DNA of 64,000 bases from Cohnella laeviribosi DSM 21336 (lineage in GTDB: Bacteria; Bacillota; Bacilli; Paenibacillales; Paenibacillaceae), in assembly GCF_000378425.1 (NCBI RefSeq), contig NZ_KB899811.1, forward strand, positions 1 through 64,000. Direction: 5' to 3'. Within the stretch, counting starts at the first letter, position 1. Each line of letters starts with the position of its first letter. The position numbers and the translations under genes are program-made. A model generated the notes under the pieces. It did no database searches, had not been told where the DNA came from, and saw nothing but the letters and a program-made list of their open reading frames with translations. Shown here in pieces: positions 1 through 64,000 of this stretch.

Positions 1-205
1 GTTCCAGCTTCTTCATTTTTTCGTAGTCCACAAACAATTGGGATTTCTCACCGGTGGGAGCAAACTGCCTTCTCCAAGCCCGAATACTTCTTACCGGGAT
101 GTCCAGCTCCTTGGATACTTCAGCCGGGGTTTTGCCGCTTTCTTGCATGTGCTTAACGGTTTGACGTTTAAACTCGTCGTCAAAATGTTGACGGATATCC
201 CCCAT
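1..205 (-). CDS. IS3-family transposase OrfA (partial, 3' end outside window)
   Basis: The first 68 residues are visible, starting at the ATG complement of 203-205 (MGDIRQHFDDEFKRQTVKHM...). They form the HTH_Tnp_1 helix-turn-helix typical of IS3/IS150 OrfA: a basic start, then a helix with GKTPAEVSKELDIPVRSIRAW, then a coiled-coil start (YEKMKKLE). In this family OrfA binds the terminal repeats and OrfB (DDE integrase) is made by programmed -1 frameshift, but that region is beyond position 1. Whether the copy is intact cannot be judged. Confidence 0.88.
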   Translation of the reverse strand, partial: MGDIRQHFDDEFKRQTVKHMQESGKTPAEVSKELDIPVRSIRAWRRQFAPTGEKSQLFVDYEKMKKLE

Positions 206-263
206 GACACACCTCGACCTTTTGGTTGGTTATATTGTACGGGCCGCTACTACGGCGTGTCCA
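1..263 (-). mobile_element. IS3-family insertion sequence, one end (cut by window edge)
   Basis: The window begins inside an IS3-family element on the minus strand. Its transposase OrfA start lies at 205. The minus-strand sequence before it begins TGGACACGCCGTAGTAGCGG at 263, which fits the usual 5'-TG terminus of IS3 elements. The exact end is inferred, because the other terminal repeat and the OrfB integrase gene lie outside the window. Confidence 0.6.
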
Positions 264-297
264 CTTTTTAGTCTACATGCAAACCGACATCTACGTG

Positions 298-400
298 CGG
301 ACACGAGAGACGCTATTAGAGGAAAATGGCGCCATTTCGGCGAGCTAACGGACACGAGCGACCTTATTCGCCGGAAATCCGAAGGAAAAGCGCGTGTTGG
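298..400. repeat. Degenerate intergenic repeat, period about 51 bp
   Basis: The motif CGGACACGAG followed by (a/c)GACnnTATT occurs at 298 and again at 349, exactly 51 bp apart. The stretch 264-527 has no credible gene. Read on the minus strand the units have no stop codon and would encode a repeated SLVS motif, but there is no ribosome-binding site. I recall similar short repeats in Paenibacillus intergenic regions; that is memory, not a search. Confidence 0.5.
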
Positions 401-527
401 GATGAAATAAAGGAACTGAGGTCCGGTAACAGGAGGAAGCGGCTCATTTCTGAACAAATAACGTCTATACGGTCCGCTTCATGATTGTGATTTGGTTTGG
501 CAGGCTTTCTCGCATGCCAAATAAATT

Positions 528-555
528 CAAGGGGAGTCGCCGACGACTCCCCTTG
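528..555 (-). terminator. Rho-independent terminator of the phosphodiester glycosidase unit
   Basis: A perfect 12-bp stem (CAAGGGGAGTCG at 528-539 with its complement at 544-555) has a 4-nt loop. On the minus strand it is followed by a T-rich stretch (TTGAATTTATTTGG). It lies about 20 bp past the stop of the minus-strand gene ending at 575. Confidence 0.85.
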
Positions 556-574
556 CGTGCAATTCGGATCCGCT

Positions 575-1651
575 TTACGAAAACAACAAAAAGTGCGTTG
601 CCAGCGGCCGCTGTCTTCCGTCGGACGGGTGATTGATCACGCGTCCTTTGAAAACGAGCGTTGAGGAGCCGCCGCCGTCCAGATTGTAGCCGTCCACCGT
701 CCCGTACCGTTCGAGCAGCATCTGGATCTCCTTCAGCGTCGCTCCGGAGCTGCCGGACTCGTCCCGGCCGTCGATCACGAGAAAGAGGAGCTGATCGTCC
801 TTGTAATTGGCGATCACGGTGCGCGGCGCCCGAGCCGGGCTTGTCTGCCACTTGGGGGGAATGGCCTGGTTAACGCCGTTTTTCCGCAAAATCGGCACGA
901 ACGACGCGCCGTACATCGGCTGCAGCTTGTCGAGCTGCTCCTTGCGGGTGAATTTCCCGCCGATCAGCTTCAGGTTTTTGTTGATCCCGACAAAAAACAA
1001 ATCGGAATGGCTCGCCTCGAAGCCGTTCGCGTACTGGCCGTCCACGATCGTCGTGCCGAGCGGATAACGCTTGCCTCTGGCGTCGGCGAAGCCTCCCGCG
1101 TTCACGCCGGCAATCGCGCCGTACCGCTTGACGGCCGCCTGCGTCGTCTCCGCGCCGCCCAGCTTGTCCTTGCCGAGCACAAGCTTCATCGCATCGGCCG
1201 ACTTCAGCTTCACTTTCAGCGCATACCCGCTGAAATGCTGCGCCCGGACCGCGAACAGCTGCGCGCGCAGCTTGTCCGATTGGACAGTGTCCTTCGGCGT
1301 CCCGAGGCGGGAGGTGATCCGTCTGTCGTAAATCGCGGCCGGGCGGCCGACTTGCGCCTTGGCCGTGCTCAGCATCGACTGCATATCCCGGTTCGTCTTC
1401 GCGTACAGCTCGGATACCCGCTTGACCGACGCGGAGATCGCCGACGCTTTCGCAACCGCGGCATCGAGACGCTCCGCGGCGGGCCGGGTCTGCTCGGTAA
1501 TGGCGGAATCCCGCGGCCGTTCGATCCGGCCCAGATCGTCCAAATGTATCTGGAGGGAAAAATCGGCGGCCATGAACCATCCCATCATGCCGATAAACGG
1601 GGCGCAGGCAAGCAGGAGCGTCCGGTTCATCCTTTTGACGGGCGCCGTCAT
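575..1651 (-). CDS. Phosphodiester glycosidase (NAGPA-domain) family exoprotein
   Basis: A 358-residue protein with one N-terminal hydrophobic segment (about residues 9-28), which suggests a membrane-anchored or secreted protein. The C-terminal half (about 165-357) has the hallmarks of the NAGPA/phosphodiester glycosidase fold: NAGGF, APRTVIAN, LFLVIDGR and DGYNLDGGGSSTLV near the end. The family removes sugar from phosphodiester-linked glycans; some bacterial members act on wall polymers. The substrate here is unknown. The region between anchor and domain is Ala/Lys-rich and probably helical. The start overlaps the stop of the upstream gene by 4 bp (ATGA), so translation is probably coupled. 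An internal ATG at 1630 is an alternative start. Confidence 0.85.
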   Translation of the reverse strand: MTAPVKRMNRTLLLACAPFIGMMGWFMAADFSLQIHLDDLGRIERPRDSAITEQTRPAAERLDAAVAKASAISASVKRVSELYAKTNRDMQSMLSTAKAQVGRPAAIYDRRITSRLGTPKDTVQSDKLRAQLFAVRAQHFSGYALKVKLKSADAMKLVLGKDKLGGAETTQAAVKRYGAIAGVNAGGFADARGKRYPLGTTIVDGQYANGFEASHSDLFFVGINKNLKLIGGKFTRKEQLDKLQPMYGASFVPILRKNGVNQAIPPKWQTSPARAPRTVIANYKDDQLLFLVIDGRDESGSSGATLKEIQMLLERYGTVDGYNLDGGGSSTLVFKGRVINHPSDGRQRPLATHFLLFS

Positions 1652-2076
1652 TTTAACACATCCAGTTCTTTCTTCAGTTGATCGAGCTGCTTCTTCAGCT
1701 CGCTGATTTGCGTGTACAGCTTGTTGCTGTTGTCGGTTTTGCTGTTCGCGTTATCCTGCGTAAACGTAAGCAGCTCGTTCAAGGAGTCGATCTTGGATTC
1801 CAGCTTGCCCATTTCTTCCGTGTAACCCGTTTTCAGCTCTTGGATCCGCTTTATGTAGTCGGATTTGAGCGCCTCGATTTGCGCTGCGGTCTGGCGCTCC
1901 ACGTCTTGCGCGATCTGATGCTTCAGCTTGCCGGCGTACCAGACGGATCCGGCCATGCCGGCCCCGACCAGGACCGCCCACAGCATAAGAAAAGAAACGA
2001 CGGACGGCTTCGACGTTCTGCGCGGCTTTCGAATCATGGTGTCTGTCGGCACGTTCATCGGTACTTCGGAATTCAT
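1648..2076 (-). CDS. Membrane-anchored coiled-coil protein, function unknown
   Basis: A 142-residue protein with a basic N-terminus, one transmembrane helix (about residues 28-50, VVSFLMLWAVLVGAGMAGSVWY) and then an almost continuous coiled coil (about 52-142, with ELKKQLDQLKKELDVLK at the end). GAGGTGA lies upstream of the ATG at 2076; a second ATG six codons in is possible. It overlaps the phosphodiester glycosidase gene by 4 bp, so the two form a unit. I do not recognise the family. The coiled coil could tether or oligomerise the neighbouring glycosidase at the cell surface, but this is inferred from context only. Confidence 0.8.
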   Translation of the reverse strand: MNSEVPMNVPTDTMIRKPRRTSKPSVVSFLMLWAVLVGAGMAGSVWYAGKLKHQIAQDVERQTAAQIEALKSDYIKRIQELKTGYTEEMGKLESKIDSLNELLTFTQDNANSKTDNSNKLYTQISELKKQLDQLKKELDVLK

Positions 2077-2228
2077 AATGACTGCAATTTCACCTCAACA
2101 TCCCTCAACATCTTATGATGAAAAATCATTGTACCACAGTCCGCTGGGCCGGTGAAGAACGGAAGCGCCCACTTTCAATCGCTATATTCTGGCAATGGCG
2201 GAGCTGCATTCCGGCAATGGCGGAAGAC

Positions 2229-2269
2229 GCGGAAAGCCGGCCCGGTTCACCCGGAAGCCGGCTTTCCGC
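2229..2269 (-). terminator. Terminator of the YheC/YheD operon
   Basis: A perfect 12-bp inverted repeat (GCGGAAAGCCGG at 2229-2240, complement at 2258-2269) starts immediately after the stop codon at 2270-2272 of the last ATP-grasp gene. There is no long T-run, so this could be a structural end rather than an efficient terminator. Confidence 0.65.
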
Positions 2270-3469
2270 CTAGGTCGATTCGATCGGCAGGTCGATCGGG
2301 CTCGCTTGCTGGTCGTCCGGAACCTTGCGGTCCGCTTCGGAGGCGCTTGCTTCCTCCGCCGCGCCGCGGAGGTTGCGCTTCTTGCGGTAAACCCAGAGCG
2401 CGTACTCCAGCGGGCGCGTGATCGCTTGCCGGTAAACGGTTCGTTCTCCCGCCCGGATGAACACCTCCCGGGCCGGCTTCGGATTGACTTCGAGCAACCA
2501 TACGCGGCCGCTGCGGTCAATGGCCAAATCGAGCGCCAGCTCGCACAGCGCGCCGTAGGAAGACTCCAGATGGCGGGCGACATCGACGCCGAGCTTCTCC
2601 GCCGTCCGGCGGATTTGCGCGATCTCTGCCTCGCTGCCCACCCACTGCTGCAGCAGGCGGTTCATCGGCGCCGCTTCCCCGCCGCCGTGCAGATTGGACG
2701 TAATGCTGCGGGCCGGGCCGATGCGCCCCGCGCAGCCGGTCACCTCCCACTCGCCGGAGCCGTTTTTCTGCACCAGCATCCGGTAATCGTGCACCCGGCC
2801 GTTCGGCAGCTTGATGTTGAGGCCCTGCTGCGCGATATAGCGGTCGCCTTTCGTCGTCCATGCGCGCAGCGCGGCGGCCAACTGATGGCGCGTCACCCGC
2901 TTGGGCGCCACAATGCGGCGGCGGCGGTCGCGTCCCTGCAGCAGAAATCCGCTCGGCTGCCGTTCGATTCGCAGAATCCCCCGTCCGCCGGTGCCGTTGA
3001 TCGGTTTCAGATAGACGAGCGGAAACCTTTTGAGCAGCAGCAGGACATCGTCCGCCGACTGAAACGGCCTGGTGACCGGCAAATGCTTGCGGAACGCCGC
3101 GACTTGGGACAGCGTCCGGTAAACGGTCCATTTGTTGCGCAGCGGCCGGTTGAGAAACGTCAGGTGGCCGTATTTGCGGCGAAAGGCGAGCAGCTGCTCA
3201 AAGCGCTTGGAGCGCTGGATGCGGCAGCGGTCGTAGATCATGTGCGGGAAGCGGACCCGCCTGCGGCGCCAGCTTCGCGTATCCGGGCTGTATACCATCG
3301 CATGGATGCGGTTTGACCGTTCCTCCACGTCCTGCGGGGTGAAGACGAAGACGTCGAGGCCGAGCCGCTGGCCGGCAGCGGTCATCTTTTCGTAAACGGA
3401 TCGTTCCTCCAGCGCCTTTTTGTCGTTCAAGTAAAGCGTTAGAATTCCCAGGACGGGCTGCTTGGACAC
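2270..3469 (-). CDS. YheC/YheD-family ATP-grasp protein, paralogue 5 (operon end)
   Basis: A 399-residue, short-architecture (YheC-like) member starting with GTG at 3469, seven bases after GGAGG. The N-terminal part (LGILTLYLND) is followed by an ATP-grasp fold: a glycine-rich loop (YLKPINGTGGRGI, about residues 150-165) and a metal/phosphate site near the end (DLAIDRSGRVWLLEVNPKP, about 325-345). The family was named from B. subtilis YheC and YheD, which are endospore coat-associated. ATP-grasp enzymes ligate a carboxylate to a nucleophile through an acyl phosphate, but the substrate of this family is not established. It is the last of five consecutive paralogues, 40 bp after the previous one. 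The last about 30 residues are polar and acidic. Confidence 0.9.
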   Translation of the reverse strand: MSKQPVLGILTLYLNDKKALEERSVYEKMTAAGQRLGLDVFVFTPQDVEERSNRIHAMVYSPDTRSWRRRRVRFPHMIYDRCRIQRSKRFEQLLAFRRKYGHLTFLNRPLRNKWTVYRTLSQVAAFRKHLPVTRPFQSADDVLLLLKRFPLVYLKPINGTGGRGILRIERQPSGFLLQGRDRRRRIVAPKRVTRHQLAAALRAWTTKGDRYIAQQGLNIKLPNGRVHDYRMLVQKNGSGEWEVTGCAGRIGPARSITSNLHGGGEAAPMNRLLQQWVGSEAEIAQIRRTAEKLGVDVARHLESSYGALCELALDLAIDRSGRVWLLEVNPKPAREVFIRAGERTVYRQAITRPLEYALWVYRKKRNLRGAAEEASASEADRKVPDDQQASPIDLPIEST

Positions 3470-3509
3470 AAGCTCACCTCCGGCAGGGAACGGGTTTTGC
3501 CGTCGAATG

Positions 3510-4691
3510 TCATCGGACAGTCCCTTCTTTGGTTTGTCGCAAGCGTCCGTACAAATATTGGCTGTATTGAAAAATTCGCTCCAGCGATTTCCTGCGGATG
3601 TGCGGTTCGTCGAATTTCATCGGTTTGGAATTCGCTTCGAAAAACCACACGTGGCCTGTCGTATCCACCCCCAGGTCCATCGACATTTCCCCGAGCCGGT
3701 GTTTGGACGAACGCTCGATCTGCCGGGCGAGAATGAGAGCGGCGTTGCGCGCTTGGGCGAGCACTTGCTGCGCCCTTTCGCGGCCGAAGACGGAAACCAG
3801 CAGCTTCTCGGGCTCGTCGATCTCGCCGCCCCGGGGAACATGCGTCGTAATGCTGGCGTTGCCGGCCACCCGCGCGCCGATTCCGGTCAACGCCCAATTG
3901 CCGGTCTCGTTCTTCTGCACGAGCGCCCTCAGGTCGAAGGGACGGTCGTTGACCGAAGCGAGGGCGATGCCCTGCTGCGCGATATAGGGTTCTCCGAGCG
4001 CGTCGGTTTGCGCCTTGATGCGTTCCCACAGCTTTTGCAGCGTCGAGCAGCGGTAGGTCCGGCTTCTTTTTTCGTTCTGAATTTGGAGGCGATAGGGCAG
4101 ATGCTTTTCCGGCTGGGTCTTGACCGTCATAATGCCGACTCCCGCCTTGCCGCGTATGGGCTTCAAATAAAGGAGAGAGTGGCGCTTGAGCATCGACGTC
4201 AGCACCTGCGGCTCCGTCAGCCGCTTCGTTTCCGGAATGTAAGGCTGCGTTGCCTTCGATTTGTTCAGCCATTGAAACAAAGACCACTTGTTAAAAAAAC
4301 GGCGGTTAAACAGCTTGACGCCCGGATATTTGGAGATCAGCATCAGTTTCTTCCGGACCCGCGGCAGCCTCTCGTCCTCCCGTTGCGGAATGCGGTTATA
4401 CACGACATGGGGCTTCGGAAAATACCCCTTGACCCAAACCTCGCGTTCGCGGCGGTACGTGTAGCCAAGCACGCGGCTGCGGCCCAGCTTCAAGTTCCGG
4501 ACCGTCACGACATAGGCCAAATAGCCGAGCTCCCGTCCGGTTTCGATCAAGTCGGCAAAATTGTGCCGGTTGCCCCGGAACAGCTGGATATCGTCGTCGA
4601 TCGTCAGAATGGCCAGCACCGGCTTGCCTTCGGGAACCGATTCCGTCTTGGCGCTTTCAGTCAGCGGCGCAGATGAAGTGGCGGCGTTCAT
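3510..4691 (-). CDS. YheC/YheD-family ATP-grasp protein, paralogue 4
   Basis: A 393-residue, short-architecture member. A hydrophilic leader of about 25 residues precedes the family start (KPVLAILTIDDD). Conserved sites are the nucleotide loop LYLKPIRGKAGVGIMTV and the C-terminal MSMDLGVDTTGHVWFFEANSKP. Its ATG (4691) overlaps the stop of paralogue 3 by 4 bp, and GGAAGGAAG lies upstream. It keeps all the ATP-grasp positions I can check. By family it is probably expressed in the mother cell during coat assembly; that inference rests on the B. subtilis homologues. Confidence 0.9.
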   Translation of the reverse strand: MNAATSSAPLTESAKTESVPEGKPVLAILTIDDDIQLFRGNRHNFADLIETGRELGYLAYVVTVRNLKLGRSRVLGYTYRREREVWVKGYFPKPHVVYNRIPQREDERLPRVRKKLMLISKYPGVKLFNRRFFNKWSLFQWLNKSKATQPYIPETKRLTEPQVLTSMLKRHSLLYLKPIRGKAGVGIMTVKTQPEKHLPYRLQIQNEKRSRTYRCSTLQKLWERIKAQTDALGEPYIAQQGIALASVNDRPFDLRALVQKNETGNWALTGIGARVAGNASITTHVPRGGEIDEPEKLLVSVFGRERAQQVLAQARNAALILARQIERSSKHRLGEMSMDLGVDTTGHVWFFEANSKPMKFDEPHIRRKSLERIFQYSQYLYGRLRQTKEGTVR

Positions 4692-6064
4692 GAGGATTCT
4701 TCCTTCCGGCGGAATTTGCTGAGATACAGGCAGTGATCCAGGATATATTCCAGCGAGGCGCGTCCCTGCTCCCGCAAAGCCGGATGCTTGAAGATCGACC
4801 GGCCGGGCTTGGCGTTCGCTTCGAACATCCAGACCTCGCCGTCTTGGTCGATGCCGATATCCAGACCCAGCTCGCCCAGCGTATGGTTGTAATTGCGCTC
4901 GATCGCCGCCGACAGTTTGACCGCCACCGCCTTCGCCTCTTGAAGCACGGTCTGCGCCCGGCTTCCGAACGTCCGGTTCAGCGCCTGCTCGGGCGTCATC
5001 AGCGAGCCGCCGTTTTTAATATGCGTGGTGACGCTGCCCCGGCCGGCTTTCTTGGCGCCGATTCCGGCGACGACCCACCGGTTGTTGCCGTCTTTGTGCA
5101 TGTGGAACCGAAAGTCGATCGGGCATTTGTCGATTTCGATCAGCCGGATGCCTTGTTGCGCGACGTAACTCGCCAGTCCGCTGCCGTGCCGCGCCCGCAG
5201 CATCTTCATCAGGCTGTTGAACGAGGTAAACCGGAGCAGCACGTTTCCCGAGCCTTTCCGGTACCGGACGAAGTATCCCTTTCTCGGATGGTAGGTCAAT
5301 CGGTAGATGCCGACTCCGAGGCTGCCGCTCGTCGGTTTGTAATACAGAAAGTGATGCTTCTCCAGCAATTCCTTCAGCTGCTCGGGCGTCGGGTTGTTGA
5401 CCGATTCCGGCAGATGCTGCAGCGCTTCGGGGTCCTTTTCCAGCAGGGAATAGACGTCCGATTTGTTGAAAAAGCTCCAGTTGAAAAAAGGAATTTGCCT
5501 GCTTACGAAGCGCTCGCGAAGCGTCGCGATCGCCGAACCGTTCTCCGCCCGCCTGCTCGGAAGCCGGTTGTACACGACATCCGGCAGCGGGACCACCTTG
5601 CGGATCCAGCCTCCGCCGCCGTCCAGAAACCAGCCGTACACCGTTTCCTGTTGCCAGTTGATATCCCTCGGGGTGAAGGCGAAAAAGTAGCCTTTTTTCT
5701 GCCCAAGCGCAAGAAGCTGCTTGATAAATCCCGTTCGCAAGCCGAACGGAGCGGACGCGGAACCGTTCGAGTTGTCGGTCAAAATGCCGATTAACGGACC
5801 GAGCTGAATTTCCTCGTCGTCGTTGGTCAAATAAACGATTCCCGTTTTCGGTATCCGCACCGAACGCCTGAGCCCCGCCGACAAATAGACGTGGTTGCCT
5901 TTGCGCTTGACGGTGCGGACCTTCGCGGGGACGACGTCCCGGCCGAGCTTGACGTTAATCGATTTGCGTCCGTTCAGCTTGAGTTGCTTCGCGAGGGGGC
6001 TGGAGAGCCAGACGATTCGCTCCGGTTGCTGCGTGAAGTGAACGTTACACAAGGTCAAACTCAT
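4688..6064 (-). CDS. YheC/YheD-family ATP-grasp protein, paralogue 3 (long form)
   Basis: A 458-residue, long-architecture (YheD-like) member. About 95 extra N-terminal residues form a small beta-rich domain (IVWLSSPLAKQL... to EEIQLGPLIGIL) before the shared region. The ATP-grasp part has YYKPTSGSLGVGIYRL and GELGLDIGIDQDGEVWMFEANAKPG. The start at 6064 has GGGAGGG six bases upstream. It overlaps paralogue 2 by 20 bp and paralogue 4 by 4 bp, which indicates one transcript with coupled translation. Confidence 0.9.
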   Translation of the reverse strand: MSLTLCNVHFTQQPERIVWLSSPLAKQLKLNGRKSINVKLGRDVVPAKVRTVKRKGNHVYLSAGLRRSVRIPKTGIVYLTNDDEEIQLGPLIGILTDNSNGSASAPFGLRTGFIKQLLALGQKKGYFFAFTPRDINWQQETVYGWFLDGGGGWIRKVVPLPDVVYNRLPSRRAENGSAIATLRERFVSRQIPFFNWSFFNKSDVYSLLEKDPEALQHLPESVNNPTPEQLKELLEKHHFLYYKPTSGSLGVGIYRLTYHPRKGYFVRYRKGSGNVLLRFTSFNSLMKMLRARHGSGLASYVAQQGIRLIEIDKCPIDFRFHMHKDGNNRWVVAGIGAKKAGRGSVTTHIKNGGSLMTPEQALNRTFGSRAQTVLQEAKAVAVKLSAAIERNYNHTLGELGLDIGIDQDGEVWMFEANAKPGRSIFKHPALREQGRASLEYILDHCLYLSKFRRKEESS

Positions 6065-7226
6065 GAATTACCCTCCCAGATGGTCGAAGCAAGATATATC
6101 GGGCATAAGCAAGCGGCCGCTCTATGGCTGTCTGAGCCGCGGCGGCGCCGGCGCATGCCATTGCGGCGCGCCCGGGTTTGGCGTTTGCTTCCAGAAACCA
6201 GATTCGGCCGGAGCGGTCGATGCCGAAGTCGAGTCCAAGCTCGCAGAACCGTCCGAAAGCTTCCTCGAGCCGCTTGATGACGGCCGCGGAAACGCGCCGG
6301 ATTTCTTGCAGCATCGATTCGCATTCCTTCTCTCCGAAGCGCGACGCCAGAAACGTCCGCGCATGGCGGGGGACGCCGCCGCCGTGCAGGTTGGCCGTCA
6401 CATTGCCGGTCCGGCCGGCGCGGACCGCCATGCCCGCCAGCGTCCACCTGCCCTTCCCGTTCCGTTGCGCAAGCACGCGCAGGTCGAACGGATTGCCGTC
6501 GGCATCCGACAGCGAAAGAAGGGGCTGCATGATGTAAACTCTGCCGCCGATCCAGCGGTGAAGCCGCTCGATCGCCTCCTGGACGCTTAGGTTTTCGAGG
6601 CGGAAAGGGGCGTTGGCGGAGGTGCGTCCGCGGATCGTTACGGCGCCCTCGCCTGCGGCGGAACGGATCACCGCCGCGACCCTCCGGCCGTGCGAGCCGT
6701 TCGAAGGCTTGAGAAACACGGCTCCCCCATGAAGATCGAGCCAATCGGCCAACGCTTTTTTCCCCTTGTACAAAGCCGTCGGAGGAAGACGCGGAGCCAG
6801 AAGCGGATCGCGCGCCAAGATCCGGAACACCTCGGCTTTGCCGGGGAGCCGTCCGTTCAGCCGAACGACGGCATGCGCGCCCAGCATCCGGTTCAAGCTG
6901 CTACGGAACCGCCGCCGCTGCTCCGCATTGCCGGGCCAGGCACGGTCGTAGACGAGCGAAGGAACGGCGCGCTCTTCCCTGTGCCAGCCGCCTTTCGCCT
7001 GTGCCCATCTCCAGGCCTGAACGGACCGGCGGTCCGCATTCCAGGTCCAGGGCGCGAAGGCAAACACGTCGAGTCCGTAGCGCGGGGCCGCGCGCATGAG
7101 GCGGCGTATGAAATCCGACTCGGCGAAGGGAGGCGTCCCGTCGCGTTCGCAGATGAGTACGCCGAGTTCCCCGCGCTTTTCCGGCATGCCCGCCGGCAGG
7201 TTAGAAACCGGACAAAAATCGGGCAT
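6045..7226 (-). CDS. YheC/YheD-family ATP-grasp protein, paralogue 2 (altered glycine loop)
   Basis: A 393-residue, short-architecture member. The loop that reads KPxxGxxGxGI in the four sister proteins reads KPSNGSHGRRVAAV here, so the last glycine is Arg. The C-terminal site is intact (CELGLDFGIDRSGRIWFLEANAKPG). The protein is Ala/Arg-rich compared with its neighbours. The start at 7226 lies inside the 3' end of paralogue 1 and has only a weak ribosome-binding site; ATG at 7187 (MPEKRGELGVLIC) aligns better with the family N-terminus and is a real alternative. ATP use may be changed or lost. Confidence 0.85.
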   Translation of the reverse strand: MPDFCPVSNLPAGMPEKRGELGVLICERDGTPPFAESDFIRRLMRAAPRYGLDVFAFAPWTWNADRRSVQAWRWAQAKGGWHREERAVPSLVYDRAWPGNAEQRRRFRSSLNRMLGAHAVVRLNGRLPGKAEVFRILARDPLLAPRLPPTALYKGKKALADWLDLHGGAVFLKPSNGSHGRRVAAVIRSAAGEGAVTIRGRTSANAPFRLENLSVQEAIERLHRWIGGRVYIMQPLLSLSDADGNPFDLRVLAQRNGKGRWTLAGMAVRAGRTGNVTANLHGGGVPRHARTFLASRFGEKECESMLQEIRRVSAAVIKRLEEAFGRFCELGLDFGIDRSGRIWFLEANAKPGRAAMACAGAAAAQTAIERPLAYARYILLRPSGRVIHEFDLV

Positions 7227-8568
7227 ATTGAATCATCATCCGCACGGAAGGGCGGATTTTCCCCTCGTTTAATGGTGTGTTGTCTTTTTTGGACGGTTTG
7301 GAATTCACCTCAAGCAGCCAGATCTTTCCGCCGGTGTCGATTGCAAGATCAATCCCCAGTTCCCCAAAGTGCGCCGGAATGTGCGTGTCGATGCCCCGCG
7401 AGATTTCCAGCGCGGCCCGCGAAAGCCGGGCCAACGCGTCTTTCCGGTAGGCGGCGGGCAGATTGGATTTGGCCACGGCTTCCCGGACGGTGGCGAGCGT
7501 TCCGCCCCGCGCCAAATTCGATACGTAATGCTGATTGCCCGCGATCCGGCCGACGATGGACGTCACCGTCCATTTGCCGCCGGCATTTTTTTGCGTAAGC
7601 GCGCGAAAATCGATCGGGCGTCCGTCGCTGTCGATCAGCGTCAAGCCCTGCTGGATCAAATACCGCACCGTCTTCATCTTGGCGGCCATCGACGAGTAAA
7701 ACTTGAGCAGGCTCGGGTACGTCTGCTTTTTCGTGCCGCCCGCCGTCGTGTATAAAGCCTGCCATCCGTCCGGGCCTTGCCGCGACAGGCGGATAATGCC
7801 TTTGCCGAGGCTTCCCCTAACGGGTTTCAGGAAGAGGACCGGATAGCGGGAACCCATGCTCTTCAGCGTCGCATATTGGCGCAGCAAGTGGGATTCGGGC
7901 AGGTAACGCCGCAGCGCCGCATCGTTTCCGAGCGCCTCGAACACTTCGGATTTGTCGAGGAACTTTTCGTTGAATACGTGCGCGTCGTACCGTTGCTTGA
8001 TTTCCTTCATGAACCGCTGCACGGCGGGCAGGTTTTCCAGCTTCCGGGTGGTCAGCCGGTTGTTCACAATGTCCGGGGCGGGCAGCGATTTCCGTTGCCA
8101 GCCGGAATTGTAGATCCAGCCCTCCACCCCGTCATGGCCGGATCCGATGCCGGACGGAGTGAAGAAATATACGAAAGCGCCCTCGTTCCGGCAAGCGTAG
8201 GCAAGCTCCCGGCAAAACATCGTCATGTTTCCGAAAGGCTTGTCGGGCTGCTGCGGGAAGTCTCTGCTGACCAAAACGCCGATCAAAGGTCCAAGGGCGA
8301 GCGTCCGGGAAGCCGGGCGGTACTGCAGCCTTAGCGGAATTCCGGAAAAAATCCCCATCCGATTGGCCAGCGAATGATTGATGCGCAGACCGTCATATCG
8401 CGGCACGGACAAGACGGTTACGGTTTGCCTGAATGAACCGAATTTTAGCGTCAGTTGCTGCTGGGCCGGGATTTTGGCTTTCTTCATCACGGATTCCCCC
8501 AGCATCAGAACGTCTTCGGCCAGTATGCCGGAGCTGATGACCTGGACGTCGATTTTCGGGGTGGACAT
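7201..8568 (-). CDS. YheC/YheD-family ATP-grasp protein, paralogue 1 (long form, operon start)
   Basis: A 455-residue, long-architecture (YheD-like) member, first gene of the five-gene run. Residues about 1-92 form the extra N-terminal domain. After ALGPLIGVLVSRD comes the shared region, with the nucleotide loop LFLKPVRGSLGKGIIRL and the terminal site LGIDLAIDTGGKIWLLEVNSKPS. The ATG at 8568 is preceded by GGAAGGAG at good spacing. Related B. subtilis genes are sporulation-controlled. On the minus strand I see a possible CATATGAT box about 90 bp upstream, too weak to name a sigma factor. Confidence 0.9.
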   Translation of the reverse strand: MSTPKIDVQVISSGILAEDVLMLGESVMKKAKIPAQQQLTLKFGSFRQTVTVLSVPRYDGLRINHSLANRMGIFSGIPLRLQYRPASRTLALGPLIGVLVSRDFPQQPDKPFGNMTMFCRELAYACRNEGAFVYFFTPSGIGSGHDGVEGWIYNSGWQRKSLPAPDIVNNRLTTRKLENLPAVQRFMKEIKQRYDAHVFNEKFLDKSEVFEALGNDAALRRYLPESHLLRQYATLKSMGSRYPVLFLKPVRGSLGKGIIRLSRQGPDGWQALYTTAGGTKKQTYPSLLKFYSSMAAKMKTVRYLIQQGLTLIDSDGRPIDFRALTQKNAGGKWTVTSIVGRIAGNQHYVSNLARGGTLATVREAVAKSNLPAAYRKDALARLSRAALEISRGIDTHIPAHFGELGIDLAIDTGGKIWLLEVNSKPSKKDNTPLNEGKIRPSVRMMIQYARFLSGF

Positions 8569-8661
8569 ACATCGGTTCTCCTTCCACCGTGTCGAATGTC
8601 TAAGCGCGCGGCGCCCTTAGGTTTCTTTCCCGGGGGCATACGAGAATACTCCATCATATGA

Positions 8662-8673
8662 GGACATCTGTCC
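8662..8673. promoter_or_regulatory. Short perfect inverted repeat in a divergent promoter region
   Basis: GGACATCTGTCC is a perfect 5-bp inverted repeat with a 2-bp centre. It sits between the minus-strand ATP-grasp operon and the plus-strand methyltransferase gene, 9 bp before a candidate -35 box. It could be an operator half-pair, but a 12-bp palindrome can occur by chance. Confidence 0.3.
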
Positions 8674-8681
8674 GTCGGTGA

Positions 8682-8711
8682 TTGGCCACGCGAGTCGAAA
8701 AGGGTTATACT
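8682..8711 (+). promoter_or_regulatory. Candidate vegetative promoter for the methyltransferase-MBL pair
   Basis: TTGGCC (8682-8687) and TATACT (8706-8711) are separated by 18 bp, about 80 bp before the start codon. The -35 is a moderate match and the -10 a good one. Confidence 0.45.
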
Positions 8712-8788
8712 TATCGTACGGAACGGCAAAAGAAGGCTGCGCGAATGCGCAGGTTACAGGCATTGTTATGGCAAAGGGATGTTGAAGC

Positions 8789-9535
8789 TTGAACAACGAT
8801 TGGTACGAACACAGTTTTGGGGAGGATTACCTTATCGTTTACCGCCATCGCGACTCGGCCCAGGCTCAGCGCGAAGTCGAGGCCATGATGGGATGGATGG
8901 AGCTTCCGCCGGGGGCGAGCGTGCTGGATGTCGGCTGCGGCATGGGGCGGCATGCGATGGCGCTGCGCGATCTCGGGTACGCCGTGACCGGGCTGGACCT
9001 GTCGGAGGTGCTGCTGGCGCATGCGCGCAGGAACGATCCCGGGCGCAGCATCCGATGGGTAAGGGGAGACATGCGCAAGCTTCCTTTTGAAGACAAGTCT
9101 TTCGATGCGGTGGTGAACTGGTTTACCTCGTTCGGCTACTTTTTCGAGGACGAAGAGAATGCGCGGGTGCTTGCCGAAATCGGCCGGGTACTGGCTCCCG
9201 GCGGGAAATTTTTGATCGATTTTTTGAATGCGGCCTATGTCGAACGCCATCTGGTGCCGCTGTCGGAGCGCACGGACGGGCCGACCGGCCTTCGCATCCG
9301 GGAGGAGCGGTTCATTCGTAACGGTTATGTCGTCAAAAAGATAGCCGTCTCGTCTCCGGACGGCGATGTGCGGAACTACGAGGAACGGGTGCGCCTGTTC
9401 GGACTCGAATCGTTCCGCAAGATGGCGGCCGAGGCGGGTCTGGTGCTGGAATCGGTGCGCGGCGGCTATAACGGCTCTCCGTACGATCCGGATCAATCGC
9501 CGAGATTGATTATGACGGGCAGGCGTCCGGCATGA
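8789..9535 (+). CDS. Class I SAM-dependent methyltransferase
   Basis: A 248-residue protein with a UUG start at 8789, ten bases after AAAGGGA. Motif I is clear (VLDVGCGMGRHAMAL, about residues 36-50), followed by GLDLSEVLLAHAR and GDMRKLPFEDKSFDAVVNWFTSFGYF, typical of the Methyltransf_11/25 group. The Rossmann core continues to about residue 150. The C-terminal part is variable and probably decides the substrate, which I cannot name. It overlaps the MBL-fold gene by 4 bp (ATGA), so the two are translated together and may act in one pathway. Confidence 0.88.
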   Translation: MNNDWYEHSFGEDYLIVYRHRDSAQAQREVEAMMGWMELPPGASVLDVGCGMGRHAMALRDLGYAVTGLDLSEVLLAHARRNDPGRSIRWVRGDMRKLPFEDKSFDAVVNWFTSFGYFFEDEENARVLAEIGRVLAPGGKFLIDFLNAAYVERHLVPLSERTDGPTGLRIREERFIRNGYVVKKIAVSSPDGDVRNYEERVRLFGLESFRKMAAEAGLVLESVRGGYNGSPYDPDQSPRLIMTGRRPA

Positions 9536-10551
9536 GCGTCTCTTCCTTCGTGACGGAACACGGCAACGGCTGGCTGCGGATCAAGGTGCCGCTGCCCTTC
9601 TCCCTGAAATGGGTCAACGCCTACCTGCTGCCGTCGGACGGAGGCTGGACGCTGATCGATCCCGGACTCAGGTCGGCGGACGCGGAGGCGTGCTGGCAGG
9701 AGCTGCTGCCGCAGTTGGGAATCGGCTTTCGCGACATTGCGGCGATCGTGCTTACGCACCATCATCCCGACCACTACGGGCTTGCGGGATGGTTTCAGGA
9801 GCGGACGGGCGCGCCGGTCTATATGTCGGAATCGGCCCATAGGGCGGCGCTTAGGATGTGGGGCGAAGGCGAGACGTTTTCCGAGGAACTGGTTGCGGCG
9901 TTTCTGGCGTTCGGGCTGCCGGGGGAACGGGTTGCGGCCATGCGCGGCCATCTGGCCGGCGTCTTGTCCCAAGTGCTTCCGCATCCCGAAGACGTCCGGA
10001 CGATCGTACCCGGGGAGGCGCTGCCGGTGGAGATGGCGGGGACGAACTGGCTGGCGATCGGAGGAGAAGGCCATGCGCCGGGGCACGTATCCTTCTACGA
10101 TCCGCGCGGCCGGCGGATGCTGTGCGGGGACCAGGTGCTTCCGGACATTACCCCGAATATCGGCTGGCTCCCGGGGGGCGACCCCGATCCGCTGAAGTCT
10201 TACATAGAAAGTCTGGAGCGGCTGAGCGCCTATGACACCGTCATGGCGTTTCCCGGCCATCGCGATCCGTTCGCCGATGTTTCCGGCCGGATCGAAAGCA
10301 CTATCCGGCATCACGACCGCCGGCTGCAGGCGATGTACGGAATCATCGCGGAGCAGGGGCCGATGACCCCGTTTGACGTGTGCGAGCGGGTTTTCGGCGC
10401 GCGGCTGAGCGGCAACGCGCATCAATTGCGCTTCGGGTTGGCCGAAACCATCGCGCATCTCGTCCGTCTGGAAGAAACGGGCCGCCTCGTAAGAATATTT
10501 AGCGAGACGCCCGGGGAAGGTTGTCCTGTCATCCGTTTCGGTGTGCCGTAA
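9532..10551 (+). CDS. MBL-fold metallo-hydrolase (glyoxalase II-like) with C-terminal winged helix
   Basis: A 339-residue protein. The metal-binding motif THHHPDHYG (about residues 77-85) is followed by further ligand positions in GHAPGHVSF, CGDQVLP and FPGHRDPF, the order seen in zinc-dependent metallo-beta-lactamase-fold hydrolases. After about residue 260 there is a small helical, winged-helix-like region seen in LACTB2-type members. Substrate unknown; such proteins hydrolyse thioesters, lactones or phosphodiesters. It is coupled to the methyltransferase by an ATGA overlap and followed by a strong terminator. Confidence 0.88.
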   Translation: MSVSSFVTEHGNGWLRIKVPLPFSLKWVNAYLLPSDGGWTLIDPGLRSADAEACWQELLPQLGIGFRDIAAIVLTHHHPDHYGLAGWFQERTGAPVYMSESAHRAALRMWGEGETFSEELVAAFLAFGLPGERVAAMRGHLAGVLSQVLPHPEDVRTIVPGEALPVEMAGTNWLAIGGEGHAPGHVSFYDPRGRRMLCGDQVLPDITPNIGWLPGGDPDPLKSYIESLERLSAYDTVMAFPGHRDPFADVSGRIESTIRHHDRRLQAMYGIIAEQGPMTPFDVCERVFGARLSGNAHQLRFGLAETIAHLVRLEETGRLVRIFSETPGEGCPVIRFGVP

Positions 10552-10562
10552 ATCCGGTATCC

Positions 10563-10608
10563 AAAGACGAAGGCGCCCTGCCTAAGAGGAGGGCGCCTTC
10601 GTCTTTTA
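10563..10608. terminator. Strong bidirectional terminator between convergent genes
   Basis: A perfect 17-bp stem (AAAGACGAAGGCGCCCT at 10563-10579, complement at 10590-10606) has a 10-nt loop and T-runs on both strands. It separates the plus-strand MBL gene from the minus-strand PgpA-like gene. Confidence 0.93.
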
Positions 10609-10658
10609 TTCCGTATACATTCGTTCGTTGCCCCGTCCGCGCTGCGGTTCGCTTGGGA

Positions 10659-11201
10659 TCAGACGCTTCCGCCGCCTTCCGCCCGGGCTTCCCGCTCCGC
10701 CTGCTTGCGGTGGGCGATGCGGCTCGAAGCGGCGGCGGCAATGGCTCCGACGATGTCGTCGAGAAAGGTGTGGATCTGGTTGTCGTTGCGGTCGTTCAGC
10801 TTTTTCAAAATCCCCGGCTTGAGCTTATCCACGTATCCGAAGTTCGTAAGACCGATGCTGCCGTATACGTTAACGATGCTGAGCGCAAGAATCTCGTCGC
10901 AGCCGTACAGCCCCTCGTCGTTCCAAATCATATTTTGCAGAGGCGGCAGCAGCTTTCCTTCCTCGGCCAGCATATCCAGTTGAATGCCGGTCAGCACGGC
11001 ATTTTGCACTTCCCGCTTGGCCAAAACCGCTTCGACGTTCTCAATGCATTCATCCAGCGTGAGCTCGGGGAAATAATCCTTTTGGAGCAACATGACCAAT
11101 TGGCCGATTTGTCCCTTGTTTACGCCCCGTTTCATCAGCCATTCCTCGGTTGCTTTTGCGACTTCTTTGCTGTTCAAACGATAAAGATTCGTATCGGACA
11201 T
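10659..11201 (-). CDS. pgpA: Phosphatidylglycerophosphatase A-like protein (PgpA/YutG family)
   Basis: A 180-residue protein. The family dephosphorylates phosphatidylglycerophosphate to phosphatidylglycerol at the membrane. The visible pattern fits PgpA: an N-terminal helical region, ALSIVNVYGSIGLTNFGYVDK, then HTFLDDIVGAIAAAASSRIAHR, whose acidic pair (DD) matches the family metal site. The start is ATG at 11201 with GGAAGAGGTG upstream. The frame stays open about 410 bp further upstream, but that extension is Arg-rich, has no ribosome-binding site and does not look like this family. The C-terminus is a short charged tail. B. subtilis YutG is the nearest named relative I would propose. Confidence 0.78.
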   Translation of the reverse strand: MSDTNLYRLNSKEVAKATEEWLMKRGVNKGQIGQLVMLLQKDYFPELTLDECIENVEAVLAKREVQNAVLTGIQLDMLAEEGKLLPPLQNMIWNDEGLYGCDEILALSIVNVYGSIGLTNFGYVDKLKPGILKKLNDRNDNQIHTFLDDIVGAIAAAASSRIAHRKQAEREARAEGGGSV

Positions 11202-11280
11202 TGCGGGCACCTCTTCCATCTCTGAATTGCGAAACTGCGCCGCTGCGGCCGCAAGCTCCCTCATACCGGACCGGGTCCGT

Positions 11281-11369
11281 CGCATCCGCCGTTCGGACCG
11301 CCGCAGCAAACGTTGGTTCATCGTCCCCATATCGCGGCCGGATCGACGCCGCATCCGACGTCCGGACCG
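11281..11369. repeat. Pair of near-identical 20-bp direct repeats in a gene-free stretch
   Basis: CGCATCCG(c/a)CGT(t/c)CGGACCG occurs at 11281-11300 and 11350-11369, differing at two positions. The stretch 11202-11506 contains no credible gene; it holds the upstream regions of the divergent pgpA-like and gerM genes. The role of the repeat is unknown. Confidence 0.5.
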
Positions 11370-11418
11370 AACGGCCGAAGCATCGGAGCCGCACGCTCGG
11401 TTCGCCGGGACAAACCTT

Positions 11419-11449
11419 TCATATCTTACGGCAGGGGCTCGTATACATA
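11419..11449 (+). promoter_or_regulatory. Candidate sigma-E-type promoter of gerM
   Basis: TCATATC (11419-11425) resembles the sigma-E -35 consensus (kmATATT), and TATACATA (11442-11449) matches six of eight positions of the -10 consensus CATACAnT. The spacing is about 16 bp, slightly long. B. subtilis gerM is transcribed in the mother cell by sigma-E, which supports the reading. Confidence 0.45.
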
Positions 11450-11506
11450 GTACTACAATCGGGGGGAATGGTGTTAACCGATAGCCCCAACAGGGAGGAA
11501 TTGGTA

Positions 11507-12730
11507 ATGTGGCCAAACGACCGTAAAAGCCGTTCAGGCAAGCTGCTTGCCGTCGCCTTGCTGCTGCCTTTGACAGCATGTGCGGCTGGCGGGCAAAGCG
11601 TGCGCAACGCATCCCCGATCGACCCGCCGCCGGCGGATGTGGAACAACAAATGCTGCAGGCGGCGGAAACGGCGCAGCAGGCGGGAACGCCGGCCGCTCC
11701 GCAAGCGGACGGTCAGGCGAACGGGCAATCGGATACCCGGACGGGCGCGCAGCCGGAAGCGCAGGCCTTGGCGCCGGCCCAGACCGAAACGGGCATCCAA
11801 GGAACGGGAAATCAGGCCAAAGAGCAAGGAGCCGACGCCGCGACCCAAGGGAAGGACGAACTGACCGTGTATTTGCAGGACCGCAACGGCTATCTGGCCC
11901 CGATGACCTTGAACCTGCCGGAGGACGGCAAGAGCAAGCTGTCTCAGGAGGAGAAGGCCGTCGCCTGGATGACTGCGGACCCGGCGCTGGCCGAGCAGCT
12001 TCCGCAAGGGTTCGCTCCGGTGCTGCCCCAAGGGACCAAACTAAGCTCGGTCGCCAAGGATGAGAAAACGGGTACCGTCACCCTCAATTTCGCCGAGCCG
12101 CTGCCCGAACTGCCTGCGACGCAGGAGCGAAAAACAATCGAAGCGCTGGTCTGGACGATGACGGAACTGCCGGGCGTACGGCAGGTCAAAATCGAAATCG
12201 CCGGCAAGCCGCTCCGCCAGCTTCCCGCTTCCGGCATTCCGCTCGCGGACGTGTTGACGCGAAACTTCGGCATCAACCTCGAGCAAGGAGAGGGCGTTCA
12301 GGCGAGCCGCTCCATGGCCGTCACGCTGTATTTCTCGGCGCAAACGGAGAACGGAGAAGGCTACTTCGTTCCGGTTACCCGCCTGGTCGAGCGGACCGAG
12401 GACAAGAGCCGCGCCGCGCTTCAGGAGTTGATCAAGGGCCCGTCCGACCAAAGCCATCTGCTCGCCGTCATGGCTCCGGATACGACCGTGGAACAGCTGG
12501 CGAAGGAAACCGACCAGATCAGCGTGTCGCTCAAAGACGCCGGCTGGGAACCGGAGCAGACCGTATCTTCGGAAATGGTGCAGGCGGTCGTGCTGACCGT
12601 AACCGAAACGGCGGGGGTGCCGAAAGTTCACATTACGCTGAACGGCACAGACCAGCTTGCCGATTCCGGCGGGCATTCGTATGCGGAAACGGTAACCCGT
12701 CCGGAACGGATTAACGCCTTGTCCCGTTAA
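11507..12730 (+). CDS. gerM: GerM: sporulation lipoprotein with two GerMN domains
   Basis: A 407-residue lipoprotein. The signal peptide ends in a lipobox with Cys25 (LLPLTAC). A Gln/Ala-rich linker runs to about residue 120, then come two GerMN repeats: about 122-265 (ELTVYLQDRNGYLAPMT...) and about 268-395 (MAVTLYFSAQTENGEGYF...). In B. subtilis GerM helps assemble the SpoIIIA-SpoIIQ channel between mother cell and forespore and affects germination. The start is ATG at 11507 after GGGAGG; the frame is open upstream but lacks a signal there. It heads the conserved trio gerM-rph-rdgB, which confirms the identity. Confidence 0.92.
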   Translation: MWPNDRKSRSGKLLAVALLLPLTACAAGGQSVRNASPIDPPPADVEQQMLQAAETAQQAGTPAAPQADGQANGQSDTRTGAQPEAQALAPAQTETGIQGTGNQAKEQGADAATQGKDELTVYLQDRNGYLAPMTLNLPEDGKSKLSQEEKAVAWMTADPALAEQLPQGFAPVLPQGTKLSSVAKDEKTGTVTLNFAEPLPELPATQERKTIEALVWTMTELPGVRQVKIEIAGKPLRQLPASGIPLADVLTRNFGINLEQGEGVQASRSMAVTLYFSAQTENGEGYFVPVTRLVERTEDKSRAALQELIKGPSDQSHLLAVMAPDTTVEQLAKETDQISVSLKDAGWEPEQTVSSEMVQAVVLTVTETAGVPKVHITLNGTDQLADSGGHSYAETVTRPERINALSR

Positions 12731-12879
12731 CATCGTCTCTCTCCCGTTGTTTCCATTTTTAACAGAATATACCTCGGGTGGAATCCGGGGCGGGCCGCAT
12801 GGCGGCGCGGGAGTGCTTTTGTCCGCGGACTTTGGTAAAATGGGAGAGATTTGACGAGAGTTCAGGAGGAATATCCGAT

Positions 12880-13626
12880 ATGCGATCCGACGGAAGGCAG
12901 GCCCGCGAATTGCGGCCGTTTGCCGTAACGCTTCATCCCAATAAATTCGCGGAGGGCTCGGTGCTCATCGAGATGGGCGACACGAAAGTCTTGTGCACGG
13001 CCACGGTGGACGAGAAGGTTCCCCCGTTTCAGAAAGGCCAGGGCAAAGGCTGGATTACGGCCGAATATTCGATGCTGCCCCGTGCGACGCAGACGCGCAA
13101 TCCCCGGGAGGCGAGCCGGGGCAAGCTTAGCGGGCGCACGATGGAGATTCAGCGTCTCATCGGCCGCGTGCTGCGGTCCGTCGTCCGGCTGGATGCGTTG
13201 GGCGAACGGACCATTACGCTGGATTGCGACGTCCTGCAAGCGGACGGAGGGACCCGGACCACTTCGATCACCGGCTCGTTCATCGCGCTTGCGCTGGCCG
13301 TACATAAGCTGTCCCAGACCGTATCTTTTCCCGTCTATCCGATCACCGACTATCTGGCTTCGGTCAGCGTCGGGCTGCTGCAGGGACAAACGCTGCTCGA
13401 CCTGAATTACGAAGAGGACTCCAAGGCGCAAGTGGACATGAACGTCGTCATGACCGGCTCCGGAGCGTTCGTTGAGATTCAGGGGACCGGCGAGGAATCG
13501 CCCTTTACGCGCGCCGAGCTGGACGGCCTGCTGGGGGTCGCCGAAGAAGGCATCCTGAAGCTGATCGAGATGCAGCGGGAAGTGCTGGGCGAAGCGGGAC
13601 TTCGAATCGGGACGGTGCAGGCATGA
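12880..13626 (+). CDS. rph: Ribonuclease PH
   Basis: A 248-residue phosphorolytic 3'-5' exoribonuclease that trims tRNA 3' ends, using phosphate and releasing nucleoside diphosphates; the family forms hexameric rings. The RNase PH core is evident: [34 protein letters not shown], then [40 protein letters not shown] and [19 protein letters not shown]. The start is ATG at 12880, preceded by AGGAGGA. It overlaps rdgB by 4 bp. The 150 bp after gerM show no clear terminator. Confidence 0.97.
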
Positions 13627-14276
13627 TCGGCGCGGGGGACACGTTGCTGGTCGCGACGCGCAACCGGGGCAAGACGCGGGAGTTCCGCGCCGCGTTCGCG
13701 ACGCTCGGCATCGAGGTCAAGGATTTGAACGAGATCGGGGAACTCCCGGAAATCGCGGAGACGGGGACGACCTTTTACGAGAATGCGCTGATCAAAGCGC
13801 GCGCGGCGTCGGCCGCCGCCGGGCTTCCGGTGTTGGCCGACGACTCGGGCCTGTGCGTCGACGCGCTCGGCGGCGCGCCGGGCGTCTATTCGGCGCGGTA
13901 TGCCGGCGAGGGCGCTTCCGACGCGGACAACAACGCGAAGCTGCTGCGGGAGCTGGCGGCCGCAGGCGCCACGGTGGACGCGGCTTCGCTGGGGGCGGAG
14001 AAAGCGCCTGACGGTGCGAAGCTGCTCAGTCCCGCGCGTTTCGTCAGCTCGCTCGTGCTGTACGAGCCTGACGGGGACCGCATTACCGCGGCCGAAGGCA
14101 CGGTCGAGGGTGCGATCATCGACCGGCCCGCCGGAGCCGGCGGGTTCGGCTACGATCCGCTCTTCTGGCTTCCGTCCTTCGGCAAGACGATGGCGGAAAT
14201 CTCGCTTGAGGAAAAAAACGCGATCAGCCACCGGGGGCGTGCGCTCAGGAAGCTGCTTGCGCAGCTTGAGCGGTAG
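13623..14276 (+). CDS. rdgB: XTP/dITP diphosphatase (RdgB/HAM1 family)
   Basis: A 217-residue house-cleaning enzyme that hydrolyses dITP, XTP and ITP to monophosphates and pyrophosphate, keeping deaminated purines out of nucleic acids. Family motifs: [14 protein letters not shown] at the N-terminus, [23 protein letters not shown] (metal and base site), [20 protein letters not shown], and [10 protein letters not shown] near the end. It is about 20 residues longer than typical, from a loop around residues 110-135 ([19 protein letters not shown]). It is coupled to rph by ATGA. Confidence 0.96.
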
Positions 14277-14300
14277 AGACGATATGGAAATCCCTACGGG

Positions 14301-14366
14301 ACGAAAGGACCGCGCTGAGGATGCGGCGCTTTGGGCGCGGCTCTCGCGGGGTCCTTCGTTGTTTTT
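14301..14366 (+). terminator. Terminator after gerM-rph-rdgB
   Basis: ACGAAAGGACC (from 14301) pairs with GGTCCTTCGT (to about 14359), with one bulged A and a GC-rich inner hairpin, followed by TTGTTTTT. It reaches the stop codon of the convergent asparagine synthetase gene. Confidence 0.65.
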
Positions 14367-16218
14367 ATACGATCGAGACGCGGTAGCGCCGCAGCCAAAA
14401 ATCGAACTGCAGCAAATACGCGAACAGCTGCGGGGCCGACATCAGCTGTCCGAACCACGGCAGATGGGAGCGCGCGTCGGCGGTCGCCAGCAGCCGGCGG
14501 ATATGCGCCTTGTCGATCAGCGGAAGCAGCGGCGAGCCGGCGTCTTCGAGCCGCTCGGACAGCAGGGAGCGGACGGTCTCCAGGTATGCGGGATTGTGCG
14601 TTTTCGGGTAGGGGCTCTTTTTGCGGTACAGGACGTCGTCCGGCAGCACGCCCGCCAGCGCGCGGCGCAAAATGCCTTTTTCGCGGCCGCCCGCCGTTTT
14701 CAGCGTCCAGGGAATGTTGAACACGTATTCGACGAGGCGGTGATCGCAGAACGGAACCCGCACTTCGAGCCCCGCCGCCATGCTCATCCGGTCTTTGCGG
14801 TCCAGGAGCGTCGGCATAAAGCGCGTGATGTTCAGATAGGACATCGTGCGCATCCGCTGCGCGTCCTCGTCTTCCCCCGGCAGCTTCGGCACTTCCGCCA
14901 GCGCCTCGGCGTACCGGTCGGAGACGTATTCCAACGGACGAATATGGCCCTTGAGCTCGGGCGAGAGCACGCTTTCCCTAAGATCGGTTGCCAGCGACCA
15001 CGGGAACGTCGACGCCGTCAGCGCCTCCCGGCGGTGAAACCAGGGATAGCCTCCGAACACTTCGTCGGCCGCTTCGCCGGAGATGGCGACGGTGGCATCC
15101 TTCTTGATCTCGCGGCAGAACAAGTACAGGGACGCGTCGATGTCCGCCATGCCGGGGTAATCCTTGGCCAAAACGGCAGTCTCCAGCGCCTCCACCAGCT
15201 CGGGCGTATCGAACTGGACCAGATGATGAGCGGTGCCCAGAAATTCGCTCATTCGCTTGATCCAGGGCGCGTCCGAATTCGGCTGAAAATCGTGCGCGGT
15301 AAAGTGCTTGTCGTTGTCCACGTAGTCGACCGAATACGTATGGACCCGGCCTTGCCCCGTTTCGGCATAATAACGGACGGCAAGCGCCGTGAGCGCGCTC
15401 GAATCGAGGCCGCCGGAGAGCAGCGTGCAGACGGGCACGTCGGAGACGAGCTGCCTTCGCACCGTATCGTCCAGCAGTTCGCCGACTTTCTCGGCCGTTG
15501 CGCGCTCGTCGTCCTCATGCGGCCGGCTCTTGAGCCGCCAGTAGGCGGTAATCCGCATGCCGCTGCGGTCGTAAGTCAGACAGTGCCCCGGCTTCAGCTC
15601 CGATATGCCCCGCCATATGCCGACGCCCGGCGTCCGCGCGGGGCCCAGGGCAAACAGCTCGGCAAGACCTTCGCCGTCCACTTCGGCCGGAACGTCCGGG
15701 TGCGCCAGTATCGCCTTCGGTTCCGAACCGAACAGGAGCCTGCCTTCTTCCCGCCGATAAAAAAGCGGCTTGACGCCAAGCCGGTCCCTCGCCATGAACA
15801 GTTGTTCCTCGTCCGTCCGCCATATCGCGAAAGCGAAGATGCCGTTCAATTTTTCCACGCAGGCGGGTCCCCATTCCACATAGGCCAGCAGCAGCACTTC
15901 CGTATCGCAGGTCGTGCGGAAGGCGTAGCCCAGCCGTTCAAGCTCCTTTCGCAGCTCGAGCGCATTGTAGAGTTCCCCGTTGTAGACGATCACGCAATCC
16001 CGATCTTCCGCGTATTTGGTCGGACGTACCATCGGCTGGGCGCCGTTTGCGGGATCGATCACGCTCAGCCTGCGGTGGCCGAATGCGCAGTGCTTGGTCA
16101 GCCAGGTTCCCGACGCATCGGGCCCGCGCAGCTGCATGGTCTCCGTCATCTTTTCCACAATGTTCGCATGTTTGGTCAAATCTTCATTCCAGTCGATCCA
16201 ACCGGTAATGCCGCACAT
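14365..16218 (-). CDS. asnB: Asparagine synthase (glutamine-hydrolysing), AsnB/AsnO type
   Basis: A 617-residue enzyme making asparagine from aspartate, glutamine and ATP. The start is ATG at 16218, giving MCGITGW, because Cys2 must become the N-terminal nucleophile of the class II glutaminase; GGAGAGGG lies nine bases before it. The glutaminase domain (1 to about 210) has RRLSVIDP and YNGELYN. The synthetase domain has the pyrophosphate loop LLSGGLDSSAL (about residue 260) and SGEAADEVFGGYPW. The length matches the B. subtilis AsnO type (about 614), a sporulation-linked paralogue; I cannot tell AsnB from AsnO here. Single gene, convergent with rdgB. Confidence 0.95.
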   Translation of the reverse strand: MCGITGWIDWNEDLTKHANIVEKMTETMQLRGPDASGTWLTKHCAFGHRRLSVIDPANGAQPMVRPTKYAEDRDCVIVYNGELYNALELRKELERLGYAFRTTCDTEVLLLAYVEWGPACVEKLNGIFAFAIWRTDEEQLFMARDRLGVKPLFYRREEGRLLFGSEPKAILAHPDVPAEVDGEGLAELFALGPARTPGVGIWRGISELKPGHCLTYDRSGMRITAYWRLKSRPHEDDERATAEKVGELLDDTVRRQLVSDVPVCTLLSGGLDSSALTALAVRYYAETGQGRVHTYSVDYVDNDKHFTAHDFQPNSDAPWIKRMSEFLGTAHHLVQFDTPELVEALETAVLAKDYPGMADIDASLYLFCREIKKDATVAISGEAADEVFGGYPWFHRREALTASTFPWSLATDLRESVLSPELKGHIRPLEYVSDRYAEALAEVPKLPGEDEDAQRMRTMSYLNITRFMPTLLDRKDRMSMAAGLEVRVPFCDHRLVEYVFNIPWTLKTAGGREKGILRRALAGVLPDDVLYRKKSPYPKTHNPAYLETVRSLLSERLEDAGSPLLPLIDKAHIRRLLATADARSHLPWFGQLMSAPQLFAYLLQFDFWLRRYRVSIV

Positions 16219-16376
16219 GTCGTTCATCCCTCTCCGTTTTGTCCATCCGGGCACGGTAAAGCCGGGATATTTATCCCGATTACACTGTATTCCGCAGCAT
16301 GTTGTCTTGACTCCGAAAAAGCATGAAACCCGGCCGGATGGTTACCCTATGAGGGTGAGAAAGGAGGCTGCGGCAA

Positions 16377-16709
16377 TTGGAGAACGAGTCGAACGCCGGA
16401 CAGGAGCGCAAGACGTATTACGTCGCGGTCGGAGCGGGACAAGTGTTGGAGGACCGGGAAGCGGCCGCTTTTGAATTCGAGATACGGGCCAGCGACGAGG
16501 AGCTGAACAAGCTGCAGGAGATGTTCGGCGAGCTGTCGAGCGCGGACGAAGCGGCGGCCTTTCATTTTTCCAGTGCGCTGAGCGTGAGCGAAGAGCGCAG
16601 AGACGCCGACTATAACGCCCAGCTAAAAGGGATTTATGGGTATTTGCACCGGCTCGGTACGGAAGAGACGAAACGGTATATCGAATCGATGGGCATTTTG
16701 GACGATTGA
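16377..16709 (+). CDS. Small conserved-looking cytosolic protein, unknown
   Basis: A 110-residue acidic protein starting with UUG at 16377, nine bases after AAAGGAGG, one of the best ribosome-binding sites in the region. It has no signal peptide or membrane segment. The N-terminal third looks beta-rich (KTYYVAVGAGQVLEDREAAAFEFEI) and the rest helical (NKLQEMFGEL, YGYLHRLGTEETKRYIESMGILDD). I do not recognise a family. It is followed after 26 bp by a 45-codon gene with its own ribosome-binding site, so the two probably share a transcript. Confidence 0.75.
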   Translation: MENESNAGQERKTYYVAVGAGQVLEDREAAAFEFEIRASDEELNKLQEMFGELSSADEAAAFHFSSALSVSEERRDADYNAQLKGIYGYLHRLGTEETKRYIESMGILDD

Positions 16710-16735
16710 CGCATCCTTGGAAAGGAGACAGGACA

Positions 16736-16873
16736 ATGGGAGAAAAGTACAAGAAAAACAAAGGCAATCAATACGCCAAGCGCGGCGAGGAATTCGCCGA
16801 AGAGACGATCCGCCGCACCAACGATGCGCCTCATCCGGCGCAGAACGCGCCGGCTACGCCGCACAACCGGTAA
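16736..16873 (+). CDS. Very small basic/polar protein (45 aa), unknown
   Basis: ATG at 16736, preceded by GGAAAGGAGACAGG, opens a 45-codon frame ending at TAA 16873. The product starts MGEKYKKNKGNQYAKRGEEF and ends in a Pro/Ala/His tail (APHPAQNAPATPHNR from about residue 30). The Lys-rich first half followed by a disordered tail recalls the small polar proteins common in spore formers, but I see no family signature. The strong ribosome-binding site and close spacing to the preceding gene are the main evidence that it is real. Confidence 0.6.
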   Translation: MGEKYKKNKGNQYAKRGEEFAEETIRRTNDAPHPAQNAPATPHNR

Positions 16874-17159
16874 CCGGAAAAGGGGCTGTCCCAAAGGGTA
16901 AATCCTGGCCTGACGGACCGGTCGGGCGGAATATTTGCTTTTCAAACGGAGAACAAGTTTCGATTGCGATGCGATGCCGGGCGGCTGCCCGGCATTTTGC
17001 GTTTGGTTGCGTCCGGCGATGCCGTTCGCTGCCATGCGGGATTTATGCATAAGCTACAATCGGGCTTTCGAAGTTTGGGCTTCGCGAACAATGACACGGT
17101 GCAAAAAAGCGGCTATGATGAGGGTAATCTTTAGCGTACTGATGAGGAGGGACGCCCCC

Positions 17160-18743
17160 ATGATTCATAAAGCGATCACCGGAACGAAAACGATGGTCGT
17201 CAGCCCTCATCATCTGGCCTCCGCGGCCGGAGCGCGGATTTTGCAGAAGGGCGGCAACGCCTTCGACGCCGCGGTTGCGGTTAGCGCCTCTCTGGCCGTC
17301 GTTTATCCGCATATGACCGGGCTCGGCGGCGATTCCTTCTGGCTGCTGCACAGCGTCAGGGACGGCGGCATCCGGGCCTACAATGCGAGCGGCCGTTCGG
17401 GACACCGCATCACCCGGGACCTGTTCGCGGGCGAGGCGGCGATTCCGCACAGAGGCATCCGCAGCGTCATTACGGTGCCCGGCATGGTAGACGGATGGGA
17501 CGCGGTGCACCGCGAATACGGCAGGCTGGCTTGGAGCGAAGTGCTGGAACCTGCCATCGGTTACGCGCTGGAAGGCTTCCCGGTATCGGTCGACCAGCAT
17601 GAGAATACGGCAAGCCGATTTTCCGTTTTGGCCGCCGAGCCGTATACTTCGGACATTTTTCTCCCGAATGGCCGCGTTCCCCGCGCAGGCGAGAGATGGG
17701 TGCAAACCGCGCTCGGCAACAGCCTCCGGGAGCTTGCGCAAAAAGGCCGCGACGCCTTCTACAAAGGCAGTCTGGCCAAAGCGATCGTCGCTTCGCTGCA
17801 GGAAAGAGGCGGGCTGCTGACGCTGGACGATTTTGCGGGGCATTCGGGCGGCTGGGTAACGCCGGCAACCGGATCGTACCGCGGGTATGAGCTTTATCAA
17901 CTGCCGCCCAATTCGCAGGGATTTACCGGCATTATGACGATGCAGATATTGGAGCGGTTCGATTTGGCCGCGATCGAGCACGGTTCCTTCGAATACTATC
18001 ATCTGCTGATCGAAGCGTTGAAGCTGGCGTTCAAGGACCGCGACCGTTATCTCAGCGATCCCGATTTTACGGCGATACCGCTTGAGAGGCTGCTTTCCAA
18101 GGCGTATGCGGCCGAACTGGCCGGGCAGATCGATAGGCAGCGCGCAAGAGAGGTTGCGACCCGACCGGTCGGCAGCGATACCGCGTATGCGGCGGTCGTC
18201 GACGGGGAAGGAAACGCCGTTTCGTTTATCCAAAGCCTGTATTTCGAATTCGGTTCGGCGGTGACGGCCGGCGAAACGGGCATTTTGCTCCAGAACCGGG
18301 GCTCCTTTTTCTCGCTCGACCCGAATCACGTCAACAGGCTGGAGCCGAACAAGCGGACGTTCCATACGCTGATGCCGGCGATGGCGTGCAGGGACGGCAA
18401 GCCGTATATTTTGTACGGGACGCAGGGGGGCGAAGGCCAGCCGCAAACGCAGACCGCGCTGCTTACCCGGATGATCGATTACGGGATGAATCCGCAGCAG
18501 GCCGTCTCCGAGCCCCGCTGGCTTTGGGGCCGCACTTGGGGCGAACCGACGCAGGAACTGCGGCTGGAAAGCCGGATTGCCGAACCGGTCAGACATCGGC
18601 TGCGGGAGGCGGGGCATCTTGTTCGAACCGTTCAGGCATACGACGGCGCGGTCGGCCATGCGCATGCCATCCAAATCGACGACCACGGCTTCCGCATCGG
18701 CGGCACCGATCCGCGCTGCGACGGCGCGGCGATCGGGTGGTAG
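17160..18743 (+). CDS. Gamma-glutamyltransferase family protein
   Basis: A 527-residue Ntn-hydrolase precursor. GGT enzymes cleave themselves to expose a Thr that transfers or hydrolyses gamma-glutamyl groups. The large-subunit part has GGNAFDAAVAVSASLAVVYPHMTGLGGD and YNASGRSG; the predicted processing site is Thr341 (GSDTAYAAVVDGEGNAVSFIQS). The small subunit carries GTQGGEGQPQTQTALLTRMIDYG. No signal peptide follows the ATG at 17160 (GAGGAGGG upstream), so a cytosolic enzyme is likely, unlike secreted GGT of B. subtilis. It belongs to the group that also includes acylases, so the substrate is open. No clear terminator before the next tRNA. Confidence 0.9.
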   Translation: MIHKAITGTKTMVVSPHHLASAAGARILQKGGNAFDAAVAVSASLAVVYPHMTGLGGDSFWLLHSVRDGGIRAYNASGRSGHRITRDLFAGEAAIPHRGIRSVITVPGMVDGWDAVHREYGRLAWSEVLEPAIGYALEGFPVSVDQHENTASRFSVLAAEPYTSDIFLPNGRVPRAGERWVQTALGNSLRELAQKGRDAFYKGSLAKAIVASLQERGGLLTLDDFAGHSGGWVTPATGSYRGYELYQLPPNSQGFTGIMTMQILERFDLAAIEHGSFEYYHLLIEALKLAFKDRDRYLSDPDFTAIPLERLLSKAYAAELAGQIDRQRAREVATRPVGSDTAYAAVVDGEGNAVSFIQSLYFEFGSAVTAGETGILLQNRGSFFSLDPNHVNRLEPNKRTFHTLMPAMACRDGKPYILYGTQGGEGQPQTQTALLTRMIDYGMNPQQAVSEPRWLWGRTWGEPTQELRLESRIAEPVRHRLREAGHLVRTVQAYDGAVGHAHAIQIDDHGFRIGGTDPRCDGAAIGW

Positions 18744-18845
18744 GCCGGCCGGCGCGCCATCGGAAAAAACGGTCGCAACCGCCGGAGCGTTCGTCTTTCC
18801 TCTGGCGGTTGGACCATGATTTTTTTAAATCCTCCAAAAATCCCC

Positions 18846-18875
18846 TTGTGAAAAACGAAAGATTTATGTTAAAAT
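18846..18875 (+). promoter_or_regulatory. Promoter of tRNA-Arg
   Basis: TTGTGA (18846-18851) and TAAAAT (18870-18875), 18 bp apart, end 11 bp before the mature tRNA. Confidence 0.6.
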
Positions 18876-18886
18876 GATCGAGCTGT

Positions 18887-18963
18887 GTCCCAGTAGCTCA
18901 GTTGGATAGAGCATTCGCCTTCTAAGCGAACGGTCGGGGGTTCGAATCCCTCCTGGGACGCCA
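18887..18963 (+). tRNA. tRNA-Arg (anticodon TCT)
   Basis: A complete cloverleaf: acceptor GTCCCAG pairs with CTGGGAC; D-arm GCTCAGTTGGATAGAGC; anticodon stem TTCGC/GCGAA around loop CTTCTAA (anticodon TCT, reading AGA/AGG); T-arm GGGGGTTCGAATCCCTC. The CCA end is encoded (18961-18963). It stands alone with its own promoter and terminator. Confidence 0.97.
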
Positions 18964-18982
18964 GCGATACATAAGGCAATAG

Positions 18983-19014
18983 GCCTCCCGCGTTTCGGCG
19001 CGGGGGGCTTTTTT
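18983..19014 (+). terminator. Terminator of tRNA-Arg
   Basis: GCCTCCCGCG pairs with CGCGGGGGGC around a short TTTCGG loop, followed by a run of six T. Confidence 0.88.
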
Positions 19015-19286
19015 CTGCGACGGATGCCGTCCGCCGAGGCCTCAGCCGCCAAGTAGTCCGTCCAGTACCTCACACGATTCGCAAGAGAGTCGGTAGCCTT
19101 GTTGGTTTAAGAGCCGGCCGACAGGGCCGATCGAAAAAGCCGGTCGAAGGGCAGGATCGTGGTTTTCGTCGTCCGGGGAGCGTCCGGCGTCGGTCGAGGA
19201 GGAGCGTAGTGGGAATTGCCCATTTTTCGGAAATGGATGTATACTGAACGGTAGTTGCATGAAGCCGAATGAAGGAGGGCGACCGC

Positions 19287-21032
19287 ATGCGATATTTGCT
19301 CCCCTACATACGCAAGCACGGCATGCTTTTTCTCCTTGCGCTGCTGTTCGTCTCTTGCGAGGCGCTGTGCGATCTGCTGCAGCCGACGCTTATTTCCCGG
19401 GTAATCGACGAGGGCGTTGCCGAACGGGATCTGGGCGCCGTGCTGCGGTTCGGCGGGGTGATGCTGCTTGTGACGGCGGCGGGAGCCGTCTTTGCGTCGG
19501 GACGCAACATTTTGGCCAGCCGGGTGTCGCAACGCTTCTCGGCCGAGCTTCGGGGAGACCTGTTCCGCAAAATCCAGTCGCTTTCCTTTATCAATTTCGA
19601 CCGTATCGACAAAGCGTCGCTCGTGACGCGGCTGACCAACGACGTGACGCAGGTGCAAAACTTCGCCAACGGCATGATGCGGATCTTCGCCAAGGCTCCG
19701 ATTCTGGGGGTCGGCAGCCTGATCATGGCCATGCGCCTGAATCCGGAACTGTCGTGGATTTTTGCCGTCGTCGTTCCGGTCGTGGGAATGCTGATCGCGT
19801 TGAACTTGAATATCGGCTTCCCGCTGTTCGCGAAAGTTCAGGCCTCGCTCGACCGGCTGAACGGCATGATTCGGGAGTATTTGGCCGGGGTGAGAGTGGT
19901 CAAGGCGTTTAACCGATTCGATTACGAAACCGGCAAATTCGCCGGCGTCAACGCCGAATACCGCGGCCGCTCCGAAACCGCGCTGCGCGTAATGGCCGTC
20001 TTTAACCCGCTCATCGCGCTGACCGTCAATTTCGGCATCGTCGCGGTTCTCTGGTTCGGCGCTAGCGGCGTAAGCAAAGGCGGCATGCAGGTTGGCCACA
20101 TCGTCGCGTTCGTGAACTACATGACGCAGATTTTATTTTCCCTGATGACGATTTCGATGGTGTTCAACATGTTCGTGCGCGCCAAAGCGTCCGCCGCCCG
20201 CATCGGCGAAGTGTTCGCCGAAACGAATCCGATGAAGTGGCGGGACGAGCGGTTTGCGGACGGCGCGGCAGGCGGCAAAGTCGAATTCGAAAACGTGAGC
20301 TTCTCCTATGGCGGAGCGGATGGAGAAACCGTTTTGAAATCGGTTTCTTTCGCCTGCATGCCCGGCGAAACGGTCGGCATTATCGGCTCCACCGGCTCGG
20401 GAAAAAGCACGCTCGTCCATCTCATCCCGCGCTTTTACGATGCGACGGAGGGCCGGGTGCTGGTGGACGGCCGCGACGTGTCTTCCGTCGATCCCCGTCT
20501 CCTGCGGGACAAGGTGGCGATTGTGCCGCAGGAGGCGGTGCTTTTTTCCGGCACCATATTGGATAATATCCGGTTCGGGAACGAGCGCGCAACGATGGAG
20601 GAAGTCTATGAGGCGGCGCGCGTCGCGCAGGCCCACGAGTTCATCTCCCAAGCTCCCGAAGGCTATCATACTCGGCTCGGTCAGGGCGGCGTCAATCTGT
20701 CGGGAGGCCAAAAACAGCGTCTCTCCATCGCCAGGGCGCTCGTCCGCAAGCCGAGTATTCTCATCTTGGACGACTGCACCAGTGCGCTCGATCCGACGAC
20801 GGAAGCGGCGCTGAAGGCGGCGCTCCGGACGTATGCCAAAGGGATCACGTGTTTTGTCATTGCGCAACGAATCGCGACCGTCATGGACGCGGACCGGATT
20901 ATCGTCATGGAAAACGGCGAAATCGCGGGCATTGGCACGCATGAGAAGCTGCTGAAGGAAAACCGGATTTACCGGGAAATTTACCGTTCCCAAATCGGCG
21001 AGGAGATGGAAAGCCATGCCGTCTGCGAATGA
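19287..21032 (+). CDS. ABC exporter half-transporter, degenerate-site subunit
   Basis: A 581-residue TMD-NBD fusion with six membrane helices (about residues 1-300) and one nucleotide-binding domain. The start is ATG at 19287 after AAGGAGGG; the in-frame ATG at 19269 precedes that site and is rejected. NBD motifs: Walker A GSTGSGKST, signature LSGGQKQRLS, Walker B ILILDDCTSALD. The usual catalytic Glu is Asp and the H-loop reads AQR instead of AHR, so its own Walker site should hydrolyse ATP poorly. This is the pattern of the first subunit of heterodimeric exporters (BmrC/LmrC/TM287 type). Partner gene overlaps by 17 bp. Probable drug or lipid exporter; substrate unknown. Confidence 0.92.
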   Translation: MRYLLPYIRKHGMLFLLALLFVSCEALCDLLQPTLISRVIDEGVAERDLGAVLRFGGVMLLVTAAGAVFASGRNILASRVSQRFSAELRGDLFRKIQSLSFINFDRIDKASLVTRLTNDVTQVQNFANGMMRIFAKAPILGVGSLIMAMRLNPELSWIFAVVVPVVGMLIALNLNIGFPLFAKVQASLDRLNGMIREYLAGVRVVKAFNRFDYETGKFAGVNAEYRGRSETALRVMAVFNPLIALTVNFGIVAVLWFGASGVSKGGMQVGHIVAFVNYMTQILFSLMTISMVFNMFVRAKASAARIGEVFAETNPMKWRDERFADGAAGGKVEFENVSFSYGGADGETVLKSVSFACMPGETVGIIGSTGSGKSTLVHLIPRFYDATEGRVLVDGRDVSSVDPRLLRDKVAIVPQEAVLFSGTILDNIRFGNERATMEEVYEAARVAQAHEFISQAPEGYHTRLGQGGVNLSGGQKQRLSIARALVRKPSILILDDCTSALDPTTEAALKAALRTYAKGITCFVIAQRIATVMDADRIIVMENGEIAGIGTHEKLLKENRIYREIYRSQIGEEMESHAVCE

Positions 21033-22884
21033 CGCGAGCAGAGGAGCGCCGGCCGAATCCAAGGCAACCGTTCCCATCGGACCGGGAGGCCCGAGGGGGC
21101 TAAGGGGAGGTCCCGTCCAGAAACCGAAAAATTTTAAAGGCACGGTCCGGCGGCTGTGGAGCTATTTTGGCAACGAGAAGAGACGGCTTGCGGCGGTGTT
21201 CGCTTTTGTGCTGGCCGATTCCGCGCTGACGCTCCTCGGCCCTTACCTGATCGGCGTAGCCGTCGATGCGATCGCGGATACCGGCGGCGTCGATTTCAAG
21301 GCGCTCGATTTGGCGCTCTTGGCGCTCGTGGCCGCTTATGCGGCCGATGCGGGCCTGACCTTTTTTCAGGGCTGGCTGATGGCGGGCATCTCCCAGCGCA
21401 TCGTCGAGCGGCTGCGCTCGTCGCTGTTCGCCAAGCTGCACAAGCTGCCGCTCGCCTTTTTCGACACCCGCAGCCACGGCGAAGTGATGAGCCGGCTGTC
21501 CAACGATATCGACAACGTCAGCACGACCGTTTCGCAGACGACCGCCCAATTGATGTCGGGCCTGATCGCGATTGCCGGTTCCCTGGTCATGATGCTGGCG
21601 CTAAGCCCGCTGCTGACGCTGGCGACGCTGATTACGGTGCCGCTGGTGTTTCTGCTTGCCCGGACGATCACGAAGCGGACGAAGCGGCTGTTTAAGGAGC
21701 AGCAGGCGCAGCTCGGCGCCTTAAACGGTCATATCGAGGAAACGATCTCGGGCATGCTGGCCGTTAAGGCGTTCAACCGGGAAGACAAGGCGATCGAGCA
21801 ATTCGACGGCTTGAACGCCAAATTGGCCGAAACCGGCACCCGGGCGCAAATCTGGTCGGGTTTTCTGATGCCGCTGCTCGGCGTCATCAACAATATCGGC
21901 TTTGCCGCCGTCGCCCTTGCCGGCGGGACGCTTGCGGTCAGGGGGCATATTACGGTCGGGGTCATCGCCAGCTTTCTGAGCTACTCCCGCCAATTCGTTC
22001 GCCCGTTGAACGATATCGCCAGCATGTATAATACGCTGCAGGCCGGCATTGCCGGAGCGGAGCGGGTGTTCGAGGTGATGGAGCAGGAAGAGGAGGCGGA
22101 AGATGTCCGGGGAGCGGCCGTGCTCCAAGGAGCGAAAGGACATGTCGTCTTCGACAACGTCTCGTTCGGTTACCGGCCCGAAGTGCCGATCGTCAGCAAC
22201 CTCAGCTTCGAGGTTCCCGCGGGCAGCAGCATTGCGCTTGTCGGACCGACGGGGGCGGGCAAGACGACCATCGTGAATTTGCTGACCCGTTTTTACGAAG
22301 CGACCGGAGGACGGATTCTCATCGACGGAAAAGACATCCGCGAGTATACGCGCGACAGCCTGCGGCGGGCGTTCGGCGTCGTTCTGCAGGATACGTACCT
22401 GTTCTCGGGCACCATTGCGGACAACATCCGATACGGCAGGCCGGAGGCGACGGACGCCGAGGTGAAAGCCGCCGCCGCGGCGGCCCGCGCGGACGCGTTC
22501 ATCCGCCGCTTGCCCCTCGGTTATCAAACCCCGATCTCCGAGAACGGCAGCAATCTCAGCCAGGGCCAGAAGCAGCTGCTGGCCATTGCCAGGGTCATGC
22601 TGGCCAATCCTTCGATTCTCGTTTTGGACGAGGCGACAAGCAGCATCGATACCCGGACCGAGCTGCAAATTCAAGCGGCGCTGCTGGATGCCATGAAGGG
22701 AAGAACGGCCTTTATCATCGCGCACCGTCTCAGCACGATCCGCGACGCCGACCGGATTCTCGTCATCGAACGCGGCCGGATCGCGGAGGCAGGAACGCAC
22801 GACGAGCTCGTCCGCAAGGAGGGTGGCGTTTACGCCCGCATGGTCGCGAGCCAGTTTAAGCCCGTCCGGGCGCGGGCCAATTAG
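21016..22884 (+). CDS. ABC exporter half-transporter, catalytic subunit
   Basis: A 622-residue TMD-NBD protein that pairs with the preceding gene. The N-terminal 40 residues are Gly/Pro-rich (VPIGPGGPRGLRGGPVQKPK) before the first helix. NBD motifs: Walker A GPTGAGKTT, Walker B ILVLDEATSSID and H-loop AHRLSTI are consensus, but the signature reads LSQGQKQ rather than LSGGQ. The consensus hydrolysis site is therefore made from this Walker site and the partner's LSGGQ, as expected for heterodimeric exporters. Start ATG 21016 lies inside the partner gene, so expression is coupled. No obvious terminator follows. Confidence 0.93.
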   Translation: MPSANDASRGAPAESKATVPIGPGGPRGLRGGPVQKPKNFKGTVRRLWSYFGNEKRRLAAVFAFVLADSALTLLGPYLIGVAVDAIADTGGVDFKALDLALLALVAAYAADAGLTFFQGWLMAGISQRIVERLRSSLFAKLHKLPLAFFDTRSHGEVMSRLSNDIDNVSTTVSQTTAQLMSGLIAIAGSLVMMLALSPLLTLATLITVPLVFLLARTITKRTKRLFKEQQAQLGALNGHIEETISGMLAVKAFNREDKAIEQFDGLNAKLAETGTRAQIWSGFLMPLLGVINNIGFAAVALAGGTLAVRGHITVGVIASFLSYSRQFVRPLNDIASMYNTLQAGIAGAERVFEVMEQEEEAEDVRGAAVLQGAKGHVVFDNVSFGYRPEVPIVSNLSFEVPAGSSIALVGPTGAGKTTIVNLLTRFYEATGGRILIDGKDIREYTRDSLRRAFGVVLQDTYLFSGTIADNIRYGRPEATDAEVKAAAAAARADAFIRRLPLGYQTPISENGSNLSQGQKQLLAIARVMLANPSILVLDEATSSIDTRTELQIQAALLDAMKGRTAFIIAHRLSTIRDADRILVIERGRIAEAGTHDELVRKEGGVYARMVASQFKPVRARAN

Positions 22885-23009
22885 CGCGGCGCAACGCCAA
22901 CCCTGTGATTGTGCCGCTTGGACGAAATCTTTTTCGATTTTCGTTAATTGTTTGTATAGGAGGAATTTAGATGCAGCATAATAAGCAAGCAAACACGGAG
23001 GTGATAATC

Positions 23010-23225
23010 ATGGCAGACAATCGCAACTCGAACCAACTCGTCGTGCAACAAGCTCGGGCTGCATTGGAACAACTGAAATTCGAAGTGGCCCAACAGCTCG
23101 GCATCCAAATTCCGCAAGACGGGTACTACGGAAACATGATCACTCGCGATACCGGACGCATCGGGGGCAATATCACCCGCCGTCTGGTTGAAATAGCTGA
23201 GCAACAGCTTGCGGGACGCTTTTGA
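23010..23225 (+). CDS. Small acid-soluble spore protein, alpha/beta type
   Basis: A 71-residue DNA-binding protein of the forespore. It coats and protects spore DNA and is degraded by the protease GPR at germination. Family features: NSNQLVVQQARAALEQLKFEVAQQLGI (including the GPR site region KFEVAQ), then DTGRIGGNITRRLVEIAEQQL. The start at 23010 follows a near-perfect GGAGGTGATAATC. An in-frame ATG at 22971 also has a good ribosome-binding site (AGGAGGA) and would add 13 residues; family length favours 23010. A terminator follows within 10 bp. Confidence 0.95.
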   Translation: MADNRNSNQLVVQQARAALEQLKFEVAQQLGIQIPQDGYYGNMITRDTGRIGGNITRRLVEIAEQQLAGRF

Positions 23226-23232
23226 TCATGGA

Positions 23233-23266
23233 GTCCGCTCGGTTCTGAAGCCGGGCGGGCTTTTTT
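23233..23266 (+). terminator. Terminator of the SASP gene
   Basis: GTCCGCTCGG (23233-23242) pairs with CCGGGCGGGC (23251-23260) with two or three G-T pairs, followed by six T. Confidence 0.85.
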
Positions 23267-23309
23267 CCTTTGCCGGAAACGCGTTCGGTGCCCGAAAGGA
23301 CTATATAAT

Positions 23310-23337
23310 ATAGTAGAGAAAACATAGTAGAGAAAAC
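23310..23337. repeat. Perfect 14-bp tandem duplication
   Basis: ATAGTAGAGAAAAC occurs twice head to tail (23310-23323 and 23324-23337) in the AT-rich spacer between the SASP terminator and the tRNA-Gly promoter. It directly follows a TATATAATATAG stretch. Role unknown. Confidence 0.7.
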
Positions 23338-23387
23338 CGGCTCAAAAAGAAGATCGGAAAACGGCGCCGCAAATCCAAAAGAAAAAG

Positions 23388-23417
23388 TTGATTTTCGCAG
23401 GCCGGCTGTGCTATTAT
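23388..23417 (+). promoter_or_regulatory. Promoter of tRNA-Gly
   Basis: TTGATT (23388-23393) and TATTAT (23412-23417) are 18 bp apart and end 18 bp before the mature tRNA. Confidence 0.6.
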
Positions 23418-23435
23418 TTTCTTGCTATCTCATTT

Positions 23436-23509
23436 GCGGGTGTAGTTCAATGGTAGAACGCCAGCTTCCCAAGCTTGAGGCGAGGGTTCGATTCCCTTCA
23501 CCCGCTCCA
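23436..23509 (+). tRNA. tRNA-Gly (anticodon CCC)
   Basis: Acceptor GCGGGTG pairs with CACCCGC; D-arm GTTCAATGGTAGAAC; anticodon loop TTCCCAA gives anticodon CCC (reads GGG); T-arm AGGGTTCGATTCCCT; CCA is encoded. The anticodon stem CCAGC/GCTTG has one C-T mismatch, as written. Confidence 0.95.
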
Positions 23510-23527
23510 TACGATTGACCCGAGAAG

Positions 23528-23548
23528 CCTTGTTCAACAAGGTTTTTT
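23528..23548 (+). terminator. Terminator of tRNA-Gly
   Basis: CCTTG and CAAGG pair around a TTCAA loop, followed by six T; about 20 bp after the tRNA. Confidence 0.8.
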
Positions 23549-23676
23549 CTGTTTATTGAAAGCGCAAGCGCCGGACGGACGCATTCGAAGGGAATTTTCC
23601 CATTTGTCCGGCGTTCATGGTATAATGCGGGTGAATCGGCAGAGGAAGCCGGACAGCCGGCAGGAAGGGGCGCTGC

Positions 23677-24594
23677 GTGACCGAATCCCAGAAGGACAAC
23701 TTGGTCCTGTTTCCCAAGACGTTGGATTATTACCAAATCCAGCTGACGCGCATGCTGGAGACGGAACGCTTCGGCGACGCCAAAGCGCTGCTTGCCTTTT
23801 TGCTGCAATGCGGCGGGGAAGCCGAGCGCCATCACGCCGAATGGGAAGCGCTGCTCGGCTGGCTCGAGGCGGCGTTTCCGGATGCGAAGGAAGAAAGGCC
23901 CGGCGGCCCCGAAGCGAAGGACGACGGCCTGGAGGACGCGGAGGAGTCGTTCCGCCGCCGTCTGAACGAGCGGTCCGAGCAGGATGCGGATTACGTTCCC
24001 CGGTTGCTTAAGGCGCTGGAAGCGGCCGAAGATCCGGAACAGCAATTGCTTGTTCTCGGCCAGCTCTCCCATCTGGAACACCGGGATATCGAGCCTGGGC
24101 TGCGCCGCTTTTTGGAGGCGGACGAGCATTATCCCGCCGTGCAGTTCAAGGCGCTGCAGGTGCTGCGCAAGCAAGGCGCGTCGGGGCCGGTCGCGCTATG
24201 GCGCGAAGGCGAGAGGCTCGCGGTCGAGGCGGAGGCGACGCCGCTTTCGTTCGATGAATTTCCTCCCGCCGTGCAGACGGTGCTGGAACGGGTGCGGCAG
24301 GCCGCGGAAGTGTCCGATCCGACGCTGTCGTATTTTGCCGAGGAGATGTGGAAAGAGTGCGTACAAGCCGCTTACGGCACGCCCGTCTACCGGCGGATGA
24401 CGGACGATGACGACCGCTCGTGCGATCTGTGGGCGGCGGCGCTGCATCAATTTCTCATAGAGAAGCTTCACGGGCGGGCAAGCGACGAAGAGGTCCGCGA
24501 GCAATACGGAATAACGGGAGAACTTCGGTTTCCGTACGAGCAGGCGCTGCGCTGGCTGCGGCAATTTGCGGGCGAATCCGGCCCCGCTACGTGA
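23677..24594 (+). CDS. YsoA-like helical-repeat protein upstream of tig
   Basis: A 305-residue, acidic, soluble protein starting with GTG at 23677 (AGGAAGGGG upstream). It is strongly helical: KTLDYYQIQLTRMLETERFGDAKALLAFLLQC, a Glu/Gly-rich linker (about 75-95), then repeated helical pairs (RLLKALEAAEDPEQQLLVLGQLSHLEHRDIEPGLRRFLEA) that look like TPR or HEAT units. B. subtilis has the TPR protein YsoA just upstream of tig, and this gene holds that place, so I read it as the counterpart; sequence identity was not tested. No catalytic motif is visible. Confidence 0.8.
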   Translation: MTESQKDNLVLFPKTLDYYQIQLTRMLETERFGDAKALLAFLLQCGGEAERHHAEWEALLGWLEAAFPDAKEERPGGPEAKDDGLEDAEESFRRRLNERSEQDADYVPRLLKALEAAEDPEQQLLVLGQLSHLEHRDIEPGLRRFLEADEHYPAVQFKALQVLRKQGASGPVALWREGERLAVEAEATPLSFDEFPPAVQTVLERVRQAAEVSDPTLSYFAEEMWKECVQAAYGTPVYRRMTDDDDRSCDLWAAALHQFLIEKLHGRASDEEVREQYGITGELRFPYEQALRWLRQFAGESGPAT

Positions 24595-24709
24595 CAAGGC
24601 GAAACCTATCTCCCGGCCTTGAAAAGCTTCAAATAGTTGTATATACTAGAATGGTTTATGTAAAACGGTCGCATGGAGCGGCAAGTACCTTCGGAGGGGA
24701 AAGCAAATC

Positions 24710-25999
24710 ATGAAAGCAAATTGGGAAAAAATAGAGAAGAATGTAGGCGTTCTTGAGGTGGAAGTCGACGAGGAACGGGTTGCGGAAGCGCTGAACAAGG
24801 CGTTCCGCAAAGTCGTAAACCGAGTCAATGTGCCCGGGTTCCGCAGAGGCAAGGTGCCGCGGCCGATCTTCGAGGCGCGCTTCGGCGTCGAAAGCTTGTA
24901 TCAGGACGCGATTGATATTTTGCTGCCGTCCGCATACAGCGAAGCCGTCGACCAAACCGGCATCTTCCCGGTAGACCGTCCGGAAGTGGACGTGGAGCAA
25001 TTCGGCAAAGGCAAGCCGTTCAAGTTCAAAGCGAAGGTGACGGTCAAGCCGGAAGTGAAGCTCGGCCAGTACAAAGGCATCGAAGTGGCGGCGCCCGATC
25101 TTGAAGTGACCGAAGAGGAAATCGCGAAAGAGCTGGAGCGCTTGCAACAACGCCATGCCGAACTGGTTGTCGTCGACGAAGGTCCGGCACAGCAGGGCGA
25201 CATCGCCGTCATCGACTTCGAAGGCTTTCTGGACGGCGTTCCGTTCGAAGGCGGCAAAGGCGAGCGCCACTCGCTGGAGCTTGGTTCCGGCACGTTTATC
25301 CCCGGCTTCGAGGAGCAAGTCGTCGGCATGAACATCGCCGAGGAGAAGGACATCACCGTTACGTTCCCGGAGAACTACCACGCGGAGAACCTGGCCGGCA
25401 AAGAAGCCGTGTTCAAAGTCAAACTGCACGAAATCAAACGCAAGAACCTGCCTGCGCTCGACGACGAGTTCGCCAAGGACATCAGCGAGTTCGAGACGCT
25501 GGATGAATACAAAAAGGATTTGGAGAGCAAGCTGAAGGAACGTAAAGCCAAAAATGCCGAAGCCGCCCGCGAAGCGGAAGCGATCAGCAAGGCTTCGGAA
25601 GCGGCCGAAGTCGACATTCCGGAGGTGATGATCGACAACGAAGTCGAAAACATGCTGAAGGATTTCGAAAGCCGCCTGAAAATGCAAGGAATGAACCTGC
25701 AGCTCTACTACCAGTTCAGCGGACAGGACGAAGCGGCGCTCAAGGCGCAAATGAAGGCCGACGCCGAAAAGCGCGTCCGCAACAACCTGGTGCTCGAAGC
25801 GATTGCGACGGCCGAAAATCTGGACGTTTCCGAAGATGAGTTGAACGAAGAACTGGAAAACCTGTCCAAAATGTACAGCCGTTCCGTTGACGAGCTTCGG
25901 CAGATTTTCTCCTCCAACGGCTACCTTGAAACGTTGAAAAGCGATCTGAAAGTTCGCAAGGCGGCGAAGTTCGTCGTGGACAACAGCAAGACCGCCTAA
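24710..25999 (+). CDS. tig: Trigger factor (ribosome-associated chaperone and PPIase)
   Basis: A 429-residue protein that binds near the ribosome exit tunnel and shields nascent chains. All three domains are visible: N-terminal ribosome-binding domain with the signature PGFRRGKVPRPIFEARFG (about residues 43-60); FKBP-type prolyl isomerase domain (about 155-240, GDIAVIDFEGFLDGVPFEGGKGE...FIPGFEEQVVGM); and C-terminal helical arms (about 250-429). ATG at 24710 follows GGAGGGGAAAG. It starts the folding/proteolysis block that continues with clpP, clpX and lon. Confidence 0.98.
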   Translation: MKANWEKIEKNVGVLEVEVDEERVAEALNKAFRKVVNRVNVPGFRRGKVPRPIFEARFGVESLYQDAIDILLPSAYSEAVDQTGIFPVDRPEVDVEQFGKGKPFKFKAKVTVKPEVKLGQYKGIEVAAPDLEVTEEEIAKELERLQQRHAELVVVDEGPAQQGDIAVIDFEGFLDGVPFEGGKGERHSLELGSGTFIPGFEEQVVGMNIAEEKDITVTFPENYHAENLAGKEAVFKVKLHEIKRKNLPALDDEFAKDISEFETLDEYKKDLESKLKERKAKNAEAAREAEAISKASEAAEVDIPEVMIDNEVENMLKDFESRLKMQGMNLQLYYQFSGQDEAALKAQMKADAEKRVRNNLVLEAIATAENLDVSEDELNEELENLSKMYSRSVDELRQIFSSNGYLETLKSDLKVRKAAKFVVDNSKTA

Positions 26000-26020
26000 G
26001 ACCGGGCGTGGCACATATGG

Positions 26021-26053
26021 ACAAGGCACGTGTTTACCGCGTGCCTTGTTTTT
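26021..26053 (+). terminator. Terminator of tig
   Basis: ACAAGGCACG (26021-26030) pairs with CGTGCCTTGT (26040-26049), followed by a T-run. It separates tig from clpP. Confidence 0.88.
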
Positions 26054-26201
26054 ACCCTTGCAAGCCGTACATACATAAGGATAAATAACCGGGCACGGAG
26101 CGGACGCGGGACCGGGACGCTCGTCAACATGACATTCGGATGGTAACGTGTTAGAATAGTACCGATGCTCGAAGTCCACTAAAGAGAAGAGGTTGGATAA
26201 C

Positions 26202-26792
26202 ATGAATTTGGTGCCTATGGTCATCGAACAAACCAATCGAGGGGAACGCTCCTACGACATCTATTCCCGGCTGCTGAAGGACAGAATCATTTTTCTGGGC
26301 AGTGCGATTGATGACGATGTCGCCAACCTCATCATCGCGCAATTGCTGTTTTTGGCCGCCGAAGACCCGGAAAAGGACATCAGCCTCTACATCAACTCTC
26401 CGGGCGGATCGGTTACGGCCGGTTTAGGTATATATGACACGATGCAATACATCAAACCGGATGTCAGCACGATCTGCGTCGGCATGGCCGCCAGCATGGG
26501 CTCGCTGCTGCTTGCGGCCGGAGCTCCGGGCAAGCGCTACGCGCTGCCCAACAGCGAAATCATGATTCACCAACCGCTCGGTGGAGTAAGAGGGCAGGCT
26601 TCCGATATCAAAATCCACGCCGATTGGATTTTGAAAACCAAAGAAAAGCTGAACCGCATATACGTGGAGCGTACCGGCCAACCGTACGAGAAAATCGAAC
26701 GGGATACGGACCGGGACAACTTCATGAGCGCTGAAGAAGCGCTGGCCTACGGTTTGATCGACAAGGTCATTGCCGCTCCCGTCAGCGGATAA
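26202..26792 (+). CDS. clpP: ATP-dependent Clp protease proteolytic subunit ClpP
   Basis: A 196-residue serine protease forming the 14-mer chamber that degrades substrates unfolded by ClpX or ClpC. The triad falls at the canonical Ser98 (GMAASMGS), His123 (MIHQPLGG) and Asp172 (DTDRDNF). [29 protein letters not shown] is the standard N-terminus, so ATG 26202 was preferred over the in-frame TTG at 26193. It lies directly before clpX, as in E. coli, whereas B. subtilis keeps clpP elsewhere. Confidence 0.98.
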
Positions 26793-26809
26793 AGGAGGGT
26801 AACGTAACC

Positions 26810-28066
26810 ATGTTTAAATACAACGATGAGAAAGGCCAGCTCAAATGTTCGTTCTGCGGAAAACCGCAAGAGCAGGTCCGCAAATTGGTCGCCGGTCCCG
26901 GCGTCTATATATGTGACGAATGCATCGAGCTGTGCACCGAAATCGTCGAGGAGGAACTCGGCCACGAAGAGGAGCTCGATCTGAAGGACATTCCGAAGCC
27001 GAAGGAAATTTGCGCCATTCTGGACCAGTACATCATCGGCCAGGATCAGGCGAAAAAATCGCTTTCCGTTGCGGTATACAACCACTACAAACGGATCAAC
27101 ACGAACAGCAAGGTCGACGACGTCGAGCTGTCCAAGAGCAACATTCTGCTCGTCGGCCCGACGGGCTCCGGCAAGACGCTGCTCGCGCAGACGATGGCCA
27201 AAATCCTCAACGTTCCGTTCGCGATCGCAGACGCGACTTCCCTTACGGAAGCGGGTTACGTGGGCGAAGACGTGGAAAATATTTTGCTCAAGCTGATCCA
27301 AGCGGCCGATTACGATGTGGAAAAAGCCGAACGCGGCATCATTTACATCGACGAGATCGACAAGGTCGCCCGCAAGTCGGAAAACCCGTCCATTACCCGC
27401 GACGTTTCCGGCGAAGGCGTGCAGCAGGCGCTGCTCAAAATTTTGGAGGGAACGGTGGCTTCCGTGCCTCCGCAAGGCGGACGCAAGCATCCCCACCAAG
27501 AATTCATCCAAATCGACACGACGAACATTCTGTTCGTGTGCGGCGGCGCGTTCGACGGGCTGGAGTCGATCATCAAGCGCCGCATCGGCAAAAAAGTCAT
27601 CGGCTTCAACGCTTCTTCCGACGGCCAGCGCGAGCTGAAGCCGGGCGAATATTTGTCGCTCGTGCAGCCGGAAGACCTGCTGAAGTTCGGGCTGATTCCG
27701 GAATTCGTAGGCCGTCTGCCGGTGATTTCTTCGCTGGAGCCGCTGGACGAAGCGGCGCTGGTGCGCATTTTGACCGAGCCGAAGAACGCGCTCGTCAAGC
27801 AATATCAAAAGCTGCTCGAAATGGACAACGTCAAGCTGGAATTCGAGCCCGCGGCGCTTGAGGAAATCGCGAAAGAAGCGATCAAGCGAAACACGGGCGC
27901 GCGCGGACTTCGGGCCATCATCGAAAGCATTATGCTTGAGGTGATGTATGAGGTTCCGTCCCGCGACGACGTGACGACTTGCGTCATCACCGAAAAGGTG
28001 GTCAAGGAGAAAATCGCTCCCGAACTGACCTTGAAGAAAGGCAAGAAAAAAGAAGAAAGCGCGTAA
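26810..28066 (+). CDS. clpX: ClpX, unfoldase subunit of ClpXP
   Basis: A 418-residue AAA+ unfoldase. The N-terminal zinc-binding domain has four Cys ([11 protein letters not shown]... and [10 protein letters not shown]). AAA+ motifs: Walker [27 protein letters not shown] pore region, Walker [14 protein letters not shown], and the ClpP-docking VIGFNA loop. ATG at 26810 follows AAGGAGG, 17 bp after clpP, so the partners share a transcript. Confidence 0.98.
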
Positions 28067-28186
28067 GGCCGCTTATCCGACCGGATACGGCGCGTCTTGC
28101 CGCATAAAGCCTGCCGGTTCCACCCTTCACCTTCGCCTCGGCGCGGGCGGGGGGTGGATTTGGCGTATAAAGGGAGATTGGAGAAC

Positions 28187-29284
28187 ATGTACTTACGTAC
28201 CGACACCGTGCCCGTCCGGGTGGGGAACTTGACGATCGGCGGGAACAACCAGGTCATCGTGCAGAGCATGTGCACGACGAAGACGGCGGATGTGAAGGCG
28301 ACCGTCGCCGAGATCAAGCGGCTGGAAGAAGCGGGCTGCCAACTGGTGCGCGTAACGGTCAACAATAAGGAAGCCGCGGAAGCGATCAAGGCGATCAAAC
28401 GGGAAATCTCGATCCCGCTGGTGGCGGACATTCATTTCGACTACCGCCTGGCGCTTGCGGCGATCGAAAACGGTATCGACAAAGTGCGGATCAACCCCGG
28501 CAATATCGGCAGGCGAGAAAAGGTGGAAGCCGTCGTCAAGGCCTGCAAGGAGCGGGGAATTCCGATCCGCATCGGCGTGAACGCGGGCTCGCTCGAACAC
28601 CATCTGCTCGAAAAATACGGCTATCCGACGGCGGAAGCGATGGTGGAAAGCGCGCTTTACCATATCGGCATTTTGGAGGAATTGGATTTTCACGATATCA
28701 TCGTATCCCTGAAAGCCTCCGACGTCCCGATGGCCATTTCCGCTTATATGAAAGCGGCCGAAGTGATCAAGTATCCGCTGCATCTTGGCATTACCGAAGC
28801 CGGAACGCTGTTCTCGGGCACGGTCAAAAGCTCGGCGGGACTCGGCGTGCTGCTGAACGCCGGCATCGGCAACACGATGCGCATCAGCCTGAGCGCCGAT
28901 CCGGTGGAGGAAATCAAAGTGGCGCGGGAACTGCTCAAGACGTTCGGACTGATTTCCGACGCGCCGACGCTGATCTCCTGCCCGACCTGCGGACGCCTGG
29001 ACATCGATCTCTTTGCCGTGGCGAACGAAGTGGAGGAATATTTGTCTAAGCTGAAGGTGCCGATCAAGGTTTCGGTGCTGGGCTGCGCGGTGAACGGACC
29101 GGGGGAAGCGCGGGAGGCCGATATCGGCATTGCCGGAGCGCGCGGCGAGGGCATGCTGTTCCGCTACGGCGAGATGGTCCGCAAAGTGCCGGAGCATGAG
29201 CTGGTGAACGAGCTGAAGCGCGAAATCGACGAGATTGCCAGAATTTATAACGAGACGGGCGTCATACCCGGCAGAAAGCATTAA
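28187..29284 (+). CDS. ispG: 4-hydroxy-3-methylbut-2-en-1-yl diphosphate synthase (IspG/GcpE)
   Basis: A 365-residue iron-sulfur enzyme of the MEP isoprenoid pathway, converting MEcPP to HMBPP. The TIM-barrel part starts [26 protein letters not shown] and has [16 protein letters not shown] and [10 protein letters not shown]. The [4Fe-4S] domain has SCPTCGR and [10 protein letters not shown], giving the three Cys ligands. The start is ATG at 28187 (AGGGAG upstream); a longer frame from 28097 lacks family similarity. It sits between clpX and a PCYCGC lipoprotein, a place it does not hold in B. subtilis. Confidence 0.97.
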
Positions 29285-29296
29285 GGAGCCTGACGG

Positions 29297-29851
29297 ATGG
29301 AAAATCGCGCGGATCGCAAACGAAGCAGGCTGCAGCGTCGGCTTTTTTGCTTGATGACGGGGGCCGCATTTCTGCTGCTGCTCGCCGCTTGCGGCGGCGG
29401 GGGCGAGGATGCGGACGGAGCGCCTGCCGGCGGACACGATCATCAGGCCCATAGCTCTGTGACGGCTGAAGGGGATTTGCAGGAGACGACCGCTTCGCTG
29501 TCGGACATGCCCTCTTTCCTTGCCGGAGAGAGCGAATACGTGAAGCTGTCCTACGCGGCGGCCGCCAAGCTGAAGGATACGTTGCGGTATATCCCCTGCT
29601 ATTGCGGATGCGGCGAGAGCGCCGGCCACCGGAGCAGCCTGAACTGCTTCATCGCCCGCGTTCGGGAAGACGGGAGCGTCGTCTGGGACGACCACGGCGC
29701 CCGCTGCGGGGTTTGCCAGCAGATCGCGCTCCAGTCCGCCAAGCTGAAAAGCGAAGGCAGTTCGGATTCGGATATCCGCCGGTTCGTCGACGAAACGTAC
29801 AAAGAAGGCTACGCCAAGCCGACGGATACGCCGCTGCCCCCGAAAGTTTGA
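29297..29851 (+). CDS. PCYCGC-motif lipoprotein
   Basis: A 184-residue lipoprotein; the lipobox Cys is Cys32 (LLLAAC), followed by a Gly-rich and His-rich spacer (GGHDHQAH). The globular part contains the family motif PCYCGCGE (Cys101, 103, 105), His111, Cys117 in LNCF, and a second pair RCGVC (Cys137, 140). Six Cys and nearby His residues in a surface-anchored protein suggest metal, heme or redox function, but this PCYCGC family has no established role that I know of. It begins 12 bp after ispG, so it is probably cotranscribed, and two terminators follow. Confidence 0.9.
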   Translation: MENRADRKRSRLQRRLFCLMTGAAFLLLLAACGGGGEDADGAPAGGHDHQAHSSVTAEGDLQETTASLSDMPSFLAGESEYVKLSYAAAAKLKDTLRYIPCYCGCGESAGHRSSLNCFIARVREDGSVVWDDHGARCGVCQQIALQSAKLKSEGSSDSDIRRFVDETYKEGYAKPTDTPLPPKV

Positions 29852-29876
29852 TTGCTGATCATATAGGCAACGAAAC

Positions 29877-29907
29877 CACCCGAACGGAAATTCCGTCGGG
29901 TGTTTTT
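29877..29907 (+). terminator. First of two tandem terminators after the PCYCGC gene
   Basis: CACCCG-ACGGAA pairs with TTCCGTCGGGTG (one bulged A), followed by five T. Confidence 0.82.
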
Positions 29908-29933
29908 GCCATCTTCGGATGACTACGCCTGCG

Positions 29934-29981
29934 GGTATTCGGGCAATACTATCCAGTATGAGCCCGAATGCCGGTTTTTTT
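29934..29981 (+). terminator. Second tandem terminator, long compound hairpin
   Basis: GGTATTCGGGC (29934-29944) pairs with GCCCGAATGCC (29962-29972); inside it ATACT pairs with AGTAT around ATCC. GG and seven T follow. It insulates lonB from the clpX-ispG transcript. Confidence 0.85.
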
Positions 29982-30022
29982 AAGCCTGCGGGTATACGGT
30001 CGGACGGAGAGGATGGGAGAAA

Positions 30023-31825
30023 ATGACGTTAAGCACCATTTTGATGTTCGTTCAGGTGTTTTTTGCCGTGGTGATCGGCATCTATTTCTGGAATTTGCTG
30101 CGCAATCAGAAGAGCAACAGGTCGGCGGTCGACCGCGAATCGCGCAAGGAGATGGACAAACTGCGCAAGCTTCGCTCGGTTTCGCTGACCAAGCCGCTGG
30201 CGGAGAAAACGCGGCCGGTGTCCATGAACGATATCGTCGGCCAAAAAGAGGGATTGCGGGCGCTGAAGGCCGCCCTGTGCAGCAGCAATCCGCAGCATGT
30301 GATTATCTACGGTCCCCCCGGCGTCGGCAAGACGGCCGCCGCCCGCGTCGTGCTGGAGGAAGCGAAGAAAAATCCGTCTTCCCCGTTTCGGCTTGACGCC
30401 AAGTTTACCGAAATCGACGCGACGACGGCCCGGTTCGACGAACGCGGCATCGCCGATCCGCTGATCGGATCGGTGCACGATCCGATCTATCAGGGCGCGG
30501 GCGCGATGGGGGTTGCGGGCATCCCGCAGCCGAAGCCCGGCGCGGTAACGAAGGCGCACGGCGGCATTTTGTTCATCGACGAGATCGGCGAGCTGCATCC
30601 GATTCAGATGAACAAGCTGCTTAAAGTGCTGGAAGACCGCAAGGTGTTTTTGGAAAGCGCGTATTATCACGCGGAGGACCCGAATATTCCGCTGTATATT
30701 CACGATATTTTCCAAAACGGGTTGCCGGCGGATTTCCGCCTTGTCGGCGCGACGACGCGATCGCCGAACGAGCTTCCGCCCGCGCTGCGCAGCCGCTGCA
30801 TGGAAATCTATTTCCGGCCGCTTCTGCCGGAGGAGATCGGGCAAATCGCGGAGAACGCGATCGCGAAGATCGGATTTCCGCCGCAGCCGGAAGCGGTGGA
30901 AGTCGTCAAGCACTATGCGACGAACGGCCGCGAAGCCGTCAACATCATTCAGCTGTCCGCGGGGCTCGCGCTGTCCGAAAACCGCGACCGGATCAGCGCG
31001 GCCGACGTCGAATGGGTCGTCAATAGCAGCCAGCTTCCGCCGCGCCCGGACCGGAAGGTCCCGGGGCAGCCGCAAGTCGGCCTCGTAAACGGGCTTGCCG
31101 TGTTCGGGCCGAGCATGGGAGCGCTGCTGGAAATCGAGGTCACGGCCATTCCGGCGGCAAGCGGCAAAGGGCAGTTCACCATCACCGGCGTCGTGGACGA
31201 GGAGGAGCTGGGCGGCGGACAGCGCACGTTAAGGCGCAAAAGCATGGCCAAGGGCTCGGTGGAAAACGTGTTTACCGTGCTGCGGAAAATCGGGCTGAGG
31301 CCGGAAAACTTCGACCTGCACATCAATTTCCCCGGCGGCACGCCGGTTGACGGGCCGTCCGCGGGCGTGGCGATGGCGGTCGCGATCGCATCCGCCATGA
31401 CGAACCGGCCGGTCGACAACAAGCTGGCGATGACCGGCGAAGTGAGCATTCACGGCCGCGTCAAGCCGGTCGGCGGCGTTCTCGCCAAAGTCGAAGCCGC
31501 CTTTCAGGCCGGTGCCGAGAAGGTCATCATCCCGAAGGAGAATTGGCAGGCGATCTTTGAAGGCCTACAGGGCGTCGAAGTCATTCCGGTCGAAACGGTC
31601 GACGAAGTGTTCGGGCACGTGTTCGGCGAGCGGCTGACCGCCCGGCACGAGATCGCGGCGGACCCGCAGGAGCTTGCGCTTCCCGCCGAAGCCCCGTTTG
31701 CGGCGACTCCCGTTTCGGTGCTGCACGCCAATCCAATCCGCCAGGAGCCTGCAAGGCAGCAGGTTCCCCACGTTCCCCGGGAAGGACACTCCCCGGGATC
31801 GATCGGGACGCCGTTTTCGGGATAA
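30023..31825 (+). CDS. lonB: LonB, sporulation-type membrane-anchored Lon protease
   Basis: A 600-residue ATP-dependent protease. One N-terminal transmembrane helix (about residues 3-22) anchors it; the AAA+ part has [15 protein letters not shown] and GGILFIDEIGELHP. The Lon protease domain (about 350-535) carries the Ser of PVDGPSAGVAMAVAIA and the Lys of KPVGGVLAKVEAA. B. subtilis LonB is forespore-expressed and about 552 residues. This one has about 48 extra C-terminal residues rich in Pro, Ala and Gln with no domain. It lacks the Lon substrate-binding N-domain, which separates it from lonA next door. Confidence 0.94.
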   Translation: MTLSTILMFVQVFFAVVIGIYFWNLLRNQKSNRSAVDRESRKEMDKLRKLRSVSLTKPLAEKTRPVSMNDIVGQKEGLRALKAALCSSNPQHVIIYGPPGVGKTAAARVVLEEAKKNPSSPFRLDAKFTEIDATTARFDERGIADPLIGSVHDPIYQGAGAMGVAGIPQPKPGAVTKAHGGILFIDEIGELHPIQMNKLLKVLEDRKVFLESAYYHAEDPNIPLYIHDIFQNGLPADFRLVGATTRSPNELPPALRSRCMEIYFRPLLPEEIGQIAENAIAKIGFPPQPEAVEVVKHYATNGREAVNIIQLSAGLALSENRDRISAADVEWVVNSSQLPPRPDRKVPGQPQVGLVNGLAVFGPSMGALLEIEVTAIPAASGKGQFTITGVVDEEELGGGQRTLRRKSMAKGSVENVFTVLRKIGLRPENFDLHINFPGGTPVDGPSAGVAMAVAIASAMTNRPVDNKLAMTGEVSIHGRVKPVGGVLAKVEAAFQAGAEKVIIPKENWQAIFEGLQGVEVIPVETVDEVFGHVFGERLTARHEIAADPQELALPAEAPFAATPVSVLHANPIRQEPARQQVPHVPREGHSPGSIGTPFSG

Positions 31826-31845
31826 TTGGACCGACGCGCCCGTTG

Positions 31846-31879
31846 CATCGCCGTCCTTCATAGGGGCGGCGATGTTTTT
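31846..31879 (+). terminator. Terminator of lonB
   Basis: CATCGCCG (31846-31853) pairs with CGGCGATG (31867-31874), followed by five T. Confidence 0.82.
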
Positions 31880-31888
31880 GTGTCCGTT

Positions 31889-31917
31889 TTGCGGCGGGCG
31901 ATAACATTTGATACAAT
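31889..31917 (+). promoter_or_regulatory. Promoter of lonA
   Basis: TTGCGG (31889-31894) and TACAAT (31912-31917) are 17 bp apart, just after the lonB terminator. Vegetative sigma-A type; lonA is thus separately expressed from lonB. Confidence 0.6.
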
Positions 31918-31967
31918 GACGGGAGCATGTAATTCAGCGATGTGCTACATCCGAGGAGGTGCCGGAC

Positions 31968-34403
31968 ATGGGTTCGAACAAATCCAGAAGCCGTTCTTTG
32001 CCCCTGCTGCCCCTGCGCGGGCTTCTCGTCTATCCCAGTATGGTGCTCCATCTGGACGTAGGCCGCGAGAAGTCGGTCAAGGCGCTGGAACAATGCATGG
32101 TCGACGATCATATGATTTTGCTTTGCTCTCAGTCGGAAATCAATATCGAGGAGCCGACCGAAGACGATATATACCGCGTCGGGACGATCGCCAAAGTCCG
32201 CCAGATGCTCAAGCTGCCTAACGGCACGATCCGCGTGCTGGTGGAAGGCGTCGTGCGCGCGGAGATCGAGCAGTATTTGCCGAACGACCGGTTCTACGAA
32301 GTGGTGGCCCGCGAGCTTCACGAAGTGCAGGCCGCCGATTCCGAGCTGGATGCGCTCATGCGCGCCGTGCTCGGCCAATTCGAGCACTACATCAATCTCT
32401 CCAAGAAGGTGACGCCGGAGACGCTGGCTGCCGTGTCGGACATTGAGGAGCCGGGGCGGCTTGCGGACGTCATCACCAGCCACCTGTCGCTCAAAATCAA
32501 GGACAAACAGGAAATTCTCGAGACGATCGACGTCCGGGCGCGGCTCGAGAAGCTGCTCGATTTTCTGAACAACGAACGCGAAGTGCTCGAGCTTGAACGC
32601 AAGATCAGCCAGCGCGTCAAGAAGCAGATGGAAAAGACGCAGAAGGAATACTACCTTCGCGAGCAGATGAAGGCGATTCAGAAGGAACTGGGGGAAAAGG
32701 AAGGCCGCGCGGGCGAAGCCGAAGAACTGCGCAGCCAGATGGAAGAGGCGAACCTTCCGGAGAAAATCGCGGCGCGGGTCGCCAAGGAAATCGACCGGCT
32801 GGAGAAAATGCCGGCTTCCTCGGCGGAAGGCGCCGTCATCCGGACCTATGTCGAGTGGCTGCTCGCCTTGCCCTGGACGAAGCGGACCGAAGACCGCCAC
32901 GATCTCGCCAGAGCCGAGGAGCTGCTCAACGAGGAGCATTTCGGGCTGGAGAAGCCGAAGGAGCGGGTGCTGGAATATTTGGCGGTTCAACAGCTCGTTC
33001 AAAAGCTGAAAGGCCCGATCCTGTGCTTCGTCGGTCCGCCCGGCGTCGGGAAAACGTCGCTCGGCCGCTCCATCGCCAAATCGCTCGGCCGCGAGTTCGT
33101 CCGCATTTCGCTTGGCGGCGTGCGGGATGAAGCGGAAATTCGCGGGCACCGCCGCACGTACGTCGGCGCGATGCCCGGCCGCATCATTCAGGGCATGCGG
33201 ACGGCGGGGACGCTGAATCCGGTCATTTTGCTCGACGAGATCGACAAAATGGCGATGGACTTCCGCGGCGATCCGGCGTCGGCTCTGCTCGAGGTGCTCG
33301 ATCCGGAGCAAAACGCGACGTTCAGCGACCATTACATCGAGCTGCCTTTCGATTTGTCGAACGTCATGTTCATTACGACGGCCAATGCCGTCCATCAGAT
33401 TCCCCGCCCGCTTCTGGACCGGATGGAAGTGCTGTACATTCCCGGCTATACGGAACTGGAGAAGCAGGAAATCGCAAGCCGCCATTTGCTGCCGAAGCAG
33501 AAGCGGGATCACGGGCTCGGCGAGGACCAATTGACCATCGAACCGGAAGCGATGATCCGGCTTATCCGCGACTATACGCGCGAGTCGGGCGTCCGCAATC
33601 TCGAGCAGCAAGTCGCCGCCATCTGCCGCAAGGCCGCAAGGCGCATTGTGACGAATCCTGAGGAAGTGCCGATCAAGGTCGATGGCGACATGCTGAAGGA
33701 TTGGCTCGGACCGGCCAAATACCGGTACGGAATGGCCGAGGCGGAAGACCAGATCGGCGCGGTAACGGGGCTGGCGTGGACCGAGGTCGGAGGGGATACG
33801 CTTGTCATCGAGGTTTCGGTCATGCCGGGCACCGGCAAGCTGACGCTGACCGGCAAGCTCGGGGACGTGATGAAGGAATCGGCGCAGGCGGCTTTCAGCT
33901 ATACGCGAAGCCGGGCCCGGGAGCTGGGCATCGATCCGCAATTCCACGAGAAAAACGACATTCACATCCATATTCCCGAAGGCGCCATTCCGAAGGACGG
34001 ACCGTCGGCCGGAATCACAATGGCTACGGCGCTGGTTTCGGCGCTTTCGGGGCGCCGCGTCAACCGCGAGGTGGCGATGACCGGGGAGATTACGCTGCGG
34101 GGCCGGGTGCTTCCGATCGGCGGCCTGAAAGAGAAGTCGCTGGCGGCGCACCGCGCCGGCATCCGGAAGGTGCTGCTGCCCAAAGACAACGAGCGCGATC
34201 TGAGGGAGATTCCGGACAGCATCAAAGAAGCGATGACGTTCATTCCCGTCTCTCATATCGACGAAGTGCTGGAGCACGCCCTGATCGACCCGCCGAAGCT
34301 GCAGCCTACCGGGGACGACGCGGAGCTTGTGGCGGAGAACGCCGCCATCGGCGCCTCGCCGGAAAACGGCGCGGAGAACGTTCCGCCGCTCGGGACGCAT
34401 TGA
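31968..34403 (+). CDS. lon: ATP-dependent protease La (LonA)
   Basis: An 811-residue cytosolic protease. Domains: N-terminal LON substrate domain (about 1-200, [26 protein letters not shown]), coiled region (200-310), AAA+ (Walker [14 protein letters not shown], Walker [11 protein letters not shown]) and protease domain (about 600-785) with catalytic Ser in [12 protein letters not shown] and Lys in [17 protein letters not shown] at 31968 follows GAGGAGGTG; a GTG at 31959 overlaps that site. The last 30 residues are acidic and variable. It degrades damaged and regulatory proteins. Confidence 0.97.
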
Positions 34404-34467
34404 CCGGAACGTTAACGCATGAATTCGCAAGAATGGATCGGCACATGGATCGGAGAAGAGAAATCGG

Positions 34468-35112
34468 ATGATAATCAAGTCGAGCGAATTTGTCATCAGC
34501 GCAGTATCGCCTAAGCAATATCCGACGGACGGCTTGCCGGAGATCGCTCTGGCGGGCCGCTCGAACGTAGGCAAGTCTTCGTTGATCAACCGCATGCTGC
34601 AGCGGCGGAACCTGGCGCGGACCAGCTCCCAGCCGGGCAAGACCCAACAACTCAACTATTATTTGGTCAACCGGGATCTTTATTTCGTGGATGTGCCCGG
34701 ATACGGCTACGCCAAGGTGTCCCGTTCGGAACGGGAAGCCTGGGGCCGGATGATCGAGCGCTATCTGCTTGAGCGGAAGACGCTGCGGCTCGTCCTGCTG
34801 CTGGTCGATTTGCGCCACCCCCCGACCGCCCAGGACTGCTCCATGTTCGAATGGCTTGTCCATTACGGCATCCCCGTCTGCGTCGTCGCTACGAAGGCGG
34901 ACAAGGTGGGCCGCAGCGCCTGGCCGAAGCACGCCAAAGCGGTCCGCGAGACGCTCGGGCTGCCGAAGGAGCTTCCGCTCGTGCTGTTTTCTTCGGAGAC
35001 GGGGATGGGAAGGGACGAATTATGGAGCATCATCGAGCAAAAAGCCGATTTAGTCGCCGCCCCCCCGGAAGATTCGCAGAATGACCGCCAGGAAAGCGAG
35101 GATAACGGGTAA
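34468..35112 (+). CDS. ysxC: YsxC/EngB ribosome-biogenesis GTPase
   Basis: A 214-residue Era-like GTPase needed for assembly of the 50S subunit. G1 is [14 protein letters not shown]2 lies in [15 protein letters not shown]3 is [11 protein letters not shown]4 is TKADKV, and G5 [12 protein letters not shown]. The C-terminal tail is acidic. ATG at 34468, 64 bp after lonA, as in the B. subtilis lonA-ysxC pair. Confidence 0.96.
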
Positions 35113-35266
35113 AACGCCGCCCAAATTCCGGTTTATCTCGTTATTTACGGATATTCAAGGGGAAATCGTGTTTAGCCGGGAGGAAACGGGGTAAAGAATA
35201 GCGTATAATTAAACCAAGGCAAATTGTCAGACACCTTTGCAACAAAATGGAATTGAGGAGATTTTT

Positions 35267-35857
35267 ATGGCTCAACGGGTAGCCACGGAGTATGTCAACG
35301 CTAGTCTTACCGTAACGGAAGCCGAGATGCCGGTGCTGTTTGCCATGTGCGAGAGGCAGCAATTGCGTATGCAGGTCTTTGTTCTGGACAACGGCAATCA
35401 CGAGGTGGTACTTGAAGACGAAGACAGCGGCGAAGCGATCCGCCTGACCTTTGAGCGAAGTAACGGAAAGTACACGTGCGTTTTGTCTTGCAAAGTTGTC
35501 AAACCCAGGCTTACCGAAGCGCTGCGCAAGCTCGTGGCGAATTTCAAGGGTGATGCGGTCGTCAACCGGATTTATCCGGGATTCACGATGGTTTACCATT
35601 ACATGCAGGGCATGGTGATCCGCATCGTGGAGTGCAAGGGCGACCAGTTGCGGACCGTTTTCGAGCGCCGCGACACGCTCGGGCGGCTCGAGGCGCAGTT
35701 CAAGCGCTTGACGGTGGAAGAGGAGATTCGCGTCGTGCGGCAAGCCGTGAACGAACTGCTGGACCGCCGCAATCTGGCGACCTCCCCGAAGGAAATCGCC
35801 GATATCGACGAGCGCCTGAAGCATCACAGCCGGGTATTGTTTGCTTTGGAGGCTTAA
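35267..35857 (+). CDS. Conserved-looking hypothetical protein downstream of ysxC
   Basis: A 196-residue soluble protein starting with ATG at 35267, preceded by TTGAGGAG. It appears to have a beta-rich N-terminal half (VFVLDNGNHEVVLEDEDSGEAIRLTFERSNGKYTCVLSCKV) and a helical C-terminal half (LEAQFKRLTVEEEIRVVRQAVNELLDRRNLATSPKEIADIDERLKHHSRVL). No membrane or catalytic motif. TATAAT at 35204 suggests its own promoter, and a strong terminator follows, so it is a single-gene unit. I do not recognise the family. Related proteins may carry misleading names in databases; the sequence gives no support for a biosynthetic enzyme. Confidence 0.85.
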   Translation: MAQRVATEYVNASLTVTEAEMPVLFAMCERQQLRMQVFVLDNGNHEVVLEDEDSGEAIRLTFERSNGKYTCVLSCKVVKPRLTEALRKLVANFKGDAVVNRIYPGFTMVYHYMQGMVIRIVECKGDQLRTVFERRDTLGRLEAQFKRLTVEEEIRVVRQAVNELLDRRNLATSPKEIADIDERLKHHSRVLFALEA

Positions 35858-35895
35858 TTCGATTCCGACATCCGTTTTCGAATGGTTTGTTAACG

Positions 35896-35925
35896 GCTCG
35901 CCAAGTTTAACTTGGCGGGCTTTTT
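35896..35925 (+). terminator. Terminator after the hypothetical gene
   Basis: GCTCGCCAAG (35896-35905) pairs with CTTGGCGGGC (35911-35920) around TTTAA, followed by five T. Confidence 0.92.
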
Positions 35926-36076
35926 CTTTTTTATTTTATAGGCTGCGGAATCGGGAGGTGCATGCTTCAATAAAAAGAATTTACCTAAAATTTAACCATA
36001 TTTTAGAAACTCCATTCCCTTCCCGACGTAAAATTATTTGTTTTGCATTTGTTCCGATCAGGTAGGGAGGGCTTAG

Positions 36077-37480
36077 GTGTTGAGAAAGTTCGTTAGTACT
36101 ATGGCGGTAGTCTTGGTTTTGGCGTTTCTTGCAGGCTGCTTGGGGGGCGGGAGAGAGAAACGGAACGTGTTCGACGAAAACGAGCAGACGACAATCAAAG
36201 TGATGTTTTATGACGAAAATTCCTTTTTTCAACAATACGGCAGCCTGTTTATCAGCAAGTTTCCGAACGTCGACGTCGAGGTTGTGAATGTAAACGCTTT
36301 GTACGGCAAAGGAAAATATGACGAGGCGTCGTTCCTGAAATTCATTGAGGACAATCAGCCGGATGTCTTATTGTTGAATGCCTCCCAATATGAAATGTTG
36401 AGCAGCGGCGGCAAGTTGTACGCGCTCGATTCTCTTATCGAACAGGACAAGTATGACATCGAGGGCATTCATCCCGGCATTTTACAGCAGTTAAGGGAAA
36501 AAGGCGGCGGCAAGCTTTACGGGCTCGGTCCGACCTTCTCCAGCAGGGCCCTGTTTTACAATGCGGATCTGTTTCATCTATACGGCGTCGAGCTGCCGCG
36601 CGATTCCATGAGCTGGGAAGAAGTGCTGGAGCTGGCAAAGCGGTTTCCGGCCGAAGGCGGGGAAAACGAACGGGTGTATGGTTACAGTCCGGAGACGACA
36701 GGCCTTTACACGCCCATCGACCTGGCCAACACGATAGCCGAGACCGAGAACTTGCGTTATTTGACCCCGGACGGATCGCGAACGACATTGTCCGGCGAAG
36801 CATGGCGCAGCGTATTGGAGACGGCGGCAAGCGCCGTTCAGTCGGGAGCGGTGTACATGCCGCAGGCTCAAAGCTCCGAGGGGAGCTATACGATGCAAGT
36901 GTATTATTCGCAAGACTTATTTATCGCCGGACGCTCCGCAATGACCGTAAGGAATTCGTATTTTATCCAAAATGTGAGCGATTCCCAAAATTACTTGGAC
37001 AAGGCTCCGCTCAACTGGGGGATTGTAACGGCTCCCGTCAACCCGAACGATCGTGCGCGGAGCAACGATATTCGCTTGAACAGCATCTTCGCGATCCGTG
37101 CGGATACGCCCAATACGCGGGCGGCATGGGAATTTCTCAAATACATATCGGGAGAAGAGTTCGCCAGAGTCAAATCCAAGGCGCCCTTGGGCGGAGAATT
37201 GCTGTCCCGGACGGCTTACAATCGGGAACAGGACGGGCGAAGCATGGAGCCGTTTTACAAGCTTGAACCCGGGACAAGCCCAACCTCGCTGCTGGAGAAC
37301 GCCCCGCCGTCTTTTTACGGCTTGCTCTACCCGATTGTCAACGAAGAACTCGGCAGCGTCGTCGAAAACAAAAAGCCGTTTGACGAGGCGTATCGGAACA
37401 TTCAGGCGAGAGCGGAGAGCGCGCTTCAAGAAGCGAAGAAGCGGGAAGAGGCGGAAAAATCCGCGGAGCCAAACGCATAA
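36077..37480 (+). CDS. Extracellular solute-binding lipoprotein, orphan
   Basis: A 467-residue lipoprotein with signal peptide and lipobox Cys21 (LAFLAGC); start GTG at 36077 (TTG at 36080 also possible) after GGGAGGG. The fold matches family 1 (sugar-type) solute-binding proteins: TIKVMFYDEN, DVLLLNASQYEMLSSGGKLYALDSLIEQD, KLYGLGPTFSSRALFYNADLF, and AAWEFLKYISGEEFA near the end. The C-terminus is a charged helix (EEAEKSAEPNA). No permease or ATPase gene is nearby, so it either works with a distant transporter or as a sensor. The preceding 150 bp are AT-rich compared with the surroundings. Confidence 0.88.
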   Translation: MLRKFVSTMAVVLVLAFLAGCLGGGREKRNVFDENEQTTIKVMFYDENSFFQQYGSLFISKFPNVDVEVVNVNALYGKGKYDEASFLKFIEDNQPDVLLLNASQYEMLSSGGKLYALDSLIEQDKYDIEGIHPGILQQLREKGGGKLYGLGPTFSSRALFYNADLFHLYGVELPRDSMSWEEVLELAKRFPAEGGENERVYGYSPETTGLYTPIDLANTIAETENLRYLTPDGSRTTLSGEAWRSVLETAASAVQSGAVYMPQAQSSEGSYTMQVYYSQDLFIAGRSAMTVRNSYFIQNVSDSQNYLDKAPLNWGIVTAPVNPNDRARSNDIRLNSIFAIRADTPNTRAAWEFLKYISGEEFARVKSKAPLGGELLSRTAYNREQDGRSMEPFYKLEPGTSPTSLLENAPPSFYGLLYPIVNEELGSVVENKKPFDEAYRNIQARAESALQEAKKREEAEKSAEPNA

Positions 37481-37734
37481 TCGGCATTGGACGGGCCGCC
37501 TCGCGGAGTGCGTTCCGGCCGGCCGGGACGGCGGAAAATATCGGCCGAAAAAAACAGTTGCATTTAGGTCGAATAGATGTTATTTTTAGTTTCGTTGACA
37601 ACACAATAGGAACCAGGATTCACTCAGGAATGGATTGCGTGCGAGTATGCAAATACCCTCGAGAAGTGAATGACGTAGGTCCTAGCGGATGAAATCAGCT
37701 TCACATTTTATTCCTAGGAAGGGGGAACCGGAAG

Positions 37735-38133
37735 ATGGAATACTCTACTTTCGGAAGACACGTTGCAGTTGACACTTGGGGCGTCGACTTTGATACCCTG
37801 AACAACGTTGAACTTTTGCAATCGCACATGATCGAGGCGGCCGAAGCTTGCGGCGCTACCGTTCTCTCGGTTCAAGCCAAGCAATTCGAACCCCAAGGTG
37901 CGACAGTGCTCGTCATGCTGTCGGAAAGCCACCTATCCATTCACACGTATCCTGAAAGAGGCTTTGCGGCCATCGACTGTTACACTTGCGGCGAAACGGT
38001 CGATCCCCAACTGGCGATCGATTATCTGGTCAACGTGCTGAAGCCGGAGCGTTTCTTCGCGAAGAAGCTCGTTCGCGGTCTCGGCGAACTGAAGGTCGAA
38101 GAACCGGTCATCAAGCAGGCGGAACTGGTCTGA
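37735..38133 (+). CDS. speD: S-adenosylmethionine decarboxylase proenzyme
   Basis: A 132-residue class 1B (SpeH-type) proenzyme that makes decarboxylated SAM for spermidine synthesis. The processing site is in SESHLSIHTYPE; by family, cleavage between Glu64 and Ser65 turns Ser65 into the pyruvoyl cofactor. FAAIDCYTCGE contains the conserved catalytic Cys region. ATG at 37735 follows GGAAGGGGG. The 250-bp leader has a TTGACA at about 37594 and imperfect inverted repeats, but no -10 box I trust. The spermidine synthase gene is not in the window. Confidence 0.95.
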   Translation: MEYSTFGRHVAVDTWGVDFDTLNNVELLQSHMIEAAEACGATVLSVQAKQFEPQGATVLVMLSESHLSIHTYPERGFAAIDCYTCGETVDPQLAIDYLVNVLKPERFFAKKLVRGLGELKVEEPVIKQAELV

Positions 38134-38172
38134 CCAAGCGCGCGATACGCGATATGTGAAAAAAAGGCAATC

Positions 38173-38200
38173 AGCCATGGGAAATTCCCATGGCTTTTAT
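38173..38200 (+). terminator. Terminator of speD
   Basis: AGCCATGGGA (38173-38182) pairs with TCCCATGGCT (38186-38195) around AAT, followed by TTTTATTAT. Confidence 0.88.
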
Positions 38201-38356
38201 TATGGCGGCCGCGGCTGATCAGGTTCGATTTTCAACAGCATCCTGATTCCGGGAATATCGTCCCCCAAACCGGACGACAATAGGAAAATAGGGGCGCTTG
38301 ACCAAGCGGCGTTCGCAAAGTGTTCATAAATCTTGTCGAACGGGCTGTTTAACTGT

Positions 38357-38364
38357 GATATAAT
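38357..38364 (+). promoter_or_regulatory. Extended -10 promoter of the tetrapyrrole operon
   Basis: TGATATAAT reads as an extended -10 (TGnTATAAT), 62 bp before the hemA start codon. The -35 region is poor (TTGTCG lies 20 bp upstream), which fits an extended -10 promoter. Confidence 0.5.
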
Positions 38365-38425
38365 GAGTTACGGATTGTGATGTTCGTCGGAATGGAATTT
38401 TTCGCGGAAGGCAGGTGAATGATCC

Positions 38426-39829
38426 GTGCATCTGATCGTGGTCGGTCTCAATTATCGTACGGCTCCCGTCGAAGTGCGGGAACGTTTTGCCATATCGGAT
38501 CGGGACCTCCCTCAGGCGCTTGAAGCGTTCAAGCGGACAACGGGCATTCTGGAGGGCGTCATCGTCGCCACCTGCAACCGGACGGAGCTTTACGCGGTCG
38601 TAGACCGCCATACGCTGTGCGGTCATTACATTCGCTCTTTTATGGAACAATGGTTTAACATTCCGCGCGCGGAATTCAATCGTCACCTTTACATGTACGA
38701 AGACGATATGGCGATCGAGCATTTGTTCCGGGTTGTTTGCGGGCTGGACTCCATGGTCATCGGGGAAACGCAGATTTTAGGCCAGGTGAGGGATGCGTTT
38801 TTGCTCGCCCAGGAGCGGAAGGCGACGGGCACGCTGTTCAACAGGCTGTTTAAGCAGGCGGTTACGCTCGCCAAGCGGGCCCACTCCGAAACGTCCATCG
38901 GCGAGAACGCGGTTTCGGTCAGCTATGCGGCGGTCGAGCTGGGCAAACGGATTTTCGGAAGGTTCGACAACAAGCGGGTGATGATTCTCGGAGCGGGCAA
39001 AATGAGCGAGCTGACCGCAAAGCACCTCAGCTCCAACGGGGCCAAGGAAGTTTGGGTCGTCAACCGCACGCTGGAGCGGGCGAAGGAGCTGGCGGTCAAA
39101 TTCAACGGAATGGCCATGCCGATGGACGAAGCGCTGGCAAGGCTGCACGAGGCGGATATCGTCATCAGCAGCACCGGAGCCGACCGTTTTGTCTTAAGCC
39201 GCGATACGGTCGCGCGGGCGATGGAGAAGCGGAAGAAGAAGCCGCTGTTTCTGATCGACATCGCCGTGCCCCGGGACATCGAACCGGCTTGCGGCGACTT
39301 GGCTAACGTTTATTTGTACGACATCGACGATTTGGAAGGCATTGTCGAGACCAATCTGGCCAAGCGCAGAAAAGAAGCGGCCGTCATCGAGAAGATGATC
39401 GCCGAGGAGCAGCGGGAGTATCTGCACTGGTATGCGACGCTTGGCGTTGCGCCGCTGATCCGCGGCTTGCAGGAGAAAACCGCTTCCATTCACCAGCAGA
39501 CGCTGGACAGCCTTCTGCGCAAGCTGCCCGATCTGGACGAGCGCCAGATCAAGGTTATCCGCAAGCTGACCAAGAGCATGCTGAACCAGGTGATCCACGA
39601 TCCGATTTTGCGGGTTAAGGAACTGGCTGCGGACAAGCGCGGAGAAGCGGCCATGAATCTGTTCGTTCAGATGTTCGATCTGGAAGACGACGTGAACCGA
39701 ATCAAAAAGGAAATGACGGCGCAGGAACGCGCCCGTCTGGACGTTTCCTCCCAAGCGGAAACGAAAGCTCCGGAGAAGCAGGCGGAGTCGCCTTCGCTTC
39801 TGTCGCATTTGGCCGGAGCGCTTCGCTAA
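38426..39829 (+). CDS. hemA: Glutamyl-tRNA reductase
   Basis: A 467-residue enzyme reducing glutamyl-tRNA(Glu) with NADPH to glutamate-1-semialdehyde, the first committed step of C5 tetrapyrrole synthesis. The catalytic Cys50 lies in VATCNRTELYAV; the signature GETQILGQVRDAF follows, then the NADPH domain (ILGAGKMSELTAKHL, about residue 190) and a C-terminal dimerisation helix bundle. GTG start at 38426 after AGGTGA. First gene of the heme/siroheme operon. Confidence 0.97.
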   Translation: MHLIVVGLNYRTAPVEVRERFAISDRDLPQALEAFKRTTGILEGVIVATCNRTELYAVVDRHTLCGHYIRSFMEQWFNIPRAEFNRHLYMYEDDMAIEHLFRVVCGLDSMVIGETQILGQVRDAFLLAQERKATGTLFNRLFKQAVTLAKRAHSETSIGENAVSVSYAAVELGKRIFGRFDNKRVMILGAGKMSELTAKHLSSNGAKEVWVVNRTLERAKELAVKFNGMAMPMDEALARLHEADIVISSTGADRFVLSRDTVARAMEKRKKKPLFLIDIAVPRDIEPACGDLANVYLYDIDDLEGIVETNLAKRRKEAAVIEKMIAEEQREYLHWYATLGVAPLIRGLQEKTASIHQQTLDSLLRKLPDLDERQIKVIRKLTKSMLNQVIHDPILRVKELAADKRGEAAMNLFVQMFDLEDDVNRIKKEMTAQERARLDVSSQAETKAPEKQAESPSLLSHLAGALR

Positions 39830-39885
39830 ACTGCCTGTCCGCTGATTCGGGGACAAGCGGACGGATGCCGGGAGGCCGTGCCCCC

Positions 39886-40701
39886 ATGCTGACGAATGAT
39901 TGGTTAACGGATGCCGTACTGTACATTTACGCCCTGAGCTTGCTGTTTTTCGTTTCGGACGCCGCCTACGGCAAACGGAACGGAAGACGGATAGGAACAG
40001 GGCTGCTTGTTTTCGTTTGGATTTTGCAAACCGGATTTCTGCTCGATCTTCTCGCCACCCGGTTCGCGGCGGCCGAAGTCGCGCTCCGGGATTTCGTCTT
40101 TTTTATTTCGTGGCTGCTGGTCAGCTTTTCGCTTGCGATGCTCCGGTTCGTGCGGGCCGAGCTGCTTGTTCTGCTCGTCAACGTTGCCGGCTTTGCGGTG
40201 TTGTTTCTCAATTTGCTGGAACGGCCGCACCGCCGGATTGCCCTCGAGTCGTGGGAAGTGGCCAGCAGGCTCCTGTACGCCCACATCGGCCTGATTACGC
40301 TGGCTTTCGCGGTGTTGACCGTTGCGGCCATTCTGGCGGGAATGTACTTGTTTCTTCATTGGCGGCTCAAGCGGAAAAAATGGGGCGACTTGATGACCCG
40401 GATGCCGAGCCTGGAGGCGATCGACCGCTACTCGTTCCGAACGGGGCTCCTCGGGGTGCCGCTTCTGCTGCTGTCCTTGTCGACCGGCACGGCCGCGCTT
40501 CTGGAGCAGGGCCAATACGGGCAGTTGCTTGACGTCAAGGTGCTGCTGACCGTCGCCGCCAGCGTTCTGTACGTCTACTATTTGTTTGCCAGAGGGGCGA
40601 ACCGGGACGACGGGCCGAGGGCGGCGATTTGGAATTTGGCGGGCTATGTGCTGCTGGTCGCGGGTTTTCTGGTCAATTCGTTTACTTCTTTTCACAAATA
40701 A
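39886..40701 (+). CDS. hemX: HemX/CcsA-like membrane protein
   Basis: A 271-residue integral membrane protein with about eight hydrophobic helices, placed between hemA and hemC as in B. subtilis hemAXCDBL. It resembles the CcsA/CcmC cytochrome c assembly family. B. subtilis HemX lowers HemA levels. The start ATG 39886 (MLTNDWL) follows GGGAGG; an ATG at 39865 overlaps that site. No WWD heme-binding motif is obvious, so regulation rather than heme handling seems likelier. Confidence 0.88.
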   Translation: MLTNDWLTDAVLYIYALSLLFFVSDAAYGKRNGRRIGTGLLVFVWILQTGFLLDLLATRFAAAEVALRDFVFFISWLLVSFSLAMLRFVRAELLVLLVNVAGFAVLFLNLLERPHRRIALESWEVASRLLYAHIGLITLAFAVLTVAAILAGMYLFLHWRLKRKKWGDLMTRMPSLEAIDRYSFRTGLLGVPLLLLSLSTGTAALLEQGQYGQLLDVKVLLTVAASVLYVYYLFARGANRDDGPRAAIWNLAGYVLLVAGFLVNSFTSFHK

Positions 40702-40828
40702 AAGAAAGGACGAAGAGAGACGGCGGCAACCAAGCGGAATGGAAAAATTACGTTGCTTCGCCTCCGCGACTCCGTTAAGATGAGAAAGAATTGAAACCTC
40801 GCGCGAAAAAGGTCGGTGAACCTCGGGC

Positions 40829-41488
40829 ATGTGGTATCCGGTCATGTTGAAGATGCGGGACAAGCGGTGTCTTGTCGCCGGAGGCGGTCCGGTCGCGGAA
40901 CGAAAAACGGCGGGCCTTCTCGATGCCGGCGCCGATGTGTCCGTCGTCGGGCCCCGGCTTACCGTCAAGCTGCGCGAATGGGCGGCAAGCGGCGCAATCC
41001 GCGCTGCGGAGCGTTCCGTGGAGGCATCGGATCTGGACGGAGCAGAGTTCGTGTTTGCCGCGACGGATCGGCCCGAGGTGAACCGTTGGATCGCCGCGGA
41101 AGCCGGCGCCCGGGGGATTCCCGTCAATCTGGCGGATGACGGGGAAAACGGGGATTTTCTGACGCCGGCCGTCGTCCGCCGCGGCGATCTGGTGCTGGCC
41201 GTCAGCGCCTCCGGCGCAGGTCCGGCGCTGTCCGCCCGGATCGCCAAAGAGCTCGGCGATCGGTACGGCCCCGAATACGCGCACGTTCTGAACGTTCTGC
41301 GCGCGCTGCGGAAGGAGATCAAGGCGAACGTAAGCGATCCGCGCGAGCGGAAACGTTTGCTTGGCGCCGCGGTCTGCGACGAAGCGATCGAGAGGTGGCT
41401 GCGCATCGCAAGGGGCGAGGAAGAGGCGGATTCCGCCGGCCTGCTGCGGATACTGGAACGAATCGCAAACGGAATAGGGAACGGTTAA
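40829..41488 (+). CDS. Precorrin-2 dehydrogenase / sirohydrochlorin ferrochelatase-type protein
   Basis: A 219-residue CysG N-domain (SirC/Met8-like) protein. The NAD site is CLVAGGGPVAERKTAGLLDAGADVSVVGP; FVFAATDRPEVNRWIAAEA and ADDGENGDFLTPAVVRRGDLVLAVSASGAGPALSARI follow. It oxidises precorrin-2 to sirohydrochlorin; some family members also insert iron. Its place next to the CobA-HemD fusion puts the siroheme branch inside the heme operon. Confidence 0.93.
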   Translation: MWYPVMLKMRDKRCLVAGGGPVAERKTAGLLDAGADVSVVGPRLTVKLREWAASGAIRAAERSVEASDLDGAEFVFAATDRPEVNRWIAAEAGARGIPVNLADDGENGDFLTPAVVRRGDLVLAVSASGAGPALSARIAKELGDRYGPEYAHVLNVLRALRKEIKANVSDPRERKRLLGAAVCDEAIERWLRIARGEEEADSAGLLRILERIANGIGNG

Positions 41489-41515
41489 TACATACGATCA
41501 CTACGGGAGGACGCC

Positions 41516-42472
41516 ATGCGCACCATCATCGTCGGCAGCCGCCAAAGCGCGCTCGCCATGACCCAAACCGAACAGACTATCGAGCGGATGAAGGCGGCAT
41601 GTGCCGCCGCCGGTCTCGAATATACGTTTGTCGTAAAACCTATCGTCACCAAGGGAGACCGGATTTTGGACGTGACGCTGTCCAAGGTCGGGGGCAAGGG
41701 CTTGTTCGTAAAGGAAATCGAACAGGCGCTGTTGAACGGGGAGATCGACTGCGCGATTCACAGCATGAAGGATATGCCGTTCGAACTGCCTCAGGGGCTA
41801 GTCATCGGGGCCGTGCCGCCGCGGGAGGATCCCCGCGACTGTCTCGTCAGCCTTCGCGGCTATACGCTGGATTCCTTGCCGCAGGGCGCGCGCGTAGGCA
41901 CCAGCAGCTTGCGGCGGGCCGCGCAGCTGAAGGCGCGGCGTCCGGATCTGGCCGTCGAATCGCTGCGCGGCAATATCGACACCCGGCTGCGGAAGCTTGA
42001 GTCCGAAGGCCTGGACGCCATCGTGCTGGCCGCCGCCGGCCTGCGCCGCATGGGCTGGGCCGACCGGATTACGGCCTACGTCGATCCGGAAGCTTGTCTG
42101 CCGGCGGTCGGGCAGGGGGCGCTGGCGATCGAATGCCGCGCGGATGACGAAGCGCTGCTGCGCCTTCTTGAGCGGCTCAACGATCCGCGGACGGAGCGCG
42201 CCGTCCGGGCCGAACGGCATTTTCTCGGACGGCTGAACGGCGGCTGTCAGGTGCCGATCGGAGCCTATGCGGAGGCGGAATCCGGCCGTCCGGACGCGCC
42301 GGTCCGCATGACGGGCATGGTGGCGTCGCCCGGCGGCGAAACGCTGCTGCGCGCGTCCGCAAGCGGCCGGGACCCGCTGCGGCTGGGCGAGCAAATCGCG
42401 CAGGAACTGATCGCCCGGGGAGCGGACCGGATCCTTGCGGAAGCGCGAGTTCTCTCGGAAGCGGGGGAATAA
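41516..42472 (+). CDS. hemC: Hydroxymethylbilane synthase (porphobilinogen deaminase)
   Basis: A 318-residue enzyme joining four porphobilinogens into hydroxymethylbilane. N-terminus [28 protein letters not shown] and HSMKDMP follow; Cys244 in [11 protein letters not shown] carries the dipyrromethane cofactor. ATG at 41516 after GGGAGGA. Its product is the substrate of the HemD domain encoded 3 bp downstream. Confidence 0.97.
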
Positions 42473-42474
42473 GG

Positions 42475-44055
42475 ATGGGCTTGGGGAAAGTGTATTTGGT
42501 CGGAGCCGGACCCGGCGATCCGAAGCTGATTACCGTCAGAGGCCTGGAGGCGATAAGGCGCTCCGACGCGATCGTGTACGACCGGCTTGCGGGTCCGCAG
42601 CTGCTCGGCGAGGCGCGGCCCGACGCGGAGAAAGTTTATGTCGGCAAACGTCCGGACCGCCATACGATGAAGCAGGAAGACATCAATCAGCTGCTGGTCG
42701 ATTTGGCGCTTCAGGGCAAGACCGTCTGCCGCCTGAAGGGCGGCGATCCGACCGTATTCGGCCGGGTCGGGGAAGAGGCGGAGCTGCTCAGGCGATACGG
42801 CATCGCCTACGAAATCATCCCCGGCATCACGTCGGCCATTGCGGTTCCGGCCTATGCGGGGATTCCGGTTACGCACCGCGACATGGCTTCCTCGTTTTCG
42901 GTCATCACCGGACACGAAAGCCCCGATAAGTTGGACAAATCCATCTACTGGGACAAAGTGACCAATGCGACGGGTACGCTGCTGTTTTTGATGGGCGTGG
43001 CCAAGATCGGCTACATCAGCGAACAGTTGATCAAGCACGGCCGTCCGCCGGAGACGCCGGTGGCGCTCGTACGTTGGGGAACGCGTGCGGAGCAGGCGAC
43101 GCTGACCGGCACGCTGGCGGACATCGAGCGGAAAGTGAAGGAAACCGGCTTCGAACCGCCGGCGGTCATCGTGGTGGGCGAAGTCGTCCGGCAGCGCGAG
43201 ACGCTGCGCTGGATTGAGAACAAGCCGCTGTTCGGCTGGCGTGTTCTGGTCACCCGGGCGCGTTCGCAGGCAAGCGAGCTGTCCGGCAAAATCGACGAGC
43301 TGGGCGGGGAGCCTTACGAATTTCCGGTAATCGAAACCCGCCTGCCGCAAGACCCGGCGACGATCGGGCGGATCGAAGCCGCGCTTCGGGATGCCGAGTC
43401 GTACGATTGGGTCGTCTTGACGAGCGTGAACGGAGTCGAATACTTTTTCAAATGGCTTTACGCTTGTTCGGTTGACGTTCGCCGGTTCCATCGGGCCTCG
43501 TTCGCGGCCGTCGGTCCGAAAACGGCGGAGGCGCTGAAAGAAAGAGGCATCCTGCCCGACGTCCTGCCGGAAAAGTTCCAGGCCGAAGATCTGCTGGCGA
43601 GTCTGAAGGACAAGCTGCGGCCGGGCCAAAAAGCGCTGCTGCCGCGCGGCGACCTGGCCCGCAAGCTGCTTCCCGACGAGCTTAGGGCTATGGGACTTAC
43701 GGCGGTGGAGCTGGACGTGTACGAAACGGCGATGGCGGCCGCGAAAGACGAGATATTGCCCGAGCTGTTGAAAGAGGGCGGGATTCATGTCGTCACGTTT
43801 ACCAGTTCGTCGACCGTGACCAATTTTATGGCCGCGCTGCGGCAATCGGGGATCGAAGATCCGCCCGCGCTGCTGCGCGGCGCCGAAATCGCCTGCATCG
43901 GTCCGGTTACCGCCCGGACGGCGGAGGAGCACGGCTTGAAGGTGACGATTATGGCCGAGACGGCCACCTTGGACGGTCTGGTCGCCGCAATGGTCGAACG
44001 CAGGCGGGAGCTGCTGAAACAGGCGGCTTACGATCCCAAAGCAGGAGGCGTATGA
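42475..44055 (+). CDS. Fusion: uroporphyrinogen-III C-methyltransferase (CobA) + uroporphyrinogen-III synthase (HemD)
   Basis: A 526-residue two-domain enzyme. Residues 1 to about 245 are the SAM-dependent methyltransferase CobA/SumT (VYLVGAGPGDPKLITVRG, RLKGGDPTVFGRVGEEAELL, GITSAIAVPAYAGIPVTHR), which makes precorrin-2. From about 255 to 515 the HemD domain follows (LVTRARSQASELSGKIDELGGEPYEFPVIE, DWVVLTSVNGVEYFF, VTFTSSSTVTNF, ACIGPVTARTAEEHG), which closes hydroxymethylbilane to uroporphyrinogen III. HemD product and CobA substrate are the same compound, so the fusion sits at the heme/siroheme branch. Start ATG 42475, tight to hemC. Confidence 0.96.
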   Translation: MGLGKVYLVGAGPGDPKLITVRGLEAIRRSDAIVYDRLAGPQLLGEARPDAEKVYVGKRPDRHTMKQEDINQLLVDLALQGKTVCRLKGGDPTVFGRVGEEAELLRRYGIAYEIIPGITSAIAVPAYAGIPVTHRDMASSFSVITGHESPDKLDKSIYWDKVTNATGTLLFLMGVAKIGYISEQLIKHGRPPETPVALVRWGTRAEQATLTGTLADIERKVKETGFEPPAVIVVGEVVRQRETLRWIENKPLFGWRVLVTRARSQASELSGKIDELGGEPYEFPVIETRLPQDPATIGRIEAALRDAESYDWVVLTSVNGVEYFFKWLYACSVDVRRFHRASFAAVGPKTAEALKERGILPDVLPEKFQAEDLLASLKDKLRPGQKALLPRGDLARKLLPDELRAMGLTAVELDVYETAMAAAKDEILPELLKEGGIHVVTFTSSSTVTNFMAALRQSGIEDPPALLRGAEIACIGPVTARTAEEHGLKVTIMAETATLDGLVAAMVERRRELLKQAAYDPKAGGV

Positions 44056-44058
44056 AAG

Positions 44059-45048
44059 ATGGCTTTTCCGATTACCCGGCACCGCCGGCTCAGGCGCACC
44101 GAAGCGCTGCGCAATCTGGTCAGGGAAACGCGTCTTCACGTTCACGATCTGATTGCGCCGATTTTTGTCATTCACGGAGAAAACGTCAAAGAGGAAATTC
44201 CGTCGATGCCGGGCGTCTACCAGTGGTCGGTGGACCGACTCGAAGAGGAGATTTCGGAGATCGTCGGACTCGGCATTCAAGCGGTGCTGCTGTTCGGCAT
44301 TCCGCCGCATAAAGACAGCACAGGGACCGGCGCCTTCGAGGAGAACGGCATCGTTCAGCTTGCGACGCGCCGCATCAAGGAGATCGCTCCGGATCTGCTC
44401 GTCGTCGCCGACACGTGCCTTTGCGAATATACCGATCACGGGCATTGCGGCGTTCTGCGCCATGACGGCGGCCAGGTCACCGTCGACAACGACGCTTCGC
44501 TCGAGCTGCTCGTGCGCACGGCGGTATCGCAGGCTGCGGCGGGCGCGGACATCATTGCGCCGTCCAACATGATGGACGGCTTCGTCGCCGCCATCCGCAA
44601 AGGACTGGACGAAGCCGGATTCGAACAGATCCCGATTATGTCTTACGCGGTCAAATATTCGTCGGCCTATTACGGCCCGTTCCGCGATGCCGCGGATTCG
44701 GCCCCGCAGTTCGGCGACCGCAAGACGTACCAGATGGATTGGGCGAACGCGCGGGAGGCGCTGCGGGAAGCCGAATCCGATGCGGCCGAAGGCGCCGACA
44801 TGCTGATGGTCAAGCCCGGGCTCGCTTATCTGGATCTGGTGAGAATGCTGAAGGACCGCTTCCACCTGCCGCTGGCGGTATACAACGTCAGCGCGGAATA
44901 TTCGATGGTCAAGGCGGCGGCGCTGCAAGGCTGGATCGACGAAAAGGCGATCGTGCTGGAGACGCTGACCGGCATGAAGCGGGCGGGCGCGGACATCATT
45001 ATCACGTACCATGCGAAAGACGTGGCGCGCTGGCTGCGGGAAGCGTAA
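44059..45048 (+). CDS. hemB: Delta-aminolevulinic acid dehydratase (porphobilinogen synthase)
   Basis: A 329-residue enzyme condensing two 5-aminolevulinates to porphobilinogen. The zinc site is typical: [17 protein letters not shown]. Schiff-base lysines lie in [19 protein letters not shown] and [14 protein letters not shown] 44059 starts 3 bp after the fusion gene. Confidence 0.97.
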
Positions 45049-45096
45049 GGAGCCGCCCGATTATTTTTCAAATCTGATAGCAGGGATGTGCCGAAA

Positions 45097-46398
45097 ATGA
45101 CCGAAAAACGTCGAATTCGCTCCGATGCCCGTTCCAAGGAAGCGTTCGAACGGGCCAAACGCTCCATTCCCGGTGGGGTCAACAGTCCGGTTCGGGCTTT
45201 CAAGTCCGTCGGCCTGACGCCGCTTGTGATCGAGCGCGGAGAAGGCAGCCGAATCGTGGACATCGACGGGCAGAGCTATGTCGATTACGTGCTGTCATGG
45301 GGGCCGCTCATTGCCGGGCATGCGCATCCGGAGGTCGTGGAGGCGATCAAGCGGACCGCGGAAAAGGGGACCAGCTTCGGCGCCCCGACCGAACTGGAAA
45401 CGGAGATGGCGGAGCTTGTCTGCGAGCGCGTGCCCTCCATTGAAGTGGTCCGCATGGTCAACTCCGGAACGGAGGCGACGATGAGCGCCCTGCGTCTGGC
45501 GCGGGGATATACGCAGCGCAGCAAAATTTTGAAATTCGAAGGCTCCTACCACGGGCATGCCGACAGCCTGCTCATCAAGGCGGGATCGGGCGTCGCGACG
45601 CTGGGCCTGCCGGACAGTCCCGGCGTGCCGGAAAGCGTGGCGAGCCATACGATCACGGTGCCTTACAACGATCTGGAAGCGGTCAAGGTCGCCTTCGAGA
45701 AATTCGGCGAAGAAATCGCCGCCGTCATCGTGGAGCCGGTTGCCGGCAACATGGGCGTCGTGCCGCCGCTTCCCGGGTTTCTGAAGGGCCTTCGCGAAGT
45801 AACGGAGCGGTACGGGTCCCTGCTGATCTTCGACGAGGTGATGACGGGCTTCCGCGTTCACCTGAACTGCGCGCAGGGCTTGTATGGAATCACGCCGGAT
45901 TTGACGTGCCTCGGCAAAGTGATCGGGGGCGGGCTGCCGGTCGGCGCTTACGGAGGCCGGCGCGAAATAATGGAGAAGATGGCTCCGGTCGGACCGATCT
46001 ACCAAGCGGGCACGCTCTCCGGCAATCCGCTCGCCATGGCGGCGGGGCTGACGACGCTCAAGCTGATAACCGAAGCGTCCTATGCGTATTTGGAGCGCCT
46101 AGCCATCCGGCTGCAGCAGGGACTGGAGCAAGCGGCAAAAGACACCGGCGTCCCCCTGACGATCAACCGGGTCGGTTCGATGATCTGCCCGTTCTTTACG
46201 GACCGGCAGGTCATCAATTACGAAACGGCCCGCGGGTCGAACGTGGAGCGGTTCCGCGCCGTATTCGCCCGTCTGCTGGACGAAGGCGTCAACATTCCGC
46301 CTTCGCAATTCGAAGGCTGGTTCCTGTCCATCGCCCATACGGAAGCCGACATTGATTTTACCGTCGAAGCGTTCCGAACGGCGCTGTCGAATCTTTGA
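45097..46398 (+). CDS. hemL: Glutamate-1-semialdehyde 2,1-aminomutase
   Basis: A 433-residue PLP enzyme converting glutamate-1-semialdehyde, the HemA product, to 5-aminolevulinate. [11 protein letters not shown] near the N-terminus, [17 protein letters not shown], and Lys274 in [16 protein letters not shown] (PLP lysine) are diagnostic. ATG 45097 preferred over GTG 45088, which lies only 2 nt past AGGG. Last gene of the operon. Confidence 0.96.
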
Positions 46399-46404
46399 GT
46401 TTAT

Positions 46405-46444
46405 CCCCCGCACGCGGCCCTGCGCCGATGGTGCGGGGGTTTTT
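46405..46444 (+). terminator. Terminator of the tetrapyrrole operon
   Basis: CCCCCGCAC (46405-46413) pairs with GTGCGGGGG (46431-46439), followed by five T. Confidence 0.9.
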
Positions 46445-46472
46445 GCCGTTTCGGGACGCGACGAGCGGGTGG

Positions 46473-46590
46473 CCGTCCAATTGCCAGGCCCCGAACAAGC
46501 GGGCGTCCCGTCCAATTGCCAGGAGAGCAACTGCATGCGCGAAAAAGCGGGAGGATAGCCGTGCAGTTGCCTTTTGTGCAACTGGAGCCC
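46473..46590. repeat. Degenerate tandem repeat, period about 51 bp, built on CAATTGC/CAGTTGC cores
   Basis: Related cores recur: CCGTCCAATTGCCAG at 46473, CCGTCCAATTGCCAGG at 46508, GAGAGCAACTGCA at about 46522, CCGTGCAGTTGCC at 46559 and GTGCAACTGGAG at about 46576. Spacings alternate near 35-37 and 14-17 bp, so the composite unit is about 51 bp. The stretch 46445-46933 has no credible gene; the minus-strand frames repeat QLDG/QLHG words without ribosome-binding sites. The part from 46600 to 46910 holds nothing else I can name. Confidence 0.55.
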
Positions 46591-46933
46591 CGTTTCGGGT
46601 CGCCGTACGAGATGCCGGCCCTTCCAAACAAGCGGGCGGTCTTTCCCATTGCGTTTGGAGCCATTCGTTTAAACGAGCCTGTGAAGGGGCCCGAGCTGGT
46701 TATGGAAGCCGAACGGTCCTGAGCGGCCGGGATACCGAAAGGTCCGTTTCGCCGCCATCATCCCTATCGTTCGTGCTTTGAAGAGAGGTCCCGTCCAACC
46801 ATGCCGCCGCCGTCAGGCGGTTTTCTTCGATTCCGCAGGCATGCCCGACTCCGGACAGCATATAGATAACTAATGAGCTATGCCGGCCCCGTCCCTTGCG
46901 GGGCGCGTTTACCCCGAAAGGAGGACTGATGTC

Positions 46934-48343
46934 GTGACGGAATCGTTAAACGGATTGCGATTCGATATTTACGAACGGGTGCAACTGCCCGCAGATACGG
47001 CCGCGATCGACCAACTGGAAGAGATCGAGCTGGTGCCGCATATGCAGACGATCGCACAGGATGACCATGTGTTGCTCAAAGGCCATCTGCTCCTGACCGG
47101 CGTGTACCGTTCGCAGGAAGATCCCGCCTTGTCCCGGGATTTCGAACATTGGATTCCGGTGGAAATCTCGCTGCCGCTCAGCCGCGTGCAGAGCCACGAC
47201 GATCTGGCCGTCGAGATCGACAACTTCGACGTCGATGTGCTGTCGGACCGTTCGCTGAACGTAACCGGCGTGCTGTCGCTCCGCGGCCTGCAAGTATCGG
47301 CGCCGCAGGCCCCCGTATGGAACGAGGACGGGTTTACCGTCGTGCACCAGGCGCCGGCCTTCGCGCCCGAGCCGTCCGCGCCGACTGCACGGCCGCAGGA
47401 GGGCGGAAGCCCGGATGCGTATCCGGCGCAGGCCGCCTACGGCGGGCCTGCGGTATCCCCACGCGAGACGGATGCTTCTGACCGGGAGAATGCCGCTCCG
47501 CCGGATCCCGATTTCGGGCAGAGCCCGCCGGCGCAAACGGACGCGTACCGCGAGCGTCAAGCCTACTCGCCGGAGGGGTACGTCCAGCCGACGTCCTCCT
47601 CATCGGACGCCTACCGGCAGGCGTGGCGGATCGGGGAGGACGGCGAACACTCCGCGTTTGGCCGGAGCGAGGACGAAGAATTTCAAGCGAACCATGGCGG
47701 CGAAAATCAAACGCTCGCGCCCGGCCTGAACGCCGAGCCCGAATCCGAACGGGAAGAGGAGCCGTTCTCCGCCGCTTCCGCGCCGGCGAAGGCGGATGAA
47801 CACGCTTGGCAGGACGACGGCGAAGCCGCGCACGCCGAGTTCCAGCCGCCGCAGAAGGACGCCTTGCCGGCATGGCCGGAATCGGCATCCCCGTCGGCCC
47901 AGCCGCAGCAGGAGCCGCGTCCGCCGGAGAAGCGGGAGCCGCCGCGCGTTGCGCTCGGCGCGAAAGCGGCGAATGCGGCGAATGCAGCGAATGCAGGGCA
48001 TACGGAGCCGGCGTCCGGTTTAGGCATTTTGGCGCAGCTCGGGGACAAAAACTCCAAAAAAGAGGAGGCTCCCCGCATTCCCGAGCCGCAGACGCAACCG
48101 GCCGCGCCGCCCGCCGAGGCCAAAGCCGCAGAAACCGGCGACGAGATCGAATGGACCCGCTTCTTCCTGGCCAAGGGAGGCGAGGAACAGAGCTTCCGCA
48201 AACTCAAGCTGTGCATCGTGCAGCGGGACGACACGCTGGAGACGATCGCCGTCCGCTACAACGTTCAGCCCCGCGAGCTGCAGCTCTACAACCGCCTGAG
48301 CGAGCCGCACGTCGTCGAAGGGCAAGTCCTTCATATTCCGTGA
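46934..48343 (+). CDS. spoVID: SpoVID-like spore coat assembly protein with LysM domain
   Basis: A 469-residue protein. The N-terminal domain (1 to about 130, LRFDIYERVQLP... SLPLSRVQSHDDLAVEIDNFDVDVLS) matches SpoVID, which in B. subtilis encases the forespore with coat proteins and binds SafA. The middle (about 135-410) is a long Pro/Ala/Glu/Gln-rich, disordered region with short AANAANAAN runs. A C-terminal LysM domain (about 420-469, LCIVQRDDTLETIAVRYNVQPRELQLYN) follows. The start is GTG 46934, nine bases after GGAGG. Position after hemL and before valS agrees with B. subtilis; the ysxE gene found there is absent here. Confidence 0.92.
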   Translation: MTESLNGLRFDIYERVQLPADTAAIDQLEEIELVPHMQTIAQDDHVLLKGHLLLTGVYRSQEDPALSRDFEHWIPVEISLPLSRVQSHDDLAVEIDNFDVDVLSDRSLNVTGVLSLRGLQVSAPQAPVWNEDGFTVVHQAPAFAPEPSAPTARPQEGGSPDAYPAQAAYGGPAVSPRETDASDRENAAPPDPDFGQSPPAQTDAYRERQAYSPEGYVQPTSSSSDAYRQAWRIGEDGEHSAFGRSEDEEFQANHGGENQTLAPGLNAEPESEREEEPFSAASAPAKADEHAWQDDGEAAHAEFQPPQKDALPAWPESASPSAQPQQEPRPPEKREPPRVALGAKAANAANAANAGHTEPASGLGILAQLGDKNSKKEEAPRIPEPQTQPAAPPAEAKAAETGDEIEWTRFFLAKGGEEQSFRKLKLCIVQRDDTLETIAVRYNVQPRELQLYNRLSEPHVVEGQVLHIP

Positions 48344-48347
48344 CTTC

Positions 48348-48388
48348 AGCCGCTCCGTGGAACCGGCAGTTCCGCGGGGCGGCTTTTA
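48348..48388 (+). terminator. Terminator of spoVID
   Basis: A 15-bp stem (AGCCGCTCCGTGGAA with TTCCGCGGGGCGGCT, two G-T pairs) with a 7-nt loop, followed by TTTTAT. It begins 5 bp past the stop. Confidence 0.92.
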
Positions 48389-48449
48389 TAATCAGGAGAC
48401 GAATTTGATCGCCTCGGCGGTTCCGATCGCGATGCGGCGCCCGCTCATA

Positions 48450-48478
48450 TTGACTCTCTCCGTCCATACGGGTATGAT
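48450..48478 (+). promoter_or_regulatory. Promoter of valS T-box transcript
   Basis: TTGACT (48450-48455) and TATGAT (48473-48478) are 17 bp apart, near-consensus sigma-A. Initiation about 48485 would start just before the T-box stem I. Confidence 0.8.
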
Positions 48479-48484
48479 AGGTCA

Positions 48485-48741
48485 TAAAGACGCGGATAGG
48501 GAAGAGTACGCAGTTTATGCCTTCAGAGAGCGGCCCCGCTGCATCGCGCAGCGCTGGGAGGGAGCCGCAGGACTGTAGCTGCGGAAGTCGCCCTGGAGTC
48601 TCCCGTTTGAACGCGAAGCCAGTAGGACGGGACGGCGGCAGCCGTTAACATGCGCTTGAGTGCCGAGCGGCCGGATGGCCGAGCGGAATGAAGGTGGTAC
48701 CACGGAAGCGAACCTTTCGTCCTTTGCGACGGGAGGTTTTT
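48485..48741 (+). promoter_or_regulatory. T-box leader (tRNA-Val-responsive riboswitch) of valS
   Basis: A classic T-box: stem I begins with the GGGAAGAGTAC motif (about 48501-48511); the specifier is probably GTC at 48587-48589 (context GCGGAAGTCGCCC), a Val codon matching the downstream gene; the T-box sequence AAGGTGGTACCACGG is at 48691-48705. The terminator AACCTTTCGTC / GACGGGAGGTT with a T-run (48711-48741) competes with the antiterminator formed by the T-box. Uncharged tRNA-Val should permit readthrough. Confidence 0.95.
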
Positions 48742-48775
48742 GTATTTTTGTCCCCTATGGAGGTTATGTCCGACG

Positions 48776-51442
48776 ATGAGCGAATCGCATGAGAAAACGA
48801 CCGTCGAAATGCCGACGACCTACGATCCGTCGAATGCCGAACGGAAATGGTACGACGCCTGGATTCAGGGCGGATACTTCAAGGCGGGGCGCCGGCCTGA
48901 CGCGCCCAAATACACGATCGTCATTCCCCCTCCGAACGTTACGGGCATGCTGCACATCGGCCACGCCCTCGACTTTACGCTGCAGGATATTTTGATCCGC
49001 TTCAAGCGGATGCAGGGCTACGACGCGCTGTGGCTGCCGGGCACCGACCACGCGGGCATCGCCACGCAGACGAAGGTGGAGCAGAAGCTGCGCGAGGAAG
49101 GCAAAAGCCGGTACGATCTCGGCCGGGAAGCGTTTTTGGAAAAAGTATGGGAATGGAAAGAGCTGTACGCGAACACGATCCGCAGCCAGTGGGCGAAAAT
49201 GGGCCTAAGCCTCGATTACTCCCGCGAGCGCTTTACGCTGGACGAGGGCTTGTCGCGCGCCGTGCGCGAGGTGTTCGTCCGCCTGTACGAGAAGGGGCTT
49301 ATTTACCGCGGCAAACGGATCATCAACTGGGACCCGGTTGCGCGCACCGCTTTGTCCGACATTGAAGTCGAATACAAAGAAGTGAACGGCCATCTGTACC
49401 ATCTCCGGTATCCGCTGGCCGACGGAAGCGGCCATATTACGGTGGCGACGACCCGTCCGGAGACGATGCTCGGCGACACGGCCGTCGCCGTTCACCCGGA
49501 AGACGAGCGCTACAAGCACCTGATCGGCAAGACGCTGCTGCTTCCGATCGTGGGTCGGGAAATTCCGATTATCGGCGACGAATACGTCGACAAGGAATTC
49601 GGCAGCGGCGCGGTAAAGATTACGCCGGCCCACGACCCGAACGACTTCGAGGTCGGCCAGCGCCATGATCTGCCGCAAATCACGGTGATGGACGAGACGG
49701 GCCGCATGAACGAGAACGCGGGGCCGTACCAAGGGCTGGACCGGGCCGAGTGCCGGAAGCGGATCGTCAAGGATTTGCAGGAGCAAGGCGTCTGCATCAA
49801 GATCGAAGATCACGTCCACCAGGTCGGCCACAGCGAACGCTCCGGCGCCGTCGTGGAGCCGTATCTGTCGACGCAGTGGTTCGTTGCGATGAAGCCGCTT
49901 GCCGAAAAGGCGATCGCGTCCCAGAAATCGGGCGGCGGCGTGAATTTCGTGCCGGAACGCTTCGAGAAGATCTACCTCAACTGGATCGAGAACGTGCGCG
50001 ACTGGTGCATTTCCCGCCAGCTTTGGTGGGGGCACCGGATTCCGGCTTGGTATAATTCCGAAACCGGCGAGACGTATGTCGGAATGGAAGCGCCGGAAGG
50101 CGCGGATCGGCCGGACAGCGTCTGGAAGCAGGACGAGGACGTGCTCGATACGTGGTTCAGCTCCGCGCTGTGGCCGTTCTCGACGCTCGGCTGGCCGGAC
50201 GGCGGCGAAGACTTCAAACGGTATTACCCGACCAATGTCCTGGTGACGGGCTACGACATCATTTATTTCTGGGTGGCCCGGATGATCTTCACCGCGCTTG
50301 AATTTACGGACACGATTCCGTTTAAGGACGTGCTTATTCACGGTCTCGTGCGGGATGCCGAAGGGCGCAAAATGTCCAAATCGCTCGGCAACGGCGTCGA
50401 TCCGCTCGAAGTGATCGAGGAGTACGGCGCCGACGCGCTGCGGTTTATGATCTCGACCGGCATCACGCCGGGGCAGGATCTGCGCTTCCGCCTCGAGAAG
50501 GTCGAGCAAGCCCGCAACTTCGCGAACAAAATCTGGAACGCGTCGCGGTTCGCCCTGATGAATCTGGAAGGGTTCCGCGCGGAAGACATCGACTTGTCCG
50601 GCGCGCTGTCCACGGCCGACCGCTGGATTTTGCACCGTTTCAACGAAACCGCAAGGGACATCACGCGGCTGATGGAGTCGTACGAATTCGGCGAAACGGG
50701 ACGGATTCTGTACAACTTCCTGTGGGACGATCTGTGCGACTGGTACATCGAATTCGCGAAGCTGACGCTGTACGGGCAGGACGAAGCGGCCAAACGGAGC
50801 ACCCAGTCGGTTCTGGCCTACGTGCTCGACCGCACGCTCCGGCTGCTGCATCCGTTCATGCCGTTTATCACGGAAGAGATTTGGCAGCACTTGCCGCATG
50901 AGCCGGGCGAAACGATCACGCTGGCCGCTTGGCCCGAATACGATGCCGCCTTCGAGGCGCCGGAAGCGGTCCGCGAAATGAATCTGCTGATGGATGTCAT
51001 TCGCGCGGTGCGCAATGTCCGGGCGGAGGTAAACGTATCGCTGGGCAAAAAAATCGAGCTGCTCGTCAAGCCGACGGGAGAGGCCGAAGGCGAAATTTTG
51101 CGGAGAAACGAGCCGTATCTGCAGCGTTTCTGCAATACGTCCGCGCTGACGCTCGATGCCGCTTTGACGCCTCCGGACAAGGCAATGACGGCGATCGTCA
51201 CCGGCGCCGAGCTGTATTTCCCGCTGGCGGGCCTGATCGACATTTCCCAGGAAATCGCCCGCCTGGAGAAGGAGCTGGCGAACCTGAACAAGGAAGTCGA
51301 GCGGGTGGAGAAGAAGCTGGCAAACGCAGACTATATCGCCAAAGCCCCGGCCCACATCGTGGAGCAGGAGCGGGCCAAAGGCGAGGATTACCGCCAGAAG
51401 CGCGACAAGGTGCTTGCCCGGATTGCGGAACTGCGGAGCTGA
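48776..51442 (+). CDS. valS: Valyl-tRNA synthetase
   Basis: An 888-residue class I aminoacyl-tRNA synthetase. HIGH motif in [15 protein letters not shown] (about residues 48-62); editing domain with [24 protein letters not shown] in [17 protein letters not shown]; anticodon-binding helices; C-terminal coiled-coil arm ([28 protein letters not shown]). ATG 48776 follows GGAGG by 12 bases; the ORF extends upstream without support. Controlled by the T-box leader. Confidence 0.98.
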
Positions 51443-51457
51443 CGGAGGTAGGACAGC

Positions 51458-52852
51458 ATGAACAACGAACGCGAAGACAACAGGGAAAGCGCAGAAGCGT
51501 TTGGGTCCGTTGCCGAAGCGGTGAACTGGATCACGGGACTGATGCCGACTGTCGGCATTCGTCCCGGATTGGACCGGATGAACCTGCTGATGGAATGGCT
51601 GGATTATCCGCACCGCCGGCTCAAATTCATCCACGTCGCGGGCACGAACGGCAAAGGCTCCGTTTGCGCCTATTTGACGAGCGTGCTGCTGGAATGCGGC
51701 TATGATGTGGGGACGTTTACGTCGCCGTATTTGACCTCATATTCGAACCGGTTTCAATACAACGGCCAGGACATTCCCGACGACGTGCTGCTTCAGCTCG
51801 CCAACCGGCTGAAGCCGCTTGCGGACAGAATGGCCGAAACGGAATTCGGGCCGCTGACGATGTTCGAGGTGACGACGGCGCTGGCGATTCTCTATTACGC
51901 TACCGTTACGTATCCCGATTACGTCGTTTGGGAAACGGGGCTTGGCGGCCGTCTGGACGTGACGAACGTGGTGACTCCGGTCGCCTGCGTGATCACCAAC
52001 ATCGGCCACGATCATATGGACCTTTTGGGCAATACGCTGGCGGAAATCGCGGCGGAAAAAGCGGGGATCATCAAAGCGGGCGTTCCGGTCATCTCCGCGG
52101 CCTCGCAGCCCGAAGCGGTCGAGGTGATCCGGAAGACGGCGGCCGCCAAGCAGGCGACGCTTTATTTGCTGGGCGAACAGTTTACGTATCGGACGCAGTC
52201 GGTGGCCGAGAACGAACAGATCTTTACGTTCGAAGGCCCGTTCCGCGCCATTGCCGACCTTTCGATCGGGCTCAGCGGAGCGCATCAGCAGACCAACGCC
52301 GCGGTCGCGGTGATGACGCTGGAGGTGCTCCGCCAGTATTATGCGCTGATCGTAGACGACGACAATCTGGCAGCCGGTTTGAAAAACACGGTTTGGCCGG
52401 GCCGTCTGGAGATGGTGTCGCGCCATCCGCGCGTGCTGATCGACGGGGCGCACAATCCCGAAGGGATGGAGGCGCTCGCGGCGGCTCTTCGTACCGTGTA
52501 CGATTACGACCGGCTGAACGTGATGCTGGGAATGATGCCTAACAAGAATCATGAGCAGACGTTAAGGCATATATTACCAATGGTGAATTCTTTGATCGTG
52601 ACGGAGCCTGATTTCCACAAAAAAATGAGTGCCGCGGACTTGGCCGAAATCGCCGAGCGCTTGAAGAGCGAGGTCGGGGGACCGGAACGCATCATCGTCG
52701 AACCCGATTGGAAACTCGCTTTGGATAAGCTGCAGCGGCTTTCCGCCGACAGTCCCGATCGCACGCTGTCGGTCGTAACCGGCACGCTTTACTTGATCGC
52801 CGATGTCCGTTCGTGGCTGCTCCATCATACGAATTCTGAAAAAGGCTGGTGA
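51458..52852 (+). CDS. folC: Folylpolyglutamate synthase / dihydrofolate synthase
   Basis: A 464-residue Mur-ligase-fold enzyme that adds glutamate to dihydropteroate and folates. P-loop HVAGTNGKGSVCAYL (about residue 67); SPYLTSYSNRFQYNGQDI; NIGHDHMDLLGNTLAEIAAEKAGIIK; DGAHNPEGMEAL. ATG 51458 after GGAGGT, 15 bp after valS, so probably on the same T-box transcript. Confidence 0.97.
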   Translation: MNNEREDNRESAEAFGSVAEAVNWITGLMPTVGIRPGLDRMNLLMEWLDYPHRRLKFIHVAGTNGKGSVCAYLTSVLLECGYDVGTFTSPYLTSYSNRFQYNGQDIPDDVLLQLANRLKPLADRMAETEFGPLTMFEVTTALAILYYATVTYPDYVVWETGLGGRLDVTNVVTPVACVITNIGHDHMDLLGNTLAEIAAEKAGIIKAGVPVISAASQPEAVEVIRKTAAAKQATLYLLGEQFTYRTQSVAENEQIFTFEGPFRAIADLSIGLSGAHQQTNAAVAVMTLEVLRQYYALIVDDDNLAAGLKNTVWPGRLEMVSRHPRVLIDGAHNPEGMEALAAALRTVYDYDRLNVMLGMMPNKNHEQTLRHILPMVNSLIVTEPDFHKKMSAADLAEIAERLKSEVGGPERIIVEPDWKLALDKLQRLSADSPDRTLSVVTGTLYLIADVRSWLLHHTNSEKGW

Positions 52853-52859
52853 AGCGTCG

Positions 52860-54245
52860 TTGCGAACGGCAGAACATGTGCATTTTATCGGAATTGGCGG
52901 TTATGGCATGAGCGCTATAGCCAGAGTCATGTTGGAAATGGGGTACAAGGTTACCGGATCCGACGTCGCCAGGCAGGAGTTGACGGAGAAGCTCGCCGCA
53001 AAGGGCGCGCAAATCTACATCGGCCACCGGCCGGAGCATGTCCGCGGCGCGGATCTGGTCGTCTATTCGACGGCGCTGCCCAAGGATAACGTCGAGCGCG
53101 TCGAGGCGGAAACGCTGAACATTCCGACGCTGCACCGGGCGGAAATGCTGGCCCGCTTGCTGAACGACCGCAAGGGCATCGCGGTCGCGGGCGCGCACGG
53201 CAAGACGACGACATCGTCCATGATCGCGCTTGTCATGGAGACGTGCGGGCTTGATCCGACATACATCATCGGCGGCGAAATCGTCAATGTCGGCACGAAC
53301 GCCAAAGCCGGCAAAGGCGAATACGTCGTCGCGGAAGCGGACGAGAGCGACGGATCCTTTTTGCAATACCGTCCTGCGATTGCGGTGGTGACCAATATCG
53401 AGGCGGACCATTTGGAAAACTACGGCGGCGATTTCGGCAAACTGAAGGAAGCGTACGCCGAGTTTCTCGGCCACGTCCGGCCGGACGGCTGCGCGGTCGT
53501 CTGTGTGGACGACGAGAATGTCCGGTCCGTTCTGGCCCGTGCGCATATCTCCCGGACGATCACGTACGCCATCCGCGAGCAGGCCGATTACATGGCGGCC
53601 GACATCGAGCTCGGCGACCGCTATGCGTCGTACACGGTCGTCCGGTCGGGCGAACGGCTCGGCACGATCCGGCTGTCGGTTCCGGGTCTGCATAATGTGT
53701 ACAACTCGCTTGCGGCCGCGGCCGTCTGCCTGGAGGCCGGCGTTCCGTTCGAGCAAATTGCCGAAGCGATTGTGGAGTTCCGCGGGGCCAAGCGCAGATT
53801 CCAGGTGATCGGAGAGGTGGACGGCGTCCTCGTCGTCGACGACTACGCGCATCATCCGACGGAAATCGAAGCGACCATCCAGGCGGCCAAGGCGACGGGC
53901 AGGCGGATTATCGCGGTGTTCCAGCCGCAGCGGTATTCGCGCACGTATTTTCTGCTCGACGCGTTCAGCAGGGCGTTCAAGGATGCGGACGAAGTGATCG
54001 TTACCGACATCTACTCCCCTGCGGGCGAAAAGCGGATCGAAGGCGTGCATTCCCGAAAGCTGGCCGAATTGATCGAACGCAACAGCAACTCCAATGTCGC
54101 TTACGTTCCGACCAAGGAGGAGGCGCGGGACTTGCTGGCGGCGCGCGTCGCTCCCGGCGACCTGGTGCTGACGATGGGAGCGGGCGATATCTATAAAGCG
54201 GCGGACGGGCTGGTCCGTCTGCTGCGCGAACGCCGGAACGCCTAG
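52860..54245 (+). CDS. murC: UDP-N-acetylmuramate--L-alanine ligase
   Basis: A 461-residue ligase adding L-Ala to UDP-MurNAc, the first amino acid of the peptidoglycan stem. The N-terminus HVHFIGIGGYGMSAIARVM is the nucleotide fold for the UDP-substrate; ATP site VAGAHGKTTTSSMIAL; EADESDGSFLQY; VDDYAHHPTEIEATI. I chose TTG 52860, seven bases past the folC stop with GGTGA upstream; the ATG at 52803 would overlap folC by 50 bp. It sits where B. subtilis has comC. Confidence 0.95.
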   Translation: MRTAEHVHFIGIGGYGMSAIARVMLEMGYKVTGSDVARQELTEKLAAKGAQIYIGHRPEHVRGADLVVYSTALPKDNVERVEAETLNIPTLHRAEMLARLLNDRKGIAVAGAHGKTTTSSMIALVMETCGLDPTYIIGGEIVNVGTNAKAGKGEYVVAEADESDGSFLQYRPAIAVVTNIEADHLENYGGDFGKLKEAYAEFLGHVRPDGCAVVCVDDENVRSVLARAHISRTITYAIREQADYMAADIELGDRYASYTVVRSGERLGTIRLSVPGLHNVYNSLAAAAVCLEAGVPFEQIAEAIVEFRGAKRRFQVIGEVDGVLVVDDYAHHPTEIEATIQAAKATGRRIIAVFQPQRYSRTYFLLDAFSRAFKDADEVIVTDIYSPAGEKRIEGVHSRKLAELIERNSNSNVAYVPTKEEARDLLAARVAPGDLVLTMGAGDIYKAADGLVRLLRERRNA

Positions 54246-54271
54246 GGGCGGAAGGCGGACGAACCTTTTTG

Positions 54272-54312
54272 AAGCCGGATAGGCGCATGGGCCTGTCCGG
54301 CTTTGCGTCTTT
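54272..54312 (+). terminator. Terminator of the valS-folC-murC unit
   Basis: A 13-bp stem (AAGCCGGATAGGC at 54272-54284, partner at 54291-54303, one T-G pair) with a 6-nt loop, followed by a moderately T-rich tail. A small direct repeat (GCTGACGGGT) follows at about 54331-54360. Confidence 0.75.
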
Positions 54313-54461
54313 TCGGCCGGCGTCGCTTGCGCTGACGGGTGGCGCTTGCGGCTGACGGGTCGGGATAAGCGCGGAAAAATGGCGAGCCGAACGTTCATCA
54401 TAATTGCCGGTTGTCTCTCATAGATTAGAATCAGAACGAGGGACAAGGGGAGACGGTCGAT

Positions 54462-56024
54462 ATGCAGCAGAAGGCGAGAATGACGTTTCGGTTCGACGGG
54501 ACAAGCCCCCAGGAGACGATTCGGGGGTTTTCCGGCTCCGGGCGTCAGGACACCGGCGGCCAGCCTGTCAAGGAAACCGGACACGAAGCGGCCCCGGATC
54601 GGGAAACGCGCGCGGAGAGCGGGCATGGCGCGCACGAATGGCAGGCTTGGCAAAGCCCTTACCAGGACGATATTCACGCGTTGGAAGAAATCATTCGTTA
54701 TCCGAACCGGACGCGTTACGGCGAATCGGCGACGCCGGCCGACCGCGAGCCGAAACCGGTGCGCGATTGGCCGCGTGCCGAGAACCGGCCGTCCGCAGGC
54801 CAAGACCGCAAGCCGGCCGATCTTCGCATACCGGCCGGTCGCGAGCGAAGGCAGGCCGATATACGGCCCTTCTCGGGGAGCCGGCATCAGCCGGAAGATG
54901 CCGTTCCGGCGCCGGCAGAAGAGCTCCGTTCGTCTGCGCCTTACGCCCGGGAGCAAGCGCATCGCCTGAAGCCGGCTTCGCGCCGCGGGGAAGAAGCGTG
55001 GCCGCATCCGGCGGATTTATGGGAGGCCGAAGCGGACGGCCGGCACGAAGCGGATGGGCGTTCCGGCGAGGCGCAGGAGGAAGCGGGAGCGCCTTACGGC
55101 TTGCGGAACGAATTCCGCTTCCGCGATGATCGCCCGTCCTGGTGGAGGGTCATCGCTTCGGTCGGCGGAGCGATTCTGACCGGCGGGCTGTTCGGCTATA
55201 TGCTGCTTTCGCTGTTTGCGGGCGAGTCGCTGCTCCCAAGCGGGAACCGGATGGAGGGCGGAGCAGGCGATGCGCTGGCCGCCATGGCGCCTGCCGATGC
55301 GGATCATCCTTCGGCGCCGGCTCAATCCGCGTCCGGTAACGCGGCCTCGAAAGAAGGGAATCATTCAGGCGCTTCGCCGGCGCCCGCATCCGTTTTGCCC
55401 GCAAAGGAAGTTCCCGCATTTACGGCTTATATGCTGCAATACGGCGTATTCCGCTCCGAAGACAGCATGAAGGAGGCGCTGGCCGCTTTGAACCGGCAAG
55501 GAGTGGCGGCCGCCGCCGATACGACGAACGGATTTCGGGTTTTCGCCGGGGCGGCTCCTACCAGGGAAGACGCGGAACGGCTGGCGACGCAGCTTGAGGG
55601 AACGCAGGTTTACATCAAACCGGTCGAAAATGTCAAGCTTACGTTCGACGGGGCCGCAGCGGACCCGGACCTTCCGGCGTTTCTCGAAAAAAGCGCGGCG
55701 CTGTACATGAAGCTGATCGGCCTGACGTCGAAGGCGCTGATTGACGCCCAACCCGCCGCTTTCGGAGACGGCGACGTCCGGACGATCGAGACGCTGCGGC
55801 AGGCCTGGTCAAAAACGGCCGCAGCGGCGGGATCCTGGAACACAGAGATCCGCGAGCCGGCACAATCCGCGGCCGGGCATTTGAACGAAGCGCTGAAGAG
55901 CTTCGGCGAATACAACCGCAAGCCCGATCGCGCCCTGCTTTGGAGCATTCAATCGTCCGTCATATCCGCGGCGCTTGCCGACAGGCAACTCAGAATGACG
56001 GTCGCGCTGGAGAGCGGAAGCTAA
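54462..56024 (+). CDS. SpoIIB-like membrane protein with SPOR domain
   Basis: A 520-residue protein. Residues 1 to about 225 are polar and disordered (Arg, Glu, Pro, Gly-rich, cytosolic); one transmembrane helix lies at about 229-250 (VIASVGGAILTGGLFGYMLLSLFAG). A Ser/Ala-rich linker follows, then a SPOR domain (about 315-390, TAYMLQYGVFRSEDSMKEALAALNRQGVAAAADT...FRVFAGAAPTREDAERLA) that should bind glycan strands lacking stem peptides, and a helical C-terminus. Topology and place before maf-radC-mreB match B. subtilis spoIIB, which aids engulfment. Sequence-level orthology is not tested. ATG 54462 after AAGGGGAG. Confidence 0.85.
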   Translation: MQQKARMTFRFDGTSPQETIRGFSGSGRQDTGGQPVKETGHEAAPDRETRAESGHGAHEWQAWQSPYQDDIHALEEIIRYPNRTRYGESATPADREPKPVRDWPRAENRPSAGQDRKPADLRIPAGRERRQADIRPFSGSRHQPEDAVPAPAEELRSSAPYAREQAHRLKPASRRGEEAWPHPADLWEAEADGRHEADGRSGEAQEEAGAPYGLRNEFRFRDDRPSWWRVIASVGGAILTGGLFGYMLLSLFAGESLLPSGNRMEGGAGDALAAMAPADADHPSAPAQSASGNAASKEGNHSGASPAPASVLPAKEVPAFTAYMLQYGVFRSEDSMKEALAALNRQGVAAAADTTNGFRVFAGAAPTREDAERLATQLEGTQVYIKPVENVKLTFDGAAADPDLPAFLEKSAALYMKLIGLTSKALIDAQPAAFGDGDVRTIETLRQAWSKTAAAAGSWNTEIREPAQSAAGHLNEALKSFGEYNRKPDRALLWSIQSSVISAALADRQLRMTVALESGS

Positions 56025-56056
56025 GCGGAAGCCAAGCGATTGGGCGTTGATCCGAA

Positions 56057-56087
56057 CGAGCCCCCGGAGCACGGTTCCGGGGGCTCG
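56057..56087 (+). terminator. Hairpin after the SPOR-domain gene
   Basis: A perfect 12-bp stem (CGAGCCCCCGGA / TCCGGGGGCTCG) with a 7-nt loop, 33 bp past the stop. There is no T-run, so termination efficiency is uncertain. The remainder of 56025-56340 holds the promoters below. Confidence 0.6.
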
Positions 56088-56179
56088 TCCGGATTCGGAG
56101 CTTCTCCGCATTCCGAAGTTCCTCCGGCTTCGTTCTTTTCGGTTCCGGAGCGCTTTTCGGAGCGAAACGGGAACATATG

Positions 56180-56188
56180 TGCTATAAT
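56180..56188 (+). promoter_or_regulatory. Extended -10 promoter upstream of DUF4321-maf-radC
   Basis: TGCTATAAT is an extended -10 with no recognisable -35; 153 bp before the GTG start at 56341. Confidence 0.4.
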
Positions 56189-56269
56189 GAAAGAGCCTGG
56201 ACGCATAACAAACCTTTCCGGCATGAGTAGGCCGTTAGTCGCAACGTGCGAAGACGTTCCGATTGCGCA

Positions 56270-56298
56270 TTGTGCGACAGGACGCAGAGCCGTATAAT
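56270..56298 (+). promoter_or_regulatory. Promoter of DUF4321-maf-radC-mre unit
   Basis: TTGTGC (56270-56275) and TATAAT (56293-56298) with exactly 17 bp spacing, 42 bp before the start codon. Confidence 0.65.
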
Positions 56299-56340
56299 GA
56301 AAAGAATCGGGTGTCAAAAAATGGTGGGAGACGTTGAATC

Positions 56341-56583
56341 GTGAAGAAAAACGGCTGGATACTGCTGCTTTTCGTGTTTTTGGGCCTGATTGGCGGAGCT
56401 TTGGTGGCCCGGTGGCTGGAAAGCGTTCCGGGCTTGTCTTTCTTGACCCGGGCCGCGAAGGTGGACTGGTCGCCTTCCGCCGATTTGCTGGTGCTCAAAT
56501 TCAATCTCCATCTCGGCCTGAATCTCAGTTTGATGAGCATTATCGGGGCCGCCCTGGCCATTTGGCTGTATCGAAGAATGTAA
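56341..56583 (+). CDS. DUF4321-family small membrane protein
   Basis: An 80-residue protein with two membrane helices (about residues 5-24 and 58-77) and a short loop between them (LESVPGLSFLTRAAKVDWSPSADLLVLKF). GTG start at 56341, ten bases after GGGAG. The small-protein pattern fits DUF4321, found next to maf in several spore-forming Firmicutes; function unknown. It may serve the cell-wall or division genes downstream, but context is the only argument. Confidence 0.85.
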   Translation: MKKNGWILLLFVFLGLIGGALVARWLESVPGLSFLTRAAKVDWSPSADLLVLKFNLHLGLNLSLMSIIGAALAIWLYRRM

Positions 56584-56602
56584 AGAAAGCGGGATCGAAC
56601 GT

Positions 56603-57220
56603 ATGAACGAACGAAATCCGGCCGCGGCCGCGATCGTGCTCGCCTCCTCTTCGCCGCGCAGGCAGGAGTTGGTCCGGCTGCTCGGCTTGCCTGTAATCGT
56701 CCGCCCGAGCGACGCCGACGAAAGCACGCCGGCGGATTGGACGCCGCAGCGGATCGTCGAAGAACTTTCGCTGCGCAAGGCGCTGGCCGTCTCCAGAACG
56801 CTGGAGCCGGCTGCGGACGGCGCGCTGCAAATCGTCCTCGGCAGCGATACGGTCGTCGCCTTGGACGGAGAGGCGATGGGCAAGCCGTCGGACGCCGCCG
56901 ATGCGGCGTCGATGCTGCGGCGCCTGTCCGGCCGCACGCATGAGGTGTATACCGGGGTCACCTGCCTGGACCCTGCTACCGGCCGAACCGTTACCGCGCA
57001 CCGCGTCACCCGCGTGCGGATGAAGGAACTGTCCCCGGATCGGATTGCCCGGTATATCGAGACGGGAGAGCCGATGGATAAAGCCGGCGCGTACGCCGTG
57101 CAGGGGATCGGCTCCCTTCTGGTCGACGGCATCGAAGGATGCTTTTTCAACGTTGTCGGCCTCCCGGTTTCGCTCGTTGCGGATATGCTGGAGAAGACGT
57201 TCGGACTCCGCTTTCCGTGA
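56603..57220 (+). CDS. maf: Maf-family nucleoside triphosphate pyrophosphatase
   Basis: A 205-residue pyrophosphatase for dTTP/UTP and modified nucleotides; named for septum inhibition when overexpressed. Motifs: IVLASSSPRRQELVRLLG, GSDTVVALDGEAMGKPSD, and MDKAGAYAVQGIGSLLVDGIEGCFFNVVGLP. ATG 56603, 20 bp after DUF4321. Confidence 0.96.
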   Translation: MNERNPAAAAIVLASSSPRRQELVRLLGLPVIVRPSDADESTPADWTPQRIVEELSLRKALAVSRTLEPAADGALQIVLGSDTVVALDGEAMGKPSDAADAASMLRRLSGRTHEVYTGVTCLDPATGRTVTAHRVTRVRMKELSPDRIARYIETGEPMDKAGAYAVQGIGSLLVDGIEGCFFNVVGLPVSLVADMLEKTFGLRFP

Positions 57221-57283
57221 ACCCGACCCGATGACCTTAGCCCATACCTGCGGCCGACGCGGACTCGTGAGATGAGGGATTCG

Positions 57284-57949
57284 ATGGACCGTCTGTCCTA
57301 TATGCTGCGGGAGCTTCCTCCGGGGGAGCGCCCGCGGGAGAGAATGCAGCTTCACGGACCGGCTGCGCTCAGCACCGCGGAGCTTCTGGCCATTTTGCTT
57401 CGAACGGGCACCCGCGAGCAATCGGTCATTCATTTGGCCCAGCGTATTTTGAACGACTGCGGCAGCCTGAAAAACCTTGCCTCCCTCTCCTGGGAGGAGC
57501 TGACGCAAATTCGCGGAATCGGTCCGGCGAAGGCGCTGCAACTGCAGGCCGCGATCGAGCTCGGCCGCCGGGTTGCCCGTTCGCGGCTGCCGGAGACGGT
57601 TCAGATCACCAAGCCGCAGGATGCGGCCGACCTGTTGATGGAAGAGATGCGCCATTTGCGGGAAGAACGCTTCGTCTGTCTCTTTCTCAACACCAAAAAT
57701 CAGGTCATCGGACGCGAAACGCTGTCGGTCGGCAGCTTGAACGCCTCCATCGTTCATCCCCGCGAAGTGTTCCGGGCGGCGATCCGCCGGAGCAGCGCTT
57801 CGATTCTGTGCGCGCACAATCATCCGAGCGGCGATCCGACGCCGAGCGCCGAGGACATTTTGCTGACACGCCGTTTGACCGAAGCGGGGGAACTGATCGG
57901 CATCGAGGTTCTGGACCACCTGGTAATTGGAGACAATCGCTTTATTAGT

Positions 57950-57973
<24 letters not shown>
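57284..57973 (+). CDS. radC: RadC-family JAB metalloprotein
   Basis: A 229-residue protein with an N-terminal helix-hairpin-helix part (LASLSWEELTQIRGIGPAKALQLQAAIELG) and a C-terminal JAB/MPN domain with the metal motif CAHNHPSGDPTPSAED. Once called a DNA-repair protein, but its biochemical role is unsettled. ATG 57284 has AGGG suitably upstream; ATG 57272 is an alternative. Confidence 0.93.
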
Positions 57974-59029
<1,056 letters not shown>

Positions 59030-59085
59030 TCGGCATTGCGAAATGCCCGGTGAAAGGAAGCGGGTGAGCGGATATTTTTAGGATC

Positions 59086-59937
59086 GTGCGCAACAAGCGC
59101 TTGTTCATTTTGATGATCGGAGTCATGGTGGCGATCGCCCTGCTGGGATACACCTTTGGCCGCAGCAAGCTGACCTGGCCCGAGAAATTTATCAACGACA
59201 CCTTCGGAACGCTGCAGGGCGCGTTGTATCGGCCCGTTGGGGCGGTGGCGGATTTTTTTCGCGATCTGAGCCGTCTTTCCGACGTGTATAAGGAGAACGA
59301 GGAGCTTAGGCAAACCGTCGCCCGCTACACGGAGGACAAAATCCGCTACAACCTGATCGCCAAACAAAACGAAGCCCTGCAGGAGGAGCTCAACTTTACC
59401 GAACGTCAGAAGAAGCTTTACAACTACAAGTTTCTGATCGCGCAAGTCGTGGCGAACAGTTCCAACCCGTACGACCCGACCATCAAGATCAACCTCGGTT
59501 CCCACGACGGGGTCAAGGAGAAGATGGCGGTTACGACGGTGGACGGGCTTGTCGGTCTGGTGAGCCGCGTATCGGAGTTCACCTCCACGGTGACGCCGAT
59601 TACGGAGCTGAGCTCGACTTCGACCGATTCCATCTCGATTGCGGCCACGATTTTCGGCCGCGAGGATCAGTCGTTCGGCATCGTGGATTTCGACAAGGAA
59701 AAAAACGTGCTCCAAATGAGCAAAATCGACGAGAACGACGTTGTCAAGGAAGGCGACATTGTCATTACGTCCGGCTTGGGCAACGTGTTCCCCAGAGGCC
59801 TTATTATCGGTAAAGTGGTCAGCAGCCAGGTCGGCGATTTCGGCCTGACGCACACGGCTACGATTGAACCGGCCGCGAAGTTCGACCATCTCAACGACGT
59901 GTTCGTCGTGGTTACGCCGGATGTGGATGCGCCGTGA
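59086..59937 (+). CDS. mreC: Rod-shape-determining protein MreC
   Basis: A 283-residue protein with one N-terminal membrane helix (about residues 5-24), a coiled coil (about 65-105, YKENEELRQTVARYTEDKIRYNLIAKQNEALQEELNF) and an extracellular double beta-barrel domain. It links MreB with wall synthases outside the cell. GTG start at 59086 with a weak ribosome-binding site; overlaps mreD by 4 bp. Confidence 0.95.
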   Translation: MRNKRLFILMIGVMVAIALLGYTFGRSKLTWPEKFINDTFGTLQGALYRPVGAVADFFRDLSRLSDVYKENEELRQTVARYTEDKIRYNLIAKQNEALQEELNFTERQKKLYNYKFLIAQVVANSSNPYDPTIKINLGSHDGVKEKMAVTTVDGLVGLVSRVSEFTSTVTPITELSSTSTDSISIAATIFGREDQSFGIVDFDKEKNVLQMSKIDENDVVKEGDIVITSGLGNVFPRGLIIGKVVSSQVGDFGLTHTATIEPAAKFDHLNDVFVVVTPDVDAP

Positions 59938-60464
59938 ACATGCGAATGAACTGGACGATTCTGGCGACGGTTCTGCTTTTGCTTGTTCAGACGTCCGTTC
60001 TGCCCTGGCTTGTTCCGCCGGGGTGGAGCGACCGTCTGCTGCCTCATTTGCCTTTTATTATGACGGTATTTGTCGCCCTCTACGGAAACCGGCACCGGGC
60101 CTTCTTTTTCGGGCTTGGCTTCGGTCTTCTGGAGGACGTCTTGTTTTACGGCAAGTTGATCGGCGCCTACGGGTTTTCGATGGCTTTGCTGGGGTATTTG
60201 CTCGGGCTGATCGCAGAGCGCCGCCCCCGCACGCTGAGCTTTACGCTCGTTTCGGTCGCTTTGGGAAGCGCTTTGCTCGATATGATGGTATACGGCATAT
60301 ATGATCTGTTTCAGTTGGTCAATGTGACGTTTGCGTTCGCGGTATATTGGCATATCGTGCCCACGTTGCTGATTTCGGCACTGCTTGCTCTCTTGCTGTA
60401 TATTCCGGTTCGCAGATGGCTCGTAAAAAACATCGCCTCGTCCGCCGAAGAAAACGGGGGCTAA
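59934..60464 (+). CDS. mreD: Rod-shape-determining protein MreD
   Basis: A 176-residue integral membrane protein with about five helices (LLLLVQTSVLPWLV, LLPHLPFIMTVFVALYG, FFFGLGFGLLEDVLFYG, and so on); partner of MreC. GTG start (GTGA overlap with mreC) or ATG 59940. Confidence 0.92.
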   Translation: MNMRMNWTILATVLLLLVQTSVLPWLVPPGWSDRLLPHLPFIMTVFVALYGNRHRAFFFGLGFGLLEDVLFYGKLIGAYGFSMALLGYLLGLIAERRPRTLSFTLVSVALGSALLDMMVYGIYDLFQLVNVTFAFAVYWHIVPTLLISALLALLLYIPVRRWLVKNIASSAEENGG

Positions 60465-60528
60465 GAAGCGCTCGGCAGGAATTCGGGCTTATCTGGCAGA
60501 ATTGGTTAGGGTGGGGGAGGAGCGAAAG

Positions 60529-61188
60529 TTGAACGGCAAATCAGCGGTTACGATCAAAGGCGTCAAAGATGGACTCGTATTCCTGCTTGACGATCAGTGC
60601 GACTTCGTGTCGCTGTTGGACGAGCTTCAGGCCAAGCTGGACAAGCACGAGCAGCAGCTCGCGGGCCCCATCGTTCATGTCACCGTCAAGCTCGGTTCCC
60701 GGCAGCTAAGCGAGGACGAGAAGGAACGGATTCGCTCCGCCATTCGGCGCCAGGGCAATTTTCTGGTGCAAAGCATCGAAAGCGATGCCGAAGCCGATCA
60801 AGCGGCCGGCCGCAAAAACGCCTTACATACGATAGCCTGTATCGTGCGTTCGGGCCAGACGCTCGAGTTTGACGGCGATTTGTTGCTGCTTGGCGACGTC
60901 AATCCGGGCGGAATCGTGCGTTGTACAGGCGATATCTATATCCTGGGAGCGCTGCGGGGAGTCGCGCACGCCGGCTATCCGAACCGTCCGGACGCCATTA
61001 TCGCGGCCTCGCGCATGACGCCTACGCAGCTGCGTATCGCGGATGTCATCAGCCGGCCGCCCGAGGAGTGGACTTCGTCCGAACCTTGGATGGAATTTGC
61101 TTATTTGCGCGACGGTGTCATGGCGTTGGATAAGCTGACGCATCTGCATCATCACCGCAAAGAAGTCTTGCATTTCAAAGGAGTGTAA
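60529..61188 (+). CDS. minC: Septum site-determining protein MinC
   Basis: A 219-residue inhibitor of FtsZ assembly. N-domain (1 to about 100, AVTIKGVKDGLVFLLDDQCDFVSLLDEL) acts on FtsZ; C-domain (about 108-205) is the beta-helix with ACIVRSGQTLEFDGDLLLLGDVNPGGIVRCTGDIYILGALRGVAHAG that dimerises and binds MinD. TTG start at 60529 with GGAGGAG upstream. Confidence 0.94.
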   Translation: MNGKSAVTIKGVKDGLVFLLDDQCDFVSLLDELQAKLDKHEQQLAGPIVHVTVKLGSRQLSEDEKERIRSAIRRQGNFLVQSIESDAEADQAAGRKNALHTIACIVRSGQTLEFDGDLLLLGDVNPGGIVRCTGDIYILGALRGVAHAGYPNRPDAIIAASRMTPTQLRIADVISRPPEEWTSSEPWMEFAYLRDGVMALDKLTHLHHHRKEVLHFKGV

Positions 61189-61192
61189 ATCG

Positions 61193-61987
61193 ATGGGAGC
61201 AGCGATCGTCGTGACTTCAGGGAAAGGCGGCGTCGGCAAAACGACCACGTCGGCGAATCTGGGGACGGCACTGGCGCTTATGGGGAAAAAAGTGTGCATG
61301 GTCGACACGGACATCGGTCTGCGCAACCTGGACGTGGTGATGGGACTTGAAAACCGCATCATTTACGACCTTGTCGACGTTGTGGAGGGGCGCTGCAGGC
61401 TCAATCAGGCGCTCGTGAAGGATAAACGGTTTGACGAGCTGTATATTCTCCCTGCCGCCCAGACGAAGGACAAGAATGACGTTTCTCCGGAGCAGATCCG
61501 CAAGCTGGTGGAAGACCTCAAGCCCGATTTCGATTACGTGATTATCGACTGTCCCGCCGGGATCGAGCAAGGGTTCCAGAATGCCGTTGCCGGGGCGGAC
61601 GAAGCCATCGTGGTGACGACGCCGGAAAACGCCGCCGTCCGCGATGCCGACCGCATTATCGGCTTGCTGGAGAAAAAGGGGATTTCCAGTCCCAAGCTGA
61701 TCATTAACCGGATTCGCCCCAATATGCTCAAAAACGGCGACATGCTGGAGATCGACGATATTTGCCAGGTGCTTGCCATCGATTTGCTCGGGATTGTGCC
61801 GGATGACGAGAATGTGATCAAAGGCGCAAACCACGGAGAACCGACGGTGATCAATCCGGCTTCCAAAGCCGCCATCGCCTACCGCAACATCGCCAGACGC
61901 ATTCTCGGGGAGACCGTTCCCCTGATGCAGCTTGAGGAGAAAAGCGGCATGTTCGGTCGGTTCAAGAAGTTTCTCGGAATGGGTTGA
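61193..61987 (+). CDS. minD: Septum site-determining ATPase MinD
   Basis: A 264-residue deviant-Walker ATPase (SGKGGVGKTT, residues 9-18) that recruits MinC to the membrane. DTDIGLRNLDVVMGLENR and DYVIIDCPAGIEQGF are typical; the C-terminal amphipathic helix (GMFGRFKKFLGMG) is the membrane anchor. Starts 4 bp after minC. Confidence 0.98.
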   Translation: MGAAIVVTSGKGGVGKTTTSANLGTALALMGKKVCMVDTDIGLRNLDVVMGLENRIIYDLVDVVEGRCRLNQALVKDKRFDELYILPAAQTKDKNDVSPEQIRKLVEDLKPDFDYVIIDCPAGIEQGFQNAVAGADEAIVVTTPENAAVRDADRIIGLLEKKGISSPKLIINRIRPNMLKNGDMLEIDDICQVLAIDLLGIVPDDENVIKGANHGEPTVINPASKAAIAYRNIARRILGETVPLMQLEEKSGMFGRFKKFLGMG

Positions 61988-61993
61988 TTCCGC

Positions 61994-63142
61994 TTGCTGA
62001 ACCGAATCAAGAAAATCGACTGGCTGATGATGCTGATTCTGATCGCCTTCGGGGTGATCAGCGCCCTTGTCGTTCGAAGCGCCACCTTCAACGACCCGAA
62101 ATTCGCCAACTCCGACGTCAAGACGTTGATGTTTTACGGGGTCGGCTTTGTTATTTTGCTGTTGATTACGCTATTCGATTACAGGCTTCTATTGAAGACC
62201 TGGTATGTCTGGTATGCACTCGGCATTTTGTCGCTTATTCTCGTCTTTTTCTTCGGCTCAAATCGCAACGGCGCCCAAGGCTGGTTCGATCTTGGGGGAG
62301 GGCTGACGTTTCAGCCGGCGGAATTGATGAAGCTGTTTCTGATTATTGCCGTAGCGGCCATCATGGGCAGGCGGCAAGGGGAGCCGCTCCGGTTCCGCAC
62401 CGACGTGATGGCCGTTGCCGCCGCTTCGATCGTGCCGTTCGCGCTCGTCATGATTCAGCCGGACCTCGGGAACGCGATCATTTATATTTTTATCGTGCTC
62501 GGCATGCTGTGGATCGGCAACGTTCGCTACACATACGTGCTGATCGGTCTTGCTTCGGTCGTTGCGGGTCTCGTGCTTTTCGTCACCTTATTCAACGCGT
62601 TTAATACGGAAATCAAGGAATTCCTGTCCGACCATAATAAATCTCACTGGTACCAGCGGATCAATACCTATATCCATCCGGACCAGGCGACGGCGGACGA
62701 ACGCCGGCAATCCGAGTACGCCAAGATCGCGATCGGGTCGGGGGGCTTGACCGGCGACGGCTATATGCAGGGCGAGTCGAAAAACCGGAAGTTTATTCCG
62801 TACACCTACTCCGACTCCATCTTCGTCGTCATCGGCGAGGAGTTCGGATTTCAGGGCTCGGCGATTTTGCTGTTATTGTATTTCATTTTTATATACCGAA
62901 TGATTTTGATTGCCTACCAGTGCTACGATTTGCGGGGATCGTTCGTCATCATCGGCATCGCGTCCATGATGGTCTTTCAGATTTTCCAGAACATCGGGAT
63001 GATGATCGGCATCATGCCGATTACCGGCATTACGCTGCCGTTCATCAGCTACGGGGGCACCTCGCTGCTGCTCAACATGATCTGTATCGGTCTTGTGTTC
63101 AGCATCAAGGCTCACCAGGAGAAGTACACCATGGACCCTTAG
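61994..63142 (+). CDS. rodA: SEDS-family glycosyltransferase, RodA type
   Basis: A 382-residue polytopic membrane protein with about ten helices. SEDS signatures: GAQGWFDLGGGLTFQPAELMKL, IQPDLGNAIIYIFIVLGM, IAIGSGGLTGDGYMQGES, DSIFVVIGEEFGFQGS, and GITLPFISYGGTSLLLNM. SEDS proteins polymerise lipid II. The mre/min context favours RodA (elongation) over FtsW or SpoVE, but sequence alone does not settle it. TTG start at 61994, 6 bp after minD, with a weak ribosome-binding site. Confidence 0.9.
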   Translation: MLNRIKKIDWLMMLILIAFGVISALVVRSATFNDPKFANSDVKTLMFYGVGFVILLLITLFDYRLLLKTWYVWYALGILSLILVFFFGSNRNGAQGWFDLGGGLTFQPAELMKLFLIIAVAAIMGRRQGEPLRFRTDVMAVAAASIVPFALVMIQPDLGNAIIYIFIVLGMLWIGNVRYTYVLIGLASVVAGLVLFVTLFNAFNTEIKEFLSDHNKSHWYQRINTYIHPDQATADERRQSEYAKIAIGSGGLTGDGYMQGESKNRKFIPYTYSDSIFVVIGEEFGFQGSAILLLLYFIFIYRMILIAYQCYDLRGSFVIIGIASMMVFQIFQNIGMMIGIMPITGITLPFISYGGTSLLLNMICIGLVFSIKAHQEKYTMDP

Positions 63143-63177
63143 CCGTTTCGGAACCGCAAGCGCGAATCACCCATAAG

Positions 63178-63225
63178 CCTGCCCTCATCGGCAAGACCTA
63201 CCGGCCGAATCGGGCAGGTTTTTTT
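63178..63225 (+). terminator. Terminator of the mre-min-rodA unit
   Basis: CCTGCCC (63178-63184) pairs with GGGCAGG (63212-63218), with an inner CGGC/GCCG pair, followed by seven T. Confidence 0.8.
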
Positions 63226-63352
63226 AATTCCCGCGTTCCCGGCCGGCCGCTCCGCAGGTCGCTGCATGCCCGGCTGGCATTGCAACGGATGGTCTAAACC
63301 GGCCTTGTCCGCCATATCGTGTTACAAAGGAAACGGACAAGGGGTGCGAAAG

Positions 63353-64000
63353 ATGCGGGTTCGAAATAGCGTCCGCGAACGGAGACGGTTGCGCATTCAG
63401 CAATTAATAGAAATGCCTCGCGGCCCGACCGTGCCGGAACCGCCGGCCGGGGACGCCTGGGATGACGGGCCGGCGCGGCCGGAGACGGCCGGAAGAGCGG
63501 AGCGTCCGCTTCCGGAGCCGGCGGCGGGCCCTGCTACCCCTGCCCATGCGGGATGGGCCGGCCGCGTTTCGAAAGCCGCCGAAGCCGACCCGGAACTATG
63601 GTGGAAGGAACGGCAGCGGCAATTGGCCGGAGGATCGGACCGGAGCGGCATCGGCCTTGCCGGTTTGAGCCGGTTGCCGGGCGCCGGAGAACCGGGAGGC
63701 GCGGGCAACGGAAGCGGGCCCGGCCGGACGGTACCGGGAAGCGGTGTTCGCGGATTCATGAAAGAATTGGCCGTCCGCACGGTTGCCGCCGGACTTCTTT
63801 TGGCCGCCCTGTGGGGATGGCTCCGGCTGGAGCTTCCCGGCAGCGGGCAGGCGCGGGACTGGGCGATTGCGGCGGTTACGCAGGATATGGACTTTCAGGC
63901 GATCGAAGCGTGGTATGAGCGTACGTTTGACGGCTCGCCGTCGTTTCTGCCGATCTTCCGCCAGCAGGAGGAGACGCGCGCCGTCAGCGCAAACTGGACC
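63353..64000 (+). CDS. spoIVFA: SpoIVFA-like sporulation membrane protein (3' end outside window)
   Basis: The first 216 residues are visible and the frame is open to the window edge. ATG 63353 follows AAGGGGTG. A basic start (MRVRNSVRERRRLRIQQL) precedes a Pro/Gly-rich cytosolic stretch, a transmembrane helix (about residues 143-162, VAAGLLLAALWGWL) and the start of an extracytoplasmic domain (DWAIAAVTQDMDFQAIEAWYERTF). This topology, and the place after minD, match SpoIVFA, which tethers the SpoIVFB protease that processes pro-sigma-K. The C-terminal M23-like domain would lie beyond 64000. Confidence 0.82.
   Translation, partial: MRVRNSVRERRRLRIQQLIEMPRGPTVPEPPAGDAWDDGPARPETAGRAERPLPEPAAGPATPAHAGWAGRVSKAAEADPELWWKERQRQLAGGSDRSGIGLAGLSRLPGAGEPGGAGNGSGPGRTVPGSGVRGFMKELAVRTVAAGLLLAALWGWLRLELPGSGQARDWAIAAVTQDMDFQAIEAWYERTFDGSPSFLPIFRQQEETRAVSANWT

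Follow-up and report, generated by a model that had tools for sequence, protein, structure and literature searches.

A cluster of five diverged YheC/YheD-type ATP-grasp genes in Cohnella laeviribosi and its probable link to the CotE-dependent spore coat

Five consecutive genes of the PF14398 (YheC/YheD) ATP-grasp family in Cohnella laeviribosi are diverged paralogs, and they are probably part of a group of amide ligases, specific to sporulation and linked to CotE, whose task is to modify coat material or to build it. They would form the ATP-grasp arm of this system, with a single sigma-K-like promoter driving their late, mother-cell transcription. Each enzyme would use ATP to activate a carboxylate that is then joined to an amine, as in RimK, LysX/ArgX, glutathione synthetase and the tubulin ligases. 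Their partners would be a COOH-NH2 ligase of family PF14395, encoded beside cotE, and, in many relatives, a GNAT acetyltransferase. The CotE-dependent layer would gain coat proteins bearing amino acids or short peptides, or else a coat component of peptide-like nature. The substrate, a protein as the target and the place of the members in one pathway are what we infer here.

A 2009 survey by Iyer and colleagues reportedly covers amidoligases with ATP-grasp, glutamine-synthetase-like and acetyltransferase-like domains and is said to predict a role for PF14398 in spore-wall or capsular protein modification, and we take the Pfam text for the family to carry the same prediction. The general idea of spore-wall modification by this family is therefore probably already known. 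No paper on the multi-gene operon or on a cotE link was found in the literature searched, mostly at listing level. Passages of the papers on YheC and YheD give both proteins without an assigned function, and the model organism seems to hold only a remnant of the set. The comparison yields a list of partners (cotE, the PF14395 ligase, GNAT and A to E) and a promoter, and points to a chemistry acting on the spore shell that has gone unstudied and is mostly lost in the usual model organism. If coat proteins are modified, a post-translational chemistry specific to spores would be widespread. It would matter for spore resistance, and also for mass spectrometry of the coat, where unexpected isopeptide adducts can go unnoticed.

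Layout, divergence and relatives of the five genes

ORF calling places five PF14398 genes, all on the minus strand, at positions 2270-8568 of the window (the whole stretch of 64,000 nucleotides that was analysed). The features are:

8652-8681, minus strand: sigma-K-like promoter (putative) 5' of gene A; TCACC, 15 bp, TCATATGATG
8568-7201, minus strand: gene A, 455 aa, predicted ATP-grasp ligase, long form with N-terminal domain; PF14398 250.9 bits; clade A, position 1
7226-6045, minus strand: gene B, 393 aa, predicted ATP-grasp ligase, short form; PF14398 220.6 bits; clade B, position 2
6064-4688, minus strand: gene C, 458 aa, predicted ATP-grasp ligase, long form; PF14398 275.6 bits; clade C, position 3
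4691-3510, minus strand: gene D, 393 aa, predicted ATP-grasp ligase, short form; PF14398 271 bits; clade D, position 4
3470-3509, no strand: D-E gap of 40 bp, the site of a GNAT acetyltransferase gene in some relatives and without one here
3469-2270, minus strand: gene E, 399 aa, GTG start, predicted ATP-grasp ligase, short form; PF14398 267.9 bits; clade E, last position
2229-2269, minus strand: hairpin directly after the gene E stop codon, terminator-like, with no clear T run

Overlaps are 26 bp between A and B, 20 bp between B and C and 4 bp between C and D, and a 40-bp gap separates D from E. All five proteins are members of PF14398 (220.6-275.6 bits; Pfam gathering cut-off 26.8). The first-pass annotation had described five consecutive YheC/YheD ATP-grasp genes in the order long-short-long-short-short, and the coordinates, lengths and family scores agree with it. 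The N-terminal domains of the long forms A and C are homologous (hhalign probability 98.8, clade A versus clade C); no homology was seen between the N-terminal extension of clade D and its counterpart in A or C (hhalign probability 7.6 and 18.5). Gene C is the best conserved of the five. The same genome has four more PF14398 matches, all single genes, one of them with an in-frame stop.

Pairwise identity among the five proteins is 26-33% (BLASTP). Phylogenetic reconstruction with homologs (82 proteins from 18 regular loci, three of them from outside Bacilli) gives each operon position its own clade, with the minimum possible 4 changes. A FastTree phylogeny of 272 proteins agrees, except for 7 proteins that lie outside the five clades. 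Since these position-specific clades recur in one fixed order both within the class and beyond it, the five genes are not a recent amplification, and the earlier description of them as diverged paralogs holds. The outcome that the first-pass annotation had named as refuting its reading, a single recent clade, was thus looked for and did not occur. The head-to-tail arrangement is what recent tandem amplification into redundant copies would produce, but that reading is contradicted by the tree, by the age of the five clades, by their fixed order and by the low identity, and we give it almost no credence.

Operon composition was compared across relatives, as the first-pass annotation had proposed. 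A-B-C-D is the unit seen most often; a GNAT gene frequently accompanies it, and E does so in some cases. The GNAT family is present in 7 of 37 genomes of the genus, always between D and E (7/7), and in 38 of the 60 other loci fetched, where it lies either in the D-E interval or immediately 3' of D; no gene of this family was found in the present genome. At 13 Bacillus sensu stricto loci (B. velezensis, B. siamensis, B. atrophaeus, B. halotolerans, B. changyiensis, the B. pumilus group and further Bacillus species) B-C alone is kept, and genes B and C share clades with the B and C of this pair. By inference from these clades, gene B is of the yheC type and gene C of the yheD type. Because those 13 loci have only B-C, the yheC-yheD pair looks like the remnant of a larger set in Bacillus sensu stricto; judged from the sequences, therefore, the five genes do not represent local expansion from an ancestor with just yheC and yheD. 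The B. subtilis pair shares the PF14398 family with the present genes and differs in having two genes where there are five here.

Conserved residues and predicted fold

K201, K243, D317, R319, D402, E415 and N417 (C numbering), which we take to be the catalytic and core residues of the ATP-grasp fold, are 98-100% conserved in 265 proteins from all five clades, and all are present in the five proteins of the window. The five proteins are presumably active ligases. Other positions distinguish the clades. Position 348 is N in clades A (60/60), B (55/55) and E (27/27) and H in clades C (62/62) and D (59/59), gaps excluded. Clade C has H321 (95%) and K338 (100%), where the other clades mostly have L and R.

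The fold comparison covers models of C (pLDDT 93.5) and B, which share a predicted ATP-grasp fold of the RimK/glutathione synthetase type. The nearest structure to C is RimK 5zct (Z 22.6, 2.9 Å, 275 residues) and the nearest to B is ArgX 3vpb (Z 23.4, 2.8 Å, 271 residues), structures within 1 Z counting as ties. RimK is first by Z, and D-Ala-D-Ala ligases are first by Foldseek E-value (2.8e-11); we take neither ranking as a guide to the substrate. A sequence search of the PDB gave weak matches only (best E 0.027, glutathione synthetase). Likeness to RimK, LysX/ArgX, glutathione synthetase and the TTL/TTLL ligases lies in the predicted fold and the core ATP-grasp residues, whereas identity in the structural alignments is 13-20%. 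RimK-type ligases further differ from the present set, in which A and C have an extra N-terminal domain and the operon holds several paralogs. NCBIfam scores are far under the cut-offs for these ligase families; for RimK (TIGR00768), protein E scores 15.7 bits versus 143.4, and A to D are unlisted at an E-value of 0.1. We regard the five proteins as RimK-like in their predicted working and not as members of the RimK family. Graspetide RiPP ligases (PsnB, microviridin-type), which are among the structural neighbors of C, likewise are ATP-grasp enzymes that act on peptides. In those systems a precursor gene lies beside the ligase; among the recurrent neighboring ORFs of at least 60 aa here, none was recognised as a precursor.

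Two alternatives bear on these data. A passage of PMC7911427 describes B. subtilis YheD as a shell around the spore that interacts strongly with itself, with a role in the coat. This would suit structural coat proteins that have kept the ATP-grasp fold without catalysis, but the near-invariance of the ATP-grasp residues in all five clades and in distant taxa makes such a role very improbable. The same encasing shell, together with the linkage to the coat gene cotE, speaks against the second alternative, in which the mother cell makes a soluble metabolite of peptide-like kind or a small molecule of the spore and the coat is not covalently modified. In that case the substrate of some of the ligases would be a carrier or free amino acids, as for LysX/ArgX and glutathione synthetase, which are among the top structural neighbors, and several ligases with a GNAT do look like a small biosynthetic route; even so, we think this quite unlikely.

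Promoter and transcript end

The motif CACC-N16-CATANNNTR has one exact match in the 64 kb window, 5' of gene A, where shuffling predicts 0.04. We take the sigma-K consensus to end its -10 element in A; the last base here is G. A sigma-K-like motif (15-17 bp spacer) precedes A in 19 of 21 loci of the family (0.03 expected) and in 25 of 39 other Bacilli loci, and in none of the 13 loci that begin with B. The 15 bp between TCACC and TCATATGATG fall within the 14-16 bp separation of -35 and -10 given for sigma-K in a passage of PMC517825. For yheC and yheD of B. subtilis the same source reports regulation by sigma-E and SpoIIID, in contrast to the sigma-K-like motif found here. A sigma-E-type matrix scan 5' of A gave nothing above shuffles (29/60 loci over their own shuffle mean), and the named loci show a -10 pattern of the sigma-E type no more often than chance (6/67, 6.95 expected); the pattern CATACRNT is enriched 5' of A (14/60 loci versus a shuffle mean of 2.1) and might mark a second, sigma-E-like site that overlaps the sigma-K-like one.

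Positions 2205-2272 fold at -41.7 kcal/mol (z -5.1), a stability equalled by 0 of 200 shuffles, and the hairpin at 2229-2269 is likely the end of the operon. From these signals, A to E would be transcribed as a single unit with the timing of late sporulation. Downstream, the NAGPA gene and its coiled-coil partner were candidates for membership of the operon but were rejected: they are absent from the 30 largest flank clusters listed, which contain no gene of the window, and the strong hairpin lies between.

Association with sporulation, cotE and PF14395

In a sample of 200 genomes of the class (148 SpoIVA-positive, 52 SpoIVA-negative), a C-type gene, called at E <= 1e-45, is present in 122 of the 148 and in 0 of the 52, a co-distribution that shared ancestry inflates. 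PF14395 is present in 118 of the 200, every one SpoIVA-positive, and 114 of these 118 have a cotE gene no more than 8 kb 5' of it in the same orientation. Spacing between the two is wider in 35 genomes, of which 20 were fetched; all 20 have at least two ATP-grasp genes in between, and all 20 have a D-type gene in the cluster. Thus ATP-grasp genes, cotE and the PF14395 amide ligase lie in one cluster in many relatives. In the present genome the PF14395 gene is directly 3' of cotE, on another contig than the ATP-grasp operon; in single-contig relatives (e.g. G048) the operon and the cotE-ligase pair are more than 1 million bases apart. PF14395 is a separate Pfam family, outside the window, presumably with a glutamine-synthetase-like fold. 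None was found in the B. subtilis control genome, another difference from that organism.

PF14395 is missing from 12 of the 122 C-positive genomes, and 8 of the 118 PF14395 genomes have no C-type match at that E-value threshold, so the parts are separable. Both are missing from 18 of the 148 SpoIVA-positive genomes; sporulation therefore requires neither. In L040, L056 (the same as L128) and L120 the cluster has A, C and D but no B, and this speaks against a strictly linear chain. The earlier proposal of stepwise biosynthesis of a coat component survives in part: the conserved ATP-grasp residues and the coat link (cotE neighborhood, sigma-K-like promoter, SpoIVA co-distribution) favor it, and the clusters without B weigh against a strictly linear order. 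The first-pass annotation, confined to the window, had no view of the partner genes outside it (GNAT, the COOH-NH2 ligase and cotE).

A bolder form of the preferred reading, which we put forward as speculation and doubt, is that sporulating Bacillota possess ancient, dedicated machinery that tags the outer coat with peptides by a non-ribosomal route. In it, several ATP-grasp ligases of distinct specificities, the cotE-adjacent COOH-NH2 ligase and a capping GNAT would place a defined isopeptide modification on proteins of the CotE layer, missed because B. subtilis kept only yheC-yheD.

The ligases might instead add amino acids to sugar carboxylates of a spore-surface polysaccharide or its precursors, and not to coat proteins. 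PF14397 (sugar-transfer associated ATP-grasp) is the best non-PF14398 Pfam match of A, B, C and E, over the cut-off for A only (3.6e-08; E 7.2e-06, C 0.00012, B 0.0036). However, no glycosyltransferase or sugar-nucleotide enzyme is among the 15 annotated representatives of recurrent neighbors in the class, the recurrent partners being cotE, the amide ligase and GNAT, and we consider this alternative unlikely. It does draw on one of the 14 fetched loci outside the class, L157, where genes for a nucleotidyl transferase and a family 2 glycosyltransferase lie a short way downstream; on the ligase side, the neighbors of the same locus include cotE and PF14395.

The run of five ATP-grasp genes

Five YheC/YheD ATP-grasp genes, named A to E in transcription order, are located at the beginning of contig C4, where the window begins as well.

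8568-7201, minus strand, gene A, ORF with PF14398 match
7226-6045, minus strand, gene B, ORF with PF14398 match
6064-4688, minus strand, gene C, ORF with PF14398 match
4691-3510, minus strand, gene D, ORF with PF14398 match
3469-2270, minus strand, gene E, ORF with PF14398 match

Successive genes overlap by 26, 20 and 4 bp and are interrupted by a single 40-bp gap. The PF14398 scores are 220.6 to 275.6 bits (cut-off 26.8). Positions, overlaps, gap and family all agree with the run described by the first-pass annotation. The source genome (G000) has nine PF14398 matches in total, A to E and four single genes elsewhere, one of which has an in-frame stop.

C5:170073, single PF14398 gene
C7:133930, single PF14398 gene
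C16:49555, single PF14398 gene
C12:52931, single PF14398 gene

An insertion element lies at the contig end where the window begins (base 1); the start of a transposase helix-turn-helix ORF (PF01527; 1-205, minus) is cut by that end. Downstream of E are a PF09992 phosphodiester glycosidase and a coiled-coil ORF (575-1651 and 1648-2076, minus, 4-bp overlap), the latter with a likely membrane segment as judged by eye. The window genes are absent from the 30 largest flank clusters listed.

Distribution, gene order and phylogeny

Each of the 37 genus genomes searched, source genome included, has 9 to 22 PF14398 matches. Each also has a B-type match, which is partial in one genome. Thirty genomes were sampled in the family, the source genome among them; 28 others have a strong, near-full-length C-type match at 58-82% identity, that of G049 containing three stops; G043 is the sole member without a strong match.

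Clusters were compared at 21 family loci (20 of the 28 C-positive genomes and the window), 40 loci of the class outside the family (from 106 C-positive genomes, mostly top-scoring) and 14 of the phylum outside the class (from 37 matching genomes, mostly high-scoring). Because loci were mostly chosen by a high C score, clusters whose C gene is well matched are over-represented in these samples. The family loci have the order A-B-C-D-g-E (13) or A-B-C-D-E (8), where g is a GNAT acetyltransferase gene. The class loci have A-B-C-D-g (17), A-B-C-D (9), A-B-C-D-g-E (5) and nine other patterns, and those outside the class A-B-C-D-g (4) and ten other arrangements. The GNAT gene was not found in the source genome; it is present in seven of the 37 genus members, between D and E in all seven.

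A quick IQ-TREE reconstruction of 82 proteins, from 18 loci picked for regular order (three outside the class), separates each operon position from the others by a single branch (SH-aLRT 98, 93, 91, 99 and 97), with four changes between positions, the fewest possible, and support of 100 for B and E versus A, C and D. In a FastTree phylogeny of 272 proteins, 265 fall into five clades that match position, missing genes allowed for. Support is 0.98-1.0 within the family, where the B clade includes one protein from outside, and is lower at class level (A 0.79, B 0.49). An E-clade gene is also present at six loci from outside the family. The seven proteins outside the clades are three source-genome singles, the distant fifth gene of locus L036, and the genes in second place at L055, L058 and L062, none of which is a B. 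The three singles, all intact, form their own branch.

A single recent clade of all five had been named as the sign of simple amplification; instead, each position has its own clade in both trees. Recent tandem amplification is rejected, since position corresponds to clade inside and outside the class and pairwise identity among A to E is 26-33%.

Gene B diverges much faster than C: compared with locus L010 of the same genus, identity is 51% for B and 82% for C. At L021:13397-15900 an additional C-D pair, inverted, lies beside a complete A-B-C-D-g-E operon, and L158, from the same phylum outside the class, has ten ATP-grasp genes in one run that do not sort cleanly into A to E.

Among 80 named loci, comprising the top matches to a Bacillus C protein, with Paenibacillaceae outside the sample and the view limited to the fetched flank, 64 have A-B-C-D, one A-B-C-D-g, two A-C-D and 13 B-C only. 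These 13 are narrow-sense Bacillus (velezensis, siamensis, atrophaeus, halotolerans, changyiensis, the pumilus group and two other Bacillus species). We take yheC to be B and yheD to be C, from near relatives of B. subtilis and gene sizes. On this reading the yheC-yheD pair would be a reduction rather than the ancestral state. Upstream of A, many loci have DUF445 (31 loci) and YlbF/YheA-like (27 loci) genes in divergent orientation, as does the B. subtilis yhe region. In the window this place is taken by a methyltransferase and a metallo-hydrolase. Regulation of B. subtilis yheC and yheD is reported as sigma-E with SpoIIID (PMC517825). YheD is reported to be a shell protein dependent on SpoIVA (PMC7911427) and YheC an ATP-binding coat protein (PMC7352945), both of unknown function. 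A further YheC/D gene of paenibacilli is reported between gyrA and gyrB (PMC5627462).

Promoter, sporulation and the cotE-ligase pair

Two candidate signals bound the operon.

8652-8681, minus strand, sigma-K-like promoter upstream of A: TCACC, 15 bp, TCATATGATG
Directly 3' of the E stop codon, strong hairpin (predicted fold)

The pattern CACC-N16-CATANNNTR, in sigma-K consensus letters, has its sole match in the 64 kb inside this element. With a 15-17 bp spacer, the motif lies upstream of A at 19 of 21 family loci (0.03 expected) and 25 of 39 loci outside the family (0.08 expected). It was found at 35 of the 67 named A-first loci (0.16 expected) and at none of the 13 named B-first loci; the locus sets overlap, at least L056/L128 and L059/L100 being the same contigs, judged from length and position. 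For sigma-K, a -35 of five bases and a -10 of ten bases, 14-16 bp apart, are described (PMC517825).

Searches of 200 class genomes found the sporulation gene SpoIVA in 148, CotE in 148, a C-type gene (E <= 1e-45) in 122 and the COOH-NH2 ligase PF14395 in 118. All 122 C-type and all 118 PF14395 genomes are SpoIVA-positive, and none of the four was found in G043. Fisher tests give 9e-29 for C with SpoIVA and, within the SpoIVA-positive set, 1e-9 for C with PF14395, both inflated by relatedness. Neither C nor PF14395 is found in 18 of the 148 SpoIVA-positive genomes, which counts against necessity for sporulation.

At loci beyond Bacilli, and in certain families within that class, CotE (PF10628; E 1.9e-26 to 2.4e-61, five tested) and the PF14395 ligase (E 7.2e-88 to 5.7e-99, three tested) are part of the ATP-grasp cluster. 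The two genes share a strand, with cotE upstream, in at least 114 of the 118 class genomes; among the matches listed, the matched domains are <1.8 kb apart in 79 and 1.8-8 kb apart in 35. Of these 35 wider-spaced loci, 20 were examined. In every one, two or more ATP-grasp genes separate cotE from the ligase, and the same cluster includes a D-type gene, placed before the ligase at L168 and L171 and after it at the other 18; A to D names here are best profile matches rather than tested orthology. The source genome has the set split between C4, with A to E, and C18.

L165:7376-7987, contig C18, cotE, followed by the PF14395 gene
L165:8035-9684 (longest ORF), contig C18, the only PF14395 gene in the source genome

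The C gene and the ligase are more than 1 million bases apart in single-contig family members such as G048. CotJA and SpoVR genes are further neighbours of the operon in some relatives (one representative each annotated), and two ORFs downstream of the operon (L150:10561-11811 and L153:2969-4189) have weak CotS-family coat protein similarity, below the family cut-off.

Conserved residues, predicted folds and possible function

K201, K243, D317, R319, D402, E415 and N417 (C numbering), which we take to be the ATP/metal ligands of the ATP-grasp superfamily, are 98-100% conserved in the 265 proteins of the five clades. At position 348, every A, B and E sequence carries N; every C sequence, and every D sequence without a gap there, carries H. 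H321 (95%) and K338 (100%) are specific to C, the other clades having mostly L and R; the clade-specific-position test gave none that is unique to clade B. Judged from these alignments, all clades retain the catalytic core, and it is other positions that separate them.

The AlphaFold models of C (pLDDT 93.5) and B (89.3) have their closest structural neighbours among RimK, LysX/ArgX and glutathione synthetase, neighbours within one Z being ties. TTL/TTLL6 are lower in both lists and PsnB is in that of C, whose N-terminal domain (1-86) is barely covered by the matches.

A to E are probably a late mother-cell amide-ligase set tied to the CotE layer. These ligases probably, though by no means certainly, add a peptide modification to coat proteins or form a peptide-like coat component. 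This reading is drawn from the nearest structural neighbours, enzymes that attach amino acids to a carboxylate of a protein, peptide or carrier. Less likely are decoration of a polysaccharide, production of a soluble metabolite, and a role of the proteins as structure alone. The first of these alternatives is favoured by the L157 cluster outside the class (with cotE and PF14395), which is closely followed by genes for a family 2 glycosyltransferase and a nucleotidyl transferase (L157:14106-16140). In the papers brought up by our literature search we saw no description of this operon or of its cotE link; a 2009 amidoligase survey had probably predicted the general role already.

The idea of the first-pass annotation that the set could build a peptide-like or modified coat component stepwise is partly supported by the diverged, ordered paralogues that keep their core. 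A strictly linear form of it fares less well: B is absent while A, C and D remain at L040, L056 (the same as L128) and L120, and B-C stands alone at the Bacillus sensu stricto loci, both of which count against such a pathway.
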